Assembly: GCA_016212665.1 (NCBI GenBank)
Contig: JACREZ010000008.1
Coordinates: 1-64,000 of the forward strand
Direction: 5' to 3'
Source of the DNA: Ignavibacteriota bacterium
GTDB taxonomy: Bacteria > Bacteroidota > Ignavibacteria > UBA10030 > SZUA-254
Length of the DNA: 64,000 bases
Positions 1 to 64,000 of the stretch are shown one piece after another. Each line of letters begins with the position of its first letter. The stretch's first letter is position 1. A model generated the notes under the pieces. The model was not told the DNA's origin and ran no database searches. It saw nothing but the letters and a program-made list of their open reading frames with translations. The translations under genes were made by a program, and so were the position numbers.

Positions 1-1
1 A

Positions 2-304
2 CTTCACGACCAACCCTTGACTCCACTTCAGCGTCTGCTCCACTCCAAAGAAATTCCGAGAGCGAAGAAAGCTGAACTTCGAGAACTCGTTGCACCTCTC
101 AATCCTTTTGAACTACAACGTGCAATGAAAAGTAAAATCAATAAGATTCATCAATTTCGTTTTCTGAAATCTTCAACCAAGAAACAACAAGACAAAACGA
201 CGATTGCTTCCTCTGCTACGAACGCTATCTGTTCTCCCGTACCTGTTTCTCTTCATCAACCTTCATCTCTTCTCTTCACGAAAGGACTCACTCCGTCATG
301 CTGA
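2..304 (+). CDS. Transposase/integrase C-terminal end, cut by the window edge
   Basis: The reading frame is open to the left edge of the window, so only the last ~100 residues of a longer protein are visible. The part LHDQPLTPLQRLLHSKEI followed by a helix ending in NPFELQRAM resembles the C-terminal tail of DDE integrase-core transposases (ISNCY/IS481-like), in which a 'TP-x-QRLL' segment and an 'LNP-x-x-L' helix follow the catalytic domain. The family match is from memory. The last ~45 residues are rich in Ser, Thr and Pro and do not look like the usual ending, so the frame may be degraded. The catalytic residues lie outside the window. Confidence 0.55.
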   Translation, partial: LHDQPLTPLQRLLHSKEIPRAKKAELRELVAPLNPFELQRAMKSKINKIHQFRFLKSSTKKQQDKTTIASSATNAICSPVPVSLHQPSSLLFTKGLTPSC

Positions 305-618
305 TCCAGTTATTATTTTATCCTCTTTTTTCTTATGTTTTTTCCAACTCTTTGGGTTACATTTTATTATGAGGCAACAGGAACATTCTAACCACAAAGG
401 CACAGTGAGCACAGAGTTACAAAGTACTTATTCCCTCCAAGGCACAAGAATCTCCAAAACCTTCTGAAATGTTTTCCCTTTCGTCTCACGTAGTCGCAAG
501 GAGTTTGTAACTACGGAGAGACTGCTTGCAAGCATCGCTCCTGCCACCATCAGAGTAGTGACTAAACTGAACGTTAGAATTTTGTTAATCATCCAAAATC
601 ATTGTATTTTTGCACCGC
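305..618. other. Non-coding stretch, no gene seen
   Basis: About 310 bases separate the transposase remnant from the next gene. No start codon with a ribosome-binding site opens a convincing frame here. Near 390-415 there is a word-like sequence (CACAAAGGCACAGTGAGCAC) of the simple dispersed kind seen in several other spacers of this window. Confidence 0.5.
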
Positions 619-807
619 ATGGACAACGAAGTTATTCATAAAGTAAAGTTTACTTCGGAAGGTGAGCCTCAATCATGCAAAACTGAAAACAAAGTTTTAG
701 AACATTTCTGGCAGTTTTGTGTTAATTGCGGAACACGCCTTGAAAGCAGGAAATGCAAATTAATTTGTACTAAGTGTGGATTTTATCATTCATGCAGTGA
801 ACCATAA
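619..807 (+). CDS. Small zinc-ribbon protein
   Basis: A 62-residue protein starting at ATG 619; an in-frame TTG at 610 is also possible. The C-terminal half has two Cys-x2-Cys knuckles, CVNCG and CTKCG, spaced about 15 residues apart, which is the pattern of a zinc ribbon. A further Cys (HSCSEP) lies near the end. The N-terminal half is polar and unremarkable. Function is unknown. It sits just upstream of a tiny Lys/Arg-rich gene and may be co-transcribed with it. Confidence 0.6.
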
Positions 808-823
808 CCATTAAAGGAAACAA

Positions 824-934
824 ATGAACAAAAAGAAAAAGAGGGCTAACAAAAAGCACTCGAAAGCTATCCAACGAACGAAAGCGAAGAGAAAAGCAAG
901 TCTTAAATTAAAAAAAGAGAAAAAGGCTTCCTGA
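824..934 (+). CDS. Tiny Lys/Arg-rich protein (36 aa)
   Basis: The frame begins MNKKKKRANKKHSKAIQR and ends in KKEKKAS. About half of its residues are Lys or Arg and there is no hydrophobic core, suggesting a nucleic-acid- or ribosome-binding peptide (inference). The start ATG follows an AAAGGA ribosome-binding site at 814-819, and the stop is followed within five bases by a clear intrinsic terminator, which supports a real expressed gene. No named family is recognised. Confidence 0.6.
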   Translation: MNKKKKRANKKHSKAIQRTKAKRKASLKLKKEKKAS

Positions 935-936
935 AT

Positions 937-970
937 TGAAAGGGTATCGGTCATAGATACCCTTTTCAGT
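937..970 (+). terminator. Intrinsic terminator after the tiny basic gene
   Basis: AAAGGGTATC at 939-948 pairs with GATACCCTTT at 955-964 around a short loop, followed by a T-rich run. It separates the upstream small genes from folP, which starts 8 bases later. Confidence 0.7.
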
Positions 971-978
971 TTTATATA

Positions 979-1863
979 ATGAGTGTAGGAAATTGGAAAT
1001 ATCGGTTTGGCTCCGTGACGTATGATTTGAGTTCTCGTACTCATATCATGGGAATTCTTAACGTAACGCCGGATTCTTTTTCGGATGGAGGATTACATTT
1101 TCGGGTTGATGATGCTGTTAAACGTGGACTTCTAATGATTGACGAAGGGGCTGATTTTATTGATGTTGGTGGTGAATCAACACGCCCCGGTGCTGAGGAT
1201 GTTTCCATTGATGAAGAATTGATTCGTGTTATTCCGGTCATTGAGAAATTATCGAAACACACGCACATTCCAATTTCCATTGATACGTACAAATCGGAAG
1301 TTGCAAAACAAGCATTGGAAGCAGGCGCTGTCATTGTAAATGATATTACCGGCTTACAGTTTGATTCTCACATGCCGGAAGTTATTGCTTCGATGAATGC
1401 ACGCGTTGTGTTGATGCACATTCAAGGAACCCCAAAGACGATGCAGGAGAATCCTCTGTACAAAGATGTAATTGAAGATATTTGTTCATACCTTCGGAAA
1501 AGCATTCAGACTGCTGAAAAAAATAACATCGAACAACTAATCATTGACCCGGGAATTGGCTTTGGAAAAACTCTTGAGAACAACCTTGAAATTATCCAAA
1601 GATTAAATGAGTTTCACCGGTTTCATTATCCTGTTCTTGTCGGTCCATCCCGGAAATCATTTCTCGGAAAGATTTTAAACTTGCCGGCGAACGAACGCTT
1701 AGAAGGAACATCTGCGGCGGTTGCTGTTTCAATTATGAAGGGTGCAAATATTGTCCGTGTTCATGACGTCAAAGAAATGAAACGAGTGGCAAATGTAGTT
1801 GACGCCATACAATCAATCCACTCAATGAAAATGAGTCAACATGACCAAAGCGGGAATAAATAG
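979..1863 (+). CDS. folP: Dihydropteroate synthase
   Basis: A 294-residue TIM-barrel enzyme that joins 6-hydroxymethyl-dihydropterin diphosphate to p-aminobenzoate in folate synthesis. The family signatures are all visible: MGILNVTPDSFSDGG near residues 24-38, the pterin-binding DVGGESTRPGA near 62-72, SIDTYKSEVA near 100, NDITG near 122, and DPGIGFGKT followed later by GPSRKSFLG. Length is a little above the usual ~280 residues because of a short N-terminal lead. The 3' end overlaps the next gene by 23 bases, so folP, pcm and miaA probably form one transcript. Sulfonamides target this enzyme in other bacteria. Confidence 0.95.
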   Translation: MSVGNWKYRFGSVTYDLSSRTHIMGILNVTPDSFSDGGLHFRVDDAVKRGLLMIDEGADFIDVGGESTRPGAEDVSIDEELIRVIPVIEKLSKHTHIPISIDTYKSEVAKQALEAGAVIVNDITGLQFDSHMPEVIASMNARVVLMHIQGTPKTMQENPLYKDVIEDICSYLRKSIQTAEKNNIEQLIIDPGIGFGKTLENNLEIIQRLNEFHRFHYPVLVGPSRKSFLGKILNLPANERLEGTSAAVAVSIMKGANIVRVHDVKEMKRVANVVDAIQSIHSMKMSQHDQSGNK

Positions 1864-2491
1864 ATTTCGTTCTGAACGGGAGGAAATGCTCGAATTGCTG
1901 AAACAAAGAGGCATCAAAAACGAGCAACTTTTACATGCAATGTTTACTGTGGAGCGACATAGGTTTGTTGATTTGCCTTTTGTTAATCGCTCGTACGAAG
2001 ATTGTGCTTTACCAATCGGAAACGAACAAACAATTTCTCAACCTTACACTGTTGCAGTAATGACTGAATTACTTGAAGTGAAAAAAGGGGACAAGATATT
2101 AGAAATCGGAACAGGTTCAGGTTATCAAGCGGCAATACTTGCAGAAATGGGTGCGCGTGTTTTTACTATTGAACGACATGCACATTTGTTGAATGAAGCG
2201 AGGCATCGGTTAGAAAAACTTGGTTATGAAATTGTTTCAAAGGTAGGTGATGGAACGCTTGGTTGGAGTGAGTTTGCTCCTTTCCAAGGTATCATCGTTA
2301 CAGCAGCCGCGCCTGAAGTTCCTGATACGTTATTAAAGCAATTGGATGAAGGTGGAAATCTCGTCATCCCGGTTGGCGAAATAAATACTCAAGATTTGTG
2401 GATTGTGAAACGCCGCGGTCAAAATTTTTCTACAAGGAAAATAATTGGCTTCAAGTTTGTTCCACTCATTGGAAAGAAGGGATGGAAGTAA
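1841..2491 (+). CDS. pcm: Protein-L-isoaspartate O-methyltransferase
   Basis: A 216-residue S-adenosylmethionine-dependent enzyme that methylates isoaspartyl residues in aged proteins so they can be repaired. The family marks are MFTVERHRFVD near residues 33-43, the region around NEQTISQPYTVAVMTELL near 61-78, the SAM-binding motif I ILEIGTGSGYQAAILAEMG, and VGDGTLGW near 138-145, followed by IIVTAAAPEVP. The start ATG lies inside the end of folP in another frame, so translation is likely coupled. Length is normal for the bacterial enzyme. Confidence 0.94.
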   Translation: MTKAGINRFRSEREEMLELLKQRGIKNEQLLHAMFTVERHRFVDLPFVNRSYEDCALPIGNEQTISQPYTVAVMTELLEVKKGDKILEIGTGSGYQAAILAEMGARVFTIERHAHLLNEARHRLEKLGYEIVSKVGDGTLGWSEFAPFQGIIVTAAAPEVPDTLLKQLDEGGNLVIPVGEINTQDLWIVKRRGQNFSTRKIIGFKFVPLIGKKGWK

Positions 2492-2510
2492 ATTTGATGT
2501 GGTTTGAGTT

Positions 2511-3485
2511 ATGAGTGGTAACAACATTTCTCATCCAGACTCTCCTAACGTTCATCAAGAAAAAAAAGTACTTGTTCTGGTTGGTCCTACTGCTTCCGGT
2601 AAAACTTCTGTTTCACTCAATCTTGCAAAGCAACTTCACGGTGAAATAGTATCGGCAGATTCAAGACAAGTTTACCGGTTCATGAATATTGGTACAGCAA
2701 AGCCATCAAAAGAGGAATTGCAACAAGTTCGTCATCACTTCATAGATATTTTGTTACCAAATCAAGATTATAACGCGAGTGAATATTCGAAACAAGCTCG
2801 ACGAGTGATTGATGAAATTTTTGTTAGAGGAAATCTCCCAATTGTTGTGGGCGGGTCAGGGCTTTATATCAAAGCGCTTGTGGATGGTTTCTTTGAAATT
2901 GATTCTACGAATAATCAAGTAAGGAGTCGTCTTAATGAGCGATTGCTGAAGGAGGGAGCGGAGGTATTACTCAAGGAATTGCAGAAGGTTGACCCACTCG
3001 CCGCAACTTCAATGGTTTCCGGAAATAAGAAGCGGATAGTCCGTGCTTTGGAAGCATTTTATGTTTCAGGGATACCTATTTCTCAGTTACAAAAGAAAAA
3101 TGTTGCCGCAAATTTTACTCCCTATTTTGTAGGATTAACTTGGGAGCGAAAATTACTTTACGAAAGAATCAATCGCCGAGTAGATGCAATGGTAGAAGAA
3201 GGATTAATAGATGAGGTTAAGGAACTCTATAAATTAGGATATTCCTCGGAATTGAATTCACTTCAAACGGTTGGTTACAAAGAAGTGTTTGAACATATCC
3301 TGACAGGATTGCCGCGTGAACAAATGATTGAACTCATTAAGCGTAATTCAAGACGTTACGCGAAACGTCAGTTTACTTGGTTTCGTGCCGATACAAGAAT
3401 AAAATGGTTTGAAACAGGAAATGAGTCAGATCTTTTGCAAGTATCTGACGAAATTACAAAGCACTTCCAAAATCAATCCTTTTGA
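2511..3485 (+). CDS. miaA: tRNA dimethylallyltransferase
   Basis: A 324-residue enzyme that transfers a dimethylallyl group to A37 of tRNAs reading UNN codons. It opens with an extended N-terminus before the P-loop VGPTASGKTS (about residues 24-33). Next come SADSRQVYRFMNIGTAKPS, the usual catalytic Asp/Arg region, HHFIDILLP, VVGGSGLYIKALVDG and the C-terminal RRYAKRQFTWFR motif typical of MiaA. It is the third gene of the folP-pcm-miaA run, 19 bases after pcm. A tRNA-Pro gene follows 50 bases later. Confidence 0.95.
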   Translation: MSGNNISHPDSPNVHQEKKVLVLVGPTASGKTSVSLNLAKQLHGEIVSADSRQVYRFMNIGTAKPSKEELQQVRHHFIDILLPNQDYNASEYSKQARRVIDEIFVRGNLPIVVGGSGLYIKALVDGFFEIDSTNNQVRSRLNERLLKEGAEVLLKELQKVDPLAATSMVSGNKKRIVRALEAFYVSGIPISQLQKKNVAANFTPYFVGLTWERKLLYERINRRVDAMVEEGLIDEVKELYKLGYSSELNSLQTVGYKEVFEHILTGLPREQMIELIKRNSRRYAKRQFTWFRADTRIKWFETGNESDLLQVSDEITKHFQNQSF

Positions 3486-3534
3486 AAAGACGATTCATTT
3501 TCTTATTTTAACACCGAAATTTTGAAGTTGTAAT

Positions 3535-3609
3535 CGGGGCGTGGCTCAGCCCGGCTAGAGCGCTTGGTTCGGGACCAAGAGGTCGCTGGTTCGAATCCAG
3601 TCGCCCCGA
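3535..3609 (+). tRNA. tRNA-Pro (anticodon CGG)
   Basis: A complete cloverleaf can be drawn. The acceptor stem CGGGGCG pairs with CGCCCCG, the anticodon stem CTTGG/CCAAG closes the loop TTCGGGA with anticodon CGG, and the T-loop is GGTTCGAATCC. The first pair C1-G72 is typical of bacterial tRNA-Pro. The 3' CCA is not encoded (GAC follows). Confidence 0.96.
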
Positions 3610-3985
3610 CAATCTTCAATTTGAATGATTTCTTATTAAGAAATCTGATTTTATTAGGGAAAAATTATTATCGGGGTGATTTTTTAGATTTATAAATATT
3701 TATTCAATTTCAGTTCGATAAAATACCCACAGATGAAATTCCTACCTCTATTCAACTTCACAAATACTCAATACGTAAAATAAGTGACTGCTTGCAACCA
3801 ACAGTCTTGTTATGAGACGATATTCTTAAAACGAAACCATCAATCTCATAATAGTTATCTTTTTGTGAATTTTTGACCAAGAATTGTTGGCATAATTCTT
3901 TACATATTTTTTGCCGCAAATGAAAACCGTTATGATAATTTCCGAAACTTTGTACCTTCACAATAATTTTTCTCGTAACTAAGTC
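3610..3985. other. AT-rich spacer, no gene seen
   Basis: The 376 bases between tRNA-Pro and the response regulator are AT-rich and carry no supported gene. A minus-strand frame at 3758-4051 overlaps the start of the regulator and lacks family resemblance. Confidence 0.5.
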
Positions 3986-4408
3986 ATGAAAAATCCTCCC
4001 TACGAAATATTGATTGTTGAAGATAACGTTGCTCACTTGAAATTGACTCAATACGTCTTGCTCAAAAATAAAGTTGATAGCCGTATTACTGTTGTTCGGG
4101 ATGGACAGGAAGCGCTTGACTATCTTTTTAAGAAAAAAGACGAAGAGGGAAAAACAGAGTTATCCAGTCCACACATCATTTTGCTTGACCTTAATCTCCC
4201 AAAACGTGATGGGCGGGAGGTTTTAAAGTTGGTGAAAGAGGACCCTGTTCTTAAATCAATTCCTGTAGTCATTGTTAGTACCTCTGACAGAGAAGAAGAT
4301 GTTACGTATGCCTACGAATTCGGAGCGGCTGGTTATATTAGTAAATCAAGCGATTTCAGCAAATTCAGTTCTGAAATCAGTAACGTTACACAGTACCTTT
4401 CGCTCTAA
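3986..4408 (+). CDS. Single-domain response regulator (CheY/Rcp1-like)
   Basis: The 140-residue protein is a lone receiver domain with no output domain. Acidic residues ED near position 12 and the phospho-acceptor Asp in LLDLNLPKRDG (about residue 68) are present. The conserved Ser/Thr in VSTSDREEDV and the Lys in GYISKSSD are also in place. The extended loop around the phosphorylation site is typical of Rcp1-type regulators that partner with phytochrome-like or hybrid kinases. No kinase is adjacent, so the partner is unknown. It stands alone between tRNA-Pro and der. Confidence 0.88.
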   Translation: MKNPPYEILIVEDNVAHLKLTQYVLLKNKVDSRITVVRDGQEALDYLFKKKDEEGKTELSSPHIILLDLNLPKRDGREVLKLVKEDPVLKSIPVVIVSTSDREEDVTYAYEFGAAGYISKSSDFSKFSSEISNVTQYLSL

Positions 4409-4493
4409 CTATTCTTTCTCAAACATTGTATCGTTTGCATCCTATTGGATGTAAAACGATTAATTTGTATTATCTTACCAAGAAATTGTAATC

Positions 4494-5804
4494 ATGTCCC
4501 AAATCGTAGCAATCGTCGGACGACCGAATGTCGGAAAGTCCACATTATTTAATCGTCTCCTTGGCGCTCGTCAATCAATAGTACATGATGAGCCCGGAGT
4601 AACTCGCGACAGGTTATACGCAACTGCTGAATGGGCAGGCAAAACATTTACACTTATTGATACAGGAGGTTTTGTTCCTGCCTCCGAGGACTTATTTGAA
4701 CAGGCAATACGAGAACAAGCGCAAATTGCAATTCAGGAGGCTGATATTGTTTTATTTGTCGTTGATGCTTTGAGCGGACCAACTTCTCTTGATATAGAAA
4801 TTGCATCAATCTTAAGAAAAACAGAGAAAAAATTATTCTTAGTAGTGAACAAAGTTGATGGTGAAAAAAAAGAAGTTGAAACGGCACAATTTTACAAATT
4901 AGGTCTGGGAGAACCGGTTGGAGTTTCCGCACTCGTTGGAAGAAACATTGGTGATTTCCTTGATGCAATTACCGAATCATTTCCCAAGGGAGAATCTGAA
5001 ATTGATAATACGCAATTACGGCTGGCAATAGTAGGAAAGCCTAACGTAGGGAAATCTTCTCTTGTTAATGCACTGCTTGGCAAAGACAGAAGTATTGTTA
5101 CCAATATTCCCGGAACAACCCGCGACTCAATTGATTCAATACTCAAATATCACAAAGAAGAAATTGTGTTAATTGATACCGCCGGATTAAGACGGAAAAG
5201 TCGTGTGAAGGAGAGCGTCGAATTTTACAGCACTCTACGTGCATTAAAAAGTATTGACCAATGTAATGTTGCAATCTTAGTTATTGATGTTGTACAGGGA
5301 ATGGATAAACAAGACCTCCGTATTCTCGACCAGATTATCGAGCGAAGAAAAGGAGTCGTGCTTGTCTGCAATAAATGGGATGCGGTGGAGAAGGATGACA
5401 AGACAGCAATCGAATATGAAAAAACAATACGCGGATTGTTGAGAATTTATGATTATATCCCGCTCGTTTTTATTTCCGCTTTAGAAAGGCAACGAATCTT
5501 CCGCGTCATCACTGATGCGCAACACGTACATTCTGAAATGAATAAGAGAGTTTCCACCAACAAACTGAACAAACTCTTGCTTGAAGATATTAAAAAAAGT
5601 CCGCCTTCAGCAGTGAATGGCAAGGAAATTAAAATCAATTACGTCACACAAGTTGCAGTGAATCCACCGGCAATTACGTTCTTTTGCAACGAGCCGAAAC
5701 TTGTTCAGGAAAACTATAAGCGTTTTCTTGAAAGAAAAATTCGCGAATACTTTACCTTCGAGGGTGTTCCCGTTTATGTTTACTTCAAAAAGAAAAATAA
5801 ATAA
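4494..5804 (+). CDS. der: Ribosome-assembly GTPase Der (EngA)
   Basis: This 436-residue protein has two tandem GTPase domains and a C-terminal KH-like domain, the signature of Der, which is needed for 50S subunit maturation. The first P-loop is GRPNVGKS near residues 8-15 with DTGGF following, and NKVD as the G4 motif. The second P-loop is GKPNVGKS near 180 with DTAGLRRKS and NKWD. Length is normal. It is followed 10 bases later by a flavoprotein gene that could share its transcript. Confidence 0.96.
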
Positions 5805-5814
5805 GTGATGTAGT

Positions 5815-7182
5815 ATGCCTGTAAAAAAACTTCGTATCGTTGTTGTTGGAGGATTAGCCGCCGGACCAAGCGCGGCGGCAAAGTCTGTCCGCACCAATCC
5901 GAATGCGGAAGTAACAATGTTCGAGGCTTCAGAAACTATTTCCTATGGCATTTGTGAGACACCGTATGTCATCTCCGGCGTGATTCAGGACGAGCGTAAA
6001 CTACTTGTTTATACGCCGCAACGACTTCAGGAGGAAAAGGGAATTCAGGTAAAAATCTTGCACAGGGTTGAAAAGATTCAACCAACAAAAAAAACAGTTA
6101 CTGTGCGCGATATAAAAAATCAAACAGTTCAGCAATATGAGTATGACAGGCTGATTCTTGCAACCGGTGCGAGAACGAAGCGGTTGAATATCAAAGGTGA
6201 GGATGCACGGAATGTTTTTCATCTTCACACAAGAGAAGATACGTTGGCAATCATGAATTACCTGAAAATGGAGAAGCCAAAGTCAGCAGTAATTATTGGC
6301 GGAGGATATGTTGGGATGGAAATGTCTGAAGCGCTTAGGATGAAGGGATTGGATGTCACCGTTGTTCATCGTCATCGTTTGCCGATGTCTTCACTTGAAC
6401 AAGAGACGAGCGAGCGAATTCTTCAGGAGTTAGAAAAGAATCAGGTTCAGTTTGTCAGCAATGCAAAAATTGAAGGATTTCAGGTCACTAAAGAAAGCAA
6501 GGTAAAATTTGTTTTCACCAACAGAGGTTCGTATGAAGCGGACATTGTTATTGTTGCCATTGGAGTTGAGCCGAATGCAGAATTGGCAAAGACTGCAAAA
6601 ATCAGAACCGGCAAACTTGGAGGTATCATCACCGACGAACGACAGCAGACAAATGTTGATGGAATTTATGCGGCTGGCGATTGTTGCGAAGTAAAAAATA
6701 TTGTTTCCGGAAAGACTATGTATGTTCCTTTAGCAACTGTAGCAAGTCGTGCGGCGTGGGTTGCAGGTGAAAATGCGGCAGGAGGGAGAGCAATATTCAA
6801 AGGAGCGATTCGTGCAATGGCAGTAAAAATATTCGACTTGAAAGTTGCTACTGTTGGATTACATTCAGATGAAGCAAAAGAAGCGGGATTTCAAGTTGTG
6901 AAAGAAACTGTCACGACGAACTCGCGGGTAGCCGCAATGCCGGGGAATTCAAAAATTATGGTAACACTTATTATTGACCGGAGAACGAAACGCTTACTTG
7001 GTGCAAATGTTACAGGTTGCGAAGGAGCCGCAATGCGAGCAAATACACTTGGAGTTGCCATCCAACACAAGATGACGCTCGATGATATCTCCCGATTTGA
7101 TTTGATTTACGCTCCACCGTTTGCTCCACTCTGGGACCCGATTTTAGTTGCTGCAAATCAGGCAAAGAAGAAATTATCGTAG
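5815..7182 (+). CDS. CoA-disulfide reductase-like flavoprotein
   Basis: A 455-residue FAD- and NAD(P)H-dependent oxidoreductase of the pyridine nucleotide-disulfide family. The FAD-binding start VVVGGLAAGPSAA, the second dinucleotide motif IIGGGYVGMEMSEAL and the FAD motif GIYAAGDCCEV are present. A single Cys at residue 47 in SYGICETPYVIS matches the active-site Cys of the CoA-disulfide reductase/NADH oxidase/Npsr group. The tail YAPPFAPLWDPI resembles the Tyr-containing C-terminal region of that group. The substrate may be CoA disulfide, a persulfide or oxygen; the sequence does not decide. There is no C-terminal rhodanese domain. Confidence 0.82.
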   Translation: MPVKKLRIVVVGGLAAGPSAAAKSVRTNPNAEVTMFEASETISYGICETPYVISGVIQDERKLLVYTPQRLQEEKGIQVKILHRVEKIQPTKKTVTVRDIKNQTVQQYEYDRLILATGARTKRLNIKGEDARNVFHLHTREDTLAIMNYLKMEKPKSAVIIGGGYVGMEMSEALRMKGLDVTVVHRHRLPMSSLEQETSERILQELEKNQVQFVSNAKIEGFQVTKESKVKFVFTNRGSYEADIVIVAIGVEPNAELAKTAKIRTGKLGGIITDERQQTNVDGIYAAGDCCEVKNIVSGKTMYVPLATVASRAAWVAGENAAGGRAIFKGAIRAMAVKIFDLKVATVGLHSDEAKEAGFQVVKETVTTNSRVAAMPGNSKIMVTLIIDRRTKRLLGANVTGCEGAAMRANTLGVAIQHKMTLDDISRFDLIYAPPFAPLWDPILVAANQAKKKLS

Positions 7183-7257
7183 CCTGAGCACATTACGAAT
7201 TCCACTTTGAGTGACAAACAGTTCCGTTTTTTTGTCAATGAACTGAATCTTTTCAAT

Positions 7258-8694
7258 TTAACTTTTCAACTCGAAACTAAACTCACTCCCTTTACCAACT
7301 TCACTTTGAACTTCGACATGACTTCCATGCGCTTCAATGATATGTTTGACAATCGCAAGACCGAGTCCTGTCCCGCCCGATTCGCGTGAGCGTTCTCTGT
7401 CAACGCGATAGAATCTCTCGAAGATTCTCGCAAGATGTTCTTGCGCGATTCCAATCCCGGAATCTTTCACAACGATTTTTATTTTTCCATCAGAATGAAA
7501 TGACGAAACAGTTACAGTTCCCTTGGGTTGAGTATATTTAACTGCATTATCAATCAAATTGATGACGGCTTGCTTGAGACGTTCCTGGTCTCCAAAAGCC
7601 GATAGAGAAGAACCTGTCTTTTCGTACAGAATTGAAATACTTTTCTGTTCGGCAAACTGTTTCATTTCAGTAATAATGTTTGAAAGAAACTCATTCACAT
7701 CAAAATACCGGAAACTCATTTTCATCTCGCCTGATTCGATGCGGGAGATTTCAATCAAATCGCCGAGCAGGGTGTTAAGCCGCTCAGCGTTCTTCAATGC
7801 TCGTTCAACAAAATCTCTGCTGACTTCCTTATCATCGAGCGCTCCGTGAAGAAGTGTTTCCAACATTCCTTGCATGGCAAAAATCGGAGTGCGCAGTTCG
7901 TGCGAAACATTACCGAGAAATTCGCTCCGTACTCGTTCAAGTTTTTTTAACTTGCTGATGTCTTCATTCAATTTGTCAACCATGCTGTTCAAACTTTCCG
8001 CTAATCTTCCCAATTCATCGGAAGTGCGGACGGGAATTCTTTTATCAAGATTTCCGGAACGAATTTCTTCCGCAATTGTAGCCATAGTTGAAATTGGTTT
8101 TGCAATTCTTCTCGAAACGAAAAATGTCACTGCGGCAACAACGAACAATACAAATGCACTGGTAAAAATTATTTTGGTTTGAATATCACGCATCACTTCG
8201 TTCACGAACGTAAGCGGTACACCGAGACGGAGAAATTTCACATTCGAGTATCCGCTTTCAGCAGGAAGGGGTGTTCGGATATTTTTTGCAAGATATAACA
8301 TATCAATGTTAATGGTTGCGCTGTGGCGAATATTTGTCCCAAATTCTTTCGTCGTTGCTTCCCGGACTTCCGGTCTGCCGAGATGATTTTCGACTGTTGG
8401 AAGTTGAGACTCCGGCAGTTCCGACTCGAATAAAACCTTTCCTTGATTATCAATCAGTGTAAGTCGCAGGTTGGCAGAGTGTGCAAGTTGTTTCAAGTGG
8501 TCATAACGTAATGAGTCGGTGTCGGAAAAGGTTCGAATGACGTACTCAAATTCGTTTGCTTGAGTTGTCATTTCATTGATAATGCGCGCACGGAAATAAT
8601 TATCAATTGAGATGGTAGAAAAAATTCCCGCGGCGATAATGACCCCGCTGGAGAGAAGCAACAACAATATTGTTAACTTGGATTGGATTTTCAT
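7258..8694 (-). CDS. PhoR-like sensor histidine kinase
   Basis: A 478-residue membrane kinase. Residues ~8-28 and ~174-194 are membrane spans enclosing a periplasmic sensor domain of about 145 residues. A HAMP linker follows (~195-247), then a HisKA domain with the phospho-accepting His265 in FLGNVSHELRTP. The HATPase domain carries the N box NLIDNAVKYT, the G1 box VKDSGIGIA and the G2 box GTGLGLAIVKHI. Its start overlaps the end of the response regulator gene by 4 bases, so the two are a cognate pair. The stimulus is unknown; similarity to PhoR would suggest phosphate or envelope stress. Confidence 0.92.
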   Translation of the reverse strand: MKIQSKLTILLLLLSSGVIIAAGIFSTISIDNYFRARIINEMTTQANEFEYVIRTFSDTDSLRYDHLKQLAHSANLRLTLIDNQGKVLFESELPESQLPTVENHLGRPEVREATTKEFGTNIRHSATINIDMLYLAKNIRTPLPAESGYSNVKFLRLGVPLTFVNEVMRDIQTKIIFTSAFVLFVVAAVTFFVSRRIAKPISTMATIAEEIRSGNLDKRIPVRTSDELGRLAESLNSMVDKLNEDISKLKKLERVRSEFLGNVSHELRTPIFAMQGMLETLLHGALDDKEVSRDFVERALKNAERLNTLLGDLIEISRIESGEMKMSFRYFDVNEFLSNIITEMKQFAEQKSISILYEKTGSSLSAFGDQERLKQAVINLIDNAVKYTQPKGTVTVSSFHSDGKIKIVVKDSGIGIAQEHLARIFERFYRVDRERSRESGGTGLGLAIVKHIIEAHGSHVEVQSEVGKGSEFSFELKS

Positions 8695-9380
8695 TCTACA
8701 ACGCGAAGTTTGTAACCGACACCTTTGATTGTCTCAATGTAGTCGGCATACTTCCCAAGTTTCTCCCTGATTTTCCTGATGTGAACATCAATGGTTCTAT
8801 CGCCGACAATCACTTCGCTTCCCCAAATGTTAGTAAGTAACGTGTCCCGGTTAACAACTTCACCTTCACGTTTAGCAAGAAACAACAACAAGTCAAATTC
8901 CTTTTTGGGAAAGAAATGTTCTTTCCCTTTGATTCGAATAATGTGCTGTGACGTGTTGATTTCAATAACACCGAGCTGTAACAATGCCGGAGATTCTTTT
9001 TTCGTCTCTTTGGTTTCATGTTTTCTCAACACATGTTTCACCCGTGCAATCAGTTTGGGAATACTGATTGGCTTGATAATGTAATCATCTGCGCCGAGTT
9101 CCAAACCAAGAACTTCATCAAAGTCCGAACTTTTTGCGGTAAGAAAAATAACCGGGATGTTTTCTGTGTGAGAATTCTTTTTTAGTCGCTTGATTACTTC
9201 AATCCCATCGAGTTCGGGCATCATCACATCAAGCAATATCAGTTCCGGTTTTGATTCAGCCTGTTCAAGCGCCTGCTTGCCGTTTCGGGCGGTGAGGACG
9301 GCAAATCCCTCTTTTTCTAAATTGTATTTGACAAGTTGAACAATATCCTGTTCGTCATCAACTATTAAAATCTTCTTCAT
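8691..9380 (-). CDS. PhoB/OmpR-family response regulator
   Basis: This 229-residue regulator has an N-terminal receiver with acidic DDE at 8-10, phospho-acceptor Asp51 in LILLDVMMPELDG and Lys103 in DDYIIKP. A C-terminal winged-helix domain carries KEFDLLLFLAKREGEVVNRDTLL and the recognition-helix segment RTIDVHIRKIREKLG, as in PhoB. It lies between a lipoprotein and a histidine kinase with 4-base overlaps on both sides, which indicates one coupled operon on the minus strand. Confidence 0.94.
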   Translation of the reverse strand: MKKILIVDDEQDIVQLVKYNLEKEGFAVLTARNGKQALEQAESKPELILLDVMMPELDGIEVIKRLKKNSHTENIPVIFLTAKSSDFDEVLGLELGADDYIIKPISIPKLIARVKHVLRKHETKETKKESPALLQLGVIEINTSQHIIRIKGKEHFFPKKEFDLLLFLAKREGEVVNRDTLLTNIWGSEVIVGDRTIDVHIRKIREKLGKYADYIETIKGVGYKLRVVE

Positions 9381-9724
9381 GGCTGATTCCCGGATTTGTT
9401 TGCCTGAGGTTTTTGTAACGATTCTAAGCGAAGAATAACTTTGTCATAGAACTTTTGCCACCGGTTCAAATCTTTGTTGTATTCTTTTTTTGTTTCTTCC
9501 ACTTGCTTTGGTGAAAGATTGTAATGTTGAAACAGACTGTCGTACTTTTGTTTTCCCTGTAACGAATCGAGCGAGTTCAAACTGATTTCTTCTTGAACAA
9601 TCATGTAATCAGTATAAAATTGTACAAATGTTTCCTCAGGAATGAGATTCCGGTTCACGCTCTGTTCTGAGCATGAAACGAGAAGGAAAAGTGAAAGTAA
9701 CAATATGGTGCGATTGAATTTCAT
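9377..9724 (-). CDS. Small lipoprotein, DUF4296-like
   Basis: A 115-residue protein with a lipoprotein signal: a hydrophobic stretch LLLSLFLLV followed by the lipobox LVSC, with the modified Cys at 18. After it come IPEETFVQFYTDYMIVQEE and a helical segment with YDSLFQHYNLSPKQVEETKKEYN, the pattern I associate with DUF4296 lipoproteins of Bacteroidota. It is the first gene of the operon with the PhoB- and PhoR-like genes, so it may act in the periplasm as an accessory to that signalling pair (inference). Confidence 0.7.
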   Translation of the reverse strand: MKFNRTILLLSLFLLVSCSEQSVNRNLIPEETFVQFYTDYMIVQEEISLNSLDSLQGKQKYDSLFQHYNLSPKQVEETKKEYNKDLNRWQKFYDKVILRLESLQKPQANKSGNQP

Positions 9725-10063
9725 TTGATGTATGACGACAGTGCGAAGATACGAAAAATGAATGTCATGCGAAATTGCAATGGAGTTCTGTTAATGTGTT
9801 GGAGGGTTTTGCCTCTTTCATGAACGTGCTGATGAATGGTTCTTGTGTGCGACTGAAGCAATCTCACTATTAAAAGTAAAACTGAAAGCGTGAGTGTGAG
9901 GAAATGTTGTAGTTCGATTTCAGTCAATCTGTCTGTGCTTTGGTATGAGAATAATTCTTTACTTGATATTTGATTTTTTGAAATATGGTATGCGTTCAGG
10001 GAAATTGAGCGGGAGGAGGAGGCAGTTATTCTTTTTTCGATGAAGAGAATATCTTCTTGAAAA
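9725..10063. other. Spacer upstream of the lipoprotein-phoB-phoR operon
   Basis: These 339 bases contain no supported gene. The operon promoter should lie within the first ~100 bases next to 9724, but I see no sharp consensus. The right end runs into a 21-bp-period repeat array. Confidence 0.4.
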
Positions 10064-10294
10064 AAAGGATAAACTTCCGGAGAAAAAAGGATTTCTTTTC
10101 AAAGAAAAGGTATTTACACCCAAAATAAAGGTATTTACTGCCAAAGAAAAGGTATTTATAGCCGAAGAAAAGGAATTTACAGCCGAAGAAAAGGTATTTA
10201 CAGTCAAAGAAAAGGTATTTACAGCCGAAGAAAAGGAATTTACAGCCAAAGAAAAGGTATTTATAGCCGAAGAAAAAGGTGTTATTCGCGAAAT
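10064..10294. repeat. 21-bp tandem repeat array (about 11 copies)
   Basis: Eleven head-to-tail units of 21 bp follow one another. A typical copy begins AAAGGTATTTACAGCCGAAG, and the central copies differ by one to three bases while the outer copies are more divergent. The period of seven codons keeps several frames open on both strands, giving heptads such as EKVFTAE on the plus strand and AVNTFSS on the minus strand. No start codon or ribosome-binding site precedes the plus frame. Two other arrays of the same period lie at 36,906 and 54,326 in this window. Confidence 0.9.
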
Positions 10295-10371
10295 AAACCT
10301 TTTTATTTGTATGTAAATAGGAAAAATACGCGAATTCTCAGAATAAATATTTGAAATTGGCTCATAATTGA

Positions 10372-10545
10372 AGGTTTGGATGGCTTTCCCGTTCCCCGTT
10401 CGATGGTGAAGAACCGAACCTTGTTGTCGGCGTTCCCGAAAAGTGGATGTACCATTACGTCTATGTACTTAACGATGGTGAAGTTGGCACAGGTCTGGAA
10501 TTGAGTGTTGTGGTTCTGAAGGGGACTATGGACAAGACATTGTAA
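10372..10545 (+). pseudogene. Orphan coding-like fragment without a start
   Basis: From 10,372 a 57-codon frame reads protein-like sequence (for example EEPNLVVGVPEKW and YHYVYVLNDGEVGTGLELS) and ends at TAA 10,543-10,545. It follows a TGA directly and has no start codon until a Met about 30 codons in. It looks like the end of a larger gene that lost its front. The family is not recognised. Confidence 0.35.
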
Positions 10546-10619
10546 TTGTTAGGCGAAGCGGCAGATGATACTTTTCACTCTTGATAAATGATTTGTGCGT
10601 GTGAATAAAATATAAAAAT

Positions 10620-10806
10620 AAATTGACTTTTTTATGATTTTTTTCTTGCTTATTTCAAAAAGAGTTCTAAATTACGGCAAGTTTTTAGTTCCGAATGATT
10701 TTGTATTGCCTACGAGATAGTAATACCGCAGTCGTGAGTTGAGTTTAATTGGTAGGCGGTCATTTCTTTTTTTAACATTGTTTTCATTTTCAAAAAAAAA
10801 TTAGTT
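10620..10806 (+). promoter_or_regulatory. AT-rich leader with a possible promoter and stem
   Basis: A TTGACTT at 10,623-10,629 lies in an AT-rich stretch. Further down, TTGCCTAC (about 10,706) could pair with GTAGGC (about 10,752), and a T-run follows at 10,767-10,774. This could be a promoter with a structured 5' leader for the gene at 10,807, or a short RNA ending in a terminator. The evidence is only sequence inspection. Confidence 0.3.
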
Positions 10807-11226
10807 GTGCAAGTTTATTTCCAAATAAATAAGGCTATGCTAGGGGAGTTTCATGTGGGGAGAAATAACCCGCAGAGTGTGAGCGCAATGACGACGGAAC
10901 TTGAGTATTTTGTTGAACAGACGACGAAGTACAAAACAGAACTTGGCAAGCGCGGCATTAAGCAAACACATATTGATAAATTGCAGCAGATACATGACGA
11001 GTTGATTGGGGTTGATACGGACCAGGAGGACTCGAAGCATGTTTCTAAGAATGCAACGAAGAACCGAAATGCGGCACGGAAGGAATTAGCTACGTTAACA
11101 GCCAGTGTTTTGACAACTGCCGCGAATGTGTTTGAGGATAACCTTGACATACTGAGCGAGTTTGGGATTGACCCGAATAAGAAACGGAAGCCGAGGAAGA
11201 AGAAGGACGAGAAACCTGCGGCTTGA
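10807..11226 (+). CDS. Coiled-coil hypothetical protein
   Basis: The frame encodes up to 139 residues starting at GTG 10,807; ATGs at 10,837, 10,852 and 10,888 are alternative starts. The middle is a run of amphipathic helices (ELGKRGIKQTHIDKLQQIHDEL, then NRNAARKELATLTASVLTTAANVF). A short FGIDPN turn and a Lys-rich tail (KKRKPRKKKDEK) follow. The helical layout resembles small Bacteroidota proteins of unknown function that form antiparallel coiled coils. Nothing indicates an enzyme. It stands alone between a repeat region and the TIR-like operon. Confidence 0.6.
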   Translation: MQVYFQINKAMLGEFHVGRNNPQSVSAMTTELEYFVEQTTKYKTELGKRGIKQTHIDKLQQIHDELIGVDTDQEDSKHVSKNATKNRNAARKELATLTASVLTTAANVFEDNLDILSEFGIDPNKKRKPRKKKDEKPAA

Positions 11227-11556
11227 TTTCGGATTTCGGATGTTGATTGCGGATTGATGATGATGTGAGATGTGCGATATGGGATGTGAGATTTTATTCC
11301 GCCAAGGCGGGATTTTCGCTGCGCTACGAGATTGCGGATTGGTAAATAATGTGGAACATTTCTATGAATAGGATTCTACTCCATAAAGGACGAGGAGCGT
11401 CTGATGATACATTCCCATGCTTGATAGATGATTGGAGCTAGGGAACCAGTTGGAACGCCGTGAGTGGTGATGAGAATAATGAATGATGAATATAGAAGTT
11501 TGAATGATGAAGTTTAATGATGGACAACGCAGGAGCGAGACTGAAAGAATAAAATC
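11227..11556. other. Spacer made of word-like repeats
   Basis: No gene is seen. The left part repeats short words (GATTTCGG, GATTGCGGATTG, GATGTGAGAT) and contains a CCGCCAAGGCGG palindrome near 11,300. A segment at ~11,405 (GATACATTCCCATGCTTGAT) resembles one at ~33,575. The promoter of the downstream six-gene operon must lie here or just upstream. Confidence 0.5.
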
Positions 11557-12285
11557 ATGAAATCTGAAAAGCGGTTTGGTGGTATCGTAGCTGAAGAATA
11601 CGAACATTTCATTAAAGGAACACCTCATTATGAAAAGTTTGTCAATAGAATTGCTTCGGAAGTAAAGAAGTATTGCAAGGACAAACCGAACAGAGATATC
11701 AACGTTATTGATATCGGGACAGGTTATGGTTTTTGTGCTAAATTTGTTTTGAAGATATGCCCCAATCTTCAACTTGTTGCACTGGACAATGAGAGAAATA
11801 TGACCCTGCGAGCGAAGAAATACCTACAAGAATACATAGCCAATGGAAATACTACCGTTGTCCTTACTGATGCGTTGACATATTTAAGAAAACTTCCGAA
11901 CGATTCTATAGACATCTATTTTTCTTCGTGGGTTATCCATAATTTTCAGCAAAACTATAGGACTAATATATACAAGCAGATGTATAGGACACTTAAGCCC
12001 GGTGGATTGTTCCTTAATGCAGACAAGTACGCATGGGATAATGAAATTGTTCAGAACAGAGAGTTGGAATGGCAAGTTTCTAAGTTCTTTGAAATTTTTA
12101 GTTCCCAGAAACGATATGATATATTGGAAGAATGGGTAGTACATTACATTAGAGATGAGTCGCCAAAATTAGTAATGAAAGAACGAACATCCATTGAACA
12201 AATGAAAAAAGTTGGCTTCACAAGTGTTCAGAGATTAGCAAGAGAGCACATGGAGTGTGTAATTAAATCAATAGTAAAAAAATAA
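11557..12285 (+). CDS. Class I SAM-dependent methyltransferase (operon gene 1)
   Basis: A 242-residue methyltransferase with a Rossmann core. Motif I is VIDIGTGYGFCAKF near residues 50-63, the acidic residue ending strand 2 is in LVALDNE, and the post-motif IYFSSWVIHNF and TLKPGGLFLNADKY follow. The fold is like CmoA or small-molecule methyltransferases, with no DNA- or RNA-binding domain attached, so a small molecule or a tRNA-linked substrate is more likely than DNA (inference). It is the first gene of a tight AT-rich run with two TIR-like proteins and an ABC importer, 10 bases upstream of the first TIR-like gene. Confidence 0.8.
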   Translation: MKSEKRFGGIVAEEYEHFIKGTPHYEKFVNRIASEVKKYCKDKPNRDINVIDIGTGYGFCAKFVLKICPNLQLVALDNERNMTLRAKKYLQEYIANGNTTVVLTDALTYLRKLPNDSIDIYFSSWVIHNFQQNYRTNIYKQMYRTLKPGGLFLNADKYAWDNEIVQNRELEWQVSKFFEIFSSQKRYDILEEWVVHYIRDESPKLVMKERTSIEQMKKVGFTSVQRLAREHMECVIKSIVKK

Positions 12286-12295
12286 GGAGAGTTAA

Positions 12296-12742
12296 ATGGA
12301 AAAGGTGTTTATCGGATCTTCAAAACAAAGTATTCATATTTCCGATGCAGTTTTAGAAAATCTAAAATATGAAAACATTGAACCTGTCCCTTGGTACATA
12401 GGAGAATTTACAGGCGGATTTATTTCTAACTTAGAATCATTGATCACAACATTGAACAAGGTTAAGTATGCCATTTTTATTCTAACCAATGAGCAAAATC
12501 ATGATGCAATGGGTGCGGAATATTATTCTTTGAGAGATAATATTATTTTCGAGCTGGGATTTTTTATTTCAAAACTGGGTAAGGATAATGTCTTTATGAT
12601 AAAACCTGATAATATGCATATAAACCTTCCTTCTGATTTGAAAGGATACGATCCCTATAATTTTCCGCATCAGTATTCGAATATTGCGGTTGCGATTAGA
12701 ACGGAAATAAACACCATATTAAAAAAAATTGGAATCCGATAA
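12296..12742 (+). CDS. TIR-like protein, CBASS/Pycsar type (operon gene 2)
   Basis: The protein (148 residues) is a stand-alone domain. It starts with a beta strand and loop, EKVFIGSSKQSIHISDAV, continues through VKYAIFILTNEQ, and has RDNIIFELGFFISKLG at residues 80-95. This is the pattern of the TIR-like domain found in CBASS Cap12 and Pycsar TIR effectors (Pfam PF10137), in which the 'N-x-I-FELG' Glu (here E86) is in the position of the catalytic NADase Glu. It has no separate sensor domain. The stop codon overlaps the next start (TAATG), so it is translationally coupled to a second TIR-like protein. It may cleave NAD or make an ADP-ribose signal; neither is proven. Confidence 0.78.
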   Translation: MEKVFIGSSKQSIHISDAVLENLKYENIEPVPWYIGEFTGGFISNLESLITTLNKVKYAIFILTNEQNHDAMGAEYYSLRDNIIFELGFFISKLGKDNVFMIKPDNMHINLPSDLKGYDPYNFPHQYSNIAVAIRTEINTILKKIGIR

Positions 12743-14055
12743 TGAATGTGCATATTTATTTGAGTTTTAGTGAAAAGTTAAACGAGACAAATTACAAGTT
12801 GATAGATAATTTAATTGAAGCGTTCAACAAGAAAAAAACAAAAGACTTAACATGTATAATAGAGACACCTTCAGATATCTACTCTGGCGGTGGAAGCAAA
12901 TATGATAGTTTAGCTGAAAGATCTACCAAGATCAATTTTGCTGTATTCGTGTATGACAAGATTGAAATCAACAAAAAAGATATTATATCAAAAATGAACA
13001 GGGAAGATATTAAGGAAATCAATAAAATGAATTTCGAATTAGGGTACTTTTCAAAAAGGCTAGGTCCCCAAAAATGTTTTTTAGTCTACCTCTCTGATGA
13101 TCACCAAATATATCCTTTGCCAGAACAAATTGATAATTCTCCCTTTTATTTATCAAACAAGCAGGAATCACCGATAGCAGGCAAAATCATTGAGAGAATA
13201 AAAACTATTCTTGCTAAACAACAATCGGAAGAGGATATTTATTACGATAGAGTATTGTCAAAAGACAAGAATCAATGGCATTTGAAAGTTGGTATAGTTG
13301 ATTATCCGCCTTTTTGTACACCTAAATATGAAATGGAAAAAATAATTGATGCAGAAGGATTATATCCGATATTGCTAAAAAAGATAATCAAGAGCTTTAA
13401 TAGAGAAGCGAAGATGAAATATTCATGGGAATTAGTGAATTGGGATAATCTATACAGGGCAATAACTACAGATTTTGATATATTGATAAGTGTTTTTGCA
13501 ACAGGTTACCGAACACAACTTGGACGAAGTTGTAGAACTATCCATCAGGTTCCAATTTGTGGTCTTTGTAAAAAAAGTAATACCAGAATTCCTGATACCA
13601 TTGAAGCACTAATCACTGATGATAGGATCAAAATAGGTCTCTTGAAGGGAGAAATTGGATATGTTTGGGCTGAAGAAACATTACTTAGGGAAGGAGAAAC
13701 AATGGAAAAGGAAAGATTCGTATATTTAGAAGGGACACAGGATATTGAAAAGCTTGTATCCTTACTTGATGATAATAGAGCAGACATAATTGTATGTGAT
13801 GCTTTATCCCTTTATCGAATATGTGAAAAAAGAGATCACGAAAATTTTGTCGTCAAGTTCGGTTATGAAAATCCCCTTAGGTGGGGAAACAACACTTTTA
13901 TTGTAAAGAACAATCAAATTGTTTTTAGAGATAAAATCAACGAGAAATTAGAAGACCTATTAAACGACAGATATATTGAAGAACGTGACCGAGCTGAGTT
14001 AACAAATTATAAAGCTATAAATATTACTAACTTTAAAGGAAAGCAATATGTTTAA
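12742..14055 (+). CDS. TIR-like domain fused to a solute-binding domain (operon gene 3)
   Basis: A 437-residue two-domain protein. Residues 1-~157 form a second TIR-like domain (MNVHIYLSFSEKL, FAVFVYDK, then NFELGYFSKRLG with Glu99 in the catalytic position). After a short linker, residues 181-~425 resemble a family 3 solute-binding protein (SBP_bac_3). The opening is LKVGIVDYPPF, followed by ELVNWDNLYRAITTDFDILIS and DNRADIIVCDA near the end. There is no signal peptide or membrane segment, so this binding domain should sit in the cytoplasm, unlike normal solute-binding proteins. Its end overlaps the start of a secreted solute-binding lipoprotein by 8 bases. I infer a ligand-gated TIR enzyme; I know of no described protein with this architecture. 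Confidence 0.72.
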   Translation: MNVHIYLSFSEKLNETNYKLIDNLIEAFNKKKTKDLTCIIETPSDIYSGGGSKYDSLAERSTKINFAVFVYDKIEINKKDIISKMNREDIKEINKMNFELGYFSKRLGPQKCFLVYLSDDHQIYPLPEQIDNSPFYLSNKQESPIAGKIIERIKTILAKQQSEEDIYYDRVLSKDKNQWHLKVGIVDYPPFCTPKYEMEKIIDAEGLYPILLKKIIKSFNREAKMKYSWELVNWDNLYRAITTDFDILISVFATGYRTQLGRSCRTIHQVPICGLCKKSNTRIPDTIEALITDDRIKIGLLKGEIGYVWAEETLLREGETMEKERFVYLEGTQDIEKLVSLLDDNRADIIVCDALSLYRICEKRDHENFVVKFGYENPLRWGNNTFIVKNNQIVFRDKINEKLEDLLNDRYIEERDRAELTNYKAINITNFKGKQYV

Positions 14056-14899
14056 GAAAACCTCCATAATTCTTCTTTGCAGTTTCGTTTTTTTCTGTTG
14101 CAATACAAAAAAGGAACAAATTCAGCAATCTGAATCCGTTTATGAGAACGTTGTCAGTTCTCAGAAATTACGTTGTGCGTATATTCCGTATCCTCCTGCA
14201 ACCATAAAGGATCCCAACACAGGTGAACTGAGTGGTATATTTGTTGACATCATAAAAGAAGCGGTAAAAAATATGGGATTTAAAATTGAATGGACCGAAG
14301 AGGTCGGCTGGGGCACAATGATTGAAGGGTTAGAAGCAAATCGCTATGATATTGTTGTTACAGGAGTCTGGCCCAATGCAGCACGAGCAGTAAGAGCAGA
14401 TTTTTCCGTGCCCTTATATTATAGCGGTGTGGGAGTGTATGTGAGAACAAATGATAATAGATTTAATAACGATCTTTCTCTAATCAATAATATTGATATC
14501 CGTGTCAGCACCATGGACGGTGAAATAAATGAATTGATTGCTAATTCACAATTTCCTAAAGCAAAAAAAGTATCAATTCCTCAACTTTCAGATTTCAATC
14601 AAATTTTATTTAATGTATCACAAAACAAAGCAGATGTAACATTTGTTGAAACTTATGTAGCAAATCAATTCTTGGAAGCAAATCCAGGTTCTGTCAGAAA
14701 TATTGCTAAAGACAAGCCCCTACGAGTAACGCCTAATACCTATTTGCTTAAAAAGGGAGAGTATAAGTTTACAACGATGATCAACACGGCACTAGAAGAA
14801 CTTATTAACACTGGCTTCGTAGATCAAGTAATTGAAAAATATGAAAAATTTCCGGGTTCACTGTATCGAGTTAACTACGCTTATAAACCCAACAAGTAG
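14048..14899 (+). CDS. Amino-acid-type solute-binding lipoprotein (operon gene 4)
   Basis: The protein (283 residues) starts with a lipoprotein signal, SIILLCSFVFFCCNTKK, and is then a family 3 solute-binding protein. Landmarks are LRCAYIPYPPATIKDPNTG, GIFVDIIKEAVKNMGFKIEW, RYDIVVTGVWPNAARA and ADFSVPLYYSGVG. Such proteins hand polar amino acids or similar ligands to an ABC importer. The usual acidic/Arg pair that binds the amino-acid backbone is not clearly conserved (WPNAARA), so the ligand cannot be named. It lies between the TIR/solute-binding fusion and the permease, which strongly suggests one importer linked to TIR signalling. Confidence 0.85.
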   Translation: MFKKTSIILLCSFVFFCCNTKKEQIQQSESVYENVVSSQKLRCAYIPYPPATIKDPNTGELSGIFVDIIKEAVKNMGFKIEWTEEVGWGTMIEGLEANRYDIVVTGVWPNAARAVRADFSVPLYYSGVGVYVRTNDNRFNNDLSLINNIDIRVSTMDGEINELIANSQFPKAKKVSIPQLSDFNQILFNVSQNKADVTFVETYVANQFLEANPGSVRNIAKDKPLRVTPNTYLLKKGEYKFTTMINTALEELINTGFVDQVIEKYEKFPGSLYRVNYAYKPNK

Positions 14900-14911
14900 G
14901 ATATCGAAAGA

Positions 14912-15577
14912 TTGAATCTGTTTGATATTCTTACTAAATACCAAGATGCTTTTTTCAATGGAATCTCTGTCACCTCTAAACTAAGTATCATTATTTGGAG
15001 TGGAGGGTTAATTTTAGGTGCCATTCTTGGTTCTGCTGGTGCAAAATGGAACAAGGCAATAGGAATACCTTCATGGGTAGTATCGTTTACTTTGTCAGGA
15101 ATTCCTATCCTTGTATTTCTATTTTGGCTTCATTACCCATTGCAGACAATCTTGGGAGTTATTATCGATCCGTTTGTAACTTCGGCCACTGCCCTCACTA
15201 TTATAAATACATTTTCTGTTTCTGATGTAATAAGGCGAGCGATACTAAATTTTCCAAATCAATTCGTTATAGCAGCCAAGGTGTGTGGATTAAACCGAAA
15301 ACAAATCTTTTCACATATTCAGTTGCCAATTCTATTACGTCAGATATTACCCAGCATAATTTTTTTACAAGTAAGTATGTTGCAAGCTACACTATTTGCA
15401 AGCTTAATTTCGGTGAATGAAATTTTTAGAGTGTCCCAAAACATTAATTCTCTTGTTTATAGGCCAGTTGAAATATATACGGCGTTAGCATTATTATTCT
15501 TGGTAATTTGTGTGCCACTTAATTTACTGGGATATCTGTTGGAGAAAAAATTTACAAGAGATATATCTCAAAATTAA
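14912..15577 (+). CDS. ABC transporter permease, polar amino acid type (operon gene 5)
   Basis: This 221-residue inner-membrane protein has about five membrane spans (for example SIIIWSGGLILGAILGSAG, VVSFTLSGIPILVFLFWL and the last span ALALLFLVICVPLNLLGYL). The EAA-type loop that contacts the ATPase is visible as AAKVCGLNRKQIFSHIQLP. It belongs to the His/Glu/Gln/Arg family of importer permeases. The start is a TTG at 14,912, preceded by an AGGA at 14,898-14,901. Only one permease gene is present, so it probably forms a homodimer. Confidence 0.85.
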   Translation: MNLFDILTKYQDAFFNGISVTSKLSIIIWSGGLILGAILGSAGAKWNKAIGIPSWVVSFTLSGIPILVFLFWLHYPLQTILGVIIDPFVTSATALTIINTFSVSDVIRRAILNFPNQFVIAAKVCGLNRKQIFSHIQLPILLRQILPSIIFLQVSMLQATLFASLISVNEIFRVSQNINSLVYRPVEIYTALALLFLVICVPLNLLGYLLEKKFTRDISQN

Positions 15578-15583
15578 TATCCA

Positions 15584-16282
15584 ATGATAAAGATATCACA
15601 TATTTGCAAACTTCTTAATGGTCGGAAGATACTATCAGATGTTAGCTTCGACCTTCGACCTTCTGAAATTACAGTTTTGATTGGACCGAGTGGTTCAGGC
15701 AAATCTTCTCTTTTGCGAATTATTGCTAATATAGATAAACCAACTAGCGGCGAGGTGGTTTATATAAATGCAGAAAATGGAATGAACTCGGACCTTCTTT
15801 GGCCCAAAATAACAATGGTTTTCCAACAACTCTATTTGTGGCCGAATATGACACTAGGAAAAAATATTTTATTACCCCTTGAATTGAATGGAATAGAAAT
15901 TGATCATATATATTTCGTAAAACTAACAAAACTATTTGAAGTCGAAGACATCCTTGATCGTTACCCAAATCAGTCATCGGTAGGTCAACAACAAAGAGTT
16001 GCATTGATAAGATCTCTGATGCTAAAGCCAAGATATTTATTGTTAGATGAAATTACATCCTCCTTAGATGTAGAATTTGCAAATAAAGTGGGTGAATTGA
16101 TCAAAGAGCTTAAACACAACAATTGTTGTATTTTGATTGTAACTCACCTACTAGGCTTTGCTAAGAGTATCGCAGATCAAACAGTATTTATAGATAAAGG
16201 AACAGTAGTCGAAATTGGTAATAAGGAGGTTTTGTTAAATCCAGTGAATGAAAGAGTAAGAAAATTTGTAGGCACATTATAA
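15584..16282 (+). CDS. ABC transporter ATPase (operon gene 6)
   Basis: A 232-residue ATP-binding subunit. Walker A is GPSGSGKSSLLR near residues 33-44, the Q-loop is in VFQQLYLWPNMT, Walker B is YLLLDEITSSLD and the switch His is in VTHLLGFA. The signature motif reads SSVGQQQRVALIRSL instead of the usual LSGGQQQR. The first Gly is thus lost, which may weaken ATP turnover, although GQQQR is kept. It starts 6 bases after the permease and is the last gene of the operon; a 240-base spacer follows. Confidence 0.88.
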   Translation: MIKISHICKLLNGRKILSDVSFDLRPSEITVLIGPSGSGKSSLLRIIANIDKPTSGEVVYINAENGMNSDLLWPKITMVFQQLYLWPNMTLGKNILLPLELNGIEIDHIYFVKLTKLFEVEDILDRYPNQSSVGQQQRVALIRSLMLKPRYLLLDEITSSLDVEFANKVGELIKELKHNNCCILIVTHLLGFAKSIADQTVFIDKGTVVEIGNKEVLLNPVNERVRKFVGTL

Positions 16283-16383
16283 TTCAATAGTATCTCGTTT
16301 CGTTATTCCATTTAATAATCTCGAGTGGGAAAATGATATCGAACACTATGAAACAGAATTGAACTATCTCCTATGAGGTATGG

Positions 16384-16427
16384 TTCGTTTGTTTCTCCTT
16401 TCTAAAATCTGTATTTTTTTATGCACT
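16384..16427. repeat. 44-bp direct repeat, left copy
   Basis: The sequence starting TTCGTTTGTTTCTCCTTTCT and ending ATGCACT recurs at 17,361-17,403 in the same orientation with about three differences. The two copies flank the PIN toxin-antitoxin genes. Confidence 0.8.
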
Positions 16428-16521
16428 ATTTATCAACAATATAGTAGCATCATGAATTGGTCTCTTATCATACGCAGACAAGCATGATGCCCATTTTTTT
16501 TGAAAATTAACTAATACAACC

Positions 16522-16752
16522 ATGAAAACTCTTAGTATTTCTATTTCCAATATCGAATACAACAAATTCGGATTAAAGAACGATACATTAACGTTCTCAG
16601 ATTTTGTAGAAATTGTGAGCAAAGAACTTACCCGTCAAACACTGAACCAATGCGTTGACCTTGCGGAAAAGTATGGGCTTTCCAAAATGACAATGGAAGA
16701 CATTTCAAAAGAAGTACGGGCAGTGAGAAGAAATGCAAAACATCGTCCTTGA
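16522..16752 (+). CDS. Probable antitoxin of a PIN toxin pair
   Basis: A 76-residue protein with a short N-terminal strand (KTLSISISNIEYNKFG) followed by two helices (LTFSDFVEIVSKELTRQTLNQCVDLAEKYGLS and MTMEDISKEVRAVRR). The first helical part could contact DNA or the toxin. It overlaps the PIN-domain gene by 20 bases, the classic order of antitoxin before toxin. No named antitoxin family is certain. It probably neutralises the PIN ribonuclease and represses its own promoter, as such antitoxins do in known pairs. Confidence 0.65.
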   Translation: MKTLSISISNIEYNKFGLKNDTLTFSDFVEIVSKELTRQTLNQCVDLAEKYGLSKMTMEDISKEVRAVRRNAKHRP

Positions 16753-17149
16753 TACAAACGTTTTTGTTTCCTCGCTCATTCAACGAGGTTACTCTTATCG
16801 TATTGTCAACGAACTTTTTATTGAAGGAGCAGTCGAACTCTGTATTTCGGAGGAAGTGATGCAGGAATACTACGAAGTTCTCACCCGGAAAAAATTTTCA
16901 AAGTATCCCGAATTTATTATAAAAGCAGAAACATTGCTTGCAGATATTGATGCAAAAGCGAGAAAATTTTCTCCTAAAACGAAAGTAACAATCATTGGCG
17001 ATGTTGATGATAATAAATTTTTGGAACTTGCTGAAGAAAGTAAATCTCATTTTCTTATAACCGGGAATACAAACGATTTTACGATGCAGGTGTACAAGCG
17101 AACTAAAATCGTTACACCGAAAGAATATTGGGAACAATATCGTCCTTAG
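16733..17149 (+). CDS. PIN-domain toxin (COG1569-like)
   Basis: The protein (138 residues) has the four acidic positions of a PIN ribonuclease: Asp in NIVLDTNVFVSSLIQ, Glu in ISEEVMQEYYEVLTR, Asp in GDVDDNKFLELAEE, and a final acidic position near TGNTNDF. The C-terminal TKIVTPKEYWEQ matches the ending of the 'putative toxin-antitoxin system toxin component, PIN family'. It would cut RNA when released from its antitoxin. It is encoded directly after the putative antitoxin, with overlapping frames. Confidence 0.85.
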   Translation: MQNIVLDTNVFVSSLIQRGYSYRIVNELFIEGAVELCISEEVMQEYYEVLTRKKFSKYPEFIIKAETLLADIDAKARKFSPKTKVTIIGDVDDNKFLELAEESKSHFLITGNTNDFTMQVYKRTKIVTPKEYWEQYRP

Positions 17150-17360
17150 CATTTATAGGAGCAGAGTACTGGAGTGATGGAATAATGGAGGAATGGAGGA
17201 ATGGAGGATGTTACTTTTCAATAAATAATAACAATCCTTAATCCGAGGGACCAAACGGATTCCGGCTTGCCATGCTTGCGGCAGGCAGGCGTCGGAATGA
17301 CATGGTTAGTTTTTTCAAATAGTGCACACACCCCTAACCCCTCTCAAGAGGGGAATATTT
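17150..17360. other. Spacer with palindromic and word-like repeats
   Basis: The left part has repeated words of the type GGAGGAATGGAGGAATGGAG. In the middle lie CATGCTTGCGGCAGGCAGGC and a flanking pair ATTCCGG / TCGGAATGAC. CCCCTCTCAAGAGGGG, a perfect palindrome, lies near 17,339-17,354. No gene is seen. Confidence 0.5.
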
Positions 17361-17403
17361 TTCGTTTGTTTCTCCTTCCTAAAATCTGTATTTTTGATGC
17401 ACT
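17361..17403. repeat. 44-bp direct repeat, right copy
   Basis: This copy begins TTCGTTTGTTTCTCCTTCCT and ends ATGCACT. It pairs with the copy at 16,384-16,427 on the other side of the toxin-antitoxin module. Confidence 0.8.
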
Positions 17404-17479
17404 TTATGGTTCGACTTCGCTCACCATGACGAAATACTCAACATGACAGTAAACATACTATCATCGAATATCATCATAC

Positions 17480-20056
17480 ATGAATTATCCATTTTCTGAA
17501 ATTGAACCCAAGTGGCAACGGTATTGGGACGAACATCAAACATTTTCTGTCACTGAAGACGCATCGAAGCAAAAATTGTATGTGCTTGATATGTTTCCGT
17601 ATCCTTCGGGGTCGGGATTGCATGTCGGGCATCCGGAGGGATATACGGCGACGGATATTTATTGCCGCTTCAAACGGATGCGCGGGTTCAATGTTCTTCA
17701 CCCGATGGGTTGGGATGCGTTCGGTCTGCCTGCGGAACAGTACGCGGTAAAGACGGGGATTCACCCGAGCATCACGACGAGGGAGAATGTGGATACGTTT
17801 CGCCGGCAAATCAAGATGCTTGGCTTATCGTATGATTGGCAGAGGGAAGTGGATACTACCGACCCGAACTATTACAAATGGACGCAATGGATTTTCCTGA
17901 AGTTGTTTAACTCATGGTACGATGCGGCGGAGAAAAAAGCCCGCCCGATTTCGGAATTGCCTGTGCCTGAAGGTTTATCGGAGAAGGAGCGGCATGAGTA
18001 TATGGCAAAGTTCCGTTTGGCGTATCAGGCGGAAATGCCTGTGAACTGGTGCGCGGGATTGGGCGCGGTTCTTGCGAACGAGGAAGTTGACGAGTGGGTT
18101 GAGAAGGGATTCAAAGTCGAGCGGCGAATGATGAAGCAATGGATGCTTCGGATAACTGCGTACGCTGACCGGCTTGAGGAGGATTTGGCGGGACTTCAAT
18201 GGCATCCCGGGATTTTGGAGATGCAACGGAATTGGATTGGGAAATCGGAGGGAGCCACTATTAATTTCGGATTTCGAATTTCGGATTTCGGATTGCTGAA
18301 TACCGATCCTTCGGTTCACTCAGGACAGGTTCGCGGATTGGAAGTGTTTACAACAAGGCCTGATACAATTTTCGGGGCGACGTATATGGTGCTTGCGCCT
18401 GAGCATCCGCTGGTGGATGAGTTAACGACGACCTACGGTCTCGTAGAGAAGGAATGTTTGAATGCTGTACGTGAGTATCGTGAGGCGACGAAATTAAAGA
18501 GCGAGATGGAACGGACGGCGTTGGAGAAGAAAAAGACCGGCGTGTTTACGGGTGCGTATGCAATAAATCCTGCAACCGAAAAACCTATACCGATTTGGAT
18601 TGCTGATTATGTGTTAGTCTCGTATGGAACGGGTGCAATCATGGCGGTGCCCGGGCAGGATGAACGGGATTGGGAATTTGCTGAAGTGTATAATCTGCCG
18701 ATTGTGAGAACGGTTCAACCCCCATCGGATTTTTCAGGGAAGGCATTTACGGAAGATGGTCCGGCAATCAACAGCGGATTTCTTGACGGGTTGTTCATTG
18801 ATGATGCGAAGAAAAAAATCATTGCATGGTTGGAAGAAAAGGGAATCGGAAAGCGAGCGGTGAAATACAAACTGCGCGATTGGTTGTTCTCGCGTCAGCG
18901 GTATTGGGGCGAGCCGGTTCCGATTATTACAACGGAAGATGGAATTGTGCGTGCGTTGCCTGAATCGGAATTGCCGTTGTTGTTGCCGCCGAGCGATTCG
19001 TTCAAGCCAAGTGAGACGGGAGAATCTCCGCTTGCGACAATCACCGATTGGGTGAACACAGTTGACCCGGTAACAGGAATGAAAGCGCGGCGGGAAACTC
19101 ACACGATGCCGCAATGGGCTGGTTCGTGTTGGTATTACCTGCGCTACATTGACCCGAAGAATGAGAAAGAGTTTATCTCAAAAGCAAAAGAAAAGTATTG
19201 GATGCCGATTGATTTGTATGTCGGCGGTGCGGAACATGCAGTGTTACATTTGTTGTATGCACGGTTCTGGCATAAAGTGTTGTTCGATTTGGGATATGTT
19301 TCGACGAAGGAACCGTTCTCCCGCTTGATTAATCAAGGAACGATTTTGGGTGAAGACGGACAAAAGATGTCGAAGTCGCGGGGCAACGTCATCAATCCTG
19401 ATGATGTTGTGAAAGAGTATGGAGCGGATTCGCTCCGGTTGTTCGAGATGTTCATGGGTCCGCTTGAGGATACGAAGCCGTGGTCAATGCATGGAGTGGA
19501 AGGAGTGTTTCGTTTTCTCAATCGCTCGTGGCGTATGATGGTGAATGAGGACGGAACATTAAACAGCACAATCGGGAATGTTCCGCTTTCGACAGAACAT
19601 GAACGGTTGCTTCATAAGACAATCAAAAAAGTAACGGAAGATGTTGACACGCTGAACTTCAACACGGCGATTTCTCAGATGATGATTTTTGTAAATGAAT
19701 TTTACGGGTTGAATCCGAAATCAAAGTCGGCGATGGAGATGTTTGTGAAGTTGCTTTCTCCGTTTGCTCCGCACATTGCGGAAGAGTTGTGGCAGAAGTT
19801 GGGACATAAAAAATCAATCGCATATGAACCATGGCCACAATACGATGAAGCGAAGACGAAAGATGATTCGGTGGAGATTGTTGTGCAGTTCAATGGGAAG
19901 TTGAAAGCAAAGTTTCAGGCGCCGATTGGATTGGATGACGAAGCGTTGAAGACAATGGCATTAGCGGATGAAGCAGTGAAGCGAAATCTTGATGGCAAAC
20001 AGATTGTGAAAGCGATTGTTGTGAAAAACCGGCTTGTGAATTTGGTGGTGAAGTAG
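17480..20056 (+). CDS. leuS: Leucyl-tRNA synthetase
   Basis: An 858-residue class I synthetase that charges tRNA-Leu. The HIGH-like motif is in [20 protein letters not shown] near residue 45, and the KMSKS motif is [16 protein letters not shown]. The editing (CP1) domain carries the usual [14 protein letters not shown] and [16 protein letters not shown]. An extra stretch sits at the start of the editing domain, around residues 262-286 ([14 protein letters not shown] and on). It is encoded by sequence that looks like the intergenic repeats of this genome, yet the frame is intact. The rest of the protein is normal in length and order. Confidence 0.96.
18264..18336. repeat. Repeat-derived in-frame insertion inside leuS
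   Basis: Between the codons for GATIN and [10 protein letters not shown] the DNA repeats ATTTCGGATTTCG and related words, then continues with ATACCGATCCTTCGGTT. The word pattern matches the spacer at 11,227, and most LeuRS proteins have only a short loop here. The inserted stretch is in frame and has no stop. Confidence 0.6.
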
Positions 20057-20097
20057 GAGTGGTATTTTTCTCTGGCTACACGGAACTCATCCCCCGG

Positions 20098-20122
20098 CCC
20101 CTTCTCTTTTCAAGAGAAGGGG
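20098..20122. repeat. Palindromic spacer element
   Basis: CCCCTTCTCTT pairs perfectly with AAGAGAAGGGG around a three-base loop, but no T-run follows. It resembles the CCCCTCTCAAGAGGGG element near 17,340 and is probably a dispersed palindrome that may also act as a weak terminator after leuS. Confidence 0.5.
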
Positions 20123-20143
20123 AGGATATGGGATAATAAAACG

Positions 20144-20962
20144 ATGAAGCCATCAATTACATTAGTGATTGCGGTTTATAATGCTGTCAGGTATCTCGAA
20201 TTTATTTTTGAAGCGTTGAAGCGGCAATCGTTCAGAGAGTTTGAAGTGATTGTTGCTGATGATGGGTCGGGACCGGAAATTAAAGAATTAATCGAACGAA
20301 TACGTCCATCAGTTTATTTTCCGATTCAACATCTCTGGCATGAAGACAACGGCTTTCGGAAAAACATTATGCTGAACAACGCTATTCGTGCTTCACAGTC
20401 GGATTATCTGGTTTTTATTGATGGAGATTGTGTGCCGCATAAAGACTTTTTGTCTGACCACTGGAACCATCGTCAGGAACATGGTTTGTTGTGTGGTAAG
20501 CGTGTAAATTTAAGTAAACAATTGACCGAACAATTAACTCTGGAAGATATTCAAACAGGAAGATTTGAACGGCTTACTTGGCGACTATTTTTGGACGGTT
20601 TGAAAGCACAAAGTATTAATACAGAAGAATCGTTGAGAATTACTTCACCATTGATGAGAAAATTATTTGTTCAACCTGAAGGAAGAATTCTGGGTTGTAA
20701 TTTTTCGGTGAAGAAGGAACTCTTGGAAAAGATAAACGGATTCAATGAAGATTATCTGGCACCGGGAAGGGGAGAAGATTCGGATATCGCATTTCGATTA
20801 GGACTATTAGGCGTTCGCATGGTCTCCATTAGATTTCTTGCAATACAAATTCATTTATATCATAGCAGAACCGATGGAAGAGATGAGAACAAATATTTAT
20901 ATGAACATATTGTGGCAACACGTGAAATGATTTGTAAACACGGTTTGAAGAAACTCGACTAA
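20144..20962 (+). CDS. Family 2 glycosyltransferase
   Basis: This 272-residue GT-A enzyme opens with ITLVIAVYNAVRYLEFIFEAL, has DDGSG for nucleotide-sugar binding near residue 40 and the metal-binding DxD as IDGDC near residue 94. Near the C-terminus, GRGEDSDIAFRLGLLG resembles the galactosyltransferase-type C-terminal motif. It has no membrane span. It is the first gene of a five-gene set for cell-surface polysaccharide or LPS core synthesis, 4 bases before an MsbA-like exporter. The sugar it transfers cannot be read from the sequence. Confidence 0.85.
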   Translation: MKPSITLVIAVYNAVRYLEFIFEALKRQSFREFEVIVADDGSGPEIKELIERIRPSVYFPIQHLWHEDNGFRKNIMLNNAIRASQSDYLVFIDGDCVPHKDFLSDHWNHRQEHGLLCGKRVNLSKQLTEQLTLEDIQTGRFERLTWRLFLDGLKAQSINTEESLRITSPLMRKLFVQPEGRILGCNFSVKKELLEKINGFNEDYLAPGRGEDSDIAFRLGLLGVRMVSIRFLAIQIHLYHSRTDGRDENKYLYEHIVATREMICKHGLKKLD

Positions 20963-20965
20963 TCC

Positions 20966-22810
20966 ATGAACGCATTTTCCATATACAAACGGATTCTCCT
21001 GTATGCAAAGCCATACTGGAAGCATATCAGCGGCTCGATTGCATGTACGGTGTTTTATTCACTTTTCAGCGGCGTTTCGATTTTTCTTTTCATCCCGTTG
21101 CTGGATATACTTTTCCATCCTGAAAAGATGCAGCAACAAGTTGCGCCGGAAACACTTTCCGTTCCCTTCGGACTTGAGAGTGTGTTCGGTAGTTTGAAGG
21201 AGGCGTTACTTTCGTTTGTGTTCAGCGGAACACAGATGGATGCGCTGTTTAAGATTTGTTTGATTATCGTGCTTTCCTTTTTCTTCAAGAATGTGTTCGG
21301 ATATTTTCAATCTTTCCTGATGAATTATGCAGAAGAAGGAGTTATCAAGGATTTACGCAACGCATTGTATCGTCACCTGCACAATTTACCATTGGCGTAT
21401 TTTTCCAATGAGCGAACCGGCGGACTAATATCCCGCATCATTAATGATGTCAATCTTATCAATGGCGGCGTCAGCGCGTTCTTTAATACGCTGATTCGCG
21501 AACCGTTGTTGATTATTGTGTATCTCGGTTTGGCAATTACATTAAGTTGGAAACTGACACTTCTCTCGTTGATTGTTTTTCCATTCGCCTTGTCCATTAT
21601 CAGCTTTATTGCAATTCGATTGCACAAAGAGCGGGGAGTTTCTCAGGAACAATTAGCCGATATTACTTCCGTGTTGCAGGAAACAATTTCCGGAGTGAAG
21701 ATTGTAAAGGCGTTCGGGATGGAGGAATTTGAAAACAAGAAGTTCAATCGTTATACAAGATACTATTTTGACACGCTTATCAAGATTACGCGCATACGCG
21801 ATATTGCGTCACCAACGACGGAATTGATGAGCGTGATTGCAGGCGCAGTCATTATTTGGATTGGCGGACAACAAGTCTTACTTGAGCAAAGTTTACGAGC
21901 GAGTGAGTTTCTTGGATTCCTGTTCATAATATTTCAAATTATGCCGCCGGTGAAAGAATTAACCAATGTTAATAATCGTATTCAGGAATCGAGCGCGGCT
22001 GGAAAAAGAATTTTCGAGATACTTGACACCGAACCAAGTATTCGGAACAATGAGAATCCGAAGATGTTGAGAGAATTCAAATCGCAGATTGAATTTAAGA
22101 ATGTCTCGTTTTCGTATAATGAAATTGATGCTGTTCTTAATAACATTTCAATGACGATTGACAAGGGAGAAGTTGTTGCGGTCGTTGGTTCAAGCGGAAG
22201 TGGAAAGACGACCTTAGTAGATTTAGTCCCGCGTTTTTATGATGTCTCAAATGGCGGAATTACAATTGATGAAATTGATGTACGTGATTTCGATGTGAAA
22301 TCACTCAGAAGTAACATCGGAATAGTAACGCAGGAGACGATTCTTTTTAATGACACGGTGAAAAATAATATCGCGTACGGGTTGGATGATTGCTCTGATG
22401 AAAAGATTATCGCGGCAGCAAAAGCGGCAAATGCACACAAGTTTATTATGGAGATGCCCGAACAGTATCAAAGCATAATCGGTGAACGTGGAGTAAAATT
22501 ATCCGGCGGTGAGCGTCAGCGGCTTTCTCTGGCAAGGGCAATATTGAAAAATCCACCGATATTAATTCTTGATGAGGCAACCTCCGCGCTTGATACAGAA
22601 TCTGAGATATTAGTCCAGGAGGCGATAGACCATTTGATGTCCGGCAGAACTTCGATTGTGATTGCTCATCGGCTTTCTACTATTCAACACGCAAATAAAA
22701 TAATTGTGTTAAGTGATGGAAAAATAGTTGAAACCGGAACTCATGCTGAACTCATTACGAATCAGTCCGGTGTGTACAGGAAGTTGTACGAATTACAATT
22801 TCGCTCTTAA
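20966..22810 (+). CDS. MsbA-like ABC exporter (lipid A/LPS flippase type)
   Basis: A 614-residue half-transporter with an N-terminal membrane domain of about six spans (residues ~15-330) and a C-terminal ATPase. Walker A is GSSGSGKTTLVD, the signature LSGGERQRLSLARAIL, Walker B ILILDEATSALD and the switch His in IAHRLSTIQ. Family members export lipid-linked molecules; the glycosyltransferase neighbours suggest LPS core-lipid A or a polysaccharide lipid as cargo. A periplasmic loop of ~60 residues after the first span is a little longer than in MsbA. Confidence 0.88.
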   Translation: MNAFSIYKRILLYAKPYWKHISGSIACTVFYSLFSGVSIFLFIPLLDILFHPEKMQQQVAPETLSVPFGLESVFGSLKEALLSFVFSGTQMDALFKICLIIVLSFFFKNVFGYFQSFLMNYAEEGVIKDLRNALYRHLHNLPLAYFSNERTGGLISRIINDVNLINGGVSAFFNTLIREPLLIIVYLGLAITLSWKLTLLSLIVFPFALSIISFIAIRLHKERGVSQEQLADITSVLQETISGVKIVKAFGMEEFENKKFNRYTRYYFDTLIKITRIRDIASPTTELMSVIAGAVIIWIGGQQVLLEQSLRASEFLGFLFIIFQIMPPVKELTNVNNRIQESSAAGKRIFEILDTEPSIRNNENPKMLREFKSQIEFKNVSFSYNEIDAVLNNISMTIDKGEVVAVVGSSGSGKTTLVDLVPRFYDVSNGGITIDEIDVRDFDVKSLRSNIGIVTQETILFNDTVKNNIAYGLDDCSDEKIIAAAKAANAHKFIMEMPEQYQSIIGERGVKLSGGERQRLSLARAILKNPPILILDEATSALDTESEILVQEAIDHLMSGRTSIVIAHRLSTIQHANKIIVLSDGKIVETGTHAELITNQSGVYRKLYELQFRS

Positions 22811-22815
22811 GTAAT

Positions 22816-23940
22816 ATGCGGCTTCTGAAAATTCTGACACAAAGCAAGCGTAAGCGAGAAGCACAATTTTATGAATTTATCAAGGATAAGAGTAACGTCA
22901 GAAAAATACTTGTTCTCCGTAATGGATTACTTGGCGATTGTGTTTTCATTACGCCGGTGTTGGAACGATTGTCAAACACATTTCCCGATGCAACCATAGA
23001 TGTGATTGTGAGCGAACAATCGAAAGAGATTCTTCGTCATCATCCATCAATACATTCGATTCGATGGATACGTTCACAAGCATCATTTCAAGAACAAATG
23101 AAAATGTACATTACACTCCGGCACGAACACTATGACGTCGCACTCATCCTCGAATCGAACACGCATTATTCAATCATGTCTCCGTTGATACAAGCAAAAT
23201 ATGTTGTCACGTTTCAGAACTCGTGGGATTTTCTGTCCGATATTTCCTTCGCATGGAAAGACGGTGTCCATCATGTGGAGTCGGAACTTGAAACAGTAAG
23301 AACCTGGACTACGAACGCGAATACAGATTTCCCGCGACTGTATGTCACCGAAGCAGAAATCAATAAAGGAACAGAGTTATTAATAAGTGAAGGAGTAACG
23401 GAAAGAAAAAGAATATTCTGTTTTCATCCGGGATGCAATGAACCAGATTCTGTTCGTCAATGGGTTGTTGGACGGTACGCGCGTTTGGCAGAGGTATTGA
23501 GTGAACTGTATCAAGTCCAAATCGTATTCACCGGAGTGAAACGAGATAGACACGAAATTGCAATGATACAGAAACAGATGAAACACGCGTCGGTAAATCT
23601 TGCAGGAAAGACATCGCTTCGGGAATTTATGGCTGTTTTGAAATTGTCGAAATTTGTCCTCGGACCGGATACGGGCGCGATTCATATTGCAACGGCATTG
23701 CAAATTCCTTCGGTGATGCTCATGGGCTATTCTGACCCGGTAAAAACGGGTCCGTATGATTCCGGATTATCAAAAGTTGTCCGGGTGAAATTACCATGCA
23801 GTCCCTGCACGGAAACAGAACCGAAACCACAGCAATGGAATTATTGCAAGGATAACCGTCCTGCAACGTGCATGGAGCAATTAACCGTTGAGCAAGTACT
23901 TCACACCATTCAGGAAATGGAAATGCAGAACTATCTTTGA
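22816..23940 (+). CDS. Heptosyltransferase-like glycosyltransferase (GT9)
   Basis: This 374-residue protein shows GT9 features. KILVLRNGLLGDCVFITPVLERL is the N-terminal acceptor loop, and FHPGCNEPDSVRQW precedes the donor domain. LAGKTSLREFMAVLKLSKFVLGPDTGAIHIATAL is the ADP-heptose-binding region typical of WaaF/WaaC. It would add heptose or a related sugar to LPS core. It starts 6 bases after the ABC exporter and its stop overlaps the region of the next start. Confidence 0.87.
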   Translation: MRLLKILTQSKRKREAQFYEFIKDKSNVRKILVLRNGLLGDCVFITPVLERLSNTFPDATIDVIVSEQSKEILRHHPSIHSIRWIRSQASFQEQMKMYITLRHEHYDVALILESNTHYSIMSPLIQAKYVVTFQNSWDFLSDISFAWKDGVHHVESELETVRTWTTNANTDFPRLYVTEAEINKGTELLISEGVTERKRIFCFHPGCNEPDSVRQWVVGRYARLAEVLSELYQVQIVFTGVKRDRHEIAMIQKQMKHASVNLAGKTSLREFMAVLKLSKFVLGPDTGAIHIATALQIPSVMLMGYSDPVKTGPYDSGLSKVVRVKLPCSPCTETEPKPQQWNYCKDNRPATCMEQLTVEQVLHTIQEMEMQNYL

Positions 23941-23963
23941 GTGATAGTTCGAGGTGTGAAGAA

Positions 23964-25154
23964 ATGATGAATAAGTTTTTTAAGAGTCCAACAAATATAC
24001 AGACGATGTTACAGTCGAGAGAATTTTTATTACAACTTACAGGATTGACTTTAAAACTTCAAATTGTTAGTCTGATGGTTTCGATTGCGGCGGCTCAAAT
24101 CTTGTTCGGCTTTCTTCTCATTTTCAGCATACTGTTGTATCGGCAAGGCGCGAGATACAAACCAACGCGGTTTGATATTCCCATTCTTGTTTTTGTTCTT
24201 GCCCGCTTACTTTCTATTATTTTTTCAGAATATCCTTCAGAGAGTTTCAACACCATTACGAAGGAATTGATATTCTATTCAAGTTTCTACGCGACGGTAT
24301 TCTATTTGCAACATGCCACCGAAGAGGAGAGAAATGCAGTACTACGTTGGTTATTTATTTCAACAGCGATTGTTGCACTTGTTGCTTCGGGAATAACAAT
24401 TGTCGGACTGACAAAACGAGCGAGAGGATTTACCGGCGGTGGAACACTTGCCACTCACCTGAGTCTCACGATGGTAGTAGCGCTTTGTTTGAAAGAAGAA
24501 AAGAAAATATTCAAAGCGCCTCTTCATTTTTGGTTATTGTTTCTCTCGATGAGCATCGGTTTGGCATTTACATTTACAAGAGGTGATTGGCTTGCAACCT
24601 CAATTGCGCTACTCGTCTATGGTTCCTTATTTAACAAAAAAATGGTTTTGGGTTTCATAGTGTTTGTAAGCGTCATCGTTCTTTCGGTTCCTTACGCACG
24701 CGAGCGTGTTACAACCTTGATGAATCCCTGGGACCATTCAAGCGACCGACTGACACTCTGGAAAAATGCAGTGACGCATTTTGATGAACATCCATTCTTT
24801 GGTTTCGGTCCTGAAACATTTCATCATGTGTTTAATGATAGAATGAACATTGATGATAAAGGAATCGGTGCGTGGCATAATGATGTTATTCAGATTTATA
24901 TGGAAAGCGGCTTGCTCGGTGTTAGCGCTTTTGTCTTTATGATTGGGTCAGTTGTATATGTCTCAGTAGTAACAATTCGACGAACAAAAATAAACCATAG
25001 TAGTTCTGCTGTGCCATTGATGGGAGTGCTTCTGGTAATTACTTATCTTGTATTGGGTAGTTTCGGCACACCGACTGGCTCTATTACGAACGGGATGCTT
25101 TTCAGATTTCTTCTTGCAGTTATTGCTATCAATCATCAGGAACGTACACAGTGA
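23964..25154 (+). CDS. O-antigen ligase/polymerase-like membrane protein
   Basis: About 396 residues if translation starts at ATG 23,964, which has a GAGG ribosome-binding site 9 bases upstream; a TTG at 23,937 is an alternative. The protein has around ten hydrophobic spans. A periplasmic loop carries TRGDWLATSIALL and then LTLWKNAVTHFDEHPFFGFGPETFHH and GAWHNDVIQIYMESGLLG. These are the typical marks of the Wzy_C/O-antigen ligase family, including the conserved 'HN' motif. It probably joins or polymerises surface sugar chains in the periplasm. Confidence 0.83.
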   Translation: MMNKFFKSPTNIQTMLQSREFLLQLTGLTLKLQIVSLMVSIAAAQILFGFLLIFSILLYRQGARYKPTRFDIPILVFVLARLLSIIFSEYPSESFNTITKELIFYSSFYATVFYLQHATEEERNAVLRWLFISTAIVALVASGITIVGLTKRARGFTGGGTLATHLSLTMVVALCLKEEKKIFKAPLHFWLLFLSMSIGLAFTFTRGDWLATSIALLVYGSLFNKKMVLGFIVFVSVIVLSVPYARERVTTLMNPWDHSSDRLTLWKNAVTHFDEHPFFGFGPETFHHVFNDRMNIDDKGIGAWHNDVIQIYMESGLLGVSAFVFMIGSVVYVSVVTIRRTKINHSSSAVPLMGVLLVITYLVLGSFGTPTGSITNGMLFRFLLAVIAINHQERTQ

Positions 25155-25156
25155 AT

Positions 25157-25924
25157 ATGAAAACTATTGGTCTCTCCGTTATTGTGATAACGAAAAATGA
25201 AGAACGGAATATTCGGGAATGCCTTGAGTCGGTGAAGTGGGCTGATGAAATTATTGTTGTTGATTCTCAGAGCAATGACAGAACTGTAGAGATTGCCCGT
25301 GAGTTTACTGAAAATATTTTTGTCATCGAGTGGAAAGGGTACGGAGAGACAAAAAACTTTGCCTTGACAAAAGTAACCAACGAATGGGTATTCTGGCTTG
25401 ATGCAGATGAACGAGTGCCGAAAGAACTTGCTGATGAAATCAAACTGACGATACAATCATCAAGAGAAATGACTGCGTATAAAGTTGCCCGCCGGGCATA
25501 TTTTCTTGGTAAATGGATTAAACATTGTGGCTGGTATCCGGGGTATGTTGTACGATTATTCAAAAAAGACTCCGCTCAGTTCACTCAATCGCTTGTGCAT
25601 GAGAAAGTGGAAATCGCTGGTACTTTCGGACAACTACAGCACGACCTGCTTCATTATACGGATGATAATTTATTTCATTACTTCTCAAAATTTAACAACT
25701 ACACTTCCCTCGCGGCTGAGGAGATGAAAAAATCCGGTAGAAATTATTCACTATGGGATGTATTGACTCGTCCACCGTTTTTATTTTTCAAGATGTATTT
25801 TCTCCGGCTTGGATTTCTTGACGGGATGCACGGATTTATTCTCTCGGCAGTCTCCGCTTTTTATGTATTTGTGAAATACGGAAAATTGTGGGAACTTTAC
25901 AGACATAATTCAGAAAAGAACTAA
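25157..25924 (+). CDS. WaaE/LgtF-like family 2 glycosyltransferase
   Basis: A 255-residue enzyme starting at ATG 25,157, overlapping the end of the ligase-like gene region. It opens with SVIVITKNEERNIRECLESV, has IIVVDSQSNDRT and the DxD motif in FWLDADERVPKEL. It then runs through KWIKHCGWYPGYVVRLFKK and YSLWDVLTRPPFLFFKMYFLR, matching the LPS-core beta-glucosyltransferase group (WaaE/KdtX-type). The C-terminal hydrophobic helices suggest membrane attachment. It closes the surface-polysaccharide cluster. Confidence 0.86.
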   Translation: MKTIGLSVIVITKNEERNIRECLESVKWADEIIVVDSQSNDRTVEIAREFTENIFVIEWKGYGETKNFALTKVTNEWVFWLDADERVPKELADEIKLTIQSSREMTAYKVARRAYFLGKWIKHCGWYPGYVVRLFKKDSAQFTQSLVHEKVEIAGTFGQLQHDLLHYTDDNLFHYFSKFNNYTSLAAEEMKKSGRNYSLWDVLTRPPFLFFKMYFLRLGFLDGMHGFILSAVSAFYVFVKYGKLWELYRHNSEKN

Positions 25925-25930
25925 TCGGAG

Positions 25931-26242
25931 ATGAATATGGACTCAAAAGAAAAAGATCAAATATTATTAATTCAACTTTTAGCAATCTTTCAAGGTGCGG
26001 CAATGCAACACATGGGAAAGATGGCAGATCCTGTGACGAACCAAATCGGGCAGGATTTGGGACAAGCGCAATTCGCCATTGACATGCTTGAAATGTTACA
26101 AGCGAGAATGAAAGGAAATCTTGACACGGAAGAAGAGAAAATCTTCACAACGGTACTGCAGGATTTACGACTGAACTACGTTGATGAAGTGACGAAAGCG
26201 CAATCGACAAAAAAAGAAGAACCACCTGCAACTGCGTCATGA
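25931..26242 (+). CDS. DUF1844 protein
   Basis: The protein (103 residues) is helical and matches DUF1844: LLIQLLAIFQGAAMQHMGKMADP followed by DLGQAQFAIDMLEMLQARMKGNLDTEEEKIF. The tail is disordered and rich in Lys, Pro and Thr. Function is unknown across the family. The stop codon overlaps the start of nadK by 4 bases, so it is co-translated with NAD kinase in this genome. Confidence 0.85.
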   Translation: MNMDSKEKDQILLIQLLAIFQGAAMQHMGKMADPVTNQIGQDLGQAQFAIDMLEMLQARMKGNLDTEEEKIFTTVLQDLRLNYVDEVTKAQSTKKEEPPATAS

Positions 26243-27132
26243 AGTTCGGCATCGTAGCAAATACGACGAAGCCCGCTCTCAAGGAAATCATTACTGATTT
26301 GCTGGCGTATCTTCACAAGTGCAATTTGCAAATTGTCCTTGCGAACGACCTTGCTGAGTGGTGTAAGAATAATGTCGGGACAGATTTATTGAAGAATGTC
26401 AACATTAGTTCGGAGAATGAATTTGTTCTTCGTTCTGACATGCTCGTCGCATTGGGTGGCGATGGAACAATGCTTTCAACCGCTCGTCTCGTCGGTTCAA
26501 AAGGAAAACCAATTCTCGGAATCAATCTCGGGAAGTTGGGATTTCTTGCCGAAGTTTCGATTGACGAAACGCATCAGTGTATTGATGATATTATTTCCGA
26601 CAGGTATTTTCTGGAAGAACGAATGGTTTTGGAAGCGAAAAGTCTTTCCGATAACGAACTGTTTTACGCTTTAAATGAAATTGTGATTGATAAAGGCGCA
26701 TTGCCTCGCGTAATTGAAATGGAAACATCCGTTGATAATGATTACATGGTGACGTATTCTGCTGATGGAATAATTCTCAACACGCCTACCGGTTCAACAG
26801 CGTATTCGCTTGCAAGCGGCGGACCGATTGTGAATCCTTCGTGCAAAGTAATTACCATCAATCCGATTGCGCCGCATACACTCTCGGCACGGCCGGTGAT
26901 TGTTTCTGATTCGAGTGAGATAAAAGTCAGTGTGAAATCCACAGGACATTTTGCTCACATCACTGCCGACGGACAAGTAGAAAAATTTTATGACACACCG
27001 ACAGAGTTTCTCGTTCGAAAAGCCGATTACAACATCAAACTTGTCAAGCGGAAGCATCGAACATACTATGATTTGTTAAGAGCAAAACTTCAGTGGGGGA
27101 AAGATATTCGGACACAAAGAACGGTACAATGA
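26239..27132 (+). CDS. nadK: NAD kinase
   Basis: A 297-residue ATP-NAD kinase that makes NADP. The GGDGTML motif is in VALGGDGTMLSTAR near residue 73, the NE-containing segment is YALNEIVIDKG, and the conserved TPTGSTAYSLASGGPIV stands in the C-terminal half. Length is standard. The start overlaps the DUF1844 gene by 4 bases and the end overlaps radA by 4 bases, so the genes are tightly coupled. Confidence 0.96.
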   Translation: MKFGIVANTTKPALKEIITDLLAYLHKCNLQIVLANDLAEWCKNNVGTDLLKNVNISSENEFVLRSDMLVALGGDGTMLSTARLVGSKGKPILGINLGKLGFLAEVSIDETHQCIDDIISDRYFLEERMVLEAKSLSDNELFYALNEIVIDKGALPRVIEMETSVDNDYMVTYSADGIILNTPTGSTAYSLASGGPIVNPSCKVITINPIAPHTLSARPVIVSDSSEIKVSVKSTGHFAHITADGQVEKFYDTPTEFLVRKADYNIKLVKRKHRTYYDLLRAKLQWGKDIRTQRTVQ

Positions 27133-28481
27133 AAGTCCAAACAAAATACATTTGTCAGGCGTGTGGTTACGAATCGCCGCGCTGGATAGGGAAATGTCCC
27201 AATTGTTCACAATGGAATACGTTTCAGGAAGAAGTCGCTCAGAAAGTTTCTGCAAGGAAAACAGTCAAGCAAACTCAATTGCAAGCCGTTCCGTTGGATG
27301 AAATCATTATTGATGAAGGACAACGGATACAAACATCGAACTCGGAGTTTGACCGCGTGCTTGGCGGTGGAATTGTTCTTGGCTCGGTGATTTTGTTAGG
27401 CGGTGACCCGGGCGTGGGTAAATCAACATTGATGATGCAACTTGCAGGTCAACTTCAAAATTATGTTGTACTATATATTTCGGGTGAAGAATCGGCTAAG
27501 CAAATTAAACTTCGTGCTGAACGGCTTGGGATGAAGGGACAAAAGAAATTGCTGCTTTTCACTGAGACGAACATAGACGTCATCAACGAGGTGATTGAAC
27601 AATCACCTCCCGACATTCTGATTGTTGATTCAATCCAAACAATGTATCGTCCCTTATTTGAAAGCACCCCGGGAAGTTTAGGACAAATCCGTGAGTGTAC
27701 GTCTGCCTTTGTGAAGATAGCAAAGACGAAATCCATTCCCGTTTTTCTTATCGGACATGTTACGAAAGAGGGAGTGATTGCCGGACCAAAAGTGATTGAG
27801 CACATGGTTGACACAGTTCTTCAGTTTGAAGGTGAACGGCATTACAGTTATCGAATCTTGCGGGCATTAAAAAATCGTTTCGGCTCGACGAATGAAATCG
27901 GAGTGTTTGAAATGCGGGAATCGGGTCTGACAGAAGTACCGAATCCGTCAGAAGTATTTTTATCTGAGCGGGCATCGGGAACTTCCGGTTCGACGGTGGT
28001 TGCAAGCATCGAAGGCACGCGCCCGATTTTGGTTGAAGTGCAGGCGCTTGTTACACCAACGAGTTATGGAACGCCTCAACGTAACGCTACAGGATTTGAT
28101 TTGCGTCGGCTTGCACTGCTTATCGCCGTGTTGGAGAAACGCGTTGGTGTTTTACTCGGTGGCTCGGATGTGTTTGTGAACATCGCGGGCGGATTACGGA
28201 TAGATGAACCGGCAATTGATTTGGGAGTCGCGGTTTCCATTGTTTCAAGTTTGCGCGATAAAACGATTGATTCTCAGAGCGCAGTTGTTGGAGAAATCGG
28301 GTTGAGCGGTGAAGTGCGAACAGTCAGTCAATTGGAGAAACGAATCCAGGAAGCGGCAAAGTTAGGCTTCAAGAGAATCGTTGTTCCGCAAAACGGAATG
28401 AAAGGCGTTCTGAAAAATCTCGACATCGAAATTATCGGAGTAGAGAGAGTGGAAGAAGCCGTTGATGTTTTGTTGAAGTAG
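27129..28481 (+). CDS. radA: DNA repair protein RadA
   Basis: A 450-residue branch-migration helicase-like protein involved in recombination. The N-terminal zinc finger is CQACG-CPNC (Cys 9, 12, 23, 26). Walker A is GGDPGVGKSTLMM, the RadA-specific KNRFG motif is ALKNRFGSTNEIGVFEM, and the Lon-like domain follows with NATGFDLRRLALLIAVLEKR. The start is placed at ATG 27,129, just inside the end of nadK, because the zinc finger begins nine residues downstream. Confidence 0.95.
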   Translation: MKVQTKYICQACGYESPRWIGKCPNCSQWNTFQEEVAQKVSARKTVKQTQLQAVPLDEIIIDEGQRIQTSNSEFDRVLGGGIVLGSVILLGGDPGVGKSTLMMQLAGQLQNYVVLYISGEESAKQIKLRAERLGMKGQKKLLLFTETNIDVINEVIEQSPPDILIVDSIQTMYRPLFESTPGSLGQIRECTSAFVKIAKTKSIPVFLIGHVTKEGVIAGPKVIEHMVDTVLQFEGERHYSYRILRALKNRFGSTNEIGVFEMRESGLTEVPNPSEVFLSERASGTSGSTVVASIEGTRPILVEVQALVTPTSYGTPQRNATGFDLRRLALLIAVLEKRVGVLLGGSDVFVNIAGGLRIDEPAIDLGVAVSIVSSLRDKTIDSQSAVVGEIGLSGEVRTVSQLEKRIQEAAKLGFKRIVVPQNGMKGVLKNLDIEIIGVERVEEAVDVLLK

Positions 28482-28505
28482 AATTCATTCCAAAAACAAT
28501 TCATT

Positions 28506-29096
28506 ATGCATAAACTTCTTCTTGCAACGCGCAATAAGGGCAAACTGATAGAAATCTCTGCATTGCTTTCCGGGCTTCCGTTTGAGATACATTCAGTCTT
28601 GGAATTTCCGAACATTCCTGAAGTTGTGGAAGATGGAGAAACGCTTGAAGCAAATGCCTTGAAGAAAGCACGGGAGGTTTTCATGGCATCAAACATTCCT
28701 ACTATCGCAGACGATTCCGGCTTGGAAGTGTATTCTTTGAATATGATGCCCGGAGTTATCTCGGCACGTTACGCGGGAGAAAATATTACCTATGCAGAAA
28801 ACAATCAAAAATTATTCAACGAACTGAAGAACACCCCGCCCGAACTTCGGAAGGCAAGATTCAGATGCGTGATTGCATATATCTCTCCAACGGAGGAACG
28901 ACTCTTCGAAGGAGTTTGTGAAGGAAGTATACTCGAGGAGGAACGGGGCAAGAATGGATTCGGCTATGACCCGCTTTTCGTTCCAAGTGGCTTCTCAGAA
29001 ACTTTTGCCGAACTCACATTGGAGACAAAAAACAAAATCAGTCATCGTGCTCAGGCATTGATGCAATTGAAAAAACACCTTTCCTGTATCAAATAG
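28506..29096 (+). CDS. rdgB: XTP/dITP diphosphatase (RdgB/HAM1)
   Basis: A 196-residue house-cleaning enzyme that hydrolyses dITP, XTP and dITP-like nucleotides. The start LLLATRNKGKLIEISALL, the ADDSGLEVYSLNMMPGVISARYAG motif and NGFGYDPLFVP are family marks. Length is standard. It lies 25 bases after radA, likely in the same transcript. Confidence 0.95.
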   Translation: MHKLLLATRNKGKLIEISALLSGLPFEIHSVLEFPNIPEVVEDGETLEANALKKAREVFMASNIPTIADDSGLEVYSLNMMPGVISARYAGENITYAENNQKLFNELKNTPPELRKARFRCVIAYISPTEERLFEGVCEGSILEEERGKNGFGYDPLFVPSGFSETFAELTLETKNKISHRAQALMQLKKHLSCIK

Positions 29097-29150
29097 AGTA
29101 ATATTCCTCCAATCATCGCTAATGGTTCACAAATTTGTCTATCCGCTCTG

Positions 29151-30035
29151 ATGTTGTTATTTTATCCGACATTTTTGACGAACAGAATGAGCTTCCTGAA
29201 AATTTTCAAGCAAGCAAAATTAGATTACTCATGGAAATACGAAACGAACGGGGTTCTGTGGCGATTGCTACCGACGACGAATCATTTATTTGTCGGTGAA
29301 GACAGAAATCTTGAAACGAAGCAAGTTACATTCTTTTGTCTCGATGCAAGGAACGGAAAAGTTCTATGGAATAATCTCTCGTTCACCGAACCATGGTGGA
29401 TGAGCATTGAAAGCGTCTCCAACAACATCTTATTTTTGCATGAGTTTGCAACGCCTGATATGCCAGACCACAAAAAGATTTATGCTATTCAAATTGACAC
29501 GGCACAAATACTGTGGATGAACGATGAACTGCAATTTCATTTTGCGGATGGACAGCACGTTTATGGTTCCAAGAGCGGATTTGAATCAAGACAATATTTT
29601 CGTCTTGATAGTTCAAACGGAACGGTCCTTGAAGAAGTAAGCGCACTTGAATTTCAACAACTTCAAACGAAAACGTTTGGACCGACTGCAACAGAAATTA
29701 CTTTTTTGCAGGAAGTGGAAGATGTCGAAACGCTGAAAAAGAATTATCAGAAGTTACCATCAAAGATTCTGAAGAATCCTCAACCGATGGAATGGTGCGA
29801 ACGGAATGGAAGACTGCTTCTATCGTACTATAGTCCGGTTCAGGAAAAAGGTAACAGCAATATGTCGCTTCAGCAACATATTATCATTGCAGATAGAGAG
29901 GGTCGGCTTCTCTATCAGGACATAGTAAACGAACAGCTGAGGATTCCGCTTCCGGATTCTGTTATGGAAATGCATGGGATTGTTTACTATATCAAAAACA
30001 AAAAATGTCTCATCGCAGTTAGAGCGATTGAATAA
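29151..30035 (+). CDS. DUF4905 protein (WD/PQQ-like)
   Basis: This 294-residue protein (or 282 if started at ATG 29,187) contains several beta-propeller-like repeats, such as CLDARNGKVLWNNL, AIQIDTAQILWMND and RLDSSNGTVLEEV. This is the pattern of DUF4905 proteins of Bacteroidota and related groups. There is no signal peptide, so it is probably cytoplasmic. Function is unknown. It has no clear partner among its neighbours. Confidence 0.7.
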   Translation: MLLFYPTFLTNRMSFLKIFKQAKLDYSWKYETNGVLWRLLPTTNHLFVGEDRNLETKQVTFFCLDARNGKVLWNNLSFTEPWWMSIESVSNNILFLHEFATPDMPDHKKIYAIQIDTAQILWMNDELQFHFADGQHVYGSKSGFESRQYFRLDSSNGTVLEEVSALEFQQLQTKTFGPTATEITFLQEVEDVETLKKNYQKLPSKILKNPQPMEWCERNGRLLLSYYSPVQEKGNSNMSLQQHIIIADREGRLLYQDIVNEQLRIPLPDSVMEMHGIVYYIKNKKCLIAVRAIE

Positions 30036-30092
30036 CGTGTGGAATAATATAGGGCAACTAATTTATTATCACCATCATATTGTTTGATACCT

Positions 30093-30998
30093 ATGACTAC
30101 GATACGAATTAAGCACATTGATACATTCACAAAAACTCCGCATAACGGAAACCCCGCGGCTGTTGTTCTTGATGCCGAGGGGTTGACAGATACTCAAATG
30201 GCATCTGTTGCGAGGGAAATGAATCTGGCAGAAACCGCGTTCATCTTGCAACCAAAACATAAGAATGCGGATGTGAAAATCCGTTGGTTTACTCCGCTTG
30301 GTGAATTAACCATGAGTGGACATGCGACGATTGCCGCACTCTATGCTCTTGCAGAGGAGAATCTCTTCGGTATGAATAAGCCGGGGAAGCATCGTTTATC
30401 TGTTGAAACGAACGATGGAGTTCTTCCGGCAATAATCGAAAAAAATCAGGATTCAATTTATGTTTCCGTACGCTTCGCCCCACCGGACTATGAAAAAGCC
30501 GGTCAATATAAAGTTGACCTCATCCGGCTTCTGAATATTTCTGTTGGCGAGTTCGACCAGTTCCTGACAATTCAGCGAAACGGTTTTTTGTTTGCACCCC
30601 TCAGAAGGCTTCATACCTTATTCAACCTGAAACCCAATATTGATGCAATCAATTCTTTCCTGAGTAAAAGAGATTTTGAAGGATTGTGTGTTTTCACCAC
30701 CGAAACAATAGAGAGAAAATCGTTAATTCATTCACGGGTTTTTGCTCCGCACGTCGGTATTGATGAAGACCCGGTCACCGGCTTTACACACTGTTCACTC
30801 GCACTATATTTGCACGAAAAAGAATTGATTCCCAACAAGAACGGGCGTTATATTTTTCAGGCGGAACAAGGCGATGTTGTAGGGAGAAAGGGAAGGTTGG
30901 ATGTTGAAGTTGTAACCGAAGAAAACCAACCGACCGGAGTTATCATCGGCGGATATGCAATCACTGTGCTTGAAGGCGAATTACGTCTTCCCGACTAA
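30093..30998 (+). CDS. PhzF-family isomerase
   Basis: A 301-residue enzyme of the PhzF/diaminopimelate-epimerase fold, starting at ATG 30,093. Motifs are DTFTKTPHNGNPAAVVLDAEG, MNLAETAFIL with the catalytic Glu, RWFTPLGELTMSGHATIAAL and EDPVTGFTHCSLALYL. These proteins isomerise small metabolites; the actual substrate is unknown in most genomes. There is no phenazine cluster nearby. Confidence 0.9.
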   Translation: MTTIRIKHIDTFTKTPHNGNPAAVVLDAEGLTDTQMASVAREMNLAETAFILQPKHKNADVKIRWFTPLGELTMSGHATIAALYALAEENLFGMNKPGKHRLSVETNDGVLPAIIEKNQDSIYVSVRFAPPDYEKAGQYKVDLIRLLNISVGEFDQFLTIQRNGFLFAPLRRLHTLFNLKPNIDAINSFLSKRDFEGLCVFTTETIERKSLIHSRVFAPHVGIDEDPVTGFTHCSLALYLHEKELIPNKNGRYIFQAEQGDVVGRKGRLDVEVVTEENQPTGVIIGGYAITVLEGELRLPD

Positions 30999-31017
30999 AC
31001 ATTAATTGATAGTAGTT

Positions 31018-33051
31018 ATGACCTTACAGCCTGTAATTTTTGCTATTGTACTTCTCGCTTCATTCATCAACTTCGGACTGAGTGTCCGCAGGCTGATTAC
31101 TTTTTTAAACATCGGGAAACCGGAAGCACGGAACGATAACCCGAAAAAAAGAATCAGCAATGTTCTCGCCATTGCGTTCGGACATACGAAACTTCTGCGT
31201 GAACCGCTTGCCGGGGTGATGCACTTCTTTATCTTCTGGGGCTTTGTCATTCTTCTCCTCGCCATTCTCGAATCTATCGGCGAAGGATTTTTCCCTGGGT
31301 TCTCTTTTTCATTTCTCGGAATACTTTACAAACCGTTAGTTTTTCTTCAGGATATTGTTGGCGGCTTGGTAATTATTTCCATTGGAATTGCCTTGTATCG
31401 AAGATATATCTCGAAACCGAAACGGTTGGATGTAACCGGACATGCACAATTCGATGCGACATTAATTTTGATGATGATATTAATGATAATGCTTTCAATG
31501 TTCGGGCAAAATGCAGTACGCATCGGTTTGGGAATAGATGAAGGGAATAGCGCAAGAGTAATTTCCGCCTCGTTATCTTCGCTGTTTGCAGGAACTTCGG
31601 AAGGAGGGAGAGAAGTGTGGTTTACGATGTTCTGGTGGATACACATGGGATTCGTGCTTGGGTTTATGAACTATCTCCCGAACTCGAAACATCTCCATAT
31701 TATGTCTTCGATTCCGAATGTGTACTTTGCAAAACACGAACCGCGCGGAACGCTCAAAACGCTTAATCTCGCTGATGAGACTCTTACAAAGTTCGGCGCG
31801 TCCGATGTAGAAGATTTTACATGGAAACAACTTCTCGATGGGTACGCTTGTACCGAGTGCGGACGATGCACTGACTCGTGCCCCGCGAACATCACCGGCA
31901 AACCGCTTTCTCCAAAGAAAATCATTGTTGATATCCGCCACCGCCTGATGGAAAAGGCGCCATTACTAATTAACAACTCACGACTCACGACTCACGGCTC
32001 ACAAACCTCAAACCCCGAACCTCAAACCGGGTTACTTACAAAACAACTTGTTGACAACTACATAACAGAGGACGAACTCTGGGCGTGTACAAGTTGCATG
32101 GCGTGTGTTCAGGAATGTCCCGTGCAGATTGAACATGTAGATTCAATTGTTGATATGCGACGGTATCTTGTGTTGAATGAATCCCGCTTTCCGAAAGAAT
32201 TACAGACGACGTTCACGAATCTCGAACGGAACTTCACTCCGTGGGCGTTCAGCCATGCTTCGCGGGCGGATTGGGCGGAGGGATTGAACATTCCCCGAAT
32301 GTCGGAGAAACCGAACGCCGAATATTTGTTCTGGGTCGGATGTGCGGGCTCGTACGATGCACGATATAAAAAAGTAACACAAGCATTTGCCGAATTAATG
32401 CGCATTGCAAACATTGATTTTGCTATTCTCGGCACAGAAGAAAAATGTAACGGCGACCCAGCTCGCAGAGCAGGGAACGAATATTTAGCGCAGACGCTGA
32501 TGATGGATAATCTGACGACATTGAATAACTACAACGTCAAAAAGATTGTTACAACCTGCCCGCATTGTTTCAATGTATTCAAGAACGAATACCCGCAACT
32601 CGGAGGGAAGTATGAAGTTGTTCACCATACCGATTTTATTCAGAACCTGATTACTACGGGAAAACTCAAACTCTCGAACGAGAACCGAGCGAAGATAACA
32701 TATCATGATTCGTGCTATCTCGGAAGATATAATCAAGTGTATGATTCGCCCCGTGAAACACTGAGAACAATTCCGGGAGTCGAACTTGTTGAGATGAACC
32801 GCACGCGTGACAAAGGGTTCTGTTGCGGCGCAGGAGGCGCTAGAATGTTTATGGAAGAAACCACAGGCAAGCGTGTCAACATCGAACGAACAGAAGAAGC
32901 CCTAACACTCAAGCCCGATGTCATTGGAACCGCCTGCCCCTTCTGTATGACAATGATGACAGATGGTGTGAAGGACAAAGAAGCCTCAGACAACGTACAA
33001 GTGAAGGATATTGCAGAGTTAGTGCTGGAAGCAATCAATTCCTCTCATTAA
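31018..33051 (+). CDS. Membrane Fe-S oxidoreductase (HdrD/GlpC-like)
   Basis: A 677-residue membrane protein with about five N-terminal spans like NarI/HdrE (residues ~1-240). Two 4Fe-4S motifs follow, CTECGRCTDSCP and CTSCMACVQECP. C-terminal CCG-type domains contain TTCPHCFNVFKNEYP and GFCCGAGGARMFMEE. It probably moves electrons between a cytoplasmic donor and the quinone pool. Between the two ferredoxin motifs sits an odd low-complexity stretch (NNSRLTTHGSQTSNPEPQTG) that looks repeat-derived. The start ATG at 31,018 is preferred over TTG at 31,006. Confidence 0.85.
   Translation: MTLQPVIFAIVLLASFINFGLSVRRLITFLNIGKPEARNDNPKKRISNVLAIAFGHTKLLREPLAGVMHFFIFWGFVILLLAILESIGEGFFPGFSFSFLGILYKPLVFLQDIVGGLVIISIGIALYRRYISKPKRLDVTGHAQFDATLILMMILMIMLSMFGQNAVRIGLGIDEGNSARVISASLSSLFAGTSEGGREVWFTMFWWIHMGFVLGFMNYLPNSKHLHIMSSIPNVYFAKHEPRGTLKTLNLADETLTKFGASDVEDFTWKQLLDGYACTECGRCTDSCPANITGKPLSPKKIIVDIRHRLMEKAPLLINNSRLTTHGSQTSNPEPQTGLLTKQLVDNYITEDELWACTSCMACVQECPVQIEHVDSIVDMRRYLVLNESRFPKELQTTFTNLERNFTPWAFSHASRADWAEGLNIPRMSEKPNAEYLFWVGCAGSYDARYKKVTQAFAELMRIANIDFAILGTEEKCNGDPARRAGNEYLAQTLMMDNLTTLNNYNVKKIVTTCPHCFNVFKNEYPQLGGKYEVVHHTDFIQNLITTGKLKLSNENRAKITYHDSCYLGRYNQVYDSPRETLRTIPGVELVEMNRTRDKGFCCGAGGARMFMEETTGKRVNIERTEEALTLKPDVIGTACPFCMTMMTDGVKDKEASDNVQVKDIAELVLEAINSSH
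31966..32032. repeat. Repeat-derived in-frame insertion in the Fe-S gene
   Basis: Here the DNA repeats ACTCACG three times (AACTCACGACTCACGACTC) and then carries CCTCAAACCCCGAACCTCAAA. The same kind of words fill the spacer near 44,190. The frame stays open and encodes a Ser/Thr/Pro-rich loop between the two 4Fe-4S motifs. Confidence 0.6.
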
Positions 33052-33175
33052 ATTTATTAGTTGAGCCTGTCCGTGAATGGATTTTATCACTCAAAACTAG
33101 CTTTGCTTTTCGCTTAGAATATTTCTACTTTTTCAAGCGCACAGACATGTAGAACAAAAAATATAAGAAGAAGTT

Positions 33176-33559
33176 ATGGGAATGTTTCAAAAAAAAATTA
33201 AAGTCTCAAACAGCAATAATCCCGATGAAAACTTTGAGGCTGATTTTTGGATAGATACAGGAGCATTGTATTCATTCATACCGGAAGATTATTTGAAAAG
33301 GATACATGTAGAGCCGATTGGAAAACGAAATTTGATTCTTGCAGATGGACGGCAAGACCTTAGATTATTTGGCTTTTGTACCTTTGAAATAGAATCGTTG
33401 GAAGGAAAAATTCCCTGCCCTGTTATTTTTGGACCACCCAATTCACTTTTTCTTCTTGGTGCAACAGCATTAGAAAACTTTGGGGTAGATGTTGATCCGG
33501 TTCAGAAGAAACTGAAACCGATGTTGTCGGTGATTGGCGGATTTTTAGCATCGGCATAA
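33176..33559 (+). CDS. Retropepsin-like aspartyl protease
   Basis: This 127-residue protein has the single active-site motif of retroviral-type proteases, WIDTGALYSFIP (DTG), followed by the LILADGRQDLRLFG flap region. The C-terminal LGATALENFGVDVDPVQKKL matches the ending of clan AA bacterial proteins. It would work as a homodimer. It has no signal peptide. It lies alone between the Fe-S oxidoreductase and an accessory patch, and its role is unknown. Confidence 0.75.
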   Translation: MGMFQKKIKVSNSNNPDENFEADFWIDTGALYSFIPEDYLKRIHVEPIGKRNLILADGRQDLRLFGFCTFEIESLEGKIPCPVIFGPPNSLFLLGATALENFGVDVDPVQKKLKPMLSVIGGFLASA

Positions 33560-33618
33560 TTCGTGGTTTGCATTGATACATTCCAATGCTGAATACTTGA
33601 TAGGGAAGTGGAAACAAG

Positions 33619-33786
33619 ATGAACATCTATAATCTCGATGAAAACTTTGAGTCTCACTGCGGCGTTGATGGTACCACCGCTCCCGAATTAATCAAAGCCG
33701 GTGCGAATGTGTTAGTGGAAGAGAATGCGATATTCTCTCAGAAGAATATTACGCAGGCGGTGAGGAAATTGAAGAATGTTCAATAG
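33619..33786 (+). pseudogene. Fragment of ribulose-phosphate 3-epimerase
   Basis: The 55-residue frame has a tail that reads like the C-terminal end of Rpe: VDGTTAPELIKAGANVLVEE, then NAIFSQKNITQAVRKLK. In a full enzyme the catalytic Asp stands in the 'VDGG' region and about 165 residues precede it; none of that is here. An ATG happens to open the frame. It is most likely a piece of a duplicated or imported rpe gene, now without activity. Confidence 0.7.
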
Positions 33787-33857
33787 CGAAATTACTCTTT
33801 AAAGTTCTTCTTTATTTGATATTAATTGTTCATTTTTTAACTTAACTTGAATTAAAC

Positions 33858-34118
33858 TTGAAGCCTATTCGATTTTCGCTCCATGCTGAAGAACGACTTG
33901 CTGCTCGCAAGTTACGACACAGCACTATTGAACAAGTCGTTCGAAATCCTGAACAAATTGTTCCCGATGAGGATGATATCAACAGGCAAATACATCAATC
34001 GCTCATCGAAGAGAGCGGAAAACAAAAATTGCTTCGAGTCATTGTCGAAGAGGACTCTTCAGAAATTGTTGTTATTACAGTTTATAGTACTTCACAAATT
34101 ACACGATATTGGAAATAA
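33858..34118 (+). CDS. DUF4258 protein, probable toxin partner
   Basis: An 86-residue protein that matches DUF4258. It starts FSLHAEERLAARKLRHSTIEQVV, runs through NPEQIVPDEDDINRQIHQS and ends VITVYSTSQITRYWK. The start is a TTG at 33,858. Proteins of this family resemble RelE-like toxins and commonly sit next to DUF2283 genes, as here. The pair is separated by only two bases. Confidence 0.75.
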   Translation: MKPIRFSLHAEERLAARKLRHSTIEQVVRNPEQIVPDEDDINRQIHQSLIEESGKQKLLRVIVEEDSSEIVVITVYSTSQITRYWK

Positions 34119-34120
34119 TT

Positions 34121-34330
34121 ATGGATATAAAATACGACAAGGAAACAGATAGTCTTTCGATTGTTTTTTTAGAAAATACAATTGAAGATTCGGATGAAAT
34201 TAGAGCCGGAGTTATCGCCGACTTTGATAAAGATGGCTCTCTCGTCTCCATCGAAATATTGAATGCCTCGAAGAAAGTAGGAAGGCTAAACGAAATAGGA
34301 TTTAATAAGAAGGTGCTACAAGTTGCATAA
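34121..34330 (+). CDS. DUF2283 protein, probable antitoxin partner
   Basis: This 69-residue protein has the DUF2283 pattern: MDIKYDKETDSLSIVFLEN, then EIRAGVIADFDKDGSLVSIEILNAS. The start ATG at 34,121 lies two bases after the stop of the DUF4258 gene. The pair recurs in many bacteria and is suspected to be a toxin-antitoxin unit; this is not proven. Confidence 0.75.
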   Translation: MDIKYDKETDSLSIVFLENTIEDSDEIRAGVIADFDKDGSLVSIEILNASKKVGRLNEIGFNKKVLQVA

Positions 34331-34455
34331 CTTCATACCTGCTTCAATACATTAAATGCGGCAGGGAAAATTAAACACAACAATAATACAAATAACTCCA
34401 TTATTTTAATGGTTAAATAGATTCGGTTATCAGATAAAACCGATGAGGACGTAAT

Positions 34456-35169
34456 ATGAGTAAACAAAAAAACATGCGTAATACAGAACATGAAAAACGT
34501 AATGTTCAAGAAACCCGTGTTTCGAATTTCCAGTATTCAAGTTTTATAAGTTATAGGCGAAATGACGGCGATGAAGTATTTATGAAAAAATTTAAGGATA
34601 TCATTGCATCGGAAGCCTTTAAAGTTACAAATATTAAAAATGTATTTTTTGATGAAAATTCAATTCAATGGGGGAATGAATTTGATGAGAAGATTTATGA
34701 TGGAATAGTCGCCTGCTATTTTTTTATCCCGTTTTATCATAACACTTATTTACATGAAGATAACCTTTGGTGCGCGAAGGAACTGTATCGAGCCATTGAA
34801 GTGGAAAAAAAGATACGCGATAATCATGAAAAGGGTTATTGTTTTATTCTTCCAATCATATATCGAGGCTCGGCAAGTGCATTTCCAACGTGTATCGGGA
34901 ATAAAAATGCAAAAGAGATAAAACTTCTAAGGCACATTGTGTTAAGTAATAAATCAAGTGCTGCATTAGAACAATTTAAAGATGATATCTATGAAATATT
35001 TTTGCAGAATTTTAAATTGTTAACAGCGGATGTAAGTTTCACAGAATTGTGTGCCGATATACCTATTCCTACAGATGATGAAATAAAAGCATGGATAAGA
35101 GAGCAAAAAGAACAACAAAGAGTAACTGAATCCAATAACCCGCCAAGAATGAAGAAAAATGAATATTAA
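34456..35169 (+). CDS. TIR-domain protein
   Basis: A 237-residue protein. The TIR domain starts with SSFISYRRNDGDEVFMKKFKD near residue 30, has VFFDENSIQWGNEFDEKI as the BB-loop region and carries the conserved WCAKELYRAIE with the Glu position used by NADase TIR domains. The C-terminal ~70 residues are helical and charged. It overlaps the next gene, a KGGVGR-type ATPase with TPRs, by 11 bases. The pair is likely a signalling or defence unit in which the ATPase/TPR protein controls the TIR domain (inference). Confidence 0.85.
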   Translation: MSKQKNMRNTEHEKRNVQETRVSNFQYSSFISYRRNDGDEVFMKKFKDIIASEAFKVTNIKNVFFDENSIQWGNEFDEKIYDGIVACYFFIPFYHNTYLHEDNLWCAKELYRAIEVEKKIRDNHEKGYCFILPIIYRGSASAFPTCIGNKNAKEIKLLRHIVLSNKSSAALEQFKDDIYEIFLQNFKLLTADVSFTELCADIPIPTDDEIKAWIREQKEQQRVTESNNPPRMKKNEY

Positions 35170-36700
35170 CCAACAACAGAATACAAGTATGAAGGGCAAA
35201 GCGATTACGTTTTACTCGTACAAAGGTGGAGTTGGGAGAAGTATGGCATTAGTAAATATTGCATGCCTTATGGTACAACAAAAAAAGAAAGTATTACTCA
35301 TAGATTGGGATTTGGAAGCGCCCGGTCTTCATTCTTATTTTCTTGATGTTGTGAAAAAGGACGACCTGGGTTTACTGGATTTCATAACTGACTTAATGAA
35401 CTTTCCTCAAAGTGAATCAGAAAACAGTGAAGGAGGATATATTGATTTCTTATCAGGAAATATACACAAGTACATACAAAAAGATGTTCCAATTGCTAAG
35501 AGCGAATTCCGATTAGATATAATGAAGGCTGGCAAATTTGATGATGAATATACCACCCGACTTACGGCAATAAATTGGATGGAATTTTATAGAAAATCAC
35601 CATCGTTCTTTAGAACATTCGCTCAGTACCTTGAGACGGAATACGATTATATTTTAATTGACTCTCGAACAGGATTGTCCGATACCGGTGGGATATGTAC
35701 GATGTTAATGCCTCAAATATTAGTATTAGTGTTTGCATTAAGTAATCAAAATATAAACGGTGTTCTCGATGTAGCACAACAAAGTATACCTTATCGCTTC
35801 GAATCTCATGACGATAGAGAGTTAACTATTTTACCTTTACCCTCGAGAATAGACAACCAGAATTATATTGCATTGAAAGATTGGATAGAGAAATACACCG
35901 AAAAGTTTCAATCGTTAATGAAAAGTTCATACATGCTTGACGAATGTAAGTTGGTTAACTATTTCAATATTGCCAAAATACCGTATAAGCCTGAACATGC
36001 CTATGGAGAAAATATTCCGGTGCTAACCGAGGACACGAATAATGATTTATTTATATCCTATCATTATGCACAATTTTATAGACTTGTTGAAAATGAACAA
36101 CCTATCTGGGAAATATTATCACCTCAGGAAATAGAAAAAAATAGAAAACTTGCCACTTCACATATATTGAAAGGATATGAATATGACCGCGAATCCAATT
36201 ATGCCTCGGCTGCAGTAGAATTTGAGAAAGCAGCTGAATTAGATATGACAAACAATAGTGCTTTTATCAGTTGGGGTAATTCTTTGGCACGTTTAGCACA
36301 GACAAAGACGGGGAACGAAGCAGACTCATTATATTTTGAATCAATAGAAAAATACCAAAAGAGTCTATCCATTAAACCGGATTTCCATGAAGCATATGCA
36401 AACTGGGGTTTAGTTTTAGTTTATTTAGCCCAGACAAAAACCGGGAATGAAGCAGAAGTATTGCAAAAAGAGGCATTTGAAAAATACCAAAAGGCTTTGG
36501 AATTAGGTGGAGAGTGCTATAATTTAGCTTGTTGGTATGCAGCAAAAGAAATCAAAAAGGAAGCTTTCTTTCATTTAGAGCTAAGTTTACAAAAGAGAAG
36601 AATAACGGCTACTTATGTGAAGGATGATCAAGATTGGAAGAATTATCTTCAGGATGATGACTTCATTAATCTGTTGAATAAGTACACAAAAGAAAAATAA
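35159..36700 (+). CDS. KGGVGR-motif ParA/MinD-like ATPase with TPR tail
   Basis: This 513-residue protein has an N-terminal P-loop ATPase of the ParA/MinD type (residues ~10-300). The Walker A variant is FYSYKGGVGRSMALVN: the usual GKT/S is replaced by GRS, so the second Lys is lost. DWDLEAPGLHSYF and YILIDSRTGLSD complete the site. A TPR region follows (~330-440) with two near-identical units around LAQTKTGNEA. Such KGGVGR proteins are found next to TIR genes in many bacteria. The gene overlaps the TIR gene by 11 bases, so the two should be made together. Confidence 0.85.
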   Translation: MNINQQQNTSMKGKAITFYSYKGGVGRSMALVNIACLMVQQKKKVLLIDWDLEAPGLHSYFLDVVKKDDLGLLDFITDLMNFPQSESENSEGGYIDFLSGNIHKYIQKDVPIAKSEFRLDIMKAGKFDDEYTTRLTAINWMEFYRKSPSFFRTFAQYLETEYDYILIDSRTGLSDTGGICTMLMPQILVLVFALSNQNINGVLDVAQQSIPYRFESHDDRELTILPLPSRIDNQNYIALKDWIEKYTEKFQSLMKSSYMLDECKLVNYFNIAKIPYKPEHAYGENIPVLTEDTNNDLFISYHYAQFYRLVENEQPIWEILSPQEIEKNRKLATSHILKGYEYDRESNYASAAVEFEKAAELDMTNNSAFISWGNSLARLAQTKTGNEADSLYFESIEKYQKSLSIKPDFHEAYANWGLVLVYLAQTKTGNEAEVLQKEAFEKYQKALELGGECYNLACWYAAKEIKKEAFFHLELSLQKRRITATYVKDDQDWKNYLQDDDFINLLNKYTKEK

Positions 36701-36905
36701 CATTCCCATTGGAGGTGAATTTACTGATTAGGTAGGGCAGTTAATTCAATAATTGTAATTCCAATCTCTAAGCATGGTGCTAATCTTTCCATTATCAATA
36801 CTAATAAATGGAATATTAGTGTTAATGACTCCTATATCAGTAATAATATCTGACTTATTGATATTAATGTTTCCTGCAATATCCTTAATATATGACTGAA
36901 TTGCA
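36701..36905. other. AT-rich spacer, no gene seen
   Basis: The stretch after the ATPase gene is AT-rich, with many ATTAATA/AATATTA words, and no supported frame. It leads directly into the 42-bp repeat array. Confidence 0.4.
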
Positions 36906-37305
36906 CAATAGTTCCTAATATTTGCAGAAAAGTAAAGAAGTATTGTATAAAAGTTCCCAACAATTGCAGAAAAGTAGGGAAGTATTGTACAATAGTTCCT
37001 AATATTTGCAGAAAAGTAAAGAAGTATTGTATAAAAGTTCCCAACAATTGCAGAAAAGTAGGGAAGTATTGTACAATAGTTCCCAACAATTACACGAAAG
37101 TAGGGAAGTATTGTACAAAAGTTCCCAAGAATTGCAGAAAAGTAGGGAAGTATTGTACAAATGTTCCCAACAATTGCAGAAAAGTAGGGAAGAATTGTAC
37201 AAAAGTTCCCAAGAATTGCAGAAAAGTAGGGAGGAATTGTACAAAAGTTCCCAAGAATTGCAGAAAAGTAGGAAAGAATTGCACAAGAGTTCCCAACAAT
37301 TGTAG
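36906..37305. repeat. 42-bp tandem repeat array made of two 21-bp halves
   Basis: About nine and a half units of 42 bp follow one another. Each unit joins a half like CAGAAAAGTAGGGAAGTATT to a half like TACAAAAGTTCCCAACAATT. The two halves carry GGGAA and TTCCC, so the unit can fold back on itself. The first two 84-bp blocks are almost the same. Frames stay open on both strands (for example the 14-residue unit LQKSREVLYKSSQQ on plus). The plus frame is broken by TAA at 37,000. Period 21 is shared with the arrays at 10,064 and 54,326. Confidence 0.92.
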
Positions 37306-37491
37306 GAATCTTGGGAACAATTCAACTATAATTTTTCAGAAAATTACATCAAAATCGAGTGGAAGGTAAAAATATTTTATCATACCCTGAATATTACTTG
37401 CTTGTTTTCTAAATATGCCTTATATTGGCAGGCGAATAATCAATAATACCTAAATAATTAAAGTAAATCTAACTTATTCCTTATTTATAGC
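37306..37491. promoter_or_regulatory. Leader of the Lrp-like gene
   Basis: An AT-rich spacer before the Lrp/AsnC gene. TTGCTTG at 37,397-37,403 and TATGCC at 37,422 might be promoter elements, but the match is weak. Lrp-type regulators often bind their own leader. Confidence 0.25.
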
Positions 37492-37944
37492 ATGGTTTTA
37501 GATGAGATAGACATCAAACTCTTGGATTCGCTCCAACAAAACGGCAGAATCAAGCGAAACGAACTTGCAGAGTCAGTTGGGCTTTCTCTCCCTTCAGTCA
37601 GCGAACGGTTACTGAAATTAGAAAATGCCGGCATCATCGAAGGATACTACACAAAACTCGATGCGAAGAAACTCGGTAAAGACATCACCGCCTTCATCTT
37701 CGTCTCGGTTGATTCATCCAAACACTACCAATCCTTCCTCGACCACGCCGCGCACGTTGATGAAATCATCGAGTGTCATGCGGTAACAGGAGAGGGTTCG
37801 CACATCATCAAAATCAGAACAGAAAACACTTCCACGCTCGAAAAACTTCTCAGCAAAATTCAGGCATGGCAAGGAGTCATCGGAACAAAAACACATTTGG
37901 TCTTATCATCATCAAAAGAAACAACGCGTATAAAGGTGAAATAA
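37492..37944 (+). CDS. Lrp/AsnC-family transcription regulator
   Basis: The 150-residue protein has an N-terminal helix-turn-helix, LDEIDIKLLDSLQQNGRIKRNELAESVGLSLPSVSERLLKLENAGII, and a C-terminal ligand-binding RAM domain with IFVSVDSSKHYQSFL and IIECHAVTGEGSHIIKI. These regulators respond to amino acids. It stands 89 bases before glnA and could control glutamine synthesis, which fits its position but is not shown. Confidence 0.92.
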   Translation: MVLDEIDIKLLDSLQQNGRIKRNELAESVGLSLPSVSERLLKLENAGIIEGYYTKLDAKKLGKDITAFIFVSVDSSKHYQSFLDHAAHVDEIIECHAVTGEGSHIIKIRTENTSTLEKLLSKIQAWQGVIGTKTHLVLSSSKETTRIKVK

Positions 37945-38033
37945 ATTTTATAATTGAAGAATGAATCAATGACTCAATCGTACATCGTCAATTCGTTTAT
38001 CAACCACACTATCAACATCAACATAAAACTATC

Positions 38034-39392
38034 ATGGCTAAAAACACCAAATCAACTCCTAACAAAAAAGACATTCTCGAATTTGCTAAGCGGGATAAAG
38101 TACAGTTCATCCAATTACAATTCACCGACCTGAACGGAATCCTCAAAGGCATCACCATCCCGATTACCAAACTCTCCGGCGTTATTGACGACGGGCTTTG
38201 GTTCGACGGTTCTTCCATCGAAGGGTTCACTCGCATCTTTGAAAGCGATATGTATTTAAAACTCGATTTGAATACGTACGCTGTTATTCCATGGACGAAA
38301 ACCGGAAACCAACCAATCGTCGCCCGTTTCATGTGCGATGTGTATATGCCCGATGGAAAACCGTTCGAAGGCGACCCGCGATATATTTTGAAACGTCAAC
38401 TTGAGAAAGCAAAGAAACTCGGTTATGTCTATAATGTCGGACCTGAACTTGAGTTCTTTCTCTTCAAAAGGGAAAACCATAAACTCATTCCGCTTCCGCA
38501 CGATACAGCAGGGTATTTCGACCAGACACAAGATTTAGCAGTTGATATTCGTCAGGAGATGACGACTGCATTGATGGATTTCGGGATTGATGTCGAAGCG
38601 CTTCACCATGAAGTCGCGCCGGGTCAGCACGAAATTGATTTCAAATACAACGACGCACTTACGATGGCTGACCAAGCCACGACATTCAAATACACCTTGA
38701 AGTACATCGCCGCACACAAAGATTTACACGCCACGTTTATGCCCAAGCCAATTGCAGGCATTAACGGTTCGGGAATGCATGTGCATCAAAGCATCTTCAA
38801 TCTTGAGGGAAAGAATTTGTTCTTCGACTCGAAGGATGATTATCATCTCTCCAAATGCGCCCGCTCGTTCATTCAGGGACAACTGACGCACATCAAAGGG
38901 ATGAATGCAATTCTTAACCCTACAGTTAATTCTTATAAGCGTTTGGTTGTTGGTTATGAGGCGCCTGTCTATGTTGCTTGGGGACAGACGAATCGGTCAG
39001 CGCTCATTCGCATTCCCCGATATACACCGGGAAGAGAAAAAGCCGTACGTGCCGAACTCCGTTGTCCTGACCCTGCGGCAAATCCGTATCTTGCGTTTGC
39101 GGTTATGCTTGCGGCAGGTCTGGAAGGAATTCAAAAGAAACTCACGCCGCCCGCACCGGTTGAAGAAAACATTTATGAATTCTCCGAGCGGGAAGCAAGC
39201 GAAAGGAAGATTGATACGCTTTCAAGAGATTTATATGACGCATTGAATAATTTTAAGAAAGATGAGTTAATCAAAGAAGCGCTCGGAGAATATGCGTTCG
39301 AGAAGTTTCTTCACCTCAAAACAACAGAGTGGGATGAATTCCGTTTGCAGGTTACTTCGTGGGAAATTGACCAGTATCTTGAGAAGTATTAA
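38034..39392 (+). CDS. glnA: Glutamine synthetase, type I
   Basis: A 452-residue enzyme that makes glutamine from glutamate, ammonia and ATP. Marks are FDGSSIEGFTRIFESDM near residue 60, GPELEFFLF, HHEVAPGQHEIDF, GSGMHVHQSIF and the ATP/Glu-binding NRSALIRIPRY. The C-terminus YLAFAVMLAAGLEGI is standard. The adenylylation loop is not obvious, and the length and sequence look like the GSI-alpha (Bacillus-type) group; this is a judgement by eye. The upstream Lrp-type gene may regulate it. Confidence 0.95.
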   Translation: MAKNTKSTPNKKDILEFAKRDKVQFIQLQFTDLNGILKGITIPITKLSGVIDDGLWFDGSSIEGFTRIFESDMYLKLDLNTYAVIPWTKTGNQPIVARFMCDVYMPDGKPFEGDPRYILKRQLEKAKKLGYVYNVGPELEFFLFKRENHKLIPLPHDTAGYFDQTQDLAVDIRQEMTTALMDFGIDVEALHHEVAPGQHEIDFKYNDALTMADQATTFKYTLKYIAAHKDLHATFMPKPIAGINGSGMHVHQSIFNLEGKNLFFDSKDDYHLSKCARSFIQGQLTHIKGMNAILNPTVNSYKRLVVGYEAPVYVAWGQTNRSALIRIPRYTPGREKAVRAELRCPDPAANPYLAFAVMLAAGLEGIQKKLTPPAPVEENIYEFSEREASERKIDTLSRDLYDALNNFKKDELIKEALGEYAFEKFLHLKTTEWDEFRLQVTSWEIDQYLEKY

Positions 39393-39477
39393 ATGTTGAA
39401 TCCTTAAGAAAATTCAAGTATATTGATACGAAGATTGTCAATGGTCAAAAGTTAACTGATAATTGACAATTCATGTT

Positions 39478-39849
39478 GGGGATGACATGGTTTCGACGGA
39501 GTGTAGGATGGTCGGAATAGCATCTCGTGATCTCCGTAGTTCACGTTGCCGCTTCGGCGGCACTAGAAAACAGACGGAAAAATATAAGTGCAAACTATAA
39601 CTACGCACTCGCTGCTTAATTAAATAAGCAACGCATCTTTTGTCATTATGCCCGGTGGATGGCAAGAGGTGTCGCTTTAATCGGGATAGTTCCGAATCAT
39701 GCTTAGGGTTCGGAATGAAATCATTAAGCTGGATTGCGGATAGTGTGTTTATTCCATAGTTCGCAATCGAGAAAATGATGAATAAACTATAGATGTAGAA
39801 GTTTCGGTGGTCTTCTCTTCGGACCGGGGTTCGATTCCCCGCATCTCCA
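39478..39849 (+). ncRNA. ssrA: tmRNA
   Basis: The 5' GGGGATGACATGGTTTCGAC and the 3' TCGATTCCCCGCATCTCCA form the tRNA-like domain; GGGGATG pairs with CATCTCC. The tag frame starts at GCA 39,590 and reads ANYNYALAA before TAA 39,617-39,619, so the peptide is shorter by one residue than the E. coli tag and ends in the usual ALAA. The 3' CCA is not encoded. tmRNA rescues stalled ribosomes and marks the peptide for proteolysis. Confidence 0.96.
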
Positions 39850-39853
39850 CATT

Positions 39854-39900
39854 AAGTGCCACTCACTCCCGCCTGGGCGGAATGAGTGGCACTTTTGTTT
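39854..39900 (+). terminator. Strong terminator after tmRNA
   Basis: AAGTGCCACTCA at 39,854-39,865 pairs with TGAGTGGCACTT at 39,883-39,894, with an inner CCGCC/GGCGG step, and TTTTGTTT follows. It ends the tmRNA transcript. Confidence 0.85.
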
Positions 39901-39924
39901 CTAAGAAAACCCCTTACAAGGTCA

Positions 39925-39982
39925 TGCCGAATTTATTTCGGCATCTGTCTCGACGCCCATAGACCCTGAAATAAATTCAGGG
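39925..39982. repeat. Two small palindromes in the tmRNA-dapF spacer
   Basis: TGCCGAA/TTCGGCA (39,925-39,943) and CCCTGAA/TTCAGGG (39,964-39,982) form two short hairpins in the pattern of intergenic palindromes seen elsewhere in this window. Confidence 0.5.
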
Positions 39983-40034
39983 TGACGGACAGAAGGTTTG
40001 TTTCTTTCAATAAAAAATCTGATTTTCAACAACC

Positions 40035-40964
40035 ATGAATCAACACATTGTTGAAATATTCTTTACTAAAATGACCGGCGCCGGAAACGACTTCGTTATG
40101 ATTGATAATCGTAGCGAGAAGTTGTCTTTAGATTGGAGTAAAGCGGCAACAGTCCTTTGCAATCGTCATTATGGAATCGGAGCAGATGGGTTGATTGTCA
40201 TCGAACGAAGTAGCAATGCCGATTTCCGAATGAATTACTTCAACGCAGACGGAAGTTACGGGGGAATGTGCGGTAACGGAGGAAGATGTTCTGCAATGTT
40301 TATGTTTGATTCGCTTATCAAACCGGAAGTTGAGTTTGAGGCATTGGATTATATTTACTCTGCAAGGAAATCGGGGGATAATGTTTCGCTTTCGATGAAA
40401 AATCCAACCGACTTGCAGATAGGTAAAGAGATTGAAATTGAAGGTAACACAGTCAAATATCATTATGTTAACACCGGTTCACCTCATGTAGTAATTTATG
40501 AAAGCGAATTGCCGGAACTCTTTCAAGAGGAAATTCATCAAAAGGGAATAGAACGGCTCGGAAGATTGATACGGAATCATCAAGCGTTTCAAAGTGATGG
40601 GACGAATGTAAATTTTGTAAGTTTATTAAAGAACTATGAAAGAGATTCCTCACCCGCTGAAGCGGGATTCGGAATGACAAATCAACAAAAACAGCAACCA
40701 ATAAAGATGCGGACATACGAGCGGGGTGTCGAGGCAGAGACATTAGCGTGCGGAACCGGTTCAGTTGCCTGCGCGGTTATTACGAATGTAGTTAATGGTT
40801 ATTCATCACCGATTCAAGTTCAAACACAAAGCAATGAAACGCTGATTGTTGGATTCAATAAAGATGGTAATCGTTTTATAGATATAGAGTTAACAGGTTC
40901 AGCAAAAGTCGTATTCTCCGGTTCAATCAAGTACGATTCACAACATCATAAAATTTGTTCTTAG
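40035..40964 (+). CDS. dapF: Diaminopimelate epimerase
   Basis: A 309-residue enzyme that converts LL- to meso-diaminopimelate for lysine and peptidoglycan. Both catalytic Cys motifs are clear: MCGNGGRCSA (about residue 75-84) and ETLACGTGSVACAV in the second half. The start FTKMTGAGNDFVMIDN is standard. Between NFVSLL and IKMRTYERGVE lies an extra stretch of about 20 residues (RDSSPAEAGFGMTNQQ) encoded by repeat-like DNA. The frame is intact. DapF proteins are typically 260-280 residues, so this insertion explains the extra length. Confidence 0.95.
   Translation: MNQHIVEIFFTKMTGAGNDFVMIDNRSEKLSLDWSKAATVLCNRHYGIGADGLIVIERSSNADFRMNYFNADGSYGGMCGNGGRCSAMFMFDSLIKPEVEFEALDYIYSARKSGDNVSLSMKNPTDLQIGKEIEIEGNTVKYHYVNTGSPHVVIYESELPELFQEEIHQKGIERLGRLIRNHQAFQSDGTNVNFVSLLKNYERDSSPAEAGFGMTNQQKQQPIKMRTYERGVEAETLACGTGSVACAVITNVVNGYSSPIQVQTQSNETLIVGFNKDGNRFIDIELTGSAKVVFSGSIKYDSQHHKICS
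40644..40678. repeat. Repeat-derived in-frame insertion in dapF
   Basis: CCCGCTGAAGCGGG is a perfect hairpin and ATTCGGAATGAC follows. The same ATTCCG/CGGAATGAC words are present in the spacer near 17,270-17,300. The insertion adds a loop before the second catalytic half of DapF. Confidence 0.65.
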
Positions 40965-40968
40965 CATT

Positions 40969-41412
40969 ATGGCAACATCAACCCCACAAAAGACGAGGCG
41001 AAGTTTCCTGAGAGAAGTTCTCTTTGGCTGGTTCTTCCTGACAATCCTTCCAGCATTTTATGTTCTTGCTGAGTATATCTATCCTCGCACAAAGAATGAG
41101 GTAACACTCAAAGATTTACCTATTGCCAAACTCTCTGAAGTTCCTCAAAACTCGTTCAAGATTATCCGGTTGAAGAAAAAGCCTATTATTGTAATGAACT
41201 CGGAGCAAGGGCAAGTAAAAGCATTCTCATTGATTTGTACACATCTTGGATGTGTGGTTGAATACCGGGAAGAAGAAGAGAAGTTTCATTGTAATTGCCA
41301 TAGCAGTGTGTTTGATAAGGATGGAAAAAACCTATCCGGACCGGCGCCAAGTCCGCTAAAACCGTACCGGGTGAAACTAACCTCCACGGATATTTTGATT
41401 TCGGAGGGCTGA
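40969..41412 (+). CDS. Rieske iron-sulfur protein
   Basis: A 147-residue membrane-anchored protein with one N-terminal span (FGWFFLTILPAFYVLAEYI) and the Rieske cluster motifs CTHLGC and CNCHSS. The basic KTRRSFL just before the span looks like a twin-arginine-type signal in reduced form (RR). It is the electron carrier of a cytochrome bc-type quinol oxidising complex. The stop overlaps the start of the cytochrome b gene (TGATG). Confidence 0.92.
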   Translation: MATSTPQKTRRSFLREVLFGWFFLTILPAFYVLAEYIYPRTKNEVTLKDLPIAKLSEVPQNSFKIIRLKKKPIIVMNSEQGQVKAFSLICTHLGCVVEYREEEEKFHCNCHSSVFDKDGKNLSGPAPSPLKPYRVKLTSTDILISEG

Positions 41413-42479
41413 TGCAGTTCTTTTCGAAAGTACAATCGTGGGTGGATGAACGGATGCATTTGAATCTGGTTCTTGATTTTTTGCATCAGAAGAAAGTTCC
41501 TCAGCATAAACATTCGTTCTGGTATTTATTTGGTGGGCTTTCACTCTTTTTCTTTGTGATTCAACTTGGTACGGGAATGTTGTTGCTGATGTATTACAGT
41601 CCAACGCCCGAAACGGCGCACGAAAGCATGACCCAAATCATGACGGAAGTACCGTTCGGGTGGTTGATTCGTTCGATGCACAAATGGTCGGCAAACCTGA
41701 TGATAGCGAGCGTCTTCGTTCATCTCTTTAGCACGATGCTTTTGCGTTCATACCGTAAGCCGCGAGAGTTGATGTGGATGAGCGGAGTCGTGCAATTCTT
41801 TCTCGTGCTTGGGTTTGCATTTACCGGTTCACTTCTGCCTTGGGATACGCTTGGGTACTTCGCAACACAAATCGGAACGGAAATTCCGAAAACCATTCCC
41901 CTTGTTGGCGAAATAGTAGTCAAGACATTACGGGGAAGCGACTTCGTTGATGGCGAAAGTTTGAAGCGAATGTTTGCTCTGCATGTTGCTATCTTACCGC
42001 TTGCAACGCTATTGGTTGTCATTTTCCATCTTGTTTTGAATCAGGTTCACGGTTCAAGCACACCTATTGGAGTTCAACCGAAAGAGAAGGGGATTCCCTT
42101 TTACCCGAATTATATCTACCGGGATGTTTTAAGTTGGATTGCAGGATTTTTTCTTTTGTTTTCTTTGGTGATATTTTTCCCCGCAGAGTTAGGAACAAAA
42201 GCCAATCCTTTTGCTTCTGCTCCTGTTGGAATTAAACCTGAATGGTATTTTCTCCCGCTTTTTCAAACATTAAAGTTTGTACCGTCAACAATCTTTGGAA
42301 TGAACAGCGAAGTGATTGTAAATTCATTCGTTGGAATTTTGAGTCTGGCAGTCATGTTTCTCCCGTTCATTGACAGAAAAGCAGAGAGAAACGAATCGAG
42401 TAAGGTTATTACGTTTTGTGGGGTTGTGGGAATTTTGTATATGGTTATCACAATCATACTTGCTTACACGACTTCCTAA
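41412..42479 (+). CDS. Cytochrome b
   Basis: This 355-residue membrane protein has about eight spans. The heme ligands are His in SMHKWSANLMIASVFVHLF and His in MFALHVAILPLATLLVVIFHLV. FAFTGSLLPW and the quinol-site motif KPEWYFLPLFQTLKF (PEWY) are present, so it combines the cytochrome b6 half and the subunit IV half in one chain. The order Rieske-cytochrome b without cytochrome c1 matches complexes of Chlorobi and relatives (family knowledge). Confidence 0.93.
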   Translation: MQFFSKVQSWVDERMHLNLVLDFLHQKKVPQHKHSFWYLFGGLSLFFFVIQLGTGMLLLMYYSPTPETAHESMTQIMTEVPFGWLIRSMHKWSANLMIASVFVHLFSTMLLRSYRKPRELMWMSGVVQFFLVLGFAFTGSLLPWDTLGYFATQIGTEIPKTIPLVGEIVVKTLRGSDFVDGESLKRMFALHVAILPLATLLVVIFHLVLNQVHGSSTPIGVQPKEKGIPFYPNYIYRDVLSWIAGFFLLFSLVIFFPAELGTKANPFASAPVGIKPEWYFLPLFQTLKFVPSTIFGMNSEVIVNSFVGILSLAVMFLPFIDRKAERNESSKVITFCGVVGILYMVITIILAYTTS

Positions 42480-42493
42480 TTACCATTAACTTC

Positions 42494-42634
42494 ATGCTAT
42501 CAGATAGTTTATCACAAGTTCTTCAATCATCACTGCCAACCTTCGGGGAACGGCTTGCTCTTTTCTTCATCACCTTCTTTGTTCTTTCAATACTTGGAAT
42601 GTTGGTCTATTTCAAGATGAAGGAAGATGAATAA
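42494..42634 (+). CDS. Short single-span membrane protein
   Basis: A 46-residue frame starting at ATG 42,494, 14 bases after cytochrome b. It has one hydrophobic segment (LALFFITFFVLSILGMLVYF) and a charged tail KMKEDE. By position it may be a small subunit of the cytochrome b/Rieske complex, as in other complexes with tiny single-span subunits. No family is recognised. Confidence 0.55.
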   Translation: MLSDSLSQVLQSSLPTFGERLALFFITFFVLSILGMLVYFKMKEDE

Positions 42635-42761
42635 ACTCGAATTGCGAATTGCCAATTTCGAATTATTACAAATTAACAATTACCAATAGTGATTGGTCAA
42701 TTGTATATTGCTAATTAACTACAACTAGAAACTGAAAACAGGAAACAGAAAACTGTAAACC

Positions 42762-44135
42762 ATGCGAACGATAATAGAACCATTTAAAATCAAATCTGTA
42801 GAACCAATACGATTTACTACTCAGGAAGAAAGGGAACGGATACTTCAGGAAGCGGGCTATAACCTCTTTCTGGTCAAGGCAGAAGACGTTTTGATTGACC
42901 TTCTAACCGACAGCGGAACATCAGCCATGAGCGCCAAACAATGGGCGGGAATTATGGATGGTGATGAATCATACGCCGGAGCGAGAAGTTTCTATCGCTT
43001 TGAAAAGATAACAAAGGAACTTACGGGTTTTAAGTACATCATCCCAACCCATCAGGGACGGGCGGCGGAGAAAATTCTTTTCACAATTGTTGGGGGAAAG
43101 GGGAAGTTCATTCCTAACAACACCCACTTCGATACTACTCGTGCGAACATCGAATATTCGGGAGCAGAGGCGCACGATTTACTTATTCCCATTGGAAAAG
43201 ACCCGTCAGCACGTGCGGACTTCAAAGGAAATATGGATGTTGATGCGCTTGATAAGTTCATTCAGGAAAAAGGAAAAGAAAACATTCCGCTTGTGATGAT
43301 TACGGTGACAAACAACGCAGGCGGGGGGCAACCGGTTTCAATGGAAAACATCAGGGCGACAAAAGCAGTGGCACAGAAGTATGGTATTCCATTGTTTATT
43401 GATGCGTGCAGGTTTGCTGAGAACGCATACTTTATCAAGAAAAGAGAGAAGGGATACCAAGACAAATCTGTAAAAGAAATCGTTCAGGAAATGTTCTCGT
43501 ACGCCGATGGCTGTACGATGAGCGCGAAGAAAGATGCCTTTGTCAACATGGGCGGCTTTCTCGCTTTGAACGATGACCTGATTGCACAAAACGCAAGGAA
43601 CATACTCATCGTCACTGAAGGATTCCCGACGTATGGTGGTTTAGCTGGTCGGGACTTAGAAGCGATGGCACAAGGACTTGATGAGATTCTTGATGAACAT
43701 TATTTACAGTATCGTCTTCGTTCGGTCGAGTATCTTGGTGAGAAATTGGTGCAAGCCGGAGTTCCGATTCTTGAACCGCCGGGTGGTCATGCAATTTATC
43801 TCGATGCGAAACGATTCCTTCCAAACATTCCGTCTGAACAGTTCCCCGGACAAGCGATTGTTGCAGAACTGTTTAAGGTCGGGGGTGTCCGTTCTGTTGA
43901 AATCGGTAGTGTTATGTTCGGGAAATCCGAAAAAGAGACAGGGAAGTTTATTCCTTCACAGATGGAACTAGTAAGGTTGGCAATTCCAAGACGTGTTTAT
44001 ACACAAAGCCATATTGATTATGTTGTCGAATGTGTTATTGAAGTATGTAACAACCGCTCGAAACTTCATGGCTACAAAATCGTTTATGAAGCACCGATGT
44101 TAAGACACTTTACTGCTAGATTTTTACCTTATTAA
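42762..44135 (+). CDS. Tryptophanase-like beta-eliminating lyase
   Basis: A 457-residue PLP enzyme. The PLP-Lys is in CTMSAKKDAFVNMGGFL and the PLP phosphate region is in IPTHQGRAAEKILF. Tryptophanase and tyrosine phenol-lyase differ near VRSVEIGS: tyrosine phenol-lyase has an Arg (VRSMERG), while this protein has Ile-Gly as in tryptophanase. It would split tryptophan into indole, pyruvate and ammonia. There is no tnaB permease and no TnaC-like leader visible upstream, so regulation differs from E. coli. Confidence 0.85.
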   Translation: MRTIIEPFKIKSVEPIRFTTQEERERILQEAGYNLFLVKAEDVLIDLLTDSGTSAMSAKQWAGIMDGDESYAGARSFYRFEKITKELTGFKYIIPTHQGRAAEKILFTIVGGKGKFIPNNTHFDTTRANIEYSGAEAHDLLIPIGKDPSARADFKGNMDVDALDKFIQEKGKENIPLVMITVTNNAGGGQPVSMENIRATKAVAQKYGIPLFIDACRFAENAYFIKKREKGYQDKSVKEIVQEMFSYADGCTMSAKKDAFVNMGGFLALNDDLIAQNARNILIVTEGFPTYGGLAGRDLEAMAQGLDEILDEHYLQYRLRSVEYLGEKLVQAGVPILEPPGGHAIYLDAKRFLPNIPSEQFPGQAIVAELFKVGGVRSVEIGSVMFGKSEKETGKFIPSQMELVRLAIPRRVYTQSHIDYVVECVIEVCNNRSKLHGYKIVYEAPMLRHFTARFLPY

Positions 44136-44233
44136 CGCTGATAGGTCACCGATTTCTGGTTACGGGTCACATATCTCAGAACAACAAATATCCTGTAACC
44201 TCGAACCTGTAACCCGTAACCAAAAACCGATAA

Positions 44234-44941
44234 ATGATAACTTGCCCTGTCTGTAACACATCAAATCACCATCTGAAAATCTCCTGTGTTTCGTGCGGGA
44301 GTTACATTCAACAAAAGGTTGACACGCTTGATCTGTTCGGAACTATCTGGAAATTGATTGAAACCCCGAAAAAAGCATTTCATGCTATTGCCATTGCAAC
44401 GCACAAAAACTATTCGTTGCTGCTGGGGTCATTATCAGGTTACGCTTTTGTTGCATTAATCTTCTGGCTTATCAAAGCAGGTGATATTGCTAATCATATC
44501 GTTGAACTTATGTTAGCATGGCTTGCAGTCAGCCCGGTTGTCGGTTTGATTATTTTCTTTCTCAACCTCTTTTTTCTAAGAATCCTGATGCGCGCAACAG
44601 GTAACGTGGTATCTTTTAGAAATTTGATGGGTGTTGTATCGTATTCTTTTGTTCCATTGATAATTTCTGCCTTCCTAATACTCCCGATTGAAGTGATTAC
44701 GTTCGGAATTTTCCTTTTTACAAAAGCGCCGAATCCGTTTACGTTGTTGCCTCAATCTGCAATCTTTCTTTTTAGTTTCGATGCAATACTCTCGCTGTGG
44801 AGTTTTCTTCTTTATGTTATTGGAATTCGGACTCTACTTGATTGTAGCCTTGGTAAAGCCTTATTATTCAGCATTGTAGCAATCGGACTTACTGTTATTA
44901 CAATTGCCGGAACCTTCATCTTTTTTACACTACCTCAGTAG
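44234..44941 (+). CDS. YIP1-like membrane protein with zinc ribbon
   Basis: The protein (235 residues) begins with a zinc ribbon, CPVCNTSNHHLKISCVSCG, and then has five or so spans that match the YIP1 family (LIFFLNLFFLRILMRATGNVVSF and VVSYSFVPLIISAFLIL). Its role in bacteria is unknown. It is followed 1-2 bases later by a small metalloprotease gene, suggesting a transcript of two genes. The spacer before it (44,140-44,230) is filled with word-like repeats. Confidence 0.75.
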   Translation: MITCPVCNTSNHHLKISCVSCGSYIQQKVDTLDLFGTIWKLIETPKKAFHAIAIATHKNYSLLLGSLSGYAFVALIFWLIKAGDIANHIVELMLAWLAVSPVVGLIIFFLNLFFLRILMRATGNVVSFRNLMGVVSYSFVPLIISAFLILPIEVITFGIFLFTKAPNPFTLLPQSAIFLFSFDAILSLWSFLLYVIGIRTLLDCSLGKALLFSIVAIGLTVITIAGTFIFFTLPQ

Positions 44942-44942
44942 T

Positions 44943-45314
44943 ATGGATTCAGACAGATTTCATCAACTTGTAGAGAGCGCATACGAGCGTCTCCCTGAAT
45001 ACTTTCAAGAATTAATAACTAATGCTATAATTGTGGTTGAAGACTACCCAGATGATGAAATAGTCAGAACGATGAAACTCGGTTCCCGAAAACATTTATT
45101 AGGATTGTACCAAGGTGTACCGTTAACAAAAAGGAATACGAATTATGGAATGACGGCGGTAATTCCTGACAAAATTACGCTTTTTCAAAAGAATATTGAA
45201 GCCGCCTGTAGTTCTGAACAGGAAATCGATAGTAAGGTGACTGAGGTCTTAATTCACGAAATTGCTCACCATTTTGGCATGAATGAAGAAGAAGTCAGAG
45301 CAGCAGGCTACTAA
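44943..45314 (+). CDS. Small zincin metalloprotease (PF06262-like)
   Basis: A 123-residue protein starting at ATG 44,943. The active-site motif is VLIHEIAHHFGMNEEEV, an HExxH with a Glu ten residues later. The segment VVVEDYPDDEI near residue 28 and LGLYQGVPL are also marks of the family. It has no signal peptide, so it should be cytoplasmic. Substrates are unknown in the family. Confidence 0.85.
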   Translation: MDSDRFHQLVESAYERLPEYFQELITNAIIVVEDYPDDEIVRTMKLGSRKHLLGLYQGVPLTKRNTNYGMTAVIPDKITLFQKNIEAACSSEQEIDSKVTEVLIHEIAHHFGMNEEEVRAAGY

Positions 45315-45407
45315 GGATTGAAGAAATATTCAAAAAAAATGAAAAAACTATGGCATGGAATAGAAGTTTTTTAGTATATTTATGGCACGAAAAATTAAGG
45401 AAATTTA
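45315..45407 (+). promoter_or_regulatory. Possible promoter of the 45,408 gene
   Basis: TTTTTTAGTATATTTATGG at ~45,366-45,385 contains TATATTT, near the -7 consensus of Bacteroidota (TAnnTTTG). The gene start is about 25 bases downstream. The match is weak and by eye. Confidence 0.3.
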
Positions 45408-45704
45408 ATGGCAAAGATTATTTTTAAGATTACATACAGCATAGCACCGGAAAAACGAGAAGATTATCTTGAACTTGCTGGAAAGATGAAAGCACATCTC
45501 TCCGGCAAAATGGGTAAAAATTATTCAATTTATGAGAATAAAACCAAGGCAAACAAGTTTTCAGAGATATTTGTTTGTAACAGTCAAGATGAATTCGACC
45601 ACCTCGAAGACCACGATGATATTACCAGTGACCTGGTAGAAAAAATCAACGCACTTCTTGACGACGGAAAAATGCAATACTCAACTCTTGTAGAAGTTGA
45701 GTAG
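45408..45704 (+). CDS. ABM-like ferredoxin-fold protein
   Basis: The 98-residue protein looks like a dimeric alpha/beta barrel of the antibiotic biosynthesis monooxygenase type. FKITYSIAPEKREDYLELAGKMKAHLS is followed by a second strand NYSIYENKTKANKFSEIFVCNSQDEFDHLEDH. The catalytic role is not certain. It sits 8 bases before a hemerythrin gene, which suggests a shared function, perhaps in oxygen or oxidative stress handling (inference). Confidence 0.55.
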   Translation: MAKIIFKITYSIAPEKREDYLELAGKMKAHLSGKMGKNYSIYENKTKANKFSEIFVCNSQDEFDHLEDHDDITSDLVEKINALLDDGKMQYSTLVEVE

Positions 45705-45712
45705 TTTCTTCA

Positions 45713-46192
45713 ATGGCACAACGATTTGACCCGATTGCTGTTCTTTTACAAGAACACAATGACGCGTTAGAGCAATTGAAAAAATTAAATGTTGCGGTCG
45801 GGGCTTTAAGTCTGAACGGTTACACCTCAAAAATCGGGAAGCAATTAGATGCTTCTCTTCGCTATATTGAAAGGGAAGTGAAGGAACATAACAAGAAGGA
45901 GGAGGATGCATTATTCCCGATTCTTGAAACGTATGTTGAAGGTCCTACGAAGTTGATGCGGAACGACCACAAGCAATTACGGAAAGGATTTACTTCTCTT
46001 CGCGAAGCGATAGAGCGGCTTAAAGCAAATCCCGATAGTTTCTCGGCAATCAAACGCTTGTCTGTAGTTGCAAAAAGCGTCGTTCAACTGTTTGTCAACC
46101 ACATACACAAAGAGAATTACATTCTTTTCCCGCTCGTTCAGAAACTTCTTACGAAAGATGAGTTGAGGGAAGTTGCAAGGAAGATGCTGTAA
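45713..46192 (+). CDS. Hemerythrin-domain protein
   Basis: The 159-residue protein has the pattern of a diiron hemerythrin/HHE domain: LLQEHNDALEQLKKL, VKEHNKKEEDALFPILE, RNDHKQLRKGF and FVNHIHKENYILFPLVQKLL. The His and Glu ligands lie in these blocks. Such proteins bind oxygen or repair damage from nitric oxide. It ends shortly before a bidirectional terminator. Confidence 0.88.
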   Translation: MAQRFDPIAVLLQEHNDALEQLKKLNVAVGALSLNGYTSKIGKQLDASLRYIEREVKEHNKKEEDALFPILETYVEGPTKLMRNDHKQLRKGFTSLREAIERLKANPDSFSAIKRLSVVAKSVVQLFVNHIHKENYILFPLVQKLLTKDELREVARKML

Positions 46193-46229
46193 AGAGTCTT
46201 TGAGTACTCAGTATTTTAGTGAAAAAGAA

Positions 46230-46253
46230 AACCCCGAGTCATTCGGGGTTTTT
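46230..46253. terminator. Bidirectional terminator
   Basis: AACCCCGA pairs with TCGGGGTT around a six-base loop. A T-run on the right and an A-run on the left (T-run on the minus strand) let it serve both the hemerythrin gene and the convergent minus-strand M28 gene. Confidence 0.85.
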
Positions 46254-46275
46254 CATGTTCTAAAGTCTGGAATGT

Positions 46276-48078
46276 TTACTTTCTGTCCTCTAACTTCGCT
46301 TTGACCGTGATGTCTTCGGTTCCGCGCTTTACAACAACATCAACTTCATCGCCGGGTTTATATTCACCTAAGACATACATGTAATCATAAATATTCTTGA
46401 TGTCTTTCGTCCCGAATTTGATAATGACATCGCCTTCTTTCAATCCTGCTTTCTCTGCGGGACTGTCTTTTCGTGTTCCGCCAATACGCAATCCTGCAAT
46501 TTCCGAAGCGTAATCAGGAATGATTCCCAAACTTACACGTGCGCCCGGTCTGTCGCCACCCATCGGACTCGATGCAGCTTTTGTAAACGCAGGCTTTTCA
46601 TTCAGGTTTGCAATTTCTTTTGTGATTTTTGAGATAAGACTAACAATCTTCTGTTCACCTTCATACTGTATTTTTTCCCACGTATCAGCAGGCGTATGGT
46701 ATTCCCGGTGAGTGCCGGTGAAGAAAAACATCACGGGAAGATTCTTCGAGTAGAATGGTGCGTGGTCGCTTGGTCCGTAACCATCGGGTTTCAAGGTGAG
46801 TTTGATTGAAGGGTCATCGTTCGAACTCTTCACGAGGTTTTCAAAGTTCGGTGATGTACCCATTCCCTCAACCACGAGAGTGCTTTCTTTCATTCGTCCA
46901 ATCATATCCATGTTCAACATGGCGATTGCATTCTCGAGAGAAATTGTTGGATTGTTCACAAAGTATGTTGAGCCGAGCGTTCCAAGTTCTTCGCCTGAGA
47001 AGGAGAGGAAGAGAAGACTTCGTTTGAAATCGTTTTTATGGGTGGCACAATATTCAGCAAGTTCCAACAAACCGCTTGTGCCGGATGCATTGTCATCCGC
47101 TCCATGATGGATTGCGACTGTGTCAGGTTTCATCGAACCTTCTCCACCCATTCCGAGATGGTCCATGTGCGCTCCAACGATAACGATTTCCTCCTTCAAC
47201 TTCGGGTCGCCTCCTTCAAGATAGCCGATGATGTTTGATGTCTTCGCATGAACTTTAATGGTTTGCGTGTGCATGGTTGCCATTACGTCAGCGAGTTCAA
47301 ACGATTGCGGTTGTTTCATCGCATTGATTTGTTCCTGAATTGATTTGAAATCCCTGCCGACAAAATGAAGAACGGAATCAAAAGCCTGCCATTTCATTGT
47401 TTGTGCGGCAATTCCTGATGTTCCGAAGCCCCGGTCAAAATTAAATGCTACAAGTTTTCCTTCCGGTTCATCAACCGGTCCGTTGATGAGAATCATTCCG
47501 ATTGCCCCTTTGTTTCGTGCTGTCATTGCTTTCATCCGAATCGGTGTGTACTTGTTAAAGACAGTATCTTTATTTCCGTTCGGTGAGTAACGCATCATGA
47601 CTACAATTTTTCCATTGACATCAACACCTGCATAATCATCATATTTGAGCGACTCTGCAGAAATACCGTAACCGACGAAAACGAGAGAGGCAGAAATTGA
47701 TGTATCAATGGTTAATCCTAATGGACGGAAGTGTTCATTCAATTTGAAATCAAGCGCAAGACTTTTCACCTTCATCGAGAGCGAGTTATCGTCACCGATT
47801 TTAACTGTCGAAATGAAATCGAATTCCTGAAAGTAACCGTTCGTTCCTTTCGGTTGCAAACCATAACTCTTAAACTCACTTTCAATAAACTTCGCTGCTA
47901 TCTCATTTCCTTTTGTTCCTGAGCCGCGACCTTCGAGTTCATCCGATGTCAGAAATTTTACAAGTGCCTGAAGTTCCTGAACTGTAATATTGCTTGAATT
48001 AATTCCGGCATCGTCCTGCGAAAACGCGGAGAGCGTGAAGAACAATAAAATGATAATCGCTAAAGAAAGGTGTTTCAT
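46276..48078 (-). CDS. M28 zinc aminopeptidase with PA and PDZ domains
   Basis: A 600-residue secreted protein with a signal peptide (LAIIILLFFTLSAFS). A protease-associated insertion lies around GYGISAESLKYDDYAGVDVNGKIVVM. The M28 core carries the metal ligands GAHMDHLG, HHGADDNASGTSG, SFSGEELGTLGS and the last His in HREYHTPADTWEKI. A PDZ domain ends the protein (AGLKEGDVIIKFG). It should trim peptides in the periplasm or outside the cell. It is followed by two further secreted proteins on the minus strand. Confidence 0.92.
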   Translation of the reverse strand: MKHLSLAIIILLFFTLSAFSQDDAGINSSNITVQELQALVKFLTSDELEGRGSGTKGNEIAAKFIESEFKSYGLQPKGTNGYFQEFDFISTVKIGDDNSLSMKVKSLALDFKLNEHFRPLGLTIDTSISASLVFVGYGISAESLKYDDYAGVDVNGKIVVMMRYSPNGNKDTVFNKYTPIRMKAMTARNKGAIGMILINGPVDEPEGKLVAFNFDRGFGTSGIAAQTMKWQAFDSVLHFVGRDFKSIQEQINAMKQPQSFELADVMATMHTQTIKVHAKTSNIIGYLEGGDPKLKEEIVIVGAHMDHLGMGGEGSMKPDTVAIHHGADDNASGTSGLLELAEYCATHKNDFKRSLLFLSFSGEELGTLGSTYFVNNPTISLENAIAMLNMDMIGRMKESTLVVEGMGTSPNFENLVKSSNDDPSIKLTLKPDGYGPSDHAPFYSKNLPVMFFFTGTHREYHTPADTWEKIQYEGEQKIVSLISKITKEIANLNEKPAFTKAASSPMGGDRPGARVSLGIIPDYASEIAGLRIGGTRKDSPAEKAGLKEGDVIIKFGTKDIKNIYDYMYVLGEYKPGDEVDVVVKRGTEDITVKAKLEDRK

Positions 48079-48088
48079 GGTATTCCTG

Positions 48089-48424
48089 TTAATCTGTGTA
48101 TGTTCTGATGATTTCTAAAATTTCGACAACCTCTCCGACCTGACAAACGCTTGCGAGGTCAAGAGGACCACGAACGACAAGGTCTGCCCGTAAACCTTCT
48201 CTGAGAAGGATGACGACACGAGAACCTGTTAATTCGTATGTTTCTCCATCATTTCCGATAAACTGCCAGCAACCGCCTTCAACGGAAGTGTAATGCATCA
48301 TTCCCGAAAGTTCAAAACTTTCTATCTGGTCAACAGTTCGTTGTACCGAAAGGCACGAAGGAACCGCGAGGAGGAGAATGAAAAACATGGATGAGAGCAA
48401 TGTTCTCCTGTGGAGGTTTTTCAA
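48089..48424 (-). CDS. Small lipoprotein
   Basis: A 111-residue protein with a basic start (KNLHRRT), hydrophobic core and lipobox AVPSC, so it is a lipoprotein of the envelope. The mature part has a beta-rich segment MMHYTSVEGGCWQFIGNDGETYELTG followed by ADLVVRGPLDLASVCQVG, a pattern seen in small OB-fold-like secreted proteins. No enzymatic motif. It sits between the TolB-like protein and the M28 peptidase on the same strand. Confidence 0.6.
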   Translation of the reverse strand: MKNLHRRTLLSSMFFILLLAVPSCLSVQRTVDQIESFELSGMMHYTSVEGGCWQFIGNDGETYELTGSRVVILLREGLRADLVVRGPLDLASVCQVGEVVEILEIIRTYTD

Positions 48425-49483
48425 TTACGGCACCCAATCAGCAATGAAAATATTTGTTTCGCCTTGTACTTTTCCATTTCTGTTTGATGCAAAGACTATC
48501 TTTGTTCCATCCCGAGTAAACATCGGAAAGCCATCAAAAGTATTATTGTAAGTTACTCGTTCCAAACCCGAACCGTCTGTATTTACCAGGTACAAATCAA
48601 AGTTCCGACCTTTTTGGTCGCTGTAGTTTGTGGAGAAGATGATTTGACTCCCGTTCGGGTGGAAGAACGGAGCAAAACTTGCAGTACCTAAATCTGTAAT
48701 CTGTTTCTTGCCTGAACCGTCTGCATTCATCACAAAGATTTCCATCTTGCCCGGACGAATCATACCGTCTCTTAACAGTTGTTGGTAGTCTAAAAGTCCT
48801 GTTGAATCTGTTGGATGATTTGCGCGAAAGACAATCTTAGAACCATCCCATGAATAAAATGCGCCGCCATCGTAGCCGATTTCGTTTGTCAGACGCAGAA
48901 CATTTTTTCCTTCTAAATCCATAGAGTATAATTCAAGGTCTCCATCCCGTACTGAAGTGAAAATAATTTTGTCTCCTTTTGGTGAGACAGTCGCTTCGGC
49001 ATCATAACCATCCGTTGTTGTAATTCGTTTGAATTCTTTGCTTCCAACCTTTCCCATAAAAATATCAAACGATTTCACAAGTGACCAAATGTATCCTTTT
49101 GAGTAATCCGGTTTGGGCGGACAATCATCACTACCTAAATGTGTTGATGCAAAAAGAAATGTTGTATCGCCGGGTAGGAAAAATGCGCAGGTAGTTTTTC
49201 CTTTTCCGCTGTTGAGTAGCATGAGATTGCTTCCATCAACATTCATCGAAAATATTTGGTCGCATCGAAATGAATCACGTTCTGATTGGAAAATTAGTCT
49301 CGATTCATCGAATGAGAAATACGCTTCAGCATTTTGACCACCGAAGGTCAATTGCTTTATATTTTTCAAATGCTTTTCATCGGGGAAGCGAAGTGAATCT
49401 GTGGATTGAGCAAGAACAAAAGTAAGATTGATGATTGTAAATAGTAGGAGAATGATAGTTGATTTCATACCTGTCATGTTCAT
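48425..49483 (-). CDS. TolB-like beta-propeller (PD40) secreted protein
   Basis: This 352-residue protein has a signal peptide and then six or so WD40-like PD40 repeats, with repeated features such as IFSMNVDGSN, DLELYSMDLEGKNVLRLT, EIFVMNADGSGKKQIT, DLYLVNTDGSGLERVT. The repeats form a beta-propeller similar to TolB. It may bind a partner at the outer envelope. The gene ends 1 base before the lipoprotein gene, consistent with one operon of three secreted proteins. Confidence 0.82.
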   Translation of the reverse strand: MNMTGMKSTIILLLFTIINLTFVLAQSTDSLRFPDEKHLKNIKQLTFGGQNAEAYFSFDESRLIFQSERDSFRCDQIFSMNVDGSNLMLLNSGKGKTTCAFFLPGDTTFLFASTHLGSDDCPPKPDYSKGYIWSLVKSFDIFMGKVGSKEFKRITTTDGYDAEATVSPKGDKIIFTSVRDGDLELYSMDLEGKNVLRLTNEIGYDGGAFYSWDGSKIVFRANHPTDSTGLLDYQQLLRDGMIRPGKMEIFVMNADGSGKKQITDLGTASFAPFFHPNGSQIIFSTNYSDQKGRNFDLYLVNTDGSGLERVTYNNTFDGFPMFTRDGTKIVFASNRNGKVQGETNIFIADWVP

Positions 49484-49505
49484 GTTGATTATGTGTAATT
49501 AAAAT

Positions 49506-50048
49506 TCATTTGAGTTGTTTGAGTGCTTCCTGTAATTTGTTGAATGAATCAGGTGTGCGAACGCTGTATTGCAAATCTATATATGCAATCTTGCCCGATT
49601 TATCCACGACATAGACTGTTCTCTTGTTGTATCCTGATTCATTGAAACTCGAATATGTTTTGGCAACGCTATGGTTGTGGTCAGAGACAAGTTTGAAAGG
49701 CAATTGATGATGTTTTGCCCATTCATGATGCGAGTATTCATAATCACCACTGATGCCGAGTATTTCGGCATCAAGATTTGCTAATGCAGAGAAATTGTCC
49801 CGCAACGTACAGACTTCTTTCGTGCAACCGCCGCTCCAATCGGCAGGGTAGAAGGCGAGAACAACATTTCGTTTCCCGGCAAACGATGAGAGTTTCAAAT
49901 CCTCACTTGCGACAGAATCCTGTGTAGCATACGGCAGGGAAAAATCGGGTGCCGCATCTCCCACCGCTAAACTCTTTTGAGATGATTGTTGTGAGAGGAG
50001 AGCGAATGGTAGAGCAAACGTGAATACAAAAAGAACGAAAAATTTCAT
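49506..50048 (-). CDS. Secreted BCP-type peroxiredoxin
   Basis: A 180-residue protein. The start at 50,048 is chosen because a signal peptide FFVLFVFTFALPFALLSQ begins right there and a GGAA ribosome-binding site precedes it. The peroxiredoxin region reads FYPADWSGGCTKEVCTLRDNF, with two Cys five residues apart as in BCP-type enzymes. Others are AAPDFSLPY and ISGDYEYSHHEWAKHH. It should reduce peroxides in the periplasm using thioredoxin-like partners. It lies 22 bases upstream of the TolB-like gene, on the same strand. Confidence 0.88.
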   Translation of the reverse strand: MKFFVLFVFTFALPFALLSQQSSQKSLAVGDAAPDFSLPYATQDSVASEDLKLSSFAGKRNVVLAFYPADWSGGCTKEVCTLRDNFSALANLDAEILGISGDYEYSHHEWAKHHQLPFKLVSDHNHSVAKTYSSFNESGYNKRTVYVVDKSGKIAYIDLQYSVRTPDSFNKLQEALKQLK

Positions 50049-50230
50049 ACTGAAATTTCCTTGAAGTGTTGATGCCTGATAGTCTCTGTTTTTTGTGCGC
50101 ATAGACGGGTATGAATATACGAACATTTTTGGGAATTCCCCTTATTCATTTCAAAATACATCATTCCGGAAATTGTTTTTGAACGTATGTATTTGTAAAA
50201 TTGTGCAGTTGAATAATCAATAATCATTAT

Positions 50231-50326
50231 ATGGAACATCTAACCATAAAAATTAGAAAACCAACAGGTAAGAGAAATTATATTGGGTTGCCTGTGCTGT
50301 TGGAAATTGAAACGGAGGGGTGGTGA
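50231..50326 (+). CDS. Very short frame of uncertain status
   Basis: ATG 50,231 opens a 31-residue frame (EHLTIKIRKPTGKRNYIG, then LPVLLEIETEGW). It resembles the edge of a small protein, but lacks a clear ribosome-binding site and family. It lies in a spacer between two divergent gene sets. Confidence 0.2.
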   Translation: MEHLTIKIRKPTGKRNYIGLPVLLEIETEGW

Positions 50327-50360
50327 GAGTTGTCGTAGCGGTGAGTGCATCTTGGACAAG

Positions 50361-52178
50361 TCATGCAGTCCTTACATGTTGCATTCTTCTCTTTTTGTAT
50401 TTCACTTCCGGTTCTAATAATATCAACTGCTGAGAATGAACAGGCATCATCGTCTTAATAAATTCGTCCCACTTGTCAAGTTTGATATTCTGTTTGAATT
50501 GCTTGTTAATTTCATCAAGCTCGGCTTGGATTTTCACATTTGTAAACTGTAAAGCAAGTTTCAGAATATCAATTCGCATGAGAATATCTTTAGTGAAAGT
50601 TCGCTTTGCATCAGAAAAAGTAATTGCTTGCAGAAGTTCTTTTGACTTGCCAGAGTTTAAAAGTATGAGTGTGTAAACGGCAAACTCCAACTTGTCAAAG
50701 CCTAATAAATAACAGGTGTCGTCAAGCATGATTGGCTTTCCGTTTTGTGGCAACACCAAATTGAAAGAATAGTTTTTATATAAACCCGAAATAGAAATTT
50801 TATAGGGGGCAAAAGAGTAATCACCAATTCCGAAAATTGAATAATCGGGTTTGTTGTCGTAGATGCTTGATTTGCGTAAATCGAATTGTGCTTTGTTTTT
50901 GTGTAGATAGTGGAAAGTTTTTGGGAAGTCTTTTTTGATAAACGAAGTATCTTGTCCAACTTTTTTCTGTGTAATGATTGTAAACTTTCTCGTCTTGTCA
51001 ATTACCGTTTCTTTGAGGTCAGAACTTTTCAGTACACCGAAAACCAAATCTTCTTCTATAATTACTTCTTGTTGAAGTCCATTAACAAAATGTCCGTTGA
51101 CTCTCTCAAGTTCCATGATGGAAGAACAATCGTGCTTGATTCCTTGTCTCCATTCAAAAGGAGAACGTCCGTCAATATCATTGCTGTGTTTGTAGAGTTC
51201 AACGCTTGAAACAAATTTATCTTGAACCCAACCAAATTGATTGAGCAGTGTAGCATGGTTGTAAAAATTATATTCGTTGCAAACGAATTCAGGGATTCCA
51301 TTCAACTTGCAAAAAAGTAATGATGCTTCAACCGAAACATTAAATTCTTTCTTACTGTCAATACTTAGTTTTTGTAAGTCGGCAATGTTATAGTTGCGTT
51401 GTTGTTGGTCAAACACCACATTTTTTATCACAGAATTTTTAACAAGAAAAGCAAAGTGTCCATGTGAATATTGGAAAGCATCAAACATCATAAGCGTAAT
51501 GTATTCGCCAATGTCAAAGTTTCCTTTCCCTGTCATGGCATCCAAACCACTATGATTTTTGAAGTTTGACTTTATCGGTAGGTTGCCCGAACCCAAACTA
51601 CTCAATTTGGAATTTGTAACCCACGGAGGATTTCCAATAACTAATATTTCTCTTCTTGAATGTTCTTTGCAAATTCTCCCAAAATCGAAATCGAAAACAT
51701 TAAAGTGGTTGATTTCGATTTCCGGTTTTCTTGTGTCAGGGTTATCAATGAAAAATTGAAGAATGTTGAACTTCGTTTCCCACACATACGGTTTGTAAAT
51801 CTCGACTCCAAATATTTTTTCAATTCGCTTGAATGTGCTTAGACAAGCGACAATAAAATTTCCCTTTCCGCACGTCGGCTCAACAATGATTTCAGGATTT
51901 GAAGAAACTTGCTTTAAAAACTTAACAACATTCGATGCTAAATTAGGATTAGTTTGAAAATCTCCATATTCAGCTCTGTCAGGTTCTGCAATTAAACTAC
52001 TGTGAGAGCAAATAATTTCTTTCAATGCTTCAAGTTCAATCTCGCTCTCAAAAAAATGTTTGATGCCGCAAGCATCAAACATTTTTTGATTGGCTGTTAC
52101 AAGCGTTGTCGTCCTGTTCAGTTTGTTGCGTAAGAAATCTGAAACCTGATGAGTAATATTTGCTTCAAATATTTTCAT
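50361..52178 (-). CDS. Type II DNA adenine methyltransferase
   Basis: A 605-residue N6-adenine methyltransferase. Motif I is IVEPTCGKGNFIVACLS near residue 95-111 and the catalytic motif IV is VIGNPPWVTNSKLS. The C-terminal half is a target-recognition region of about 300 residues without known motifs. The start overlaps the end of the endonuclease gene by 4 bases (both on minus, endonuclease first). Together they should form a restriction-modification pair that defends against foreign DNA. Confidence 0.88.
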   Translation of the reverse strand: MKIFEANITHQVSDFLRNKLNRTTTLVTANQKMFDACGIKHFFESEIELEALKEIICSHSSLIAEPDRAEYGDFQTNPNLASNVVKFLKQVSSNPEIIVEPTCGKGNFIVACLSTFKRIEKIFGVEIYKPYVWETKFNILQFFIDNPDTRKPEIEINHFNVFDFDFGRICKEHSRREILVIGNPPWVTNSKLSSLGSGNLPIKSNFKNHSGLDAMTGKGNFDIGEYITLMMFDAFQYSHGHFAFLVKNSVIKNVVFDQQQRNYNIADLQKLSIDSKKEFNVSVEASLLFCKLNGIPEFVCNEYNFYNHATLLNQFGWVQDKFVSSVELYKHSNDIDGRSPFEWRQGIKHDCSSIMELERVNGHFVNGLQQEVIIEEDLVFGVLKSSDLKETVIDKTRKFTIITQKKVGQDTSFIKKDFPKTFHYLHKNKAQFDLRKSSIYDNKPDYSIFGIGDYSFAPYKISISGLYKNYSFNLVLPQNGKPIMLDDTCYLLGFDKLEFAVYTLILLNSGKSKELLQAITFSDAKRTFTKDILMRIDILKLALQFTNVKIQAELDEINKQFKQNIKLDKWDEFIKTMMPVHSQQLILLEPEVKYKKRRMQHVRTA

Positions 52179-52855
52179 CGCTTGCGTTTATAGAAACTTA
52201 TAATTTTTGTAATTCCTTTAACTTCTTTCTCCAATGTTACAATTCTTTGGTATTGTAATCGCCATTGTAGCGCATTAGAAATAGTAAGGTATCCTTGCTC
52301 CGGCGGTGATTGTAAAATCTGCTCTGCCAATTTTGATAAAGTTATTTCATCGGCAGGAATATTTTTATCGTTCAGATAAGCAATGATGTCAGCCTCATTT
52401 GCGTTGTCCTTAATCATTTCTCTCAGCCGAAAAGTAGTAGTGTAGTCAGCAGTTCGTTCTTTTGAAACGAATGAGCAACTGACAAAATTCAGAATAGCAG
52501 TTTTAGTTTTTGGGTTGTCTGCCTTATCGTAAACGAAAACAAGTAAGTTGTAACCAAGTCCGAAAATTTTTTGTTTAGCATCTTTAAAAGGACACGAAGA
52601 TTGAGGTTGCTTAATTGAAGTTACTTTGATGTCGGTAAGAATGTCAGCCGATGGTAAGTCAATTCCACTTGCTGAAGAGCCAACCGTTACTTCATAGTTG
52701 TCATTCAGATGCTTTTGGAACTTCTGCTCGATGAAAGTTCCAACGGCTTTACCATCCGTTACTCCGAAAAGTTCTTTATGTTGAAGTTTTGATTGAGAAA
52801 CACAAAAAATATGGGCTTCTTCAATCAGTTTCTTTATTGTTAATTTTTGCTTCAA
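52175..52855 (-). CDS. Type II restriction endonuclease partner
   Basis: A 226-residue protein encoded right before the methyltransferase. A PD-(D/E)xK nuclease core is suggested by GSSASGIDLPSADILTDIKVTS (Asp in GID and the DIK triad near residue 77), with ELFGVTDGKAVGTFIEQKFQ before it. Its neighbour and order make the restriction function likely, but the recognition site cannot be read. It lies just after an attC-like site. Confidence 0.72.
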   Translation of the reverse strand: MKQKLTIKKLIEEAHIFCVSQSKLQHKELFGVTDGKAVGTFIEQKFQKHLNDNYEVTVGSSASGIDLPSADILTDIKVTSIKQPQSSCPFKDAKQKIFGLGYNLLVFVYDKADNPKTKTAILNFVSCSFVSKERTADYTTTFRLREMIKDNANEADIIAYLNDKNIPADEITLSKLAEQILQSPPEQGYLTISNALQWRLQYQRIVTLEKEVKGITKIISFYKRKR

Positions 52856-52996
52856 TGTCTATCAGAAAATAATGTTGCTAACGTAATATTTAAATGTGTC
52901 GTTTCGTGTTTGTCGTATAAAAGTAAAAAAAATTTTGTCCACAACTGTTTGAGTTTTGTTATTCGTTCGTTTGACACAAGGTCGCCATAGGGTCGC

Positions 52997-53128
52997 GGAT
53001 AACGTTTTGGGGCTTTGCGTTCGGGCGGGTTTTGGAGCACGAAACTGTACACTTTCACCGAACTCGAATAGAAGCACAAAACTCCAAGTTTGCACGTAAC
53101 CCCGCCTGACGCAAAACCCGGGTTATGC
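52997..53128 (-). other. attC-like integron recombination site
   Basis: On the minus strand this 132-bp site starts with GCATAAC (R'') and ends with GTTATCC (R'). Between them inverted arms (GGGTTTTGCGTCAGGCGGGG and CCCGCCCGAACGCAAAGCCC) pair as in attC sites. The right core is the exact complement of the core at the far end of the gene (54,005-54,020), the textbook mark of a gene cassette. Confidence 0.75.
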
Positions 53129-54019
53129 CCAATTTTACTTTTCATTTCTTGTTCGTCATTCTCAATACAGCGTGTAATGTTGCTAAATAGTAATAGAAAA
53201 TCCAACTATACCAAATTGCTTTATCATACTCTGTTTGTTGGTCTTTATTGTGGTGTCTAATTCCAAAATTGTTAGCGATATTAAATAAGTCGCTTTCGTC
53301 TTTCCTGTTTAAATGTTCCTTAATTGCGGGTCTAAGAAATTCTAAAACGTCCGCCAATTCTCTAATTGCTTCTCGTCTGTCATCAAGTGTTGATTTATGT
53401 CGTCTAAATTTCAGAATTGCAGAATTTATTTTGTTTGAGATATTGTCCTTGTCATTTGTGGGAATGTCCGCTTCAAACAAGTTTGAAAGTCCATTGTCGG
53501 AAAGAATTAGTATTTCTCCGTCTTCAGAAATTTCAAAGCCGTCTTTATATTCTCTCAAAATTGGGTTTAATAATTCTCTAAAGCGTTTTTGACCTTCAAT
53601 GTCATTAAATTCTTCATAGTGGTAGCCACAATTGTTCCAACTGTGAAAGTGTCCGTTGAGTCCTTTTGAGCAATGGTCGTGAAGAAATTCAATTACGTCA
53701 AAGAAATCGTCTTCGGAGTAGTTGGGCAAATTTTTGTAAATAGGATATAAATTGTCTTTCCTTAAATTCACGAAAATTATCGCTTCAACTTCTTCTCCCA
53801 ATTCTCCAGAAATAAATCCGTCAGTGCAGTCTATACCGAAATACTTTTGAAAATAGCCGTCAGCATTTAATTTGTTATAAGTTACGAAAAAAAGTTTCTT
53901 CAACACTTCAAAGTTTACTTGTTGGTCGGGTGTGATTTTCCCTGTCCTTACTGAATAATAGTCTCTTTTAATCATTACTTATTTTCTTCTTTGTCGTGTC
54001 GTTTTAAAATTGGGCATAA
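53003..54019 (-). mobile_element. Integron gene cassette carrying one unknown gene
   Basis: The 16-bp sequence TAAAATTGGGCATAAC (plus strand 54,005-54,020) stands before the gene, and its reverse complement GTTATGCCCAATTTTA (53,122-53,137) stands after it, next to the attC arms. If the cassette is cut at G/TTAT on both sides and circularised, the two would form one continuous palindromic attC site, as in integron cassettes. No integrase is seen in the window, so this is a lone cassette, or one of a cluster lacking an integrase. Confidence 0.7.
53142..53975 (-). CDS. Unknown cassette-borne protein
   Basis: A 277-residue soluble protein. The N-terminal half has GELGEEVEAIIFVNLRKDNLYP and a Cys/His region CSKGLNGHFHSWNNCGYHYEEF. 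The C-terminal half is helical: RREAIRELADVLEFLRPAIKEHL, then FGIRHHNKDQQ and a final hydrophobic helix YSWIFYYYLATLHAVLRM. The last part recalls abortive-infection C-terminal (HEPN-like) domains with an R-x-H-like motif, but I would not claim it. It is the only gene in the predicted integron cassette. Confidence 0.7.
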   Translation of the reverse strand: MIKRDYYSVRTGKITPDQQVNFEVLKKLFFVTYNKLNADGYFQKYFGIDCTDGFISGELGEEVEAIIFVNLRKDNLYPIYKNLPNYSEDDFFDVIEFLHDHCSKGLNGHFHSWNNCGYHYEEFNDIEGQKRFRELLNPILREYKDGFEISEDGEILILSDNGLSNLFEADIPTNDKDNISNKINSAILKFRRHKSTLDDRREAIRELADVLEFLRPAIKEHLNRKDESDLFNIANNFGIRHHNKDQQTEYDKAIWYSWIFYYYLATLHAVLRMTNKK

Positions 54020-54020
54020 C

Positions 54021-54325
54021 ATTTAAATATACGTATCCATGTTAACCTAAGAAGCGCAAATCCAGCATCCATATTGCAGGAATACGCAGGTTTACGATGA
54101 AATGAATAGCGGTTATTATCATCATAATAATTTACTGTGTGATTAAGTTTTGTCTTCTGAATCGAACTTGAGATAAAGTAAAATAGGTACCGTATTATTT
54201 CCTGTAAATATACATCATTCATTTTGTGAATCAAATTTGCTCTCGGTAGTTATAAGAACTTTCCCTATCAGTTATCAGCGTGGGAATGCAATAGGGACAC
54301 TCAGTTTCCAACAACCACTCATCTC
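54021..54325. other. Spacer before the 21-bp array
   Basis: AT-rich sequence between the cassette start and the third 21-bp array. No gene and no further attC-like arms can be seen. Confidence 0.4.
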
Positions 54326-54640
54326 GGAGAACTTCACTTTCATCAAGGAGAAACATTTTCCCAAACCGGAGAAACACTTTTCCAACGCGGAGAAACATTT
54401 TTTCAAACTGGAGAAACATAGTATTAGCGAGGAGAAAAATATTCTCAACGAGAAGAAACATTTTCCTGACGTGGAGAAACACTTTTCCAACTCGGAGAAG
54501 CATTGTATCAGACCGGAGAAACATACTATTAACGAGGAGAGAAATATTCCCAACGAGAAGACCCATTTTTCCAACAGGGAGAAACACTATTTTAGGTCGG
54601 AAACACACTTTTCCTGCATCGAGATTCACTCTCATTCCCA
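54326..54640. repeat. 21-bp tandem repeat array (about 15 copies)
   Basis: Fifteen units of 21 bp start with GGAGAAACATTTTCCCAAAC and related versions. Each unit is almost a palindrome around GGAGAAACA/TTTTCC. Plus-frame translation gives heptads EKHFSNx, minus frames give MFLRVGK and CFSGLxK. The frames stay open, but there is no ATG near the start of the plus frame, so coding is doubtful. It shares the period with arrays at 10,064 and 36,906, and the EK-x-F-x-x-x heptads echo EKVFTAE of the first. Confidence 0.9.
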
Positions 54641-54754
54641 TGCTCCCTTTCAGTTATCTGCGAGGGACGAAATACCGGACTCTCTTCGCCCAACTTCAAT
54701 AATGATTATGAGCCGAAGCAGACATCATAATATTTGAAAATGAACACTCTATGG

Positions 54755-56257
54755 CTAACGGTTCAATTCAAAAACCTTAGTTGAAACATTCCATTTCAAA
54801 TATTGAGAATTATTTTTTAACCACGTTTCTATCTTTACAACATTCAACTCATCAAAATCAAATGGAATTCTTTCTTTAAGAATCTCCCAAGCATCTTCAG
54901 CAAAAATCCCATCTTCCTGAATAATATGGAGAAGCGGAGGAAGGGCTGATACACTTCCCAGACTGAGCGATGTAGTAAGTAATTGAAGTTGCAATTCCGG
55001 GTCGTCCTCTGTTTGTGCTTTTTCAATCAGCAACGTTGCGGAGGAACTATCACCCATGAGTTTGATTGCATCGAGCGATGCATTCTTCACTTCGTCTGAT
55101 TTGTCATGAAGCATGGAGAGGATTTCACTGAAGGCAGATTGCGCATTAGCATGTTGAAGCAACACAATTGCCGATTTCCGAACTTGCGCATCTTCATCTT
55201 TCAACTTTTCAATCACGAGCGGAATCCATTGTTCCTTATTTGAGTGGAATGATTCGAGATAGGAGAGAGCAGACAAGCGGTCAGTTCCAAGCGGACTTGC
55301 CAGCATGTGAAGCGTATGTTCAAGCGGGTCTTCCTGATGAGCGCGGAAGAAATACACTCCGCCAAGAAAGAGGAGGACGACGGTAACTGCTCCGGCAAGA
55401 TTTCTAACAGCGCGGAAAAGCGGTTTTGTATGTTTGAAATAATCATACAAGCCTGCAACGACTAACGCACACGCAAGTAATACGACAACAAGCGGACTTG
55501 TCGGCAAGCCGGTATTCCACGAAAGTTTTACTCCAATAAAACTAATGATGGAACCTGCAACCCATCCTATGGTAAGTCGAGTGCTGAGTTTGTCTGAAAG
55601 AAGCATCGCGCCAACAGACGGTATGACGAGATAACTGAAAACAAGAAACACTCCAGCAATCGCTACCGAACTTGTGATGACAAATCCGAACGACATGTAA
55701 AAAAGAAAATCCCAAAGCCGCACGTTCATTCCCGATGCTTCCGCGTGGTCATGATTAACGGAAATTGCCATGAACTTCTTTCGAAAAATAAAATGGAACA
55801 AACCGACAAGAGCGTAGATGATTGCCGTCTTGATGACGGTCGGAGGTTGCACCCACAGCAGTTCGCCTTTGATGATGTGGTCAAGTTCCGCCGGACCGAG
55901 AGCGCTTTTGGAGAGGACAAGAATCGTTGTTGCAAATGTTACCGCATAAACAATTCCGATGATTGCTTCATGCGGAACACGCTCAGCCTTCATTCGTGTA
56001 ATGGAAAAAACAAACGCTCCGAAAATGGTGAACGCTAATGAATACAGATACAACGCGTTCGCATCTTTCCCGACTTCGTACCCAAGCAACACTCCAACAA
56101 CCGTACCGAGTGCCGCAATTTGTGCAAGCGCCAAATCAACGAAGATTACTTTACGCGCTATTACATGAACTCCAAGATATACATGAATCCCCGTAAGGAC
56201 GAGGCATGACACAAGTGGCCATAGCATACTCTGTGGGAGATAAAACAGTTCGTTCAT
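54755..56257 (-). CDS. Zinc/manganese ABC permease fused to HEAT repeats
   Basis: A 500-residue protein. Residues 1-~275 form an ABC-3 (ZnuB/MntB-type) permease with about eight spans (YLGVHVIARKVIFVDLALAQ is typical), then an extra span ~287-304. Residues ~310-480 are four or five HEAT-like repeats (EKLKDEDAQVRKSAIVLLQ, LHDKSDEVKNASLDAIKLMG). This fusion is unusual. It ends the metal uptake operon on the minus strand. No ABC ATPase gene is adjacent. Confidence 0.85.
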   Translation of the reverse strand: MNELFYLPQSMLWPLVSCLVLTGIHVYLGVHVIARKVIFVDLALAQIAALGTVVGVLLGYEVGKDANALYLYSLAFTIFGAFVFSITRMKAERVPHEAIIGIVYAVTFATTILVLSKSALGPAELDHIIKGELLWVQPPTVIKTAIIYALVGLFHFIFRKKFMAISVNHDHAEASGMNVRLWDFLFYMSFGFVITSSVAIAGVFLVFSYLVIPSVGAMLLSDKLSTRLTIGWVAGSIISFIGVKLSWNTGLPTSPLVVVLLACALVVAGLYDYFKHTKPLFRAVRNLAGAVTVVLLFLGGVYFFRAHQEDPLEHTLHMLASPLGTDRLSALSYLESFHSNKEQWIPLVIEKLKDEDAQVRKSAIVLLQHANAQSAFSEILSMLHDKSDEVKNASLDAIKLMGDSSSATLLIEKAQTEDDPELQLQLLTTSLSLGSVSALPPLLHIIQEDGIFAEDAWEILKERIPFDFDELNVVKIETWLKNNSQYLKWNVSTKVFELNR

Positions 56258-56435
56258 TATTCGTTCCTTACTTTGTTCATTTTTCTACTACATGAGGAGT
56301 AATGGAGTAGCGGAGTTTTGGAGTAGTTAAGTAGTTGAGATATTATCGTACTGTGAAACACTCCAATACTCCGGCAATCCATTACTCCAATGAGCATAGT
56401 ACTCCAACACTCCAAAACTCCATCAATCCATCAGA
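56258..56435. other. Repeat-word spacer
   Basis: Words such as GGAGTAATGGAGTAG and its complement CACTCCAATACTCC recur in both orientations, which allows stems. It resembles the spacer at 17,170. No gene is present. Confidence 0.5.
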
Positions 56436-57455
56436 TTAATTTGTTGTGAGCAATTTATCAAGAAGATAATTGATTAATTTTTCGTACGTGTCAACTTCGG
56501 GAGCTGCGCCGACATCAATATATGTGAGAAACACTTTTGCCTGAGTTTTACTTGCGATATAATCAGCCGCTTCAGTTGAGTAGAAATTGTCGTTAAGAAT
56601 AACTTTGATATTATCTCGTTTGATTTGTTCAACAACTGCATCACGGTGTTTCGGCGGCGGAGGAATTCCCGGTTTTTCTTCCAACTCACCGACGATATTC
56701 AATCCGAATCGTTCGGAAAAATAGACATACGTTTTATGATACGACATGACTTTTGTCCCGTTCAATCGTTCTGCTTTCTTGAACCAACCGTTTAACTTTG
56801 TATCAAGTTTTTTCGATTTCAGCCATGATTGCAAATCACCGTTCTTTGCTTTCCGTGATAAAATATCTCCTGCTTTTTTTCCGATTGTGTTCAGCAATTC
56901 ATCTCCGAACAGTGCTACATCAATTCTATGTTTGAAGGATTCAAGTTGCTGTTGATAGTATGCCGAATTTGTCCCATCAAGTTTGGATAACCGTTCTGCA
57001 ATATTTTCTGCAACAATCTTCATGTTCAACGGGTCGAGCCAAACGTGGGGATTTCCTTGAGGATGGATGTCACCCCACGCACGCGATACTTCCGTCGGAA
57101 GTTCTTTCACAGGAACATTGATTGTGGCAACCAAATGTCCCGGATTCCCCGGCTGAATTTTCGGATTGCCGGAAGCATCAATGACATTCTTCGCCCATGA
57201 ATCAAGTCCTAATCCGCTTTCGATAAATAAGTCAATGCCGTTCGCCGCTTGATTCATGCGAGGCGTCGGAGTAACATAATGCGGATCTTGCTTCGGGTTC
57301 GCAAGCGCAGAGACTTCAACCTTCTCTCCGCCAACTTGTTGTGTAACATACCTGAGATAGTTCAGCGTTGTCAGCACATTCAATTTATTTTGGCAAACAC
57401 CGATTGAACTTCCAAAAATCAAAAGACAAATTAATACAAGTGAATAACTCTTCAT
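56436..57455 (-). CDS. Zinc/manganese ABC substrate-binding protein
   Basis: A 339-residue secreted binding protein of the ZnuA/TroA cluster 9 family. It has a signal peptide (SYSLVLICLLIFGSSIG). The metal ligands are His in NPKQDPHYVTP, His in GNPHVWLDPLN, His in SYHKTYVYFSERFG and an acidic residue near LNDNFYSTEA. There is no His-rich loop. It is encoded between the porin-like gene and the permease-HEAT gene. Confidence 0.92.
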   Translation of the reverse strand: MKSYSLVLICLLIFGSSIGVCQNKLNVLTTLNYLRYVTQQVGGEKVEVSALANPKQDPHYVTPTPRMNQAANGIDLFIESGLGLDSWAKNVIDASGNPKIQPGNPGHLVATINVPVKELPTEVSRAWGDIHPQGNPHVWLDPLNMKIVAENIAERLSKLDGTNSAYYQQQLESFKHRIDVALFGDELLNTIGKKAGDILSRKAKNGDLQSWLKSKKLDTKLNGWFKKAERLNGTKVMSYHKTYVYFSERFGLNIVGELEEKPGIPPPPKHRDAVVEQIKRDNIKVILNDNFYSTEAADYIASKTQAKVFLTYIDVGAAPEVDTYEKLINYLLDKLLTTN

Positions 57456-57492
57456 GTTTTTTCCTTTCGAATAACTAATAACTGATAACGAT

Positions 57493-58848
57493 TCAACGAT
57501 TCACCCAATACGGTTCTGTTGGATGCGAACCGAAGACAAAATTAACTTCAAACAAGAGCGAGCCAAGCGCATTGACCTGTTCGATGTCGCTCCACCGTTG
57601 TTCGTAGCCGAGCCGCAACCGAAAATATTCGGATGTGTAGTAACTTGCGTACGCGGCAAATGATTGTGTGACAGGTTTTTCAAGTGTCGGTTCTTCAAGC
57701 CAATCGTACCGTGCGCCAAGATAGAGCCAGGACGATGTTTGATATTGAACATAGCCGTACCAACCGAAAGGATTATTCCTTGTAATTCCTTTAACTGAAT
57801 CTGTCAACAGTTGACTTCCTTGCATGAATTCTCCTCCAAGTACCAACGATTTGCTTTCCCGGTTTTCTGCCGGTGCCCATTTGTATGTGAAATCAATTCC
57901 AAGCAAAGATTTATCGTCTGCTTCTGTTATACCTTTGTTAGATAAAAAATTTCCTTCACCATAAAAACTTAATCCAAGATTGAGAAGATGTTCGTTATCC
58001 CAATCCTTTGAAATGTTCAAATGACCGACATAGCCGAGTGTTTTATCCGTTGATATATCACTCGGCAATCCGAACTCCTCGCCACGAACGATGGAGAAGT
58101 TTACTTCCTTTGTAACATCAGTGAGAAAGTTTGGGAGGAAGAAATCAAAATCAACTCCGACCGGATTAAAGCCCGACTCGAAGAAATCACCATGCTCTGT
58201 TCCGAGATATTTCGAGACGATAAGCGGGCGGGTGGTCCACGGTAAATCGTGCATGTGAATTTTATTGCTTACACCAAACGGCGCACGAAATTGACCCATT
58301 TTCACTTTTAGACCAAGTGGCGCTGATTCAAGCAGCGGGAGGCGTTTGATAACTCCGTACACTTCTTCCGGTTCAACTGCGTAACCGGTTCCTGCTTCAT
58401 CTTCGATTGCTATTATGGCAACTGCATCAGCGTACGGGTCAACTGCCTGACGGAAATCAAGTTCGAGCGAGCGGAGGTACGGACGATTACTGATTTCTGC
58501 CACGCCTTCATAATCAAGCACGCTTTTGTTATCGTACCGTGCGGCAAGATTAATAAACGCTGTTGTTCTTGGATTGAGAATTGTTGAAGATGATGCGCGG
58601 GAACCCGCATCAATCTTCTTTTCTAATTCCTGAATCCGTTCATCCAATCGTTCTTCGAGACGTTCAACATCGCTTTCTCCGAACGATTCGGATGTTGTTT
58701 GATTTTTTAAACTATCGAGTTGCGAACGAAGTTGTGTAATTTCGTTTCGTAATTGCTGAAGTTGTGCTTCAACATCAGTTTGACTAAAAAGTAGTTGTGT
58801 TGTTCCTATAATGAGCAGAACAACAATAAAAAATAATTTCAATTTCAT
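57493..58848 (-). CDS. Porin-like outer membrane protein with coiled-coil start
   Basis: A 451-residue protein with a signal peptide (FFIVVLLIIGTTQLLFS) followed by a trimer-type coiled coil (VEAQLQQLRNEITQLRSQL and DVERLEERLDERIQELEKKID). The rest looks like a beta-barrel: alternating aromatic patterns, YFRLRLGYEQRWSD near the end and a final aromatic strand LFEVNFVFGSH. The layout resembles OprP/OprO-type porins. In this operon it could let metal ions across the outer membrane (inference). Confidence 0.75.
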   Translation of the reverse strand: MKLKLFFIVVLLIIGTTQLLFSQTDVEAQLQQLRNEITQLRSQLDSLKNQTTSESFGESDVERLEERLDERIQELEKKIDAGSRASSSTILNPRTTAFINLAARYDNKSVLDYEGVAEISNRPYLRSLELDFRQAVDPYADAVAIIAIEDEAGTGYAVEPEEVYGVIKRLPLLESAPLGLKVKMGQFRAPFGVSNKIHMHDLPWTTRPLIVSKYLGTEHGDFFESGFNPVGVDFDFFLPNFLTDVTKEVNFSIVRGEEFGLPSDISTDKTLGYVGHLNISKDWDNEHLLNLGLSFYGEGNFLSNKGITEADDKSLLGIDFTYKWAPAENRESKSLVLGGEFMQGSQLLTDSVKGITRNNPFGWYGYVQYQTSSWLYLGARYDWLEEPTLEKPVTQSFAAYASYYTSEYFRLRLGYEQRWSDIEQVNALGSLLFEVNFVFGSHPTEPYWVNR

Positions 58849-59002
58849 TGAATTTCCTTGTTAACATAATTTCAAAATGGATAATCATTGATAACACATT
58901 CTTCATTCAACATTCGATATTCATATTTCATGATTTCCCTCAAGGAAAATAATGAATGTCGAATAGTGAATTATGAATGATGAAGTATTTTTGGAAAAGA
59001 GA
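58849..59002. other. Spacer with word repeats
   Basis: Words such as CATTCTTCATTCAACATTCG and GAATAGTGAATTATGAATGATG fill the spacer between two genes of the metal operon. No gene is present. Confidence 0.4.
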
Positions 59003-59338
59003 CTATGCTAACGTCGGAGGAGCGCGCCCATCGGACGCAAGGAGAATTGTTGAAACCAACCCCGTGTCGGTATCAACAAAAAGGAGAGAGGTGGTGGTAA
59101 GAATTCCCTGAAAGAGAACGATGTCGAATGAAAGTGAATCGAGTGAATTCATCCGTTGGCAAATCAAACAGACCAATCCGTCATCGCTCGAAGAGGCATT
59201 CGCCTGCATCAGGTTTTTATATTCATGTGAATCATGTCCGCAGGAAATCTGGTGTGTGTGCATTACCGGAACGACGTGATACGTCAATCCATAGCACACC
59301 AACAGGAAAAGAACAATATATTTGGGAACTTTCTTCAT
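59003..59338 (-). CDS. Small secreted His/Cys protein of the metal operon
   Basis: The 111-residue protein starts at ATG 59,338. A hydrophobic stretch (YIVLFLLVCYGLTYHVVP) is followed by VMHTHQISCGHDSHEY and LVCLICQRMNS, a dense cluster of His and Cys residues. This could bind a transition metal. It is the first gene of the minus-strand set that continues with the porin, the binding protein and the permease, so it may be a metal-binding periplasmic helper (inference). Confidence 0.6.
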   Translation of the reverse strand: MKKVPKYIVLFLLVCYGLTYHVVPVMHTHQISCGHDSHEYKNLMQANASSSDDGLVCLICQRMNSLDSLSFDIVLFQGILTTTSLLFVDTDTGLVSTILLASDGRAPPTLA

Positions 59339-59482
59339 GATTCGGTGATAAATGTAGGTAAATTCAACCAAAGAGCAAAACGCACGGCTGTTAAATTTGG
59401 TTCAATTCAAAATCAAATAATTATTGACTTCAATCAGGAATTTCCTTACCTTCATTCAGCAATATTTTGAAAGGAATTAGTT

Positions 59483-59860
59483 ATGAAATTGATGAACATA
59501 AATATTATTGTTCTTTTGATAACATCACTCTTTATCATTTCCTGTCAATATGAGAACACAATTGTTCCCGTTGCCGGTAAACCTTCCACTCGTAAAGTTT
59601 GGGTAGCGAAACAAATTGTCGGTGGAGTGCTGTGTGACACTTCAGTTCACTTTACGCCACCGGATACTAAGCGATTACTGAATGACGCTGGTATTCGTGT
59701 GTTCGATGTATTTACTGAACATTATGCTATCATCGCACTTTGCGGTGCACCACGTTACGCTGCTGACCATTATGCTTTTATCCACTACAATGATATCGAG
59801 CTTGCCAAACGATTAGGATTTAAGATGAAATATCTTCCTTCAAATCATAGAAGACGATAA
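59483..59860 (+). CDS. Lipoprotein of unknown function
   Basis: A 125-residue protein with a lipoprotein signal (LLITSLFIISC). The mature part has GKPSTRKVWVAKQIVGGVLCDTSVHFTPPDT and FTEHYAIIALCGAPRYAADHYAFIHYNDIELAKRLGF. Two Cys are present, and no family is recognised. It is divergent from the metal operon, with about 140 bases in between, so they may share control. Confidence 0.6.
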   Translation: MKLMNINIIVLLITSLFIISCQYENTIVPVAGKPSTRKVWVAKQIVGGVLCDTSVHFTPPDTKRLLNDAGIRVFDVFTEHYAIIALCGAPRYAADHYAFIHYNDIELAKRLGFKMKYLPSNHRRR

Positions 59861-59913
59861 ATATTTACAACATCCATTTACGAATGGAAGGTTCTAAAAT
59901 ATGACTGACGAAA

Positions 59914-60294
59914 ATGAATACAGAAGCAAAATCAAAACAAGACATAAAACGAGAATACAAAGAACGAATGAAACCAGCCGGAATCTTTCAAATCAAGAAT
60001 AATGCAAACGGGAAAATCTTTCTCGGAAGCAGTCTGAACCTTGAAGGACCGTTGAATGCACATAAGTTCATGTTAGGCATCAATTCACATAAGAATGAAG
60101 CGCTTCAAAAGGATTGGAATGAATTCGGAGCGGATAAGTTTACCTTCGAGATTCTGGAGGAAGTCAAAATGAAGGATAATGCAACCTTCAACCTGATTGA
60201 TGAACTGACTCTGCTTGAACAAATCTGGTTTGAGAAACTACTGCCGACAGGCGAGCGCGGTTACAATAAAGATTCAAATATCAGGCAGGCGTAA
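59914..60294 (+). CDS. GIY-YIG-like nuclease-domain protein
   Basis: The protein (126 residues) has a variant GIY-YIG motif: GIFQIKNNANGKIFLGSS (GIF and FLG), followed by a helix AHKFMLG and FEILEEVKMKD. A catalytic Arg is not obvious, so it may be a weak or inactive member. Small GIY-YIG proteins often have unknown tasks. It is a single gene between the lipoprotein and rimP. Confidence 0.65.
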   Translation: MNTEAKSKQDIKREYKERMKPAGIFQIKNNANGKIFLGSSLNLEGPLNAHKFMLGINSHKNEALQKDWNEFGADKFTFEILEEVKMKDNATFNLIDELTLLEQIWFEKLLPTGERGYNKDSNIRQA

Positions 60295-60304
60295 GCATTT
60301 AGCA

Positions 60305-60383
60305 AGATGGAGTCCACTTGTCCCTAAGTAATTGAATTAACATCGAAATCGCTCAATCCAAAAATGAAAAGTGGACTCCATCT
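60305..60383. repeat. 15-bp inverted repeat in the spacer before rimP
   Basis: AGATGGAGTCCACTT (60,305-60,319) and AAGTGGACTCCATCT (60,369-60,383) are perfect reverse complements separated by 49 bases. It could form a long hairpin or mark a small mobile element. Confidence 0.75.
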
Positions 60384-60454
60384 CCTGTAATTATGGAAAA
60401 ACCCTCAATTTGTTATTCAAATTACGTTTCTGTATATTAGCACGCCCACTTAAG

Positions 60455-60484
60455 AAGTCCCACCTCAGTCGGGACTTTTTTTTT
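60455..60484 (+). terminator. Terminator or attenuator ahead of rimP-nusA-infB
   Basis: AAGTCCC pairs with GGGACTT around a nine-base loop and is followed by ten T bases. It ends 40 bases before the start of rimP, so it either ends the upstream transcript or controls entry to the rimP operon, as leader terminators do in some nusA operons. Confidence 0.8.
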
Positions 60485-60524
60485 GGTATGAATTCAAATT
60501 GTAATCGAAAAAGAAGTAAACTCG

Positions 60525-60983
60525 TTGTTTCGTACTGAAATTGAACAATTACAGGATGCACTGATACCTCTTATTGAAGAGAAGCAAGCGTATCTGATTG
60601 AACTAACGTTCAAAAAAAGTAAATACGGAAATGTCGTTGAAGTTTTCATTGACACAGAGACAGGGGTAACTTCGGCATTATGCACTGAATTAAGTCGCTC
60701 GTTCCATCAGGCGTTAGAAGGCTTTGGATTTTTACAAAGCAAGTACAACCTCGTTGTTTCATCGCCCGGGTTTGACCGTCCATTGAAATATCCCAAGCAA
60801 TTTCCGAAGCACCGCGGTAAGAAACTTTCGGTAAAGCACAATGATGGAGAGAAGGTTGTCGTTACGACCGGGCAACTTCTCGAAGTGACAGATTCCGGAA
60901 TACAATTACAACTTGAGAAAGAACAGATAAAAGAATTTTTATTCGATGAAATAATCGAAGCAAAAGTGAAACCTCAATGGTAA
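60525..60983 (+). CDS. rimP: Ribosome maturation factor RimP
   Basis: A 152-residue 30S maturation factor. Landmarks are LIEEKQAYLIELTFKK, the EVFIDTETGVTSALCTELSRSF strand-helix unit and the highly conserved LVVSSPGFDRPLKYPKQF. The start is a TTG at 60,525; no ATG is available between it and an in-frame stop at 60,489. It is the first gene of rimP-nusA-infB. Confidence 0.93.
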   Translation: MFRTEIEQLQDALIPLIEEKQAYLIELTFKKSKYGNVVEVFIDTETGVTSALCTELSRSFHQALEGFGFLQSKYNLVVSSPGFDRPLKYPKQFPKHRGKKLSVKHNDGEKVVVTTGQLLEVTDSGIQLQLEKEQIKEFLFDEIIEAKVKPQW

Positions 60984-61017
60984 GTAAGAAAAAGTATATA
61001 ATTTGTTGGAGTAATCA

Positions 61018-62379
61018 ATGAACTATGAAATAGTCGAATCGTTCGCGCAGATGGCGCGGGAAAAACGAATGGACAAGGATGTCCTTGTCGGCATTATCGA
61101 AGAACTGTTTTCCATCATGATGAAAAGGAAATATGGAGAAACAGCCCGCTTTGATGTTGTTGTTAATATGGACAAAGGAGATATCGAAATTTATCTTATC
61201 AAGGATATTGTCGAGGAAGTCACCGACCCAAGCACACAGATTTCTCTTACAGATGTAAAAAAGAAGACGAAGGAATCATTGGAGGTTGGAGAAGAATTCG
61301 TCGAGTTGATTAAGATGTCCGAATTCGGACGACGATTGATAGTTCAGGCAAAACAAAGTCTCAATCAACGAATTAAAGAAATCGAAAAAGAAGTAGTTTA
61401 CAAGGAATACCAAAATTCACTGAACGAAATTATTATCGGTGAAATTTATCAGGTACGAAAGAACGAAATACTTGTCAATCATAACAAGAACGAATTACTC
61501 CTTCCGAAAATGGAACAAATTCCAAAAGAGCGATACCGCAAAGGTGATACAATTCGTGCAGTGGTTAAAGATGTGAAGAAAAATCTTGCACATCCTCAAG
61601 TAATTATTTCTCGCGCCGACCCGATGTTTCTTGGGAAACTGTTTGAACTGGAAATTCCAGAAATCTATGATGGAATCATCGAAATAAAGGGAATTGCGCG
61701 TGAACCCGGGGAACGAGCAAAGGTTGCCGTTGAATCACATGATGATAGAATCGACCCGGTCGGTGCTTGTGTCGGGATGAAAGGTGTTCGTATTCATGCA
61801 ATTGTTCGCGAACTGAATAATGAGAACATTGATGTTATAACATGGTCAGAAGACCCGATGATACTGTTGCAACGCGCTCTTGCTCCGGCGAAACTAAAGA
61901 GTCTCACCATTGATGAAGAGAATAAGACTGCTACCATTCTCGTTGATAAACAACAGGCGTCTCTTGCTATTGGCAGAAACGGACAAAATGTACGGCTCGC
62001 GTCCAAACTTACTGGCTTTGATATTAAAGTCGAACAGGAGGGAGCGGAAGAAGAATACGATGTAGATTTAGTACAATTCAGAGAAGAATTGTCTGATGTA
62101 TTGTATGCACGTCTTGTTGATGAAGGATTCGAAACTGCCCGCGATGTTATTGAAGCAAACGATGAAGATTTATTGCTCGTCGAAGGATTAGACTTGCAGA
62201 AGATTCACGAATTAAAGGACATGATGCGGAGTGGTATCGAAGAAGCAGACCTTGAAGAAGAAGATGATGAGGATGATGAAAAAGTGGTTACGACTTTATT
62301 GGAAGAACCGCTTGGTGATGGTTCTCCGGAAGAGGAAACCGAACCGGAAGACAAATCTATTATTCCGCCTGTTAGCTAA
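61018..62379 (+). CDS. nusA: Transcription elongation/termination factor NusA
   Basis: This 453-residue protein has the N-terminal RNA-polymerase-binding domain (ALL of residues ~1-125), an S1 domain near 130-200 with GEIYQVRKNEILVNHNKNELLLP, then two KH domains including DPVGACVGMKGVRIHAIVRELNNENIDVI and IGRNGQNVRLASKLTGFDI. A Helix-hairpin-helix type segment RLVDEGFETARDVIEANDEDLLLVEGL precedes an acidic tail. It controls pausing and termination. Confidence 0.95.
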   Translation: MNYEIVESFAQMAREKRMDKDVLVGIIEELFSIMMKRKYGETARFDVVVNMDKGDIEIYLIKDIVEEVTDPSTQISLTDVKKKTKESLEVGEEFVELIKMSEFGRRLIVQAKQSLNQRIKEIEKEVVYKEYQNSLNEIIIGEIYQVRKNEILVNHNKNELLLPKMEQIPKERYRKGDTIRAVVKDVKKNLAHPQVIISRADPMFLGKLFELEIPEIYDGIIEIKGIAREPGERAKVAVESHDDRIDPVGACVGMKGVRIHAIVRELNNENIDVITWSEDPMILLQRALAPAKLKSLTIDEENKTATILVDKQQASLAIGRNGQNVRLASKLTGFDIKVEQEGAEEEYDVDLVQFREELSDVLYARLVDEGFETARDVIEANDEDLLLVEGLDLQKIHELKDMMRSGIEEADLEEEDDEDDEKVVTTLLEEPLGDGSPEEETEPEDKSIIPPVS

Positions 62380-62410
62380 ACGAACGATTGCAGGAAACTG
62401 AAAAACAGTA

Positions 62411-64000
62411 ATGACAGATAAACCACAGAAGAAAAAAATTTATCAAATCGCGAAAGAGCTGAATCGCTCACACGATATCTTGATTGAGTACCTTCAGAAG
62501 CGAGGCTACAAAGGACTCAGTCTTATGTCTGTTGTCACTGATGAAATGATGCATGACCTGAATGCTCATTTCAAAAAAGACAAAGAAGTTGCTGAAAAAC
62601 ATCAGAAAAAAATTCAGACCATTCGGGAACAACAGAAAAAAGAAGAAGAGAAAAAGGCTGAAAGCCCGGTTGATAAATCTAAATCAACAAAGGCTCCGAA
62701 GAAAAAAGTCGAGGAAAAGCCAAAAAAAGAAGAAGTACAAGAGGTAATCGAAGTACCGGTTGTACAACCCGTTGAAATCCAGTCCGTGACTTCTTCGGAA
62801 GAATCGGTCATTTCTTCTCCCGAACAACCACCGCTGGTAGAGTCTGTTGAAATTTCCAAAGAACCTGAACTCTCTGTCGCTCAAGAGGTAATACCTTCCG
62901 ATATTAGCGTGGTTTCTGATGAACCATTCGTACAACAAATTCCTGAGGCGGTAAAATCTGAAGTGGAAAAAATATCGAGTGAGGAAGTTCCGCTTCAAAA
63001 AACAGAAAAACCGGCTGAGAGAAAAACAAAAACTCCTGCCGTAGATGAAGCAAGGGAACAAGCCGCAAGAAAGCGAAGAGCCGCACCGGATGAAATTTTA
63101 AAAATTCAAGCCCCGCGTTTAAGGGGATTGAAAATTGTTGATAAAGTAGAGTTAAAGAAACCACCAAAACCAGCAGCCAAACCTTCTGATGCCGCAACAA
63201 AAGCGAAAGTAACAACTTCAACTACTTCTTCGGCTGATGCAGATGCAAAGAAGAAGAAGAAAAAGAAAAAACGTGTCGTAGTAGAAAAAGTTATTACAGA
63301 CATGGCTGACATGGATGAACTTTTGCCTAAAGCCAAGAAGAAGAAGAAAGGCAAAACATCGGAAGTTGACCAGACGGAAGTTCAGGAAACAATCAAAAAG
63401 ACGTTGGCTGATATTGCTGATGGTTCTGTTGTCCTTGAGAAGAGAGCCGCTTTTAAGAAAAAGAGAAAAGAAAAACGAGAGGCTGAAGTTTTACGTCAGG
63501 CGGAAGAAAAAGAAAAAGATAAATCAATTCTCAGGCTGACAGAATACGTTACCGTGAATGAACTTGCAGCGATGATGAACACGACTGCAAGTGAAGTTAT
63601 CGTAAAGTGTATGGGCTTAGGAATGATGGTTTCTATCAATCACCGTCTTGATAAAGATACGATTCTTCTTGTCTCGGATGAATTTGGTTTTCAGGTGCAG
63701 TTCATCAATGAAATGACAGAAGAAATTCCTGATGAACCGGACACAGAAGAAGAGTTACAGTGGCGTCCGCCGGTTGTTACCATTATGGGGCATGTTGACC
63801 ACGGCAAGACTTCGTTGCTTGATTATATCCGACGAACAAATATTGTTGCCGGTGAATCGGGTGGTATTACTCAACATATCGGTGCATACTCTGTGATGTT
63901 GGATGGAGATAAACGAATTACATTTCTCGATACTCCCGGTCACGAAGCATTTACTGCAATGCGCGCACGCGGCGCGCAAATAACAGATATCGTTGTTCTT
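62411..64000 (+). CDS. infB: Translation initiation factor IF-2 (cut by window end)
   Basis: The frame begins at ATG 62,411 and runs off the right end (530 codons visible). The N-terminal IF2_N domain reads [27 protein letters not shown] long Lys/Glu/Pro-rich linker follows (residues ~50-360), then a second IF2_N-like part near [28 protein letters not shown], and the GTPase P-loop [18 protein letters not shown] with [15 protein letters not shown]. The rest of the GTPase and the C-terminal domains lie outside. Confidence 0.95.

Follow-up and report, generated by a model that had tools for sequence, protein, structure and literature searches.

A gene cassette behind a repeated leader in an Ignavibacteriota genome and its probable relation to integron-like recombinases without the IntI insert

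How does a single gene come to lie between perfectly complementary ends in a genome in which no integron integrase is found, and what could have placed it there? The question is raised by one locus in the 64,000-nt stretch analysed here (the window: positions 1 to 64,000 of contig JACREZ010000008.1, Ignavibacteriota assembly GCA_016212665.1). A sequence-only reading had described this locus as an integron-type cassette of the kind called clusters of attC sites lacking integrases (CALIN), without giving its strand; gene, cassette and attC all lie on the minus strand, where a leader is followed by the cassette and then by a type II restriction-modification pair (Table 1). The cassette limits in the table assume a crossover between G and TT of GTTATGC and of GTTATCC. 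The same reading had missed the leader, a repeated sequence of 220–240 nt that makes the locus a docking site with a promoter. We consider it probable that the locus is an orphan docking site carrying one defence-like cassette of an integron class whose recombinase lacks the IntI insert.

Table 1. Features of the cassette locus, in positions of the window.
Feature	Positions	Strand	Basis
Leader, promoter-like 5' part and attI-like 3' end	54021–54260	minus	Five copies in the genome, common GTTA end
Promoter-like motif TTTG-N19-TATATTTA	54205–54235	minus	5' promoter part found on its own at other loci of the genome
Gene cassette	53003–54019	minus	Complementary ends; same layout behind other leader copies
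Cassette start GTTATGCCCAATTTTA, R'-side arm	54005–54020	minus	16-nt complementarity
Complementary arm TAAAATTGGGCATAAC at cassette end, R'' side	53122–53137	minus	16-nt complementarity
Cassette gene, 277 aa	53142–53975	minus	No Pfam family; weak PADLOC PDC-S32 match
attC-type site, 132 nt, R'' GCATAAC ... R' GTTATCC	52997–53128	minus	Match of model R2; covariation
Type II restriction enzyme and methyltransferase genes, right after attC	50361–52855	minus	PADLOC matches

The exact reverse-complement ends on which the earlier description was built are real. The two arms are complementary at 16 of 16 positions (100%), with 867 nt between them. Across 100 first-order Markov copies of the window, GTTR-anchored complementary pairs reached 14 nt at most; the observed pair thus exceeds all 100 copies, and a chance palindrome was rejected. 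No further exact copy of the arm occurs in the window; besides the two arms there is one match with two mismatches, and 1.03 matches at up to three mismatches are expected by chance. In integrons, complementary ends arise when a circle is inserted by way of its own attC at G|TT. The cassette start examined here is complementary to the R'' end of its own attC over all 16 nt, as in integron cassettes, and the two would match because the cassette was inserted as a circle through that attC. For 26 of 50 related sites, an upstream start agrees at 9 or more of 10 bases, compared with 6 of 50 in the control; three of these 26 are the window genome's training sites for a model described below, and two (L145 and L166) lack a GTT start. 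The 50 sites are those left after eight of 58 model hits were omitted, two cut by contig ends and six weak.

The 132-bp structure ending in GTTATCC, in which the second arm had been placed, is likewise present. Its folding energy does not stand out (z −1.23, matched by 24 of 200 shuffles), and the case for an attC site is therefore not based on stability; the support comes from covariation across 58 related sites and from the match of a covariance model built without the window genome. The 58 aligned sites have a covariation score of 0.411, versus 0.138 when shuffled, with 84.8% standard pairs among the pair cells and 206 cells in which both sides have changed. Sliding the partner by one to three columns gave 31–41% pairs, 30–51 double changes and scores of at most 0.066, a comparison that favours the unslid version since the alignment was fitted to the structure.

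Two covariance models were used, and the E-values of both are rough. Model R1 was built from three sites of the window genome, whose R1 scores are thus obtained by construction. It finds five sites in this genome at E ≤ 1, all at the leader loci described below, and, at E ≤ 1e-3, 51 sites spread over 19 of the order's 98 genomes, including four in the window genome. Model R2 was built from 15 sites from other genomes and one plasmid, none of them from the window genome; all 15 are also R1 hits, so that R2 is blind to the window genome without being independent of R1. Across 258,033 bases of the window genome, R2 hits six sites: two on contig C32 (96.1 and 68.9 bits), the window attC (95.1 bits, E 2.4e-20), C12b (62.1 bits), C27 (29.8 bits) and C12a (21.3 bits, E 0.014). 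The window attC is its only hit in the window at E ≤ 1, and the covariance-model check proposed by the sequence-only reading thus came out in favour of attC. The complementary ends and a hairpin whose structure is conserved by R1, R2 and covariation, as is that of integron cassettes, together support the assignment to an integron-type cassette. An Rfam RNA was considered and rejected, as Rfam has nothing at this site at gathering scores. An attC-type pattern search of the window genome led nowhere, a two-mismatch search for AACGTTATGCCCAA gave 21 matches versus 52 for the reversed control, and a hand-made arm scanner returned many chance hits in the window. Separately, a shared element around TTGCTACGCTCC.GCGTAGCAATG is seen inside or beside attC loops at several loci of the window genome (L044 about 8095–8125; L043 about 11760–11800 and 13590–13625).

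The protein encoded by the cassette matches no Pfam family, and its match to the PADLOC candidate defence family PDC-S32 is weak (E 1.7e-7). A search for other occurrences of the protein found it in one of 60 genomes, the window's own. Relatives are encoded by two IMG/VR contigs, at 43 and 45% identity, and by 34 plasmid records, the closest of which reaches 50.7%; around both IMG/VR relatives, GTTR-type complementary ends were not seen. The restriction-modification pair that follows (PADLOC REase_II, E 5.7e-85; MTase_II, E 7.9e-125) is possibly a second cassette whose own attC is gone. Allowing up to two mismatches in 10, the complement of GTTATCCGCG had no AAC-ended match within 6 kb.

The leader sets this locus in a wider context. 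It is a dispersed repeat with five full copies on four contigs of the genome, namely C8 (the window), C12 twice (C12a and C12b), C27 and C32, the C32 copy being more diverged. The five leaders, at 83% mean column identity, all end at the same GTTA, and five different genes follow them. Their 5' part, which also occurs alone, without the rest of the leader, at other loci of the genome, carries the motif TTTG-N19-TATATTT, which we take to be the Bacteroidota promoter type. Together with a T9SS-type C-terminus, this promoter type points to the Bacteroidota/Ignavibacteria side. All five, being copies of one another, have CGT 13 nt before GTTR; ten bases before GTTA, the window leader has ACGT and the other copies GCGT. 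Arrays of 21-nt (or 42-nt) repeats, with differing sequences, lie 0.1–1.3 kb upstream of the leader at C8, C32, C12a and C27; such arrays occur in the window at 54347–54586, 36900–37302 and 10100–10280, and further ones at L028 7936–8610, L043 5470–5710, L044 11156–11525, L047 10720–10949 and L049 14681–14886.

Behind the leaders, C8, C12b and C32 have downstream an exact complement of the first 10 nt of the first cassette, and C27 has one with a single mismatch; at these four loci it is followed by an attC-type site. At C12a, no complementary end was found under two mismatches, and the weak attC hit lies behind the genes. The arms vary between leader loci and match inside each locus. The first genes encode a PDC-S32-like protein, a DUF3800 protein, a 1431-aa protein with a NACHT match below the Pfam cut-off, a YCII-domain protein and an S41 peptidase. 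C32 has three genes in array form (DUF3800, TPR and Schlafen AlbA_2) with two attC sites; the ends of the third cassette match at 9 of 10 bases, and the TPR gene is without an attC of its own. On C12, a glyoxalase-type gene lies between GTTAGCGGTA and TTCCGCTAAC (L043 13154–13585), and this contig may therefore hold more cassettes than its leaders show. The whole leader was not found in the other 97 genomes, three of which gave matches of 22–30 nt. A search with the exact leader pattern yielded two matches among the genome contigs, both within coding sequence and due to chance, and none among the viral contigs, in sets that may leave out records of the window genome.

The integrase that was first described as lacking near the cassette was not found elsewhere in the assembly either. 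The search of the genome for more attC sites and an intI gene, which the sequence-only reading had proposed, was successful for the former, at the leader loci, and found none of the latter. TIGR02249 detects only two genes, both below cut-off, which NCBIfam names XerD (371 bits, over its cut-off) and XerC-like (331 bits, just under). An IntI with its specific additional domain, as in canonical integrons, was thus not found in an assembly that is 99.65% complete in 45 contigs and in which a gene could sit in a gap.

One alternative is that these are cassettes of ordinary IntI integrons, either dispersed into attG sites or left behind when a canonical integron was lost. The attC architecture is the classical one, 22 of the 98 genomes of the order have an IntI above the TIGR02249 cut-off, and cassette insertion into bacterial attG sites is mentioned in the part of PMC12901181 drawn on here. 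However, this attC type and IntI do not co-occur, with IntI in 3 of the 19 genomes with R1-type attC versus 19 of the 79 others. In 20 IntI loci (250,651 bases), R2 finds no site at E ≤ 0.1, and several attC-like sites picked up there by a simple scanner begin GCCTAACGGA or similar. Random targets, moreover, would not be one 220-nt leader five times over. We regard this alternative as unlikely. Within the order, canonical IntI does not accompany the window's attC type, so the parent system was probably not an integron from which only IntI had been lost.

A different enzyme is found next to such leaders in other genomes. In G050, the leader comes directly after the gene of a 375-aa tyrosine recombinase, and in other genomes short leaders that end like those of the window genome precede several cassette starts. 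The recombinase gene lies upstream of the array and in the same orientation, followed by the short leader, GTTR and the cassettes. Its product has the Pfam domains Phage_int_SAM_4 and Phage_integrase; its best NCBIfam match is NF040815 (210 bits, cut-off 220), followed by TIGR02249 (189.7 bits, cut-off 265), and the closest solved structures by sequence are XerA and an XerC-like protein, then IntI4. In nine measurable members of the family, 88–91 residues separate the first catalytic arginine box from the HxxR box, versus 130 in ten IntI and 95 and 97 in the window genome's Xers, showing that they lack the IntI insert. A tree of 47 rows (25 members from the order with an open frame, three plasmid members, 17 IntI and the window genome's two Xers) places the 28 family and 17 IntI rows together against the two Xers (100/100). 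IntI forms one clade, grouped with seven family rows (82/89), in a tree that has only two Xer rows.

At a limit of E ≤ 1e-55, set by eye, the family is present in 29 of the 98 genomes of the order. It occurs in 9 of the 19 genomes with R1-type attC versus 20 of the 79 others (one-sided p 0.057), a co-occurrence that is only suggestive. The training sites of R2, the model that finds the window attC, include sites of G050 and of a Chryseobacterium plasmid that adjoin the insert-less recombinase. Most recombinase-adjacent attC sites are unlike the window type, with one R1 hit in 29 loci and seven R2 hits, most of them weak, in 31 loci; an alignment of these sites was dropped because they are too diverse. 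In the window genome the recombinase gene was not found, the best match being XerD (E 7.9e-30). G021 retains a piece of the gene with an internal stop, and G059 and G090 have apparent remnants, judged by eye.

That the best match is XerD raises the second alternative, in which the resident XerC/XerD, and not a lost integrase, move the cassettes. XerD and the XerC-like protein are indeed the recombinase relatives that were found here, but the hairpins at these sites are of attC type and end in GTTR, and other genomes have a separate, IntI-like recombinase next to such leaders, making this alternative quite improbable.

By eye, many of 21 loci of the insert-less recombinase have a short palindrome and GTTR within about 150 nt after the stop codon. 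Of 30 recombinase-adjacent regions, 16 carry CGT or CGC at or close to a distance of 13 nt ahead of GTTR (14 of them at precisely that distance), compared with 4.1 expected from shuffles; the motif is absent from both Chryseobacterium leader regions. At the 16 loci with at least 400 nt downstream, ten have a GTTR start with a complementary end (at most one mismatch in 10), exact at seven, and six have no matching cassette end; 48 GTTR starts were tried and random 10-mers matched in 66 of 640 cases, so that about five chance matches are to be expected. The contig end is nearer downstream than upstream of the recombinase in 25 of 29 cases, versus 6 of 23 for IntI, and lies within 300 nt downstream in 13 of 29 (0.98 expected), versus 2 of 23 for IntI, which is what repeats or variable arrays would cause.

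The complete form, with recombinase, leader and array, is found on a plasmid of Chryseobacterium sp. SNU WT5 (NZ_CP041688.1), where the recombinase is annotated as 'site-specific tyrosine recombinase/integron integrase'. Its array holds genes for Crp/Fnr, RidA, a hypothetical protein, a metallophosphoesterase and GLPGLI as well as an IS110 insertion, with three R1 hits between them. One short cassette is present at three places of the array, one copy being annotated as a 56-aa hypothetical protein, and a query consisting of the leader and this cassette matches six places of the plasmid. A second Chryseobacterium plasmid, NZ_CP094530.1 (C. oryzae), agrees with NZ_CP041688.1 at 93.5% over the 107 nt after the recombinase, and the two diverge at GTT. 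The first gene of NZ_CP094530.1 has an imperfect end only; it encodes a VOC protein that is 63% identical over 159 aa to the product of a C12-region gene of the window genome. Another plasmid (L224, Flagellimonas marinaquae NZ_CP092416.1), typed as mobilizable, carries a gene of the dihydrofolate reductase family with an R2 hit on either side (97.5 and 30.9 bits; 3891–4735) and has erm(F) and another family recombinase nearby. In G035, the same cassette start follows two different leaders (L136 on C25, from 769; L201 on C37, from 3276), one of which adjoins the recombinase; C37 ends inside the cassette start.

We propose that the window locus is what remains, with a single cassette, of an integron-like platform. 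The leader would supply both a promoter and a docking site like attI, ending at G|TTA, and the cassette would have entered as a circle by recombination of this site with its own folded attC, after which transcription from the leader would read the cassette gene. The likely catalyst of the exchange is the insert-less recombinase that adjoins the leader in other genomes and on Chryseobacterium plasmids, and that this genome appears to have lost. As five leaders are kept and no recombinase gene was found, the cassettes would be stranded, or moved only by an enzyme acting in trans. A third alternative, a transposon- or MITE-like unit of leader, gene and hairpin that is copied around the genome between 16-nt inverted ends with the gene as passenger, is hardly credible: the leader is a dispersed repeat and the inverted ends are perfect, but the arms differ from locus to locus while matching within each, they do not enclose the leader, the hairpin is situated past the second one, C32 has an array of three genes with two attC sites, and no transposase gene is among the ORFs listed at 50–57 kb of the window.

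Relatives suggest that the missing enzyme is of a branch of integron integrases that has been overlooked in Bacteroidota-type bacteria. We see roughly even chances for a broader claim, that the insert-less IntI relatives found before arrays constitute a whole integron class that is common in such bacteria and was missed because programs demand the insert, with orphan promoter docking sites as its footprints; this class would explain both the homology-independent gene uptake of flavobacteria and the origin of the recombinase-tet(X) modules. The parts of PMC8352920 and PMC9668308 drawn on here use the additional domain to separate integron integrases from other recombinases, and the domain is also described as needed for recombination in integrons. 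In PMC9668308 integrases are detected by PF00589 together with an IntI-domain profile, by which insert-less genes would be passed over. Among the titles and abstract openings of the open-access papers retrieved, none describes an insert-less integron class. Should complete cassette arrays be run by insert-less relatives, integrons would be more widespread than has been counted, and the IntI insert may be a later gain. The class would also be a possible source of resistance and defence genes leaving Bacteroidota as cassettes.

The window locus shares with IntI integrons the attC-type hairpins with R'' and R' ends, the complementary cassette ends, a promoter with a docking site ending in GTTR and, mostly, one gene per cassette. 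It differs in that the recombinase of related loci is without the IntI insert and stands upstream of the cassettes, in their orientation, and in that none was found in the window genome. It is like a CALIN or single attC of IntegronFinder in having an attC and a cassette with no integrase nearby; unlike these, it has a conserved promoter-bearing docking site before the cassette, at five places of the genome. The CALIN label given by the sequence-only reading is thus right as to the integrase but not as to the cluster, for the window locus has a single attC and IntegronFinder 2 by default takes at least two (PMC9024848, in the part drawn on); two attC sites without an integrase are present at C32.

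The insert-less recombinase probably belongs to the integron-like subgroup of simple tyrosine recombinases described in PMC8138268. In the passages drawn on, that paper notes subgroup members without the insertion and holds the insertion essential for integron function, whereas the insert-less members described here adjoin leaders and cassette arrays. In Acinetobacter, xerD-tet(X) modules were published as an ISCR2-linked unit (PMC7530245, in the part drawn on). A. baylyi pJAT2044 resembles our loci in having a family recombinase, shorter than the others, a leader ending in GCGT-N10-GTTA, tet(X3) and a partial attC-like site; in stretch L225 (A. baylyi NZ_CP104735.1, 2967–5117), a palindrome and GCGT-N10-GTTA lie between the shorter recombinase and tet(X3). 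Unlike our loci, the tet(X3) stretch has no complementarity between its start and its end, and its attC match is weak (R2 20.8 bits, E 0.013; R1 11.1 bits, E 0.25) and cut by the record end.

Riemerella anatipestifer offers a further comparison, as it takes up aph(3')-IVb independently of homology by a mechanism that the authors leave open (PMC13148043). The section of that paper drawn on here names no recombinase, unlike the loci described above. It does describe a flavobacterial host, a single site, no detected integron and a gene that entered with 27 bp upstream and a 140-bp attC-like part downstream, all of which are like our loci. The parts of PMC9668308, PMC8138268 and PMC13148043 used here agree with the insert-less reading, and none of them tests it; under that reading, the puzzle of how flavobacteria take up genes with attC-like tails in the absence of homology (PMC13148043) would offer a direct test.
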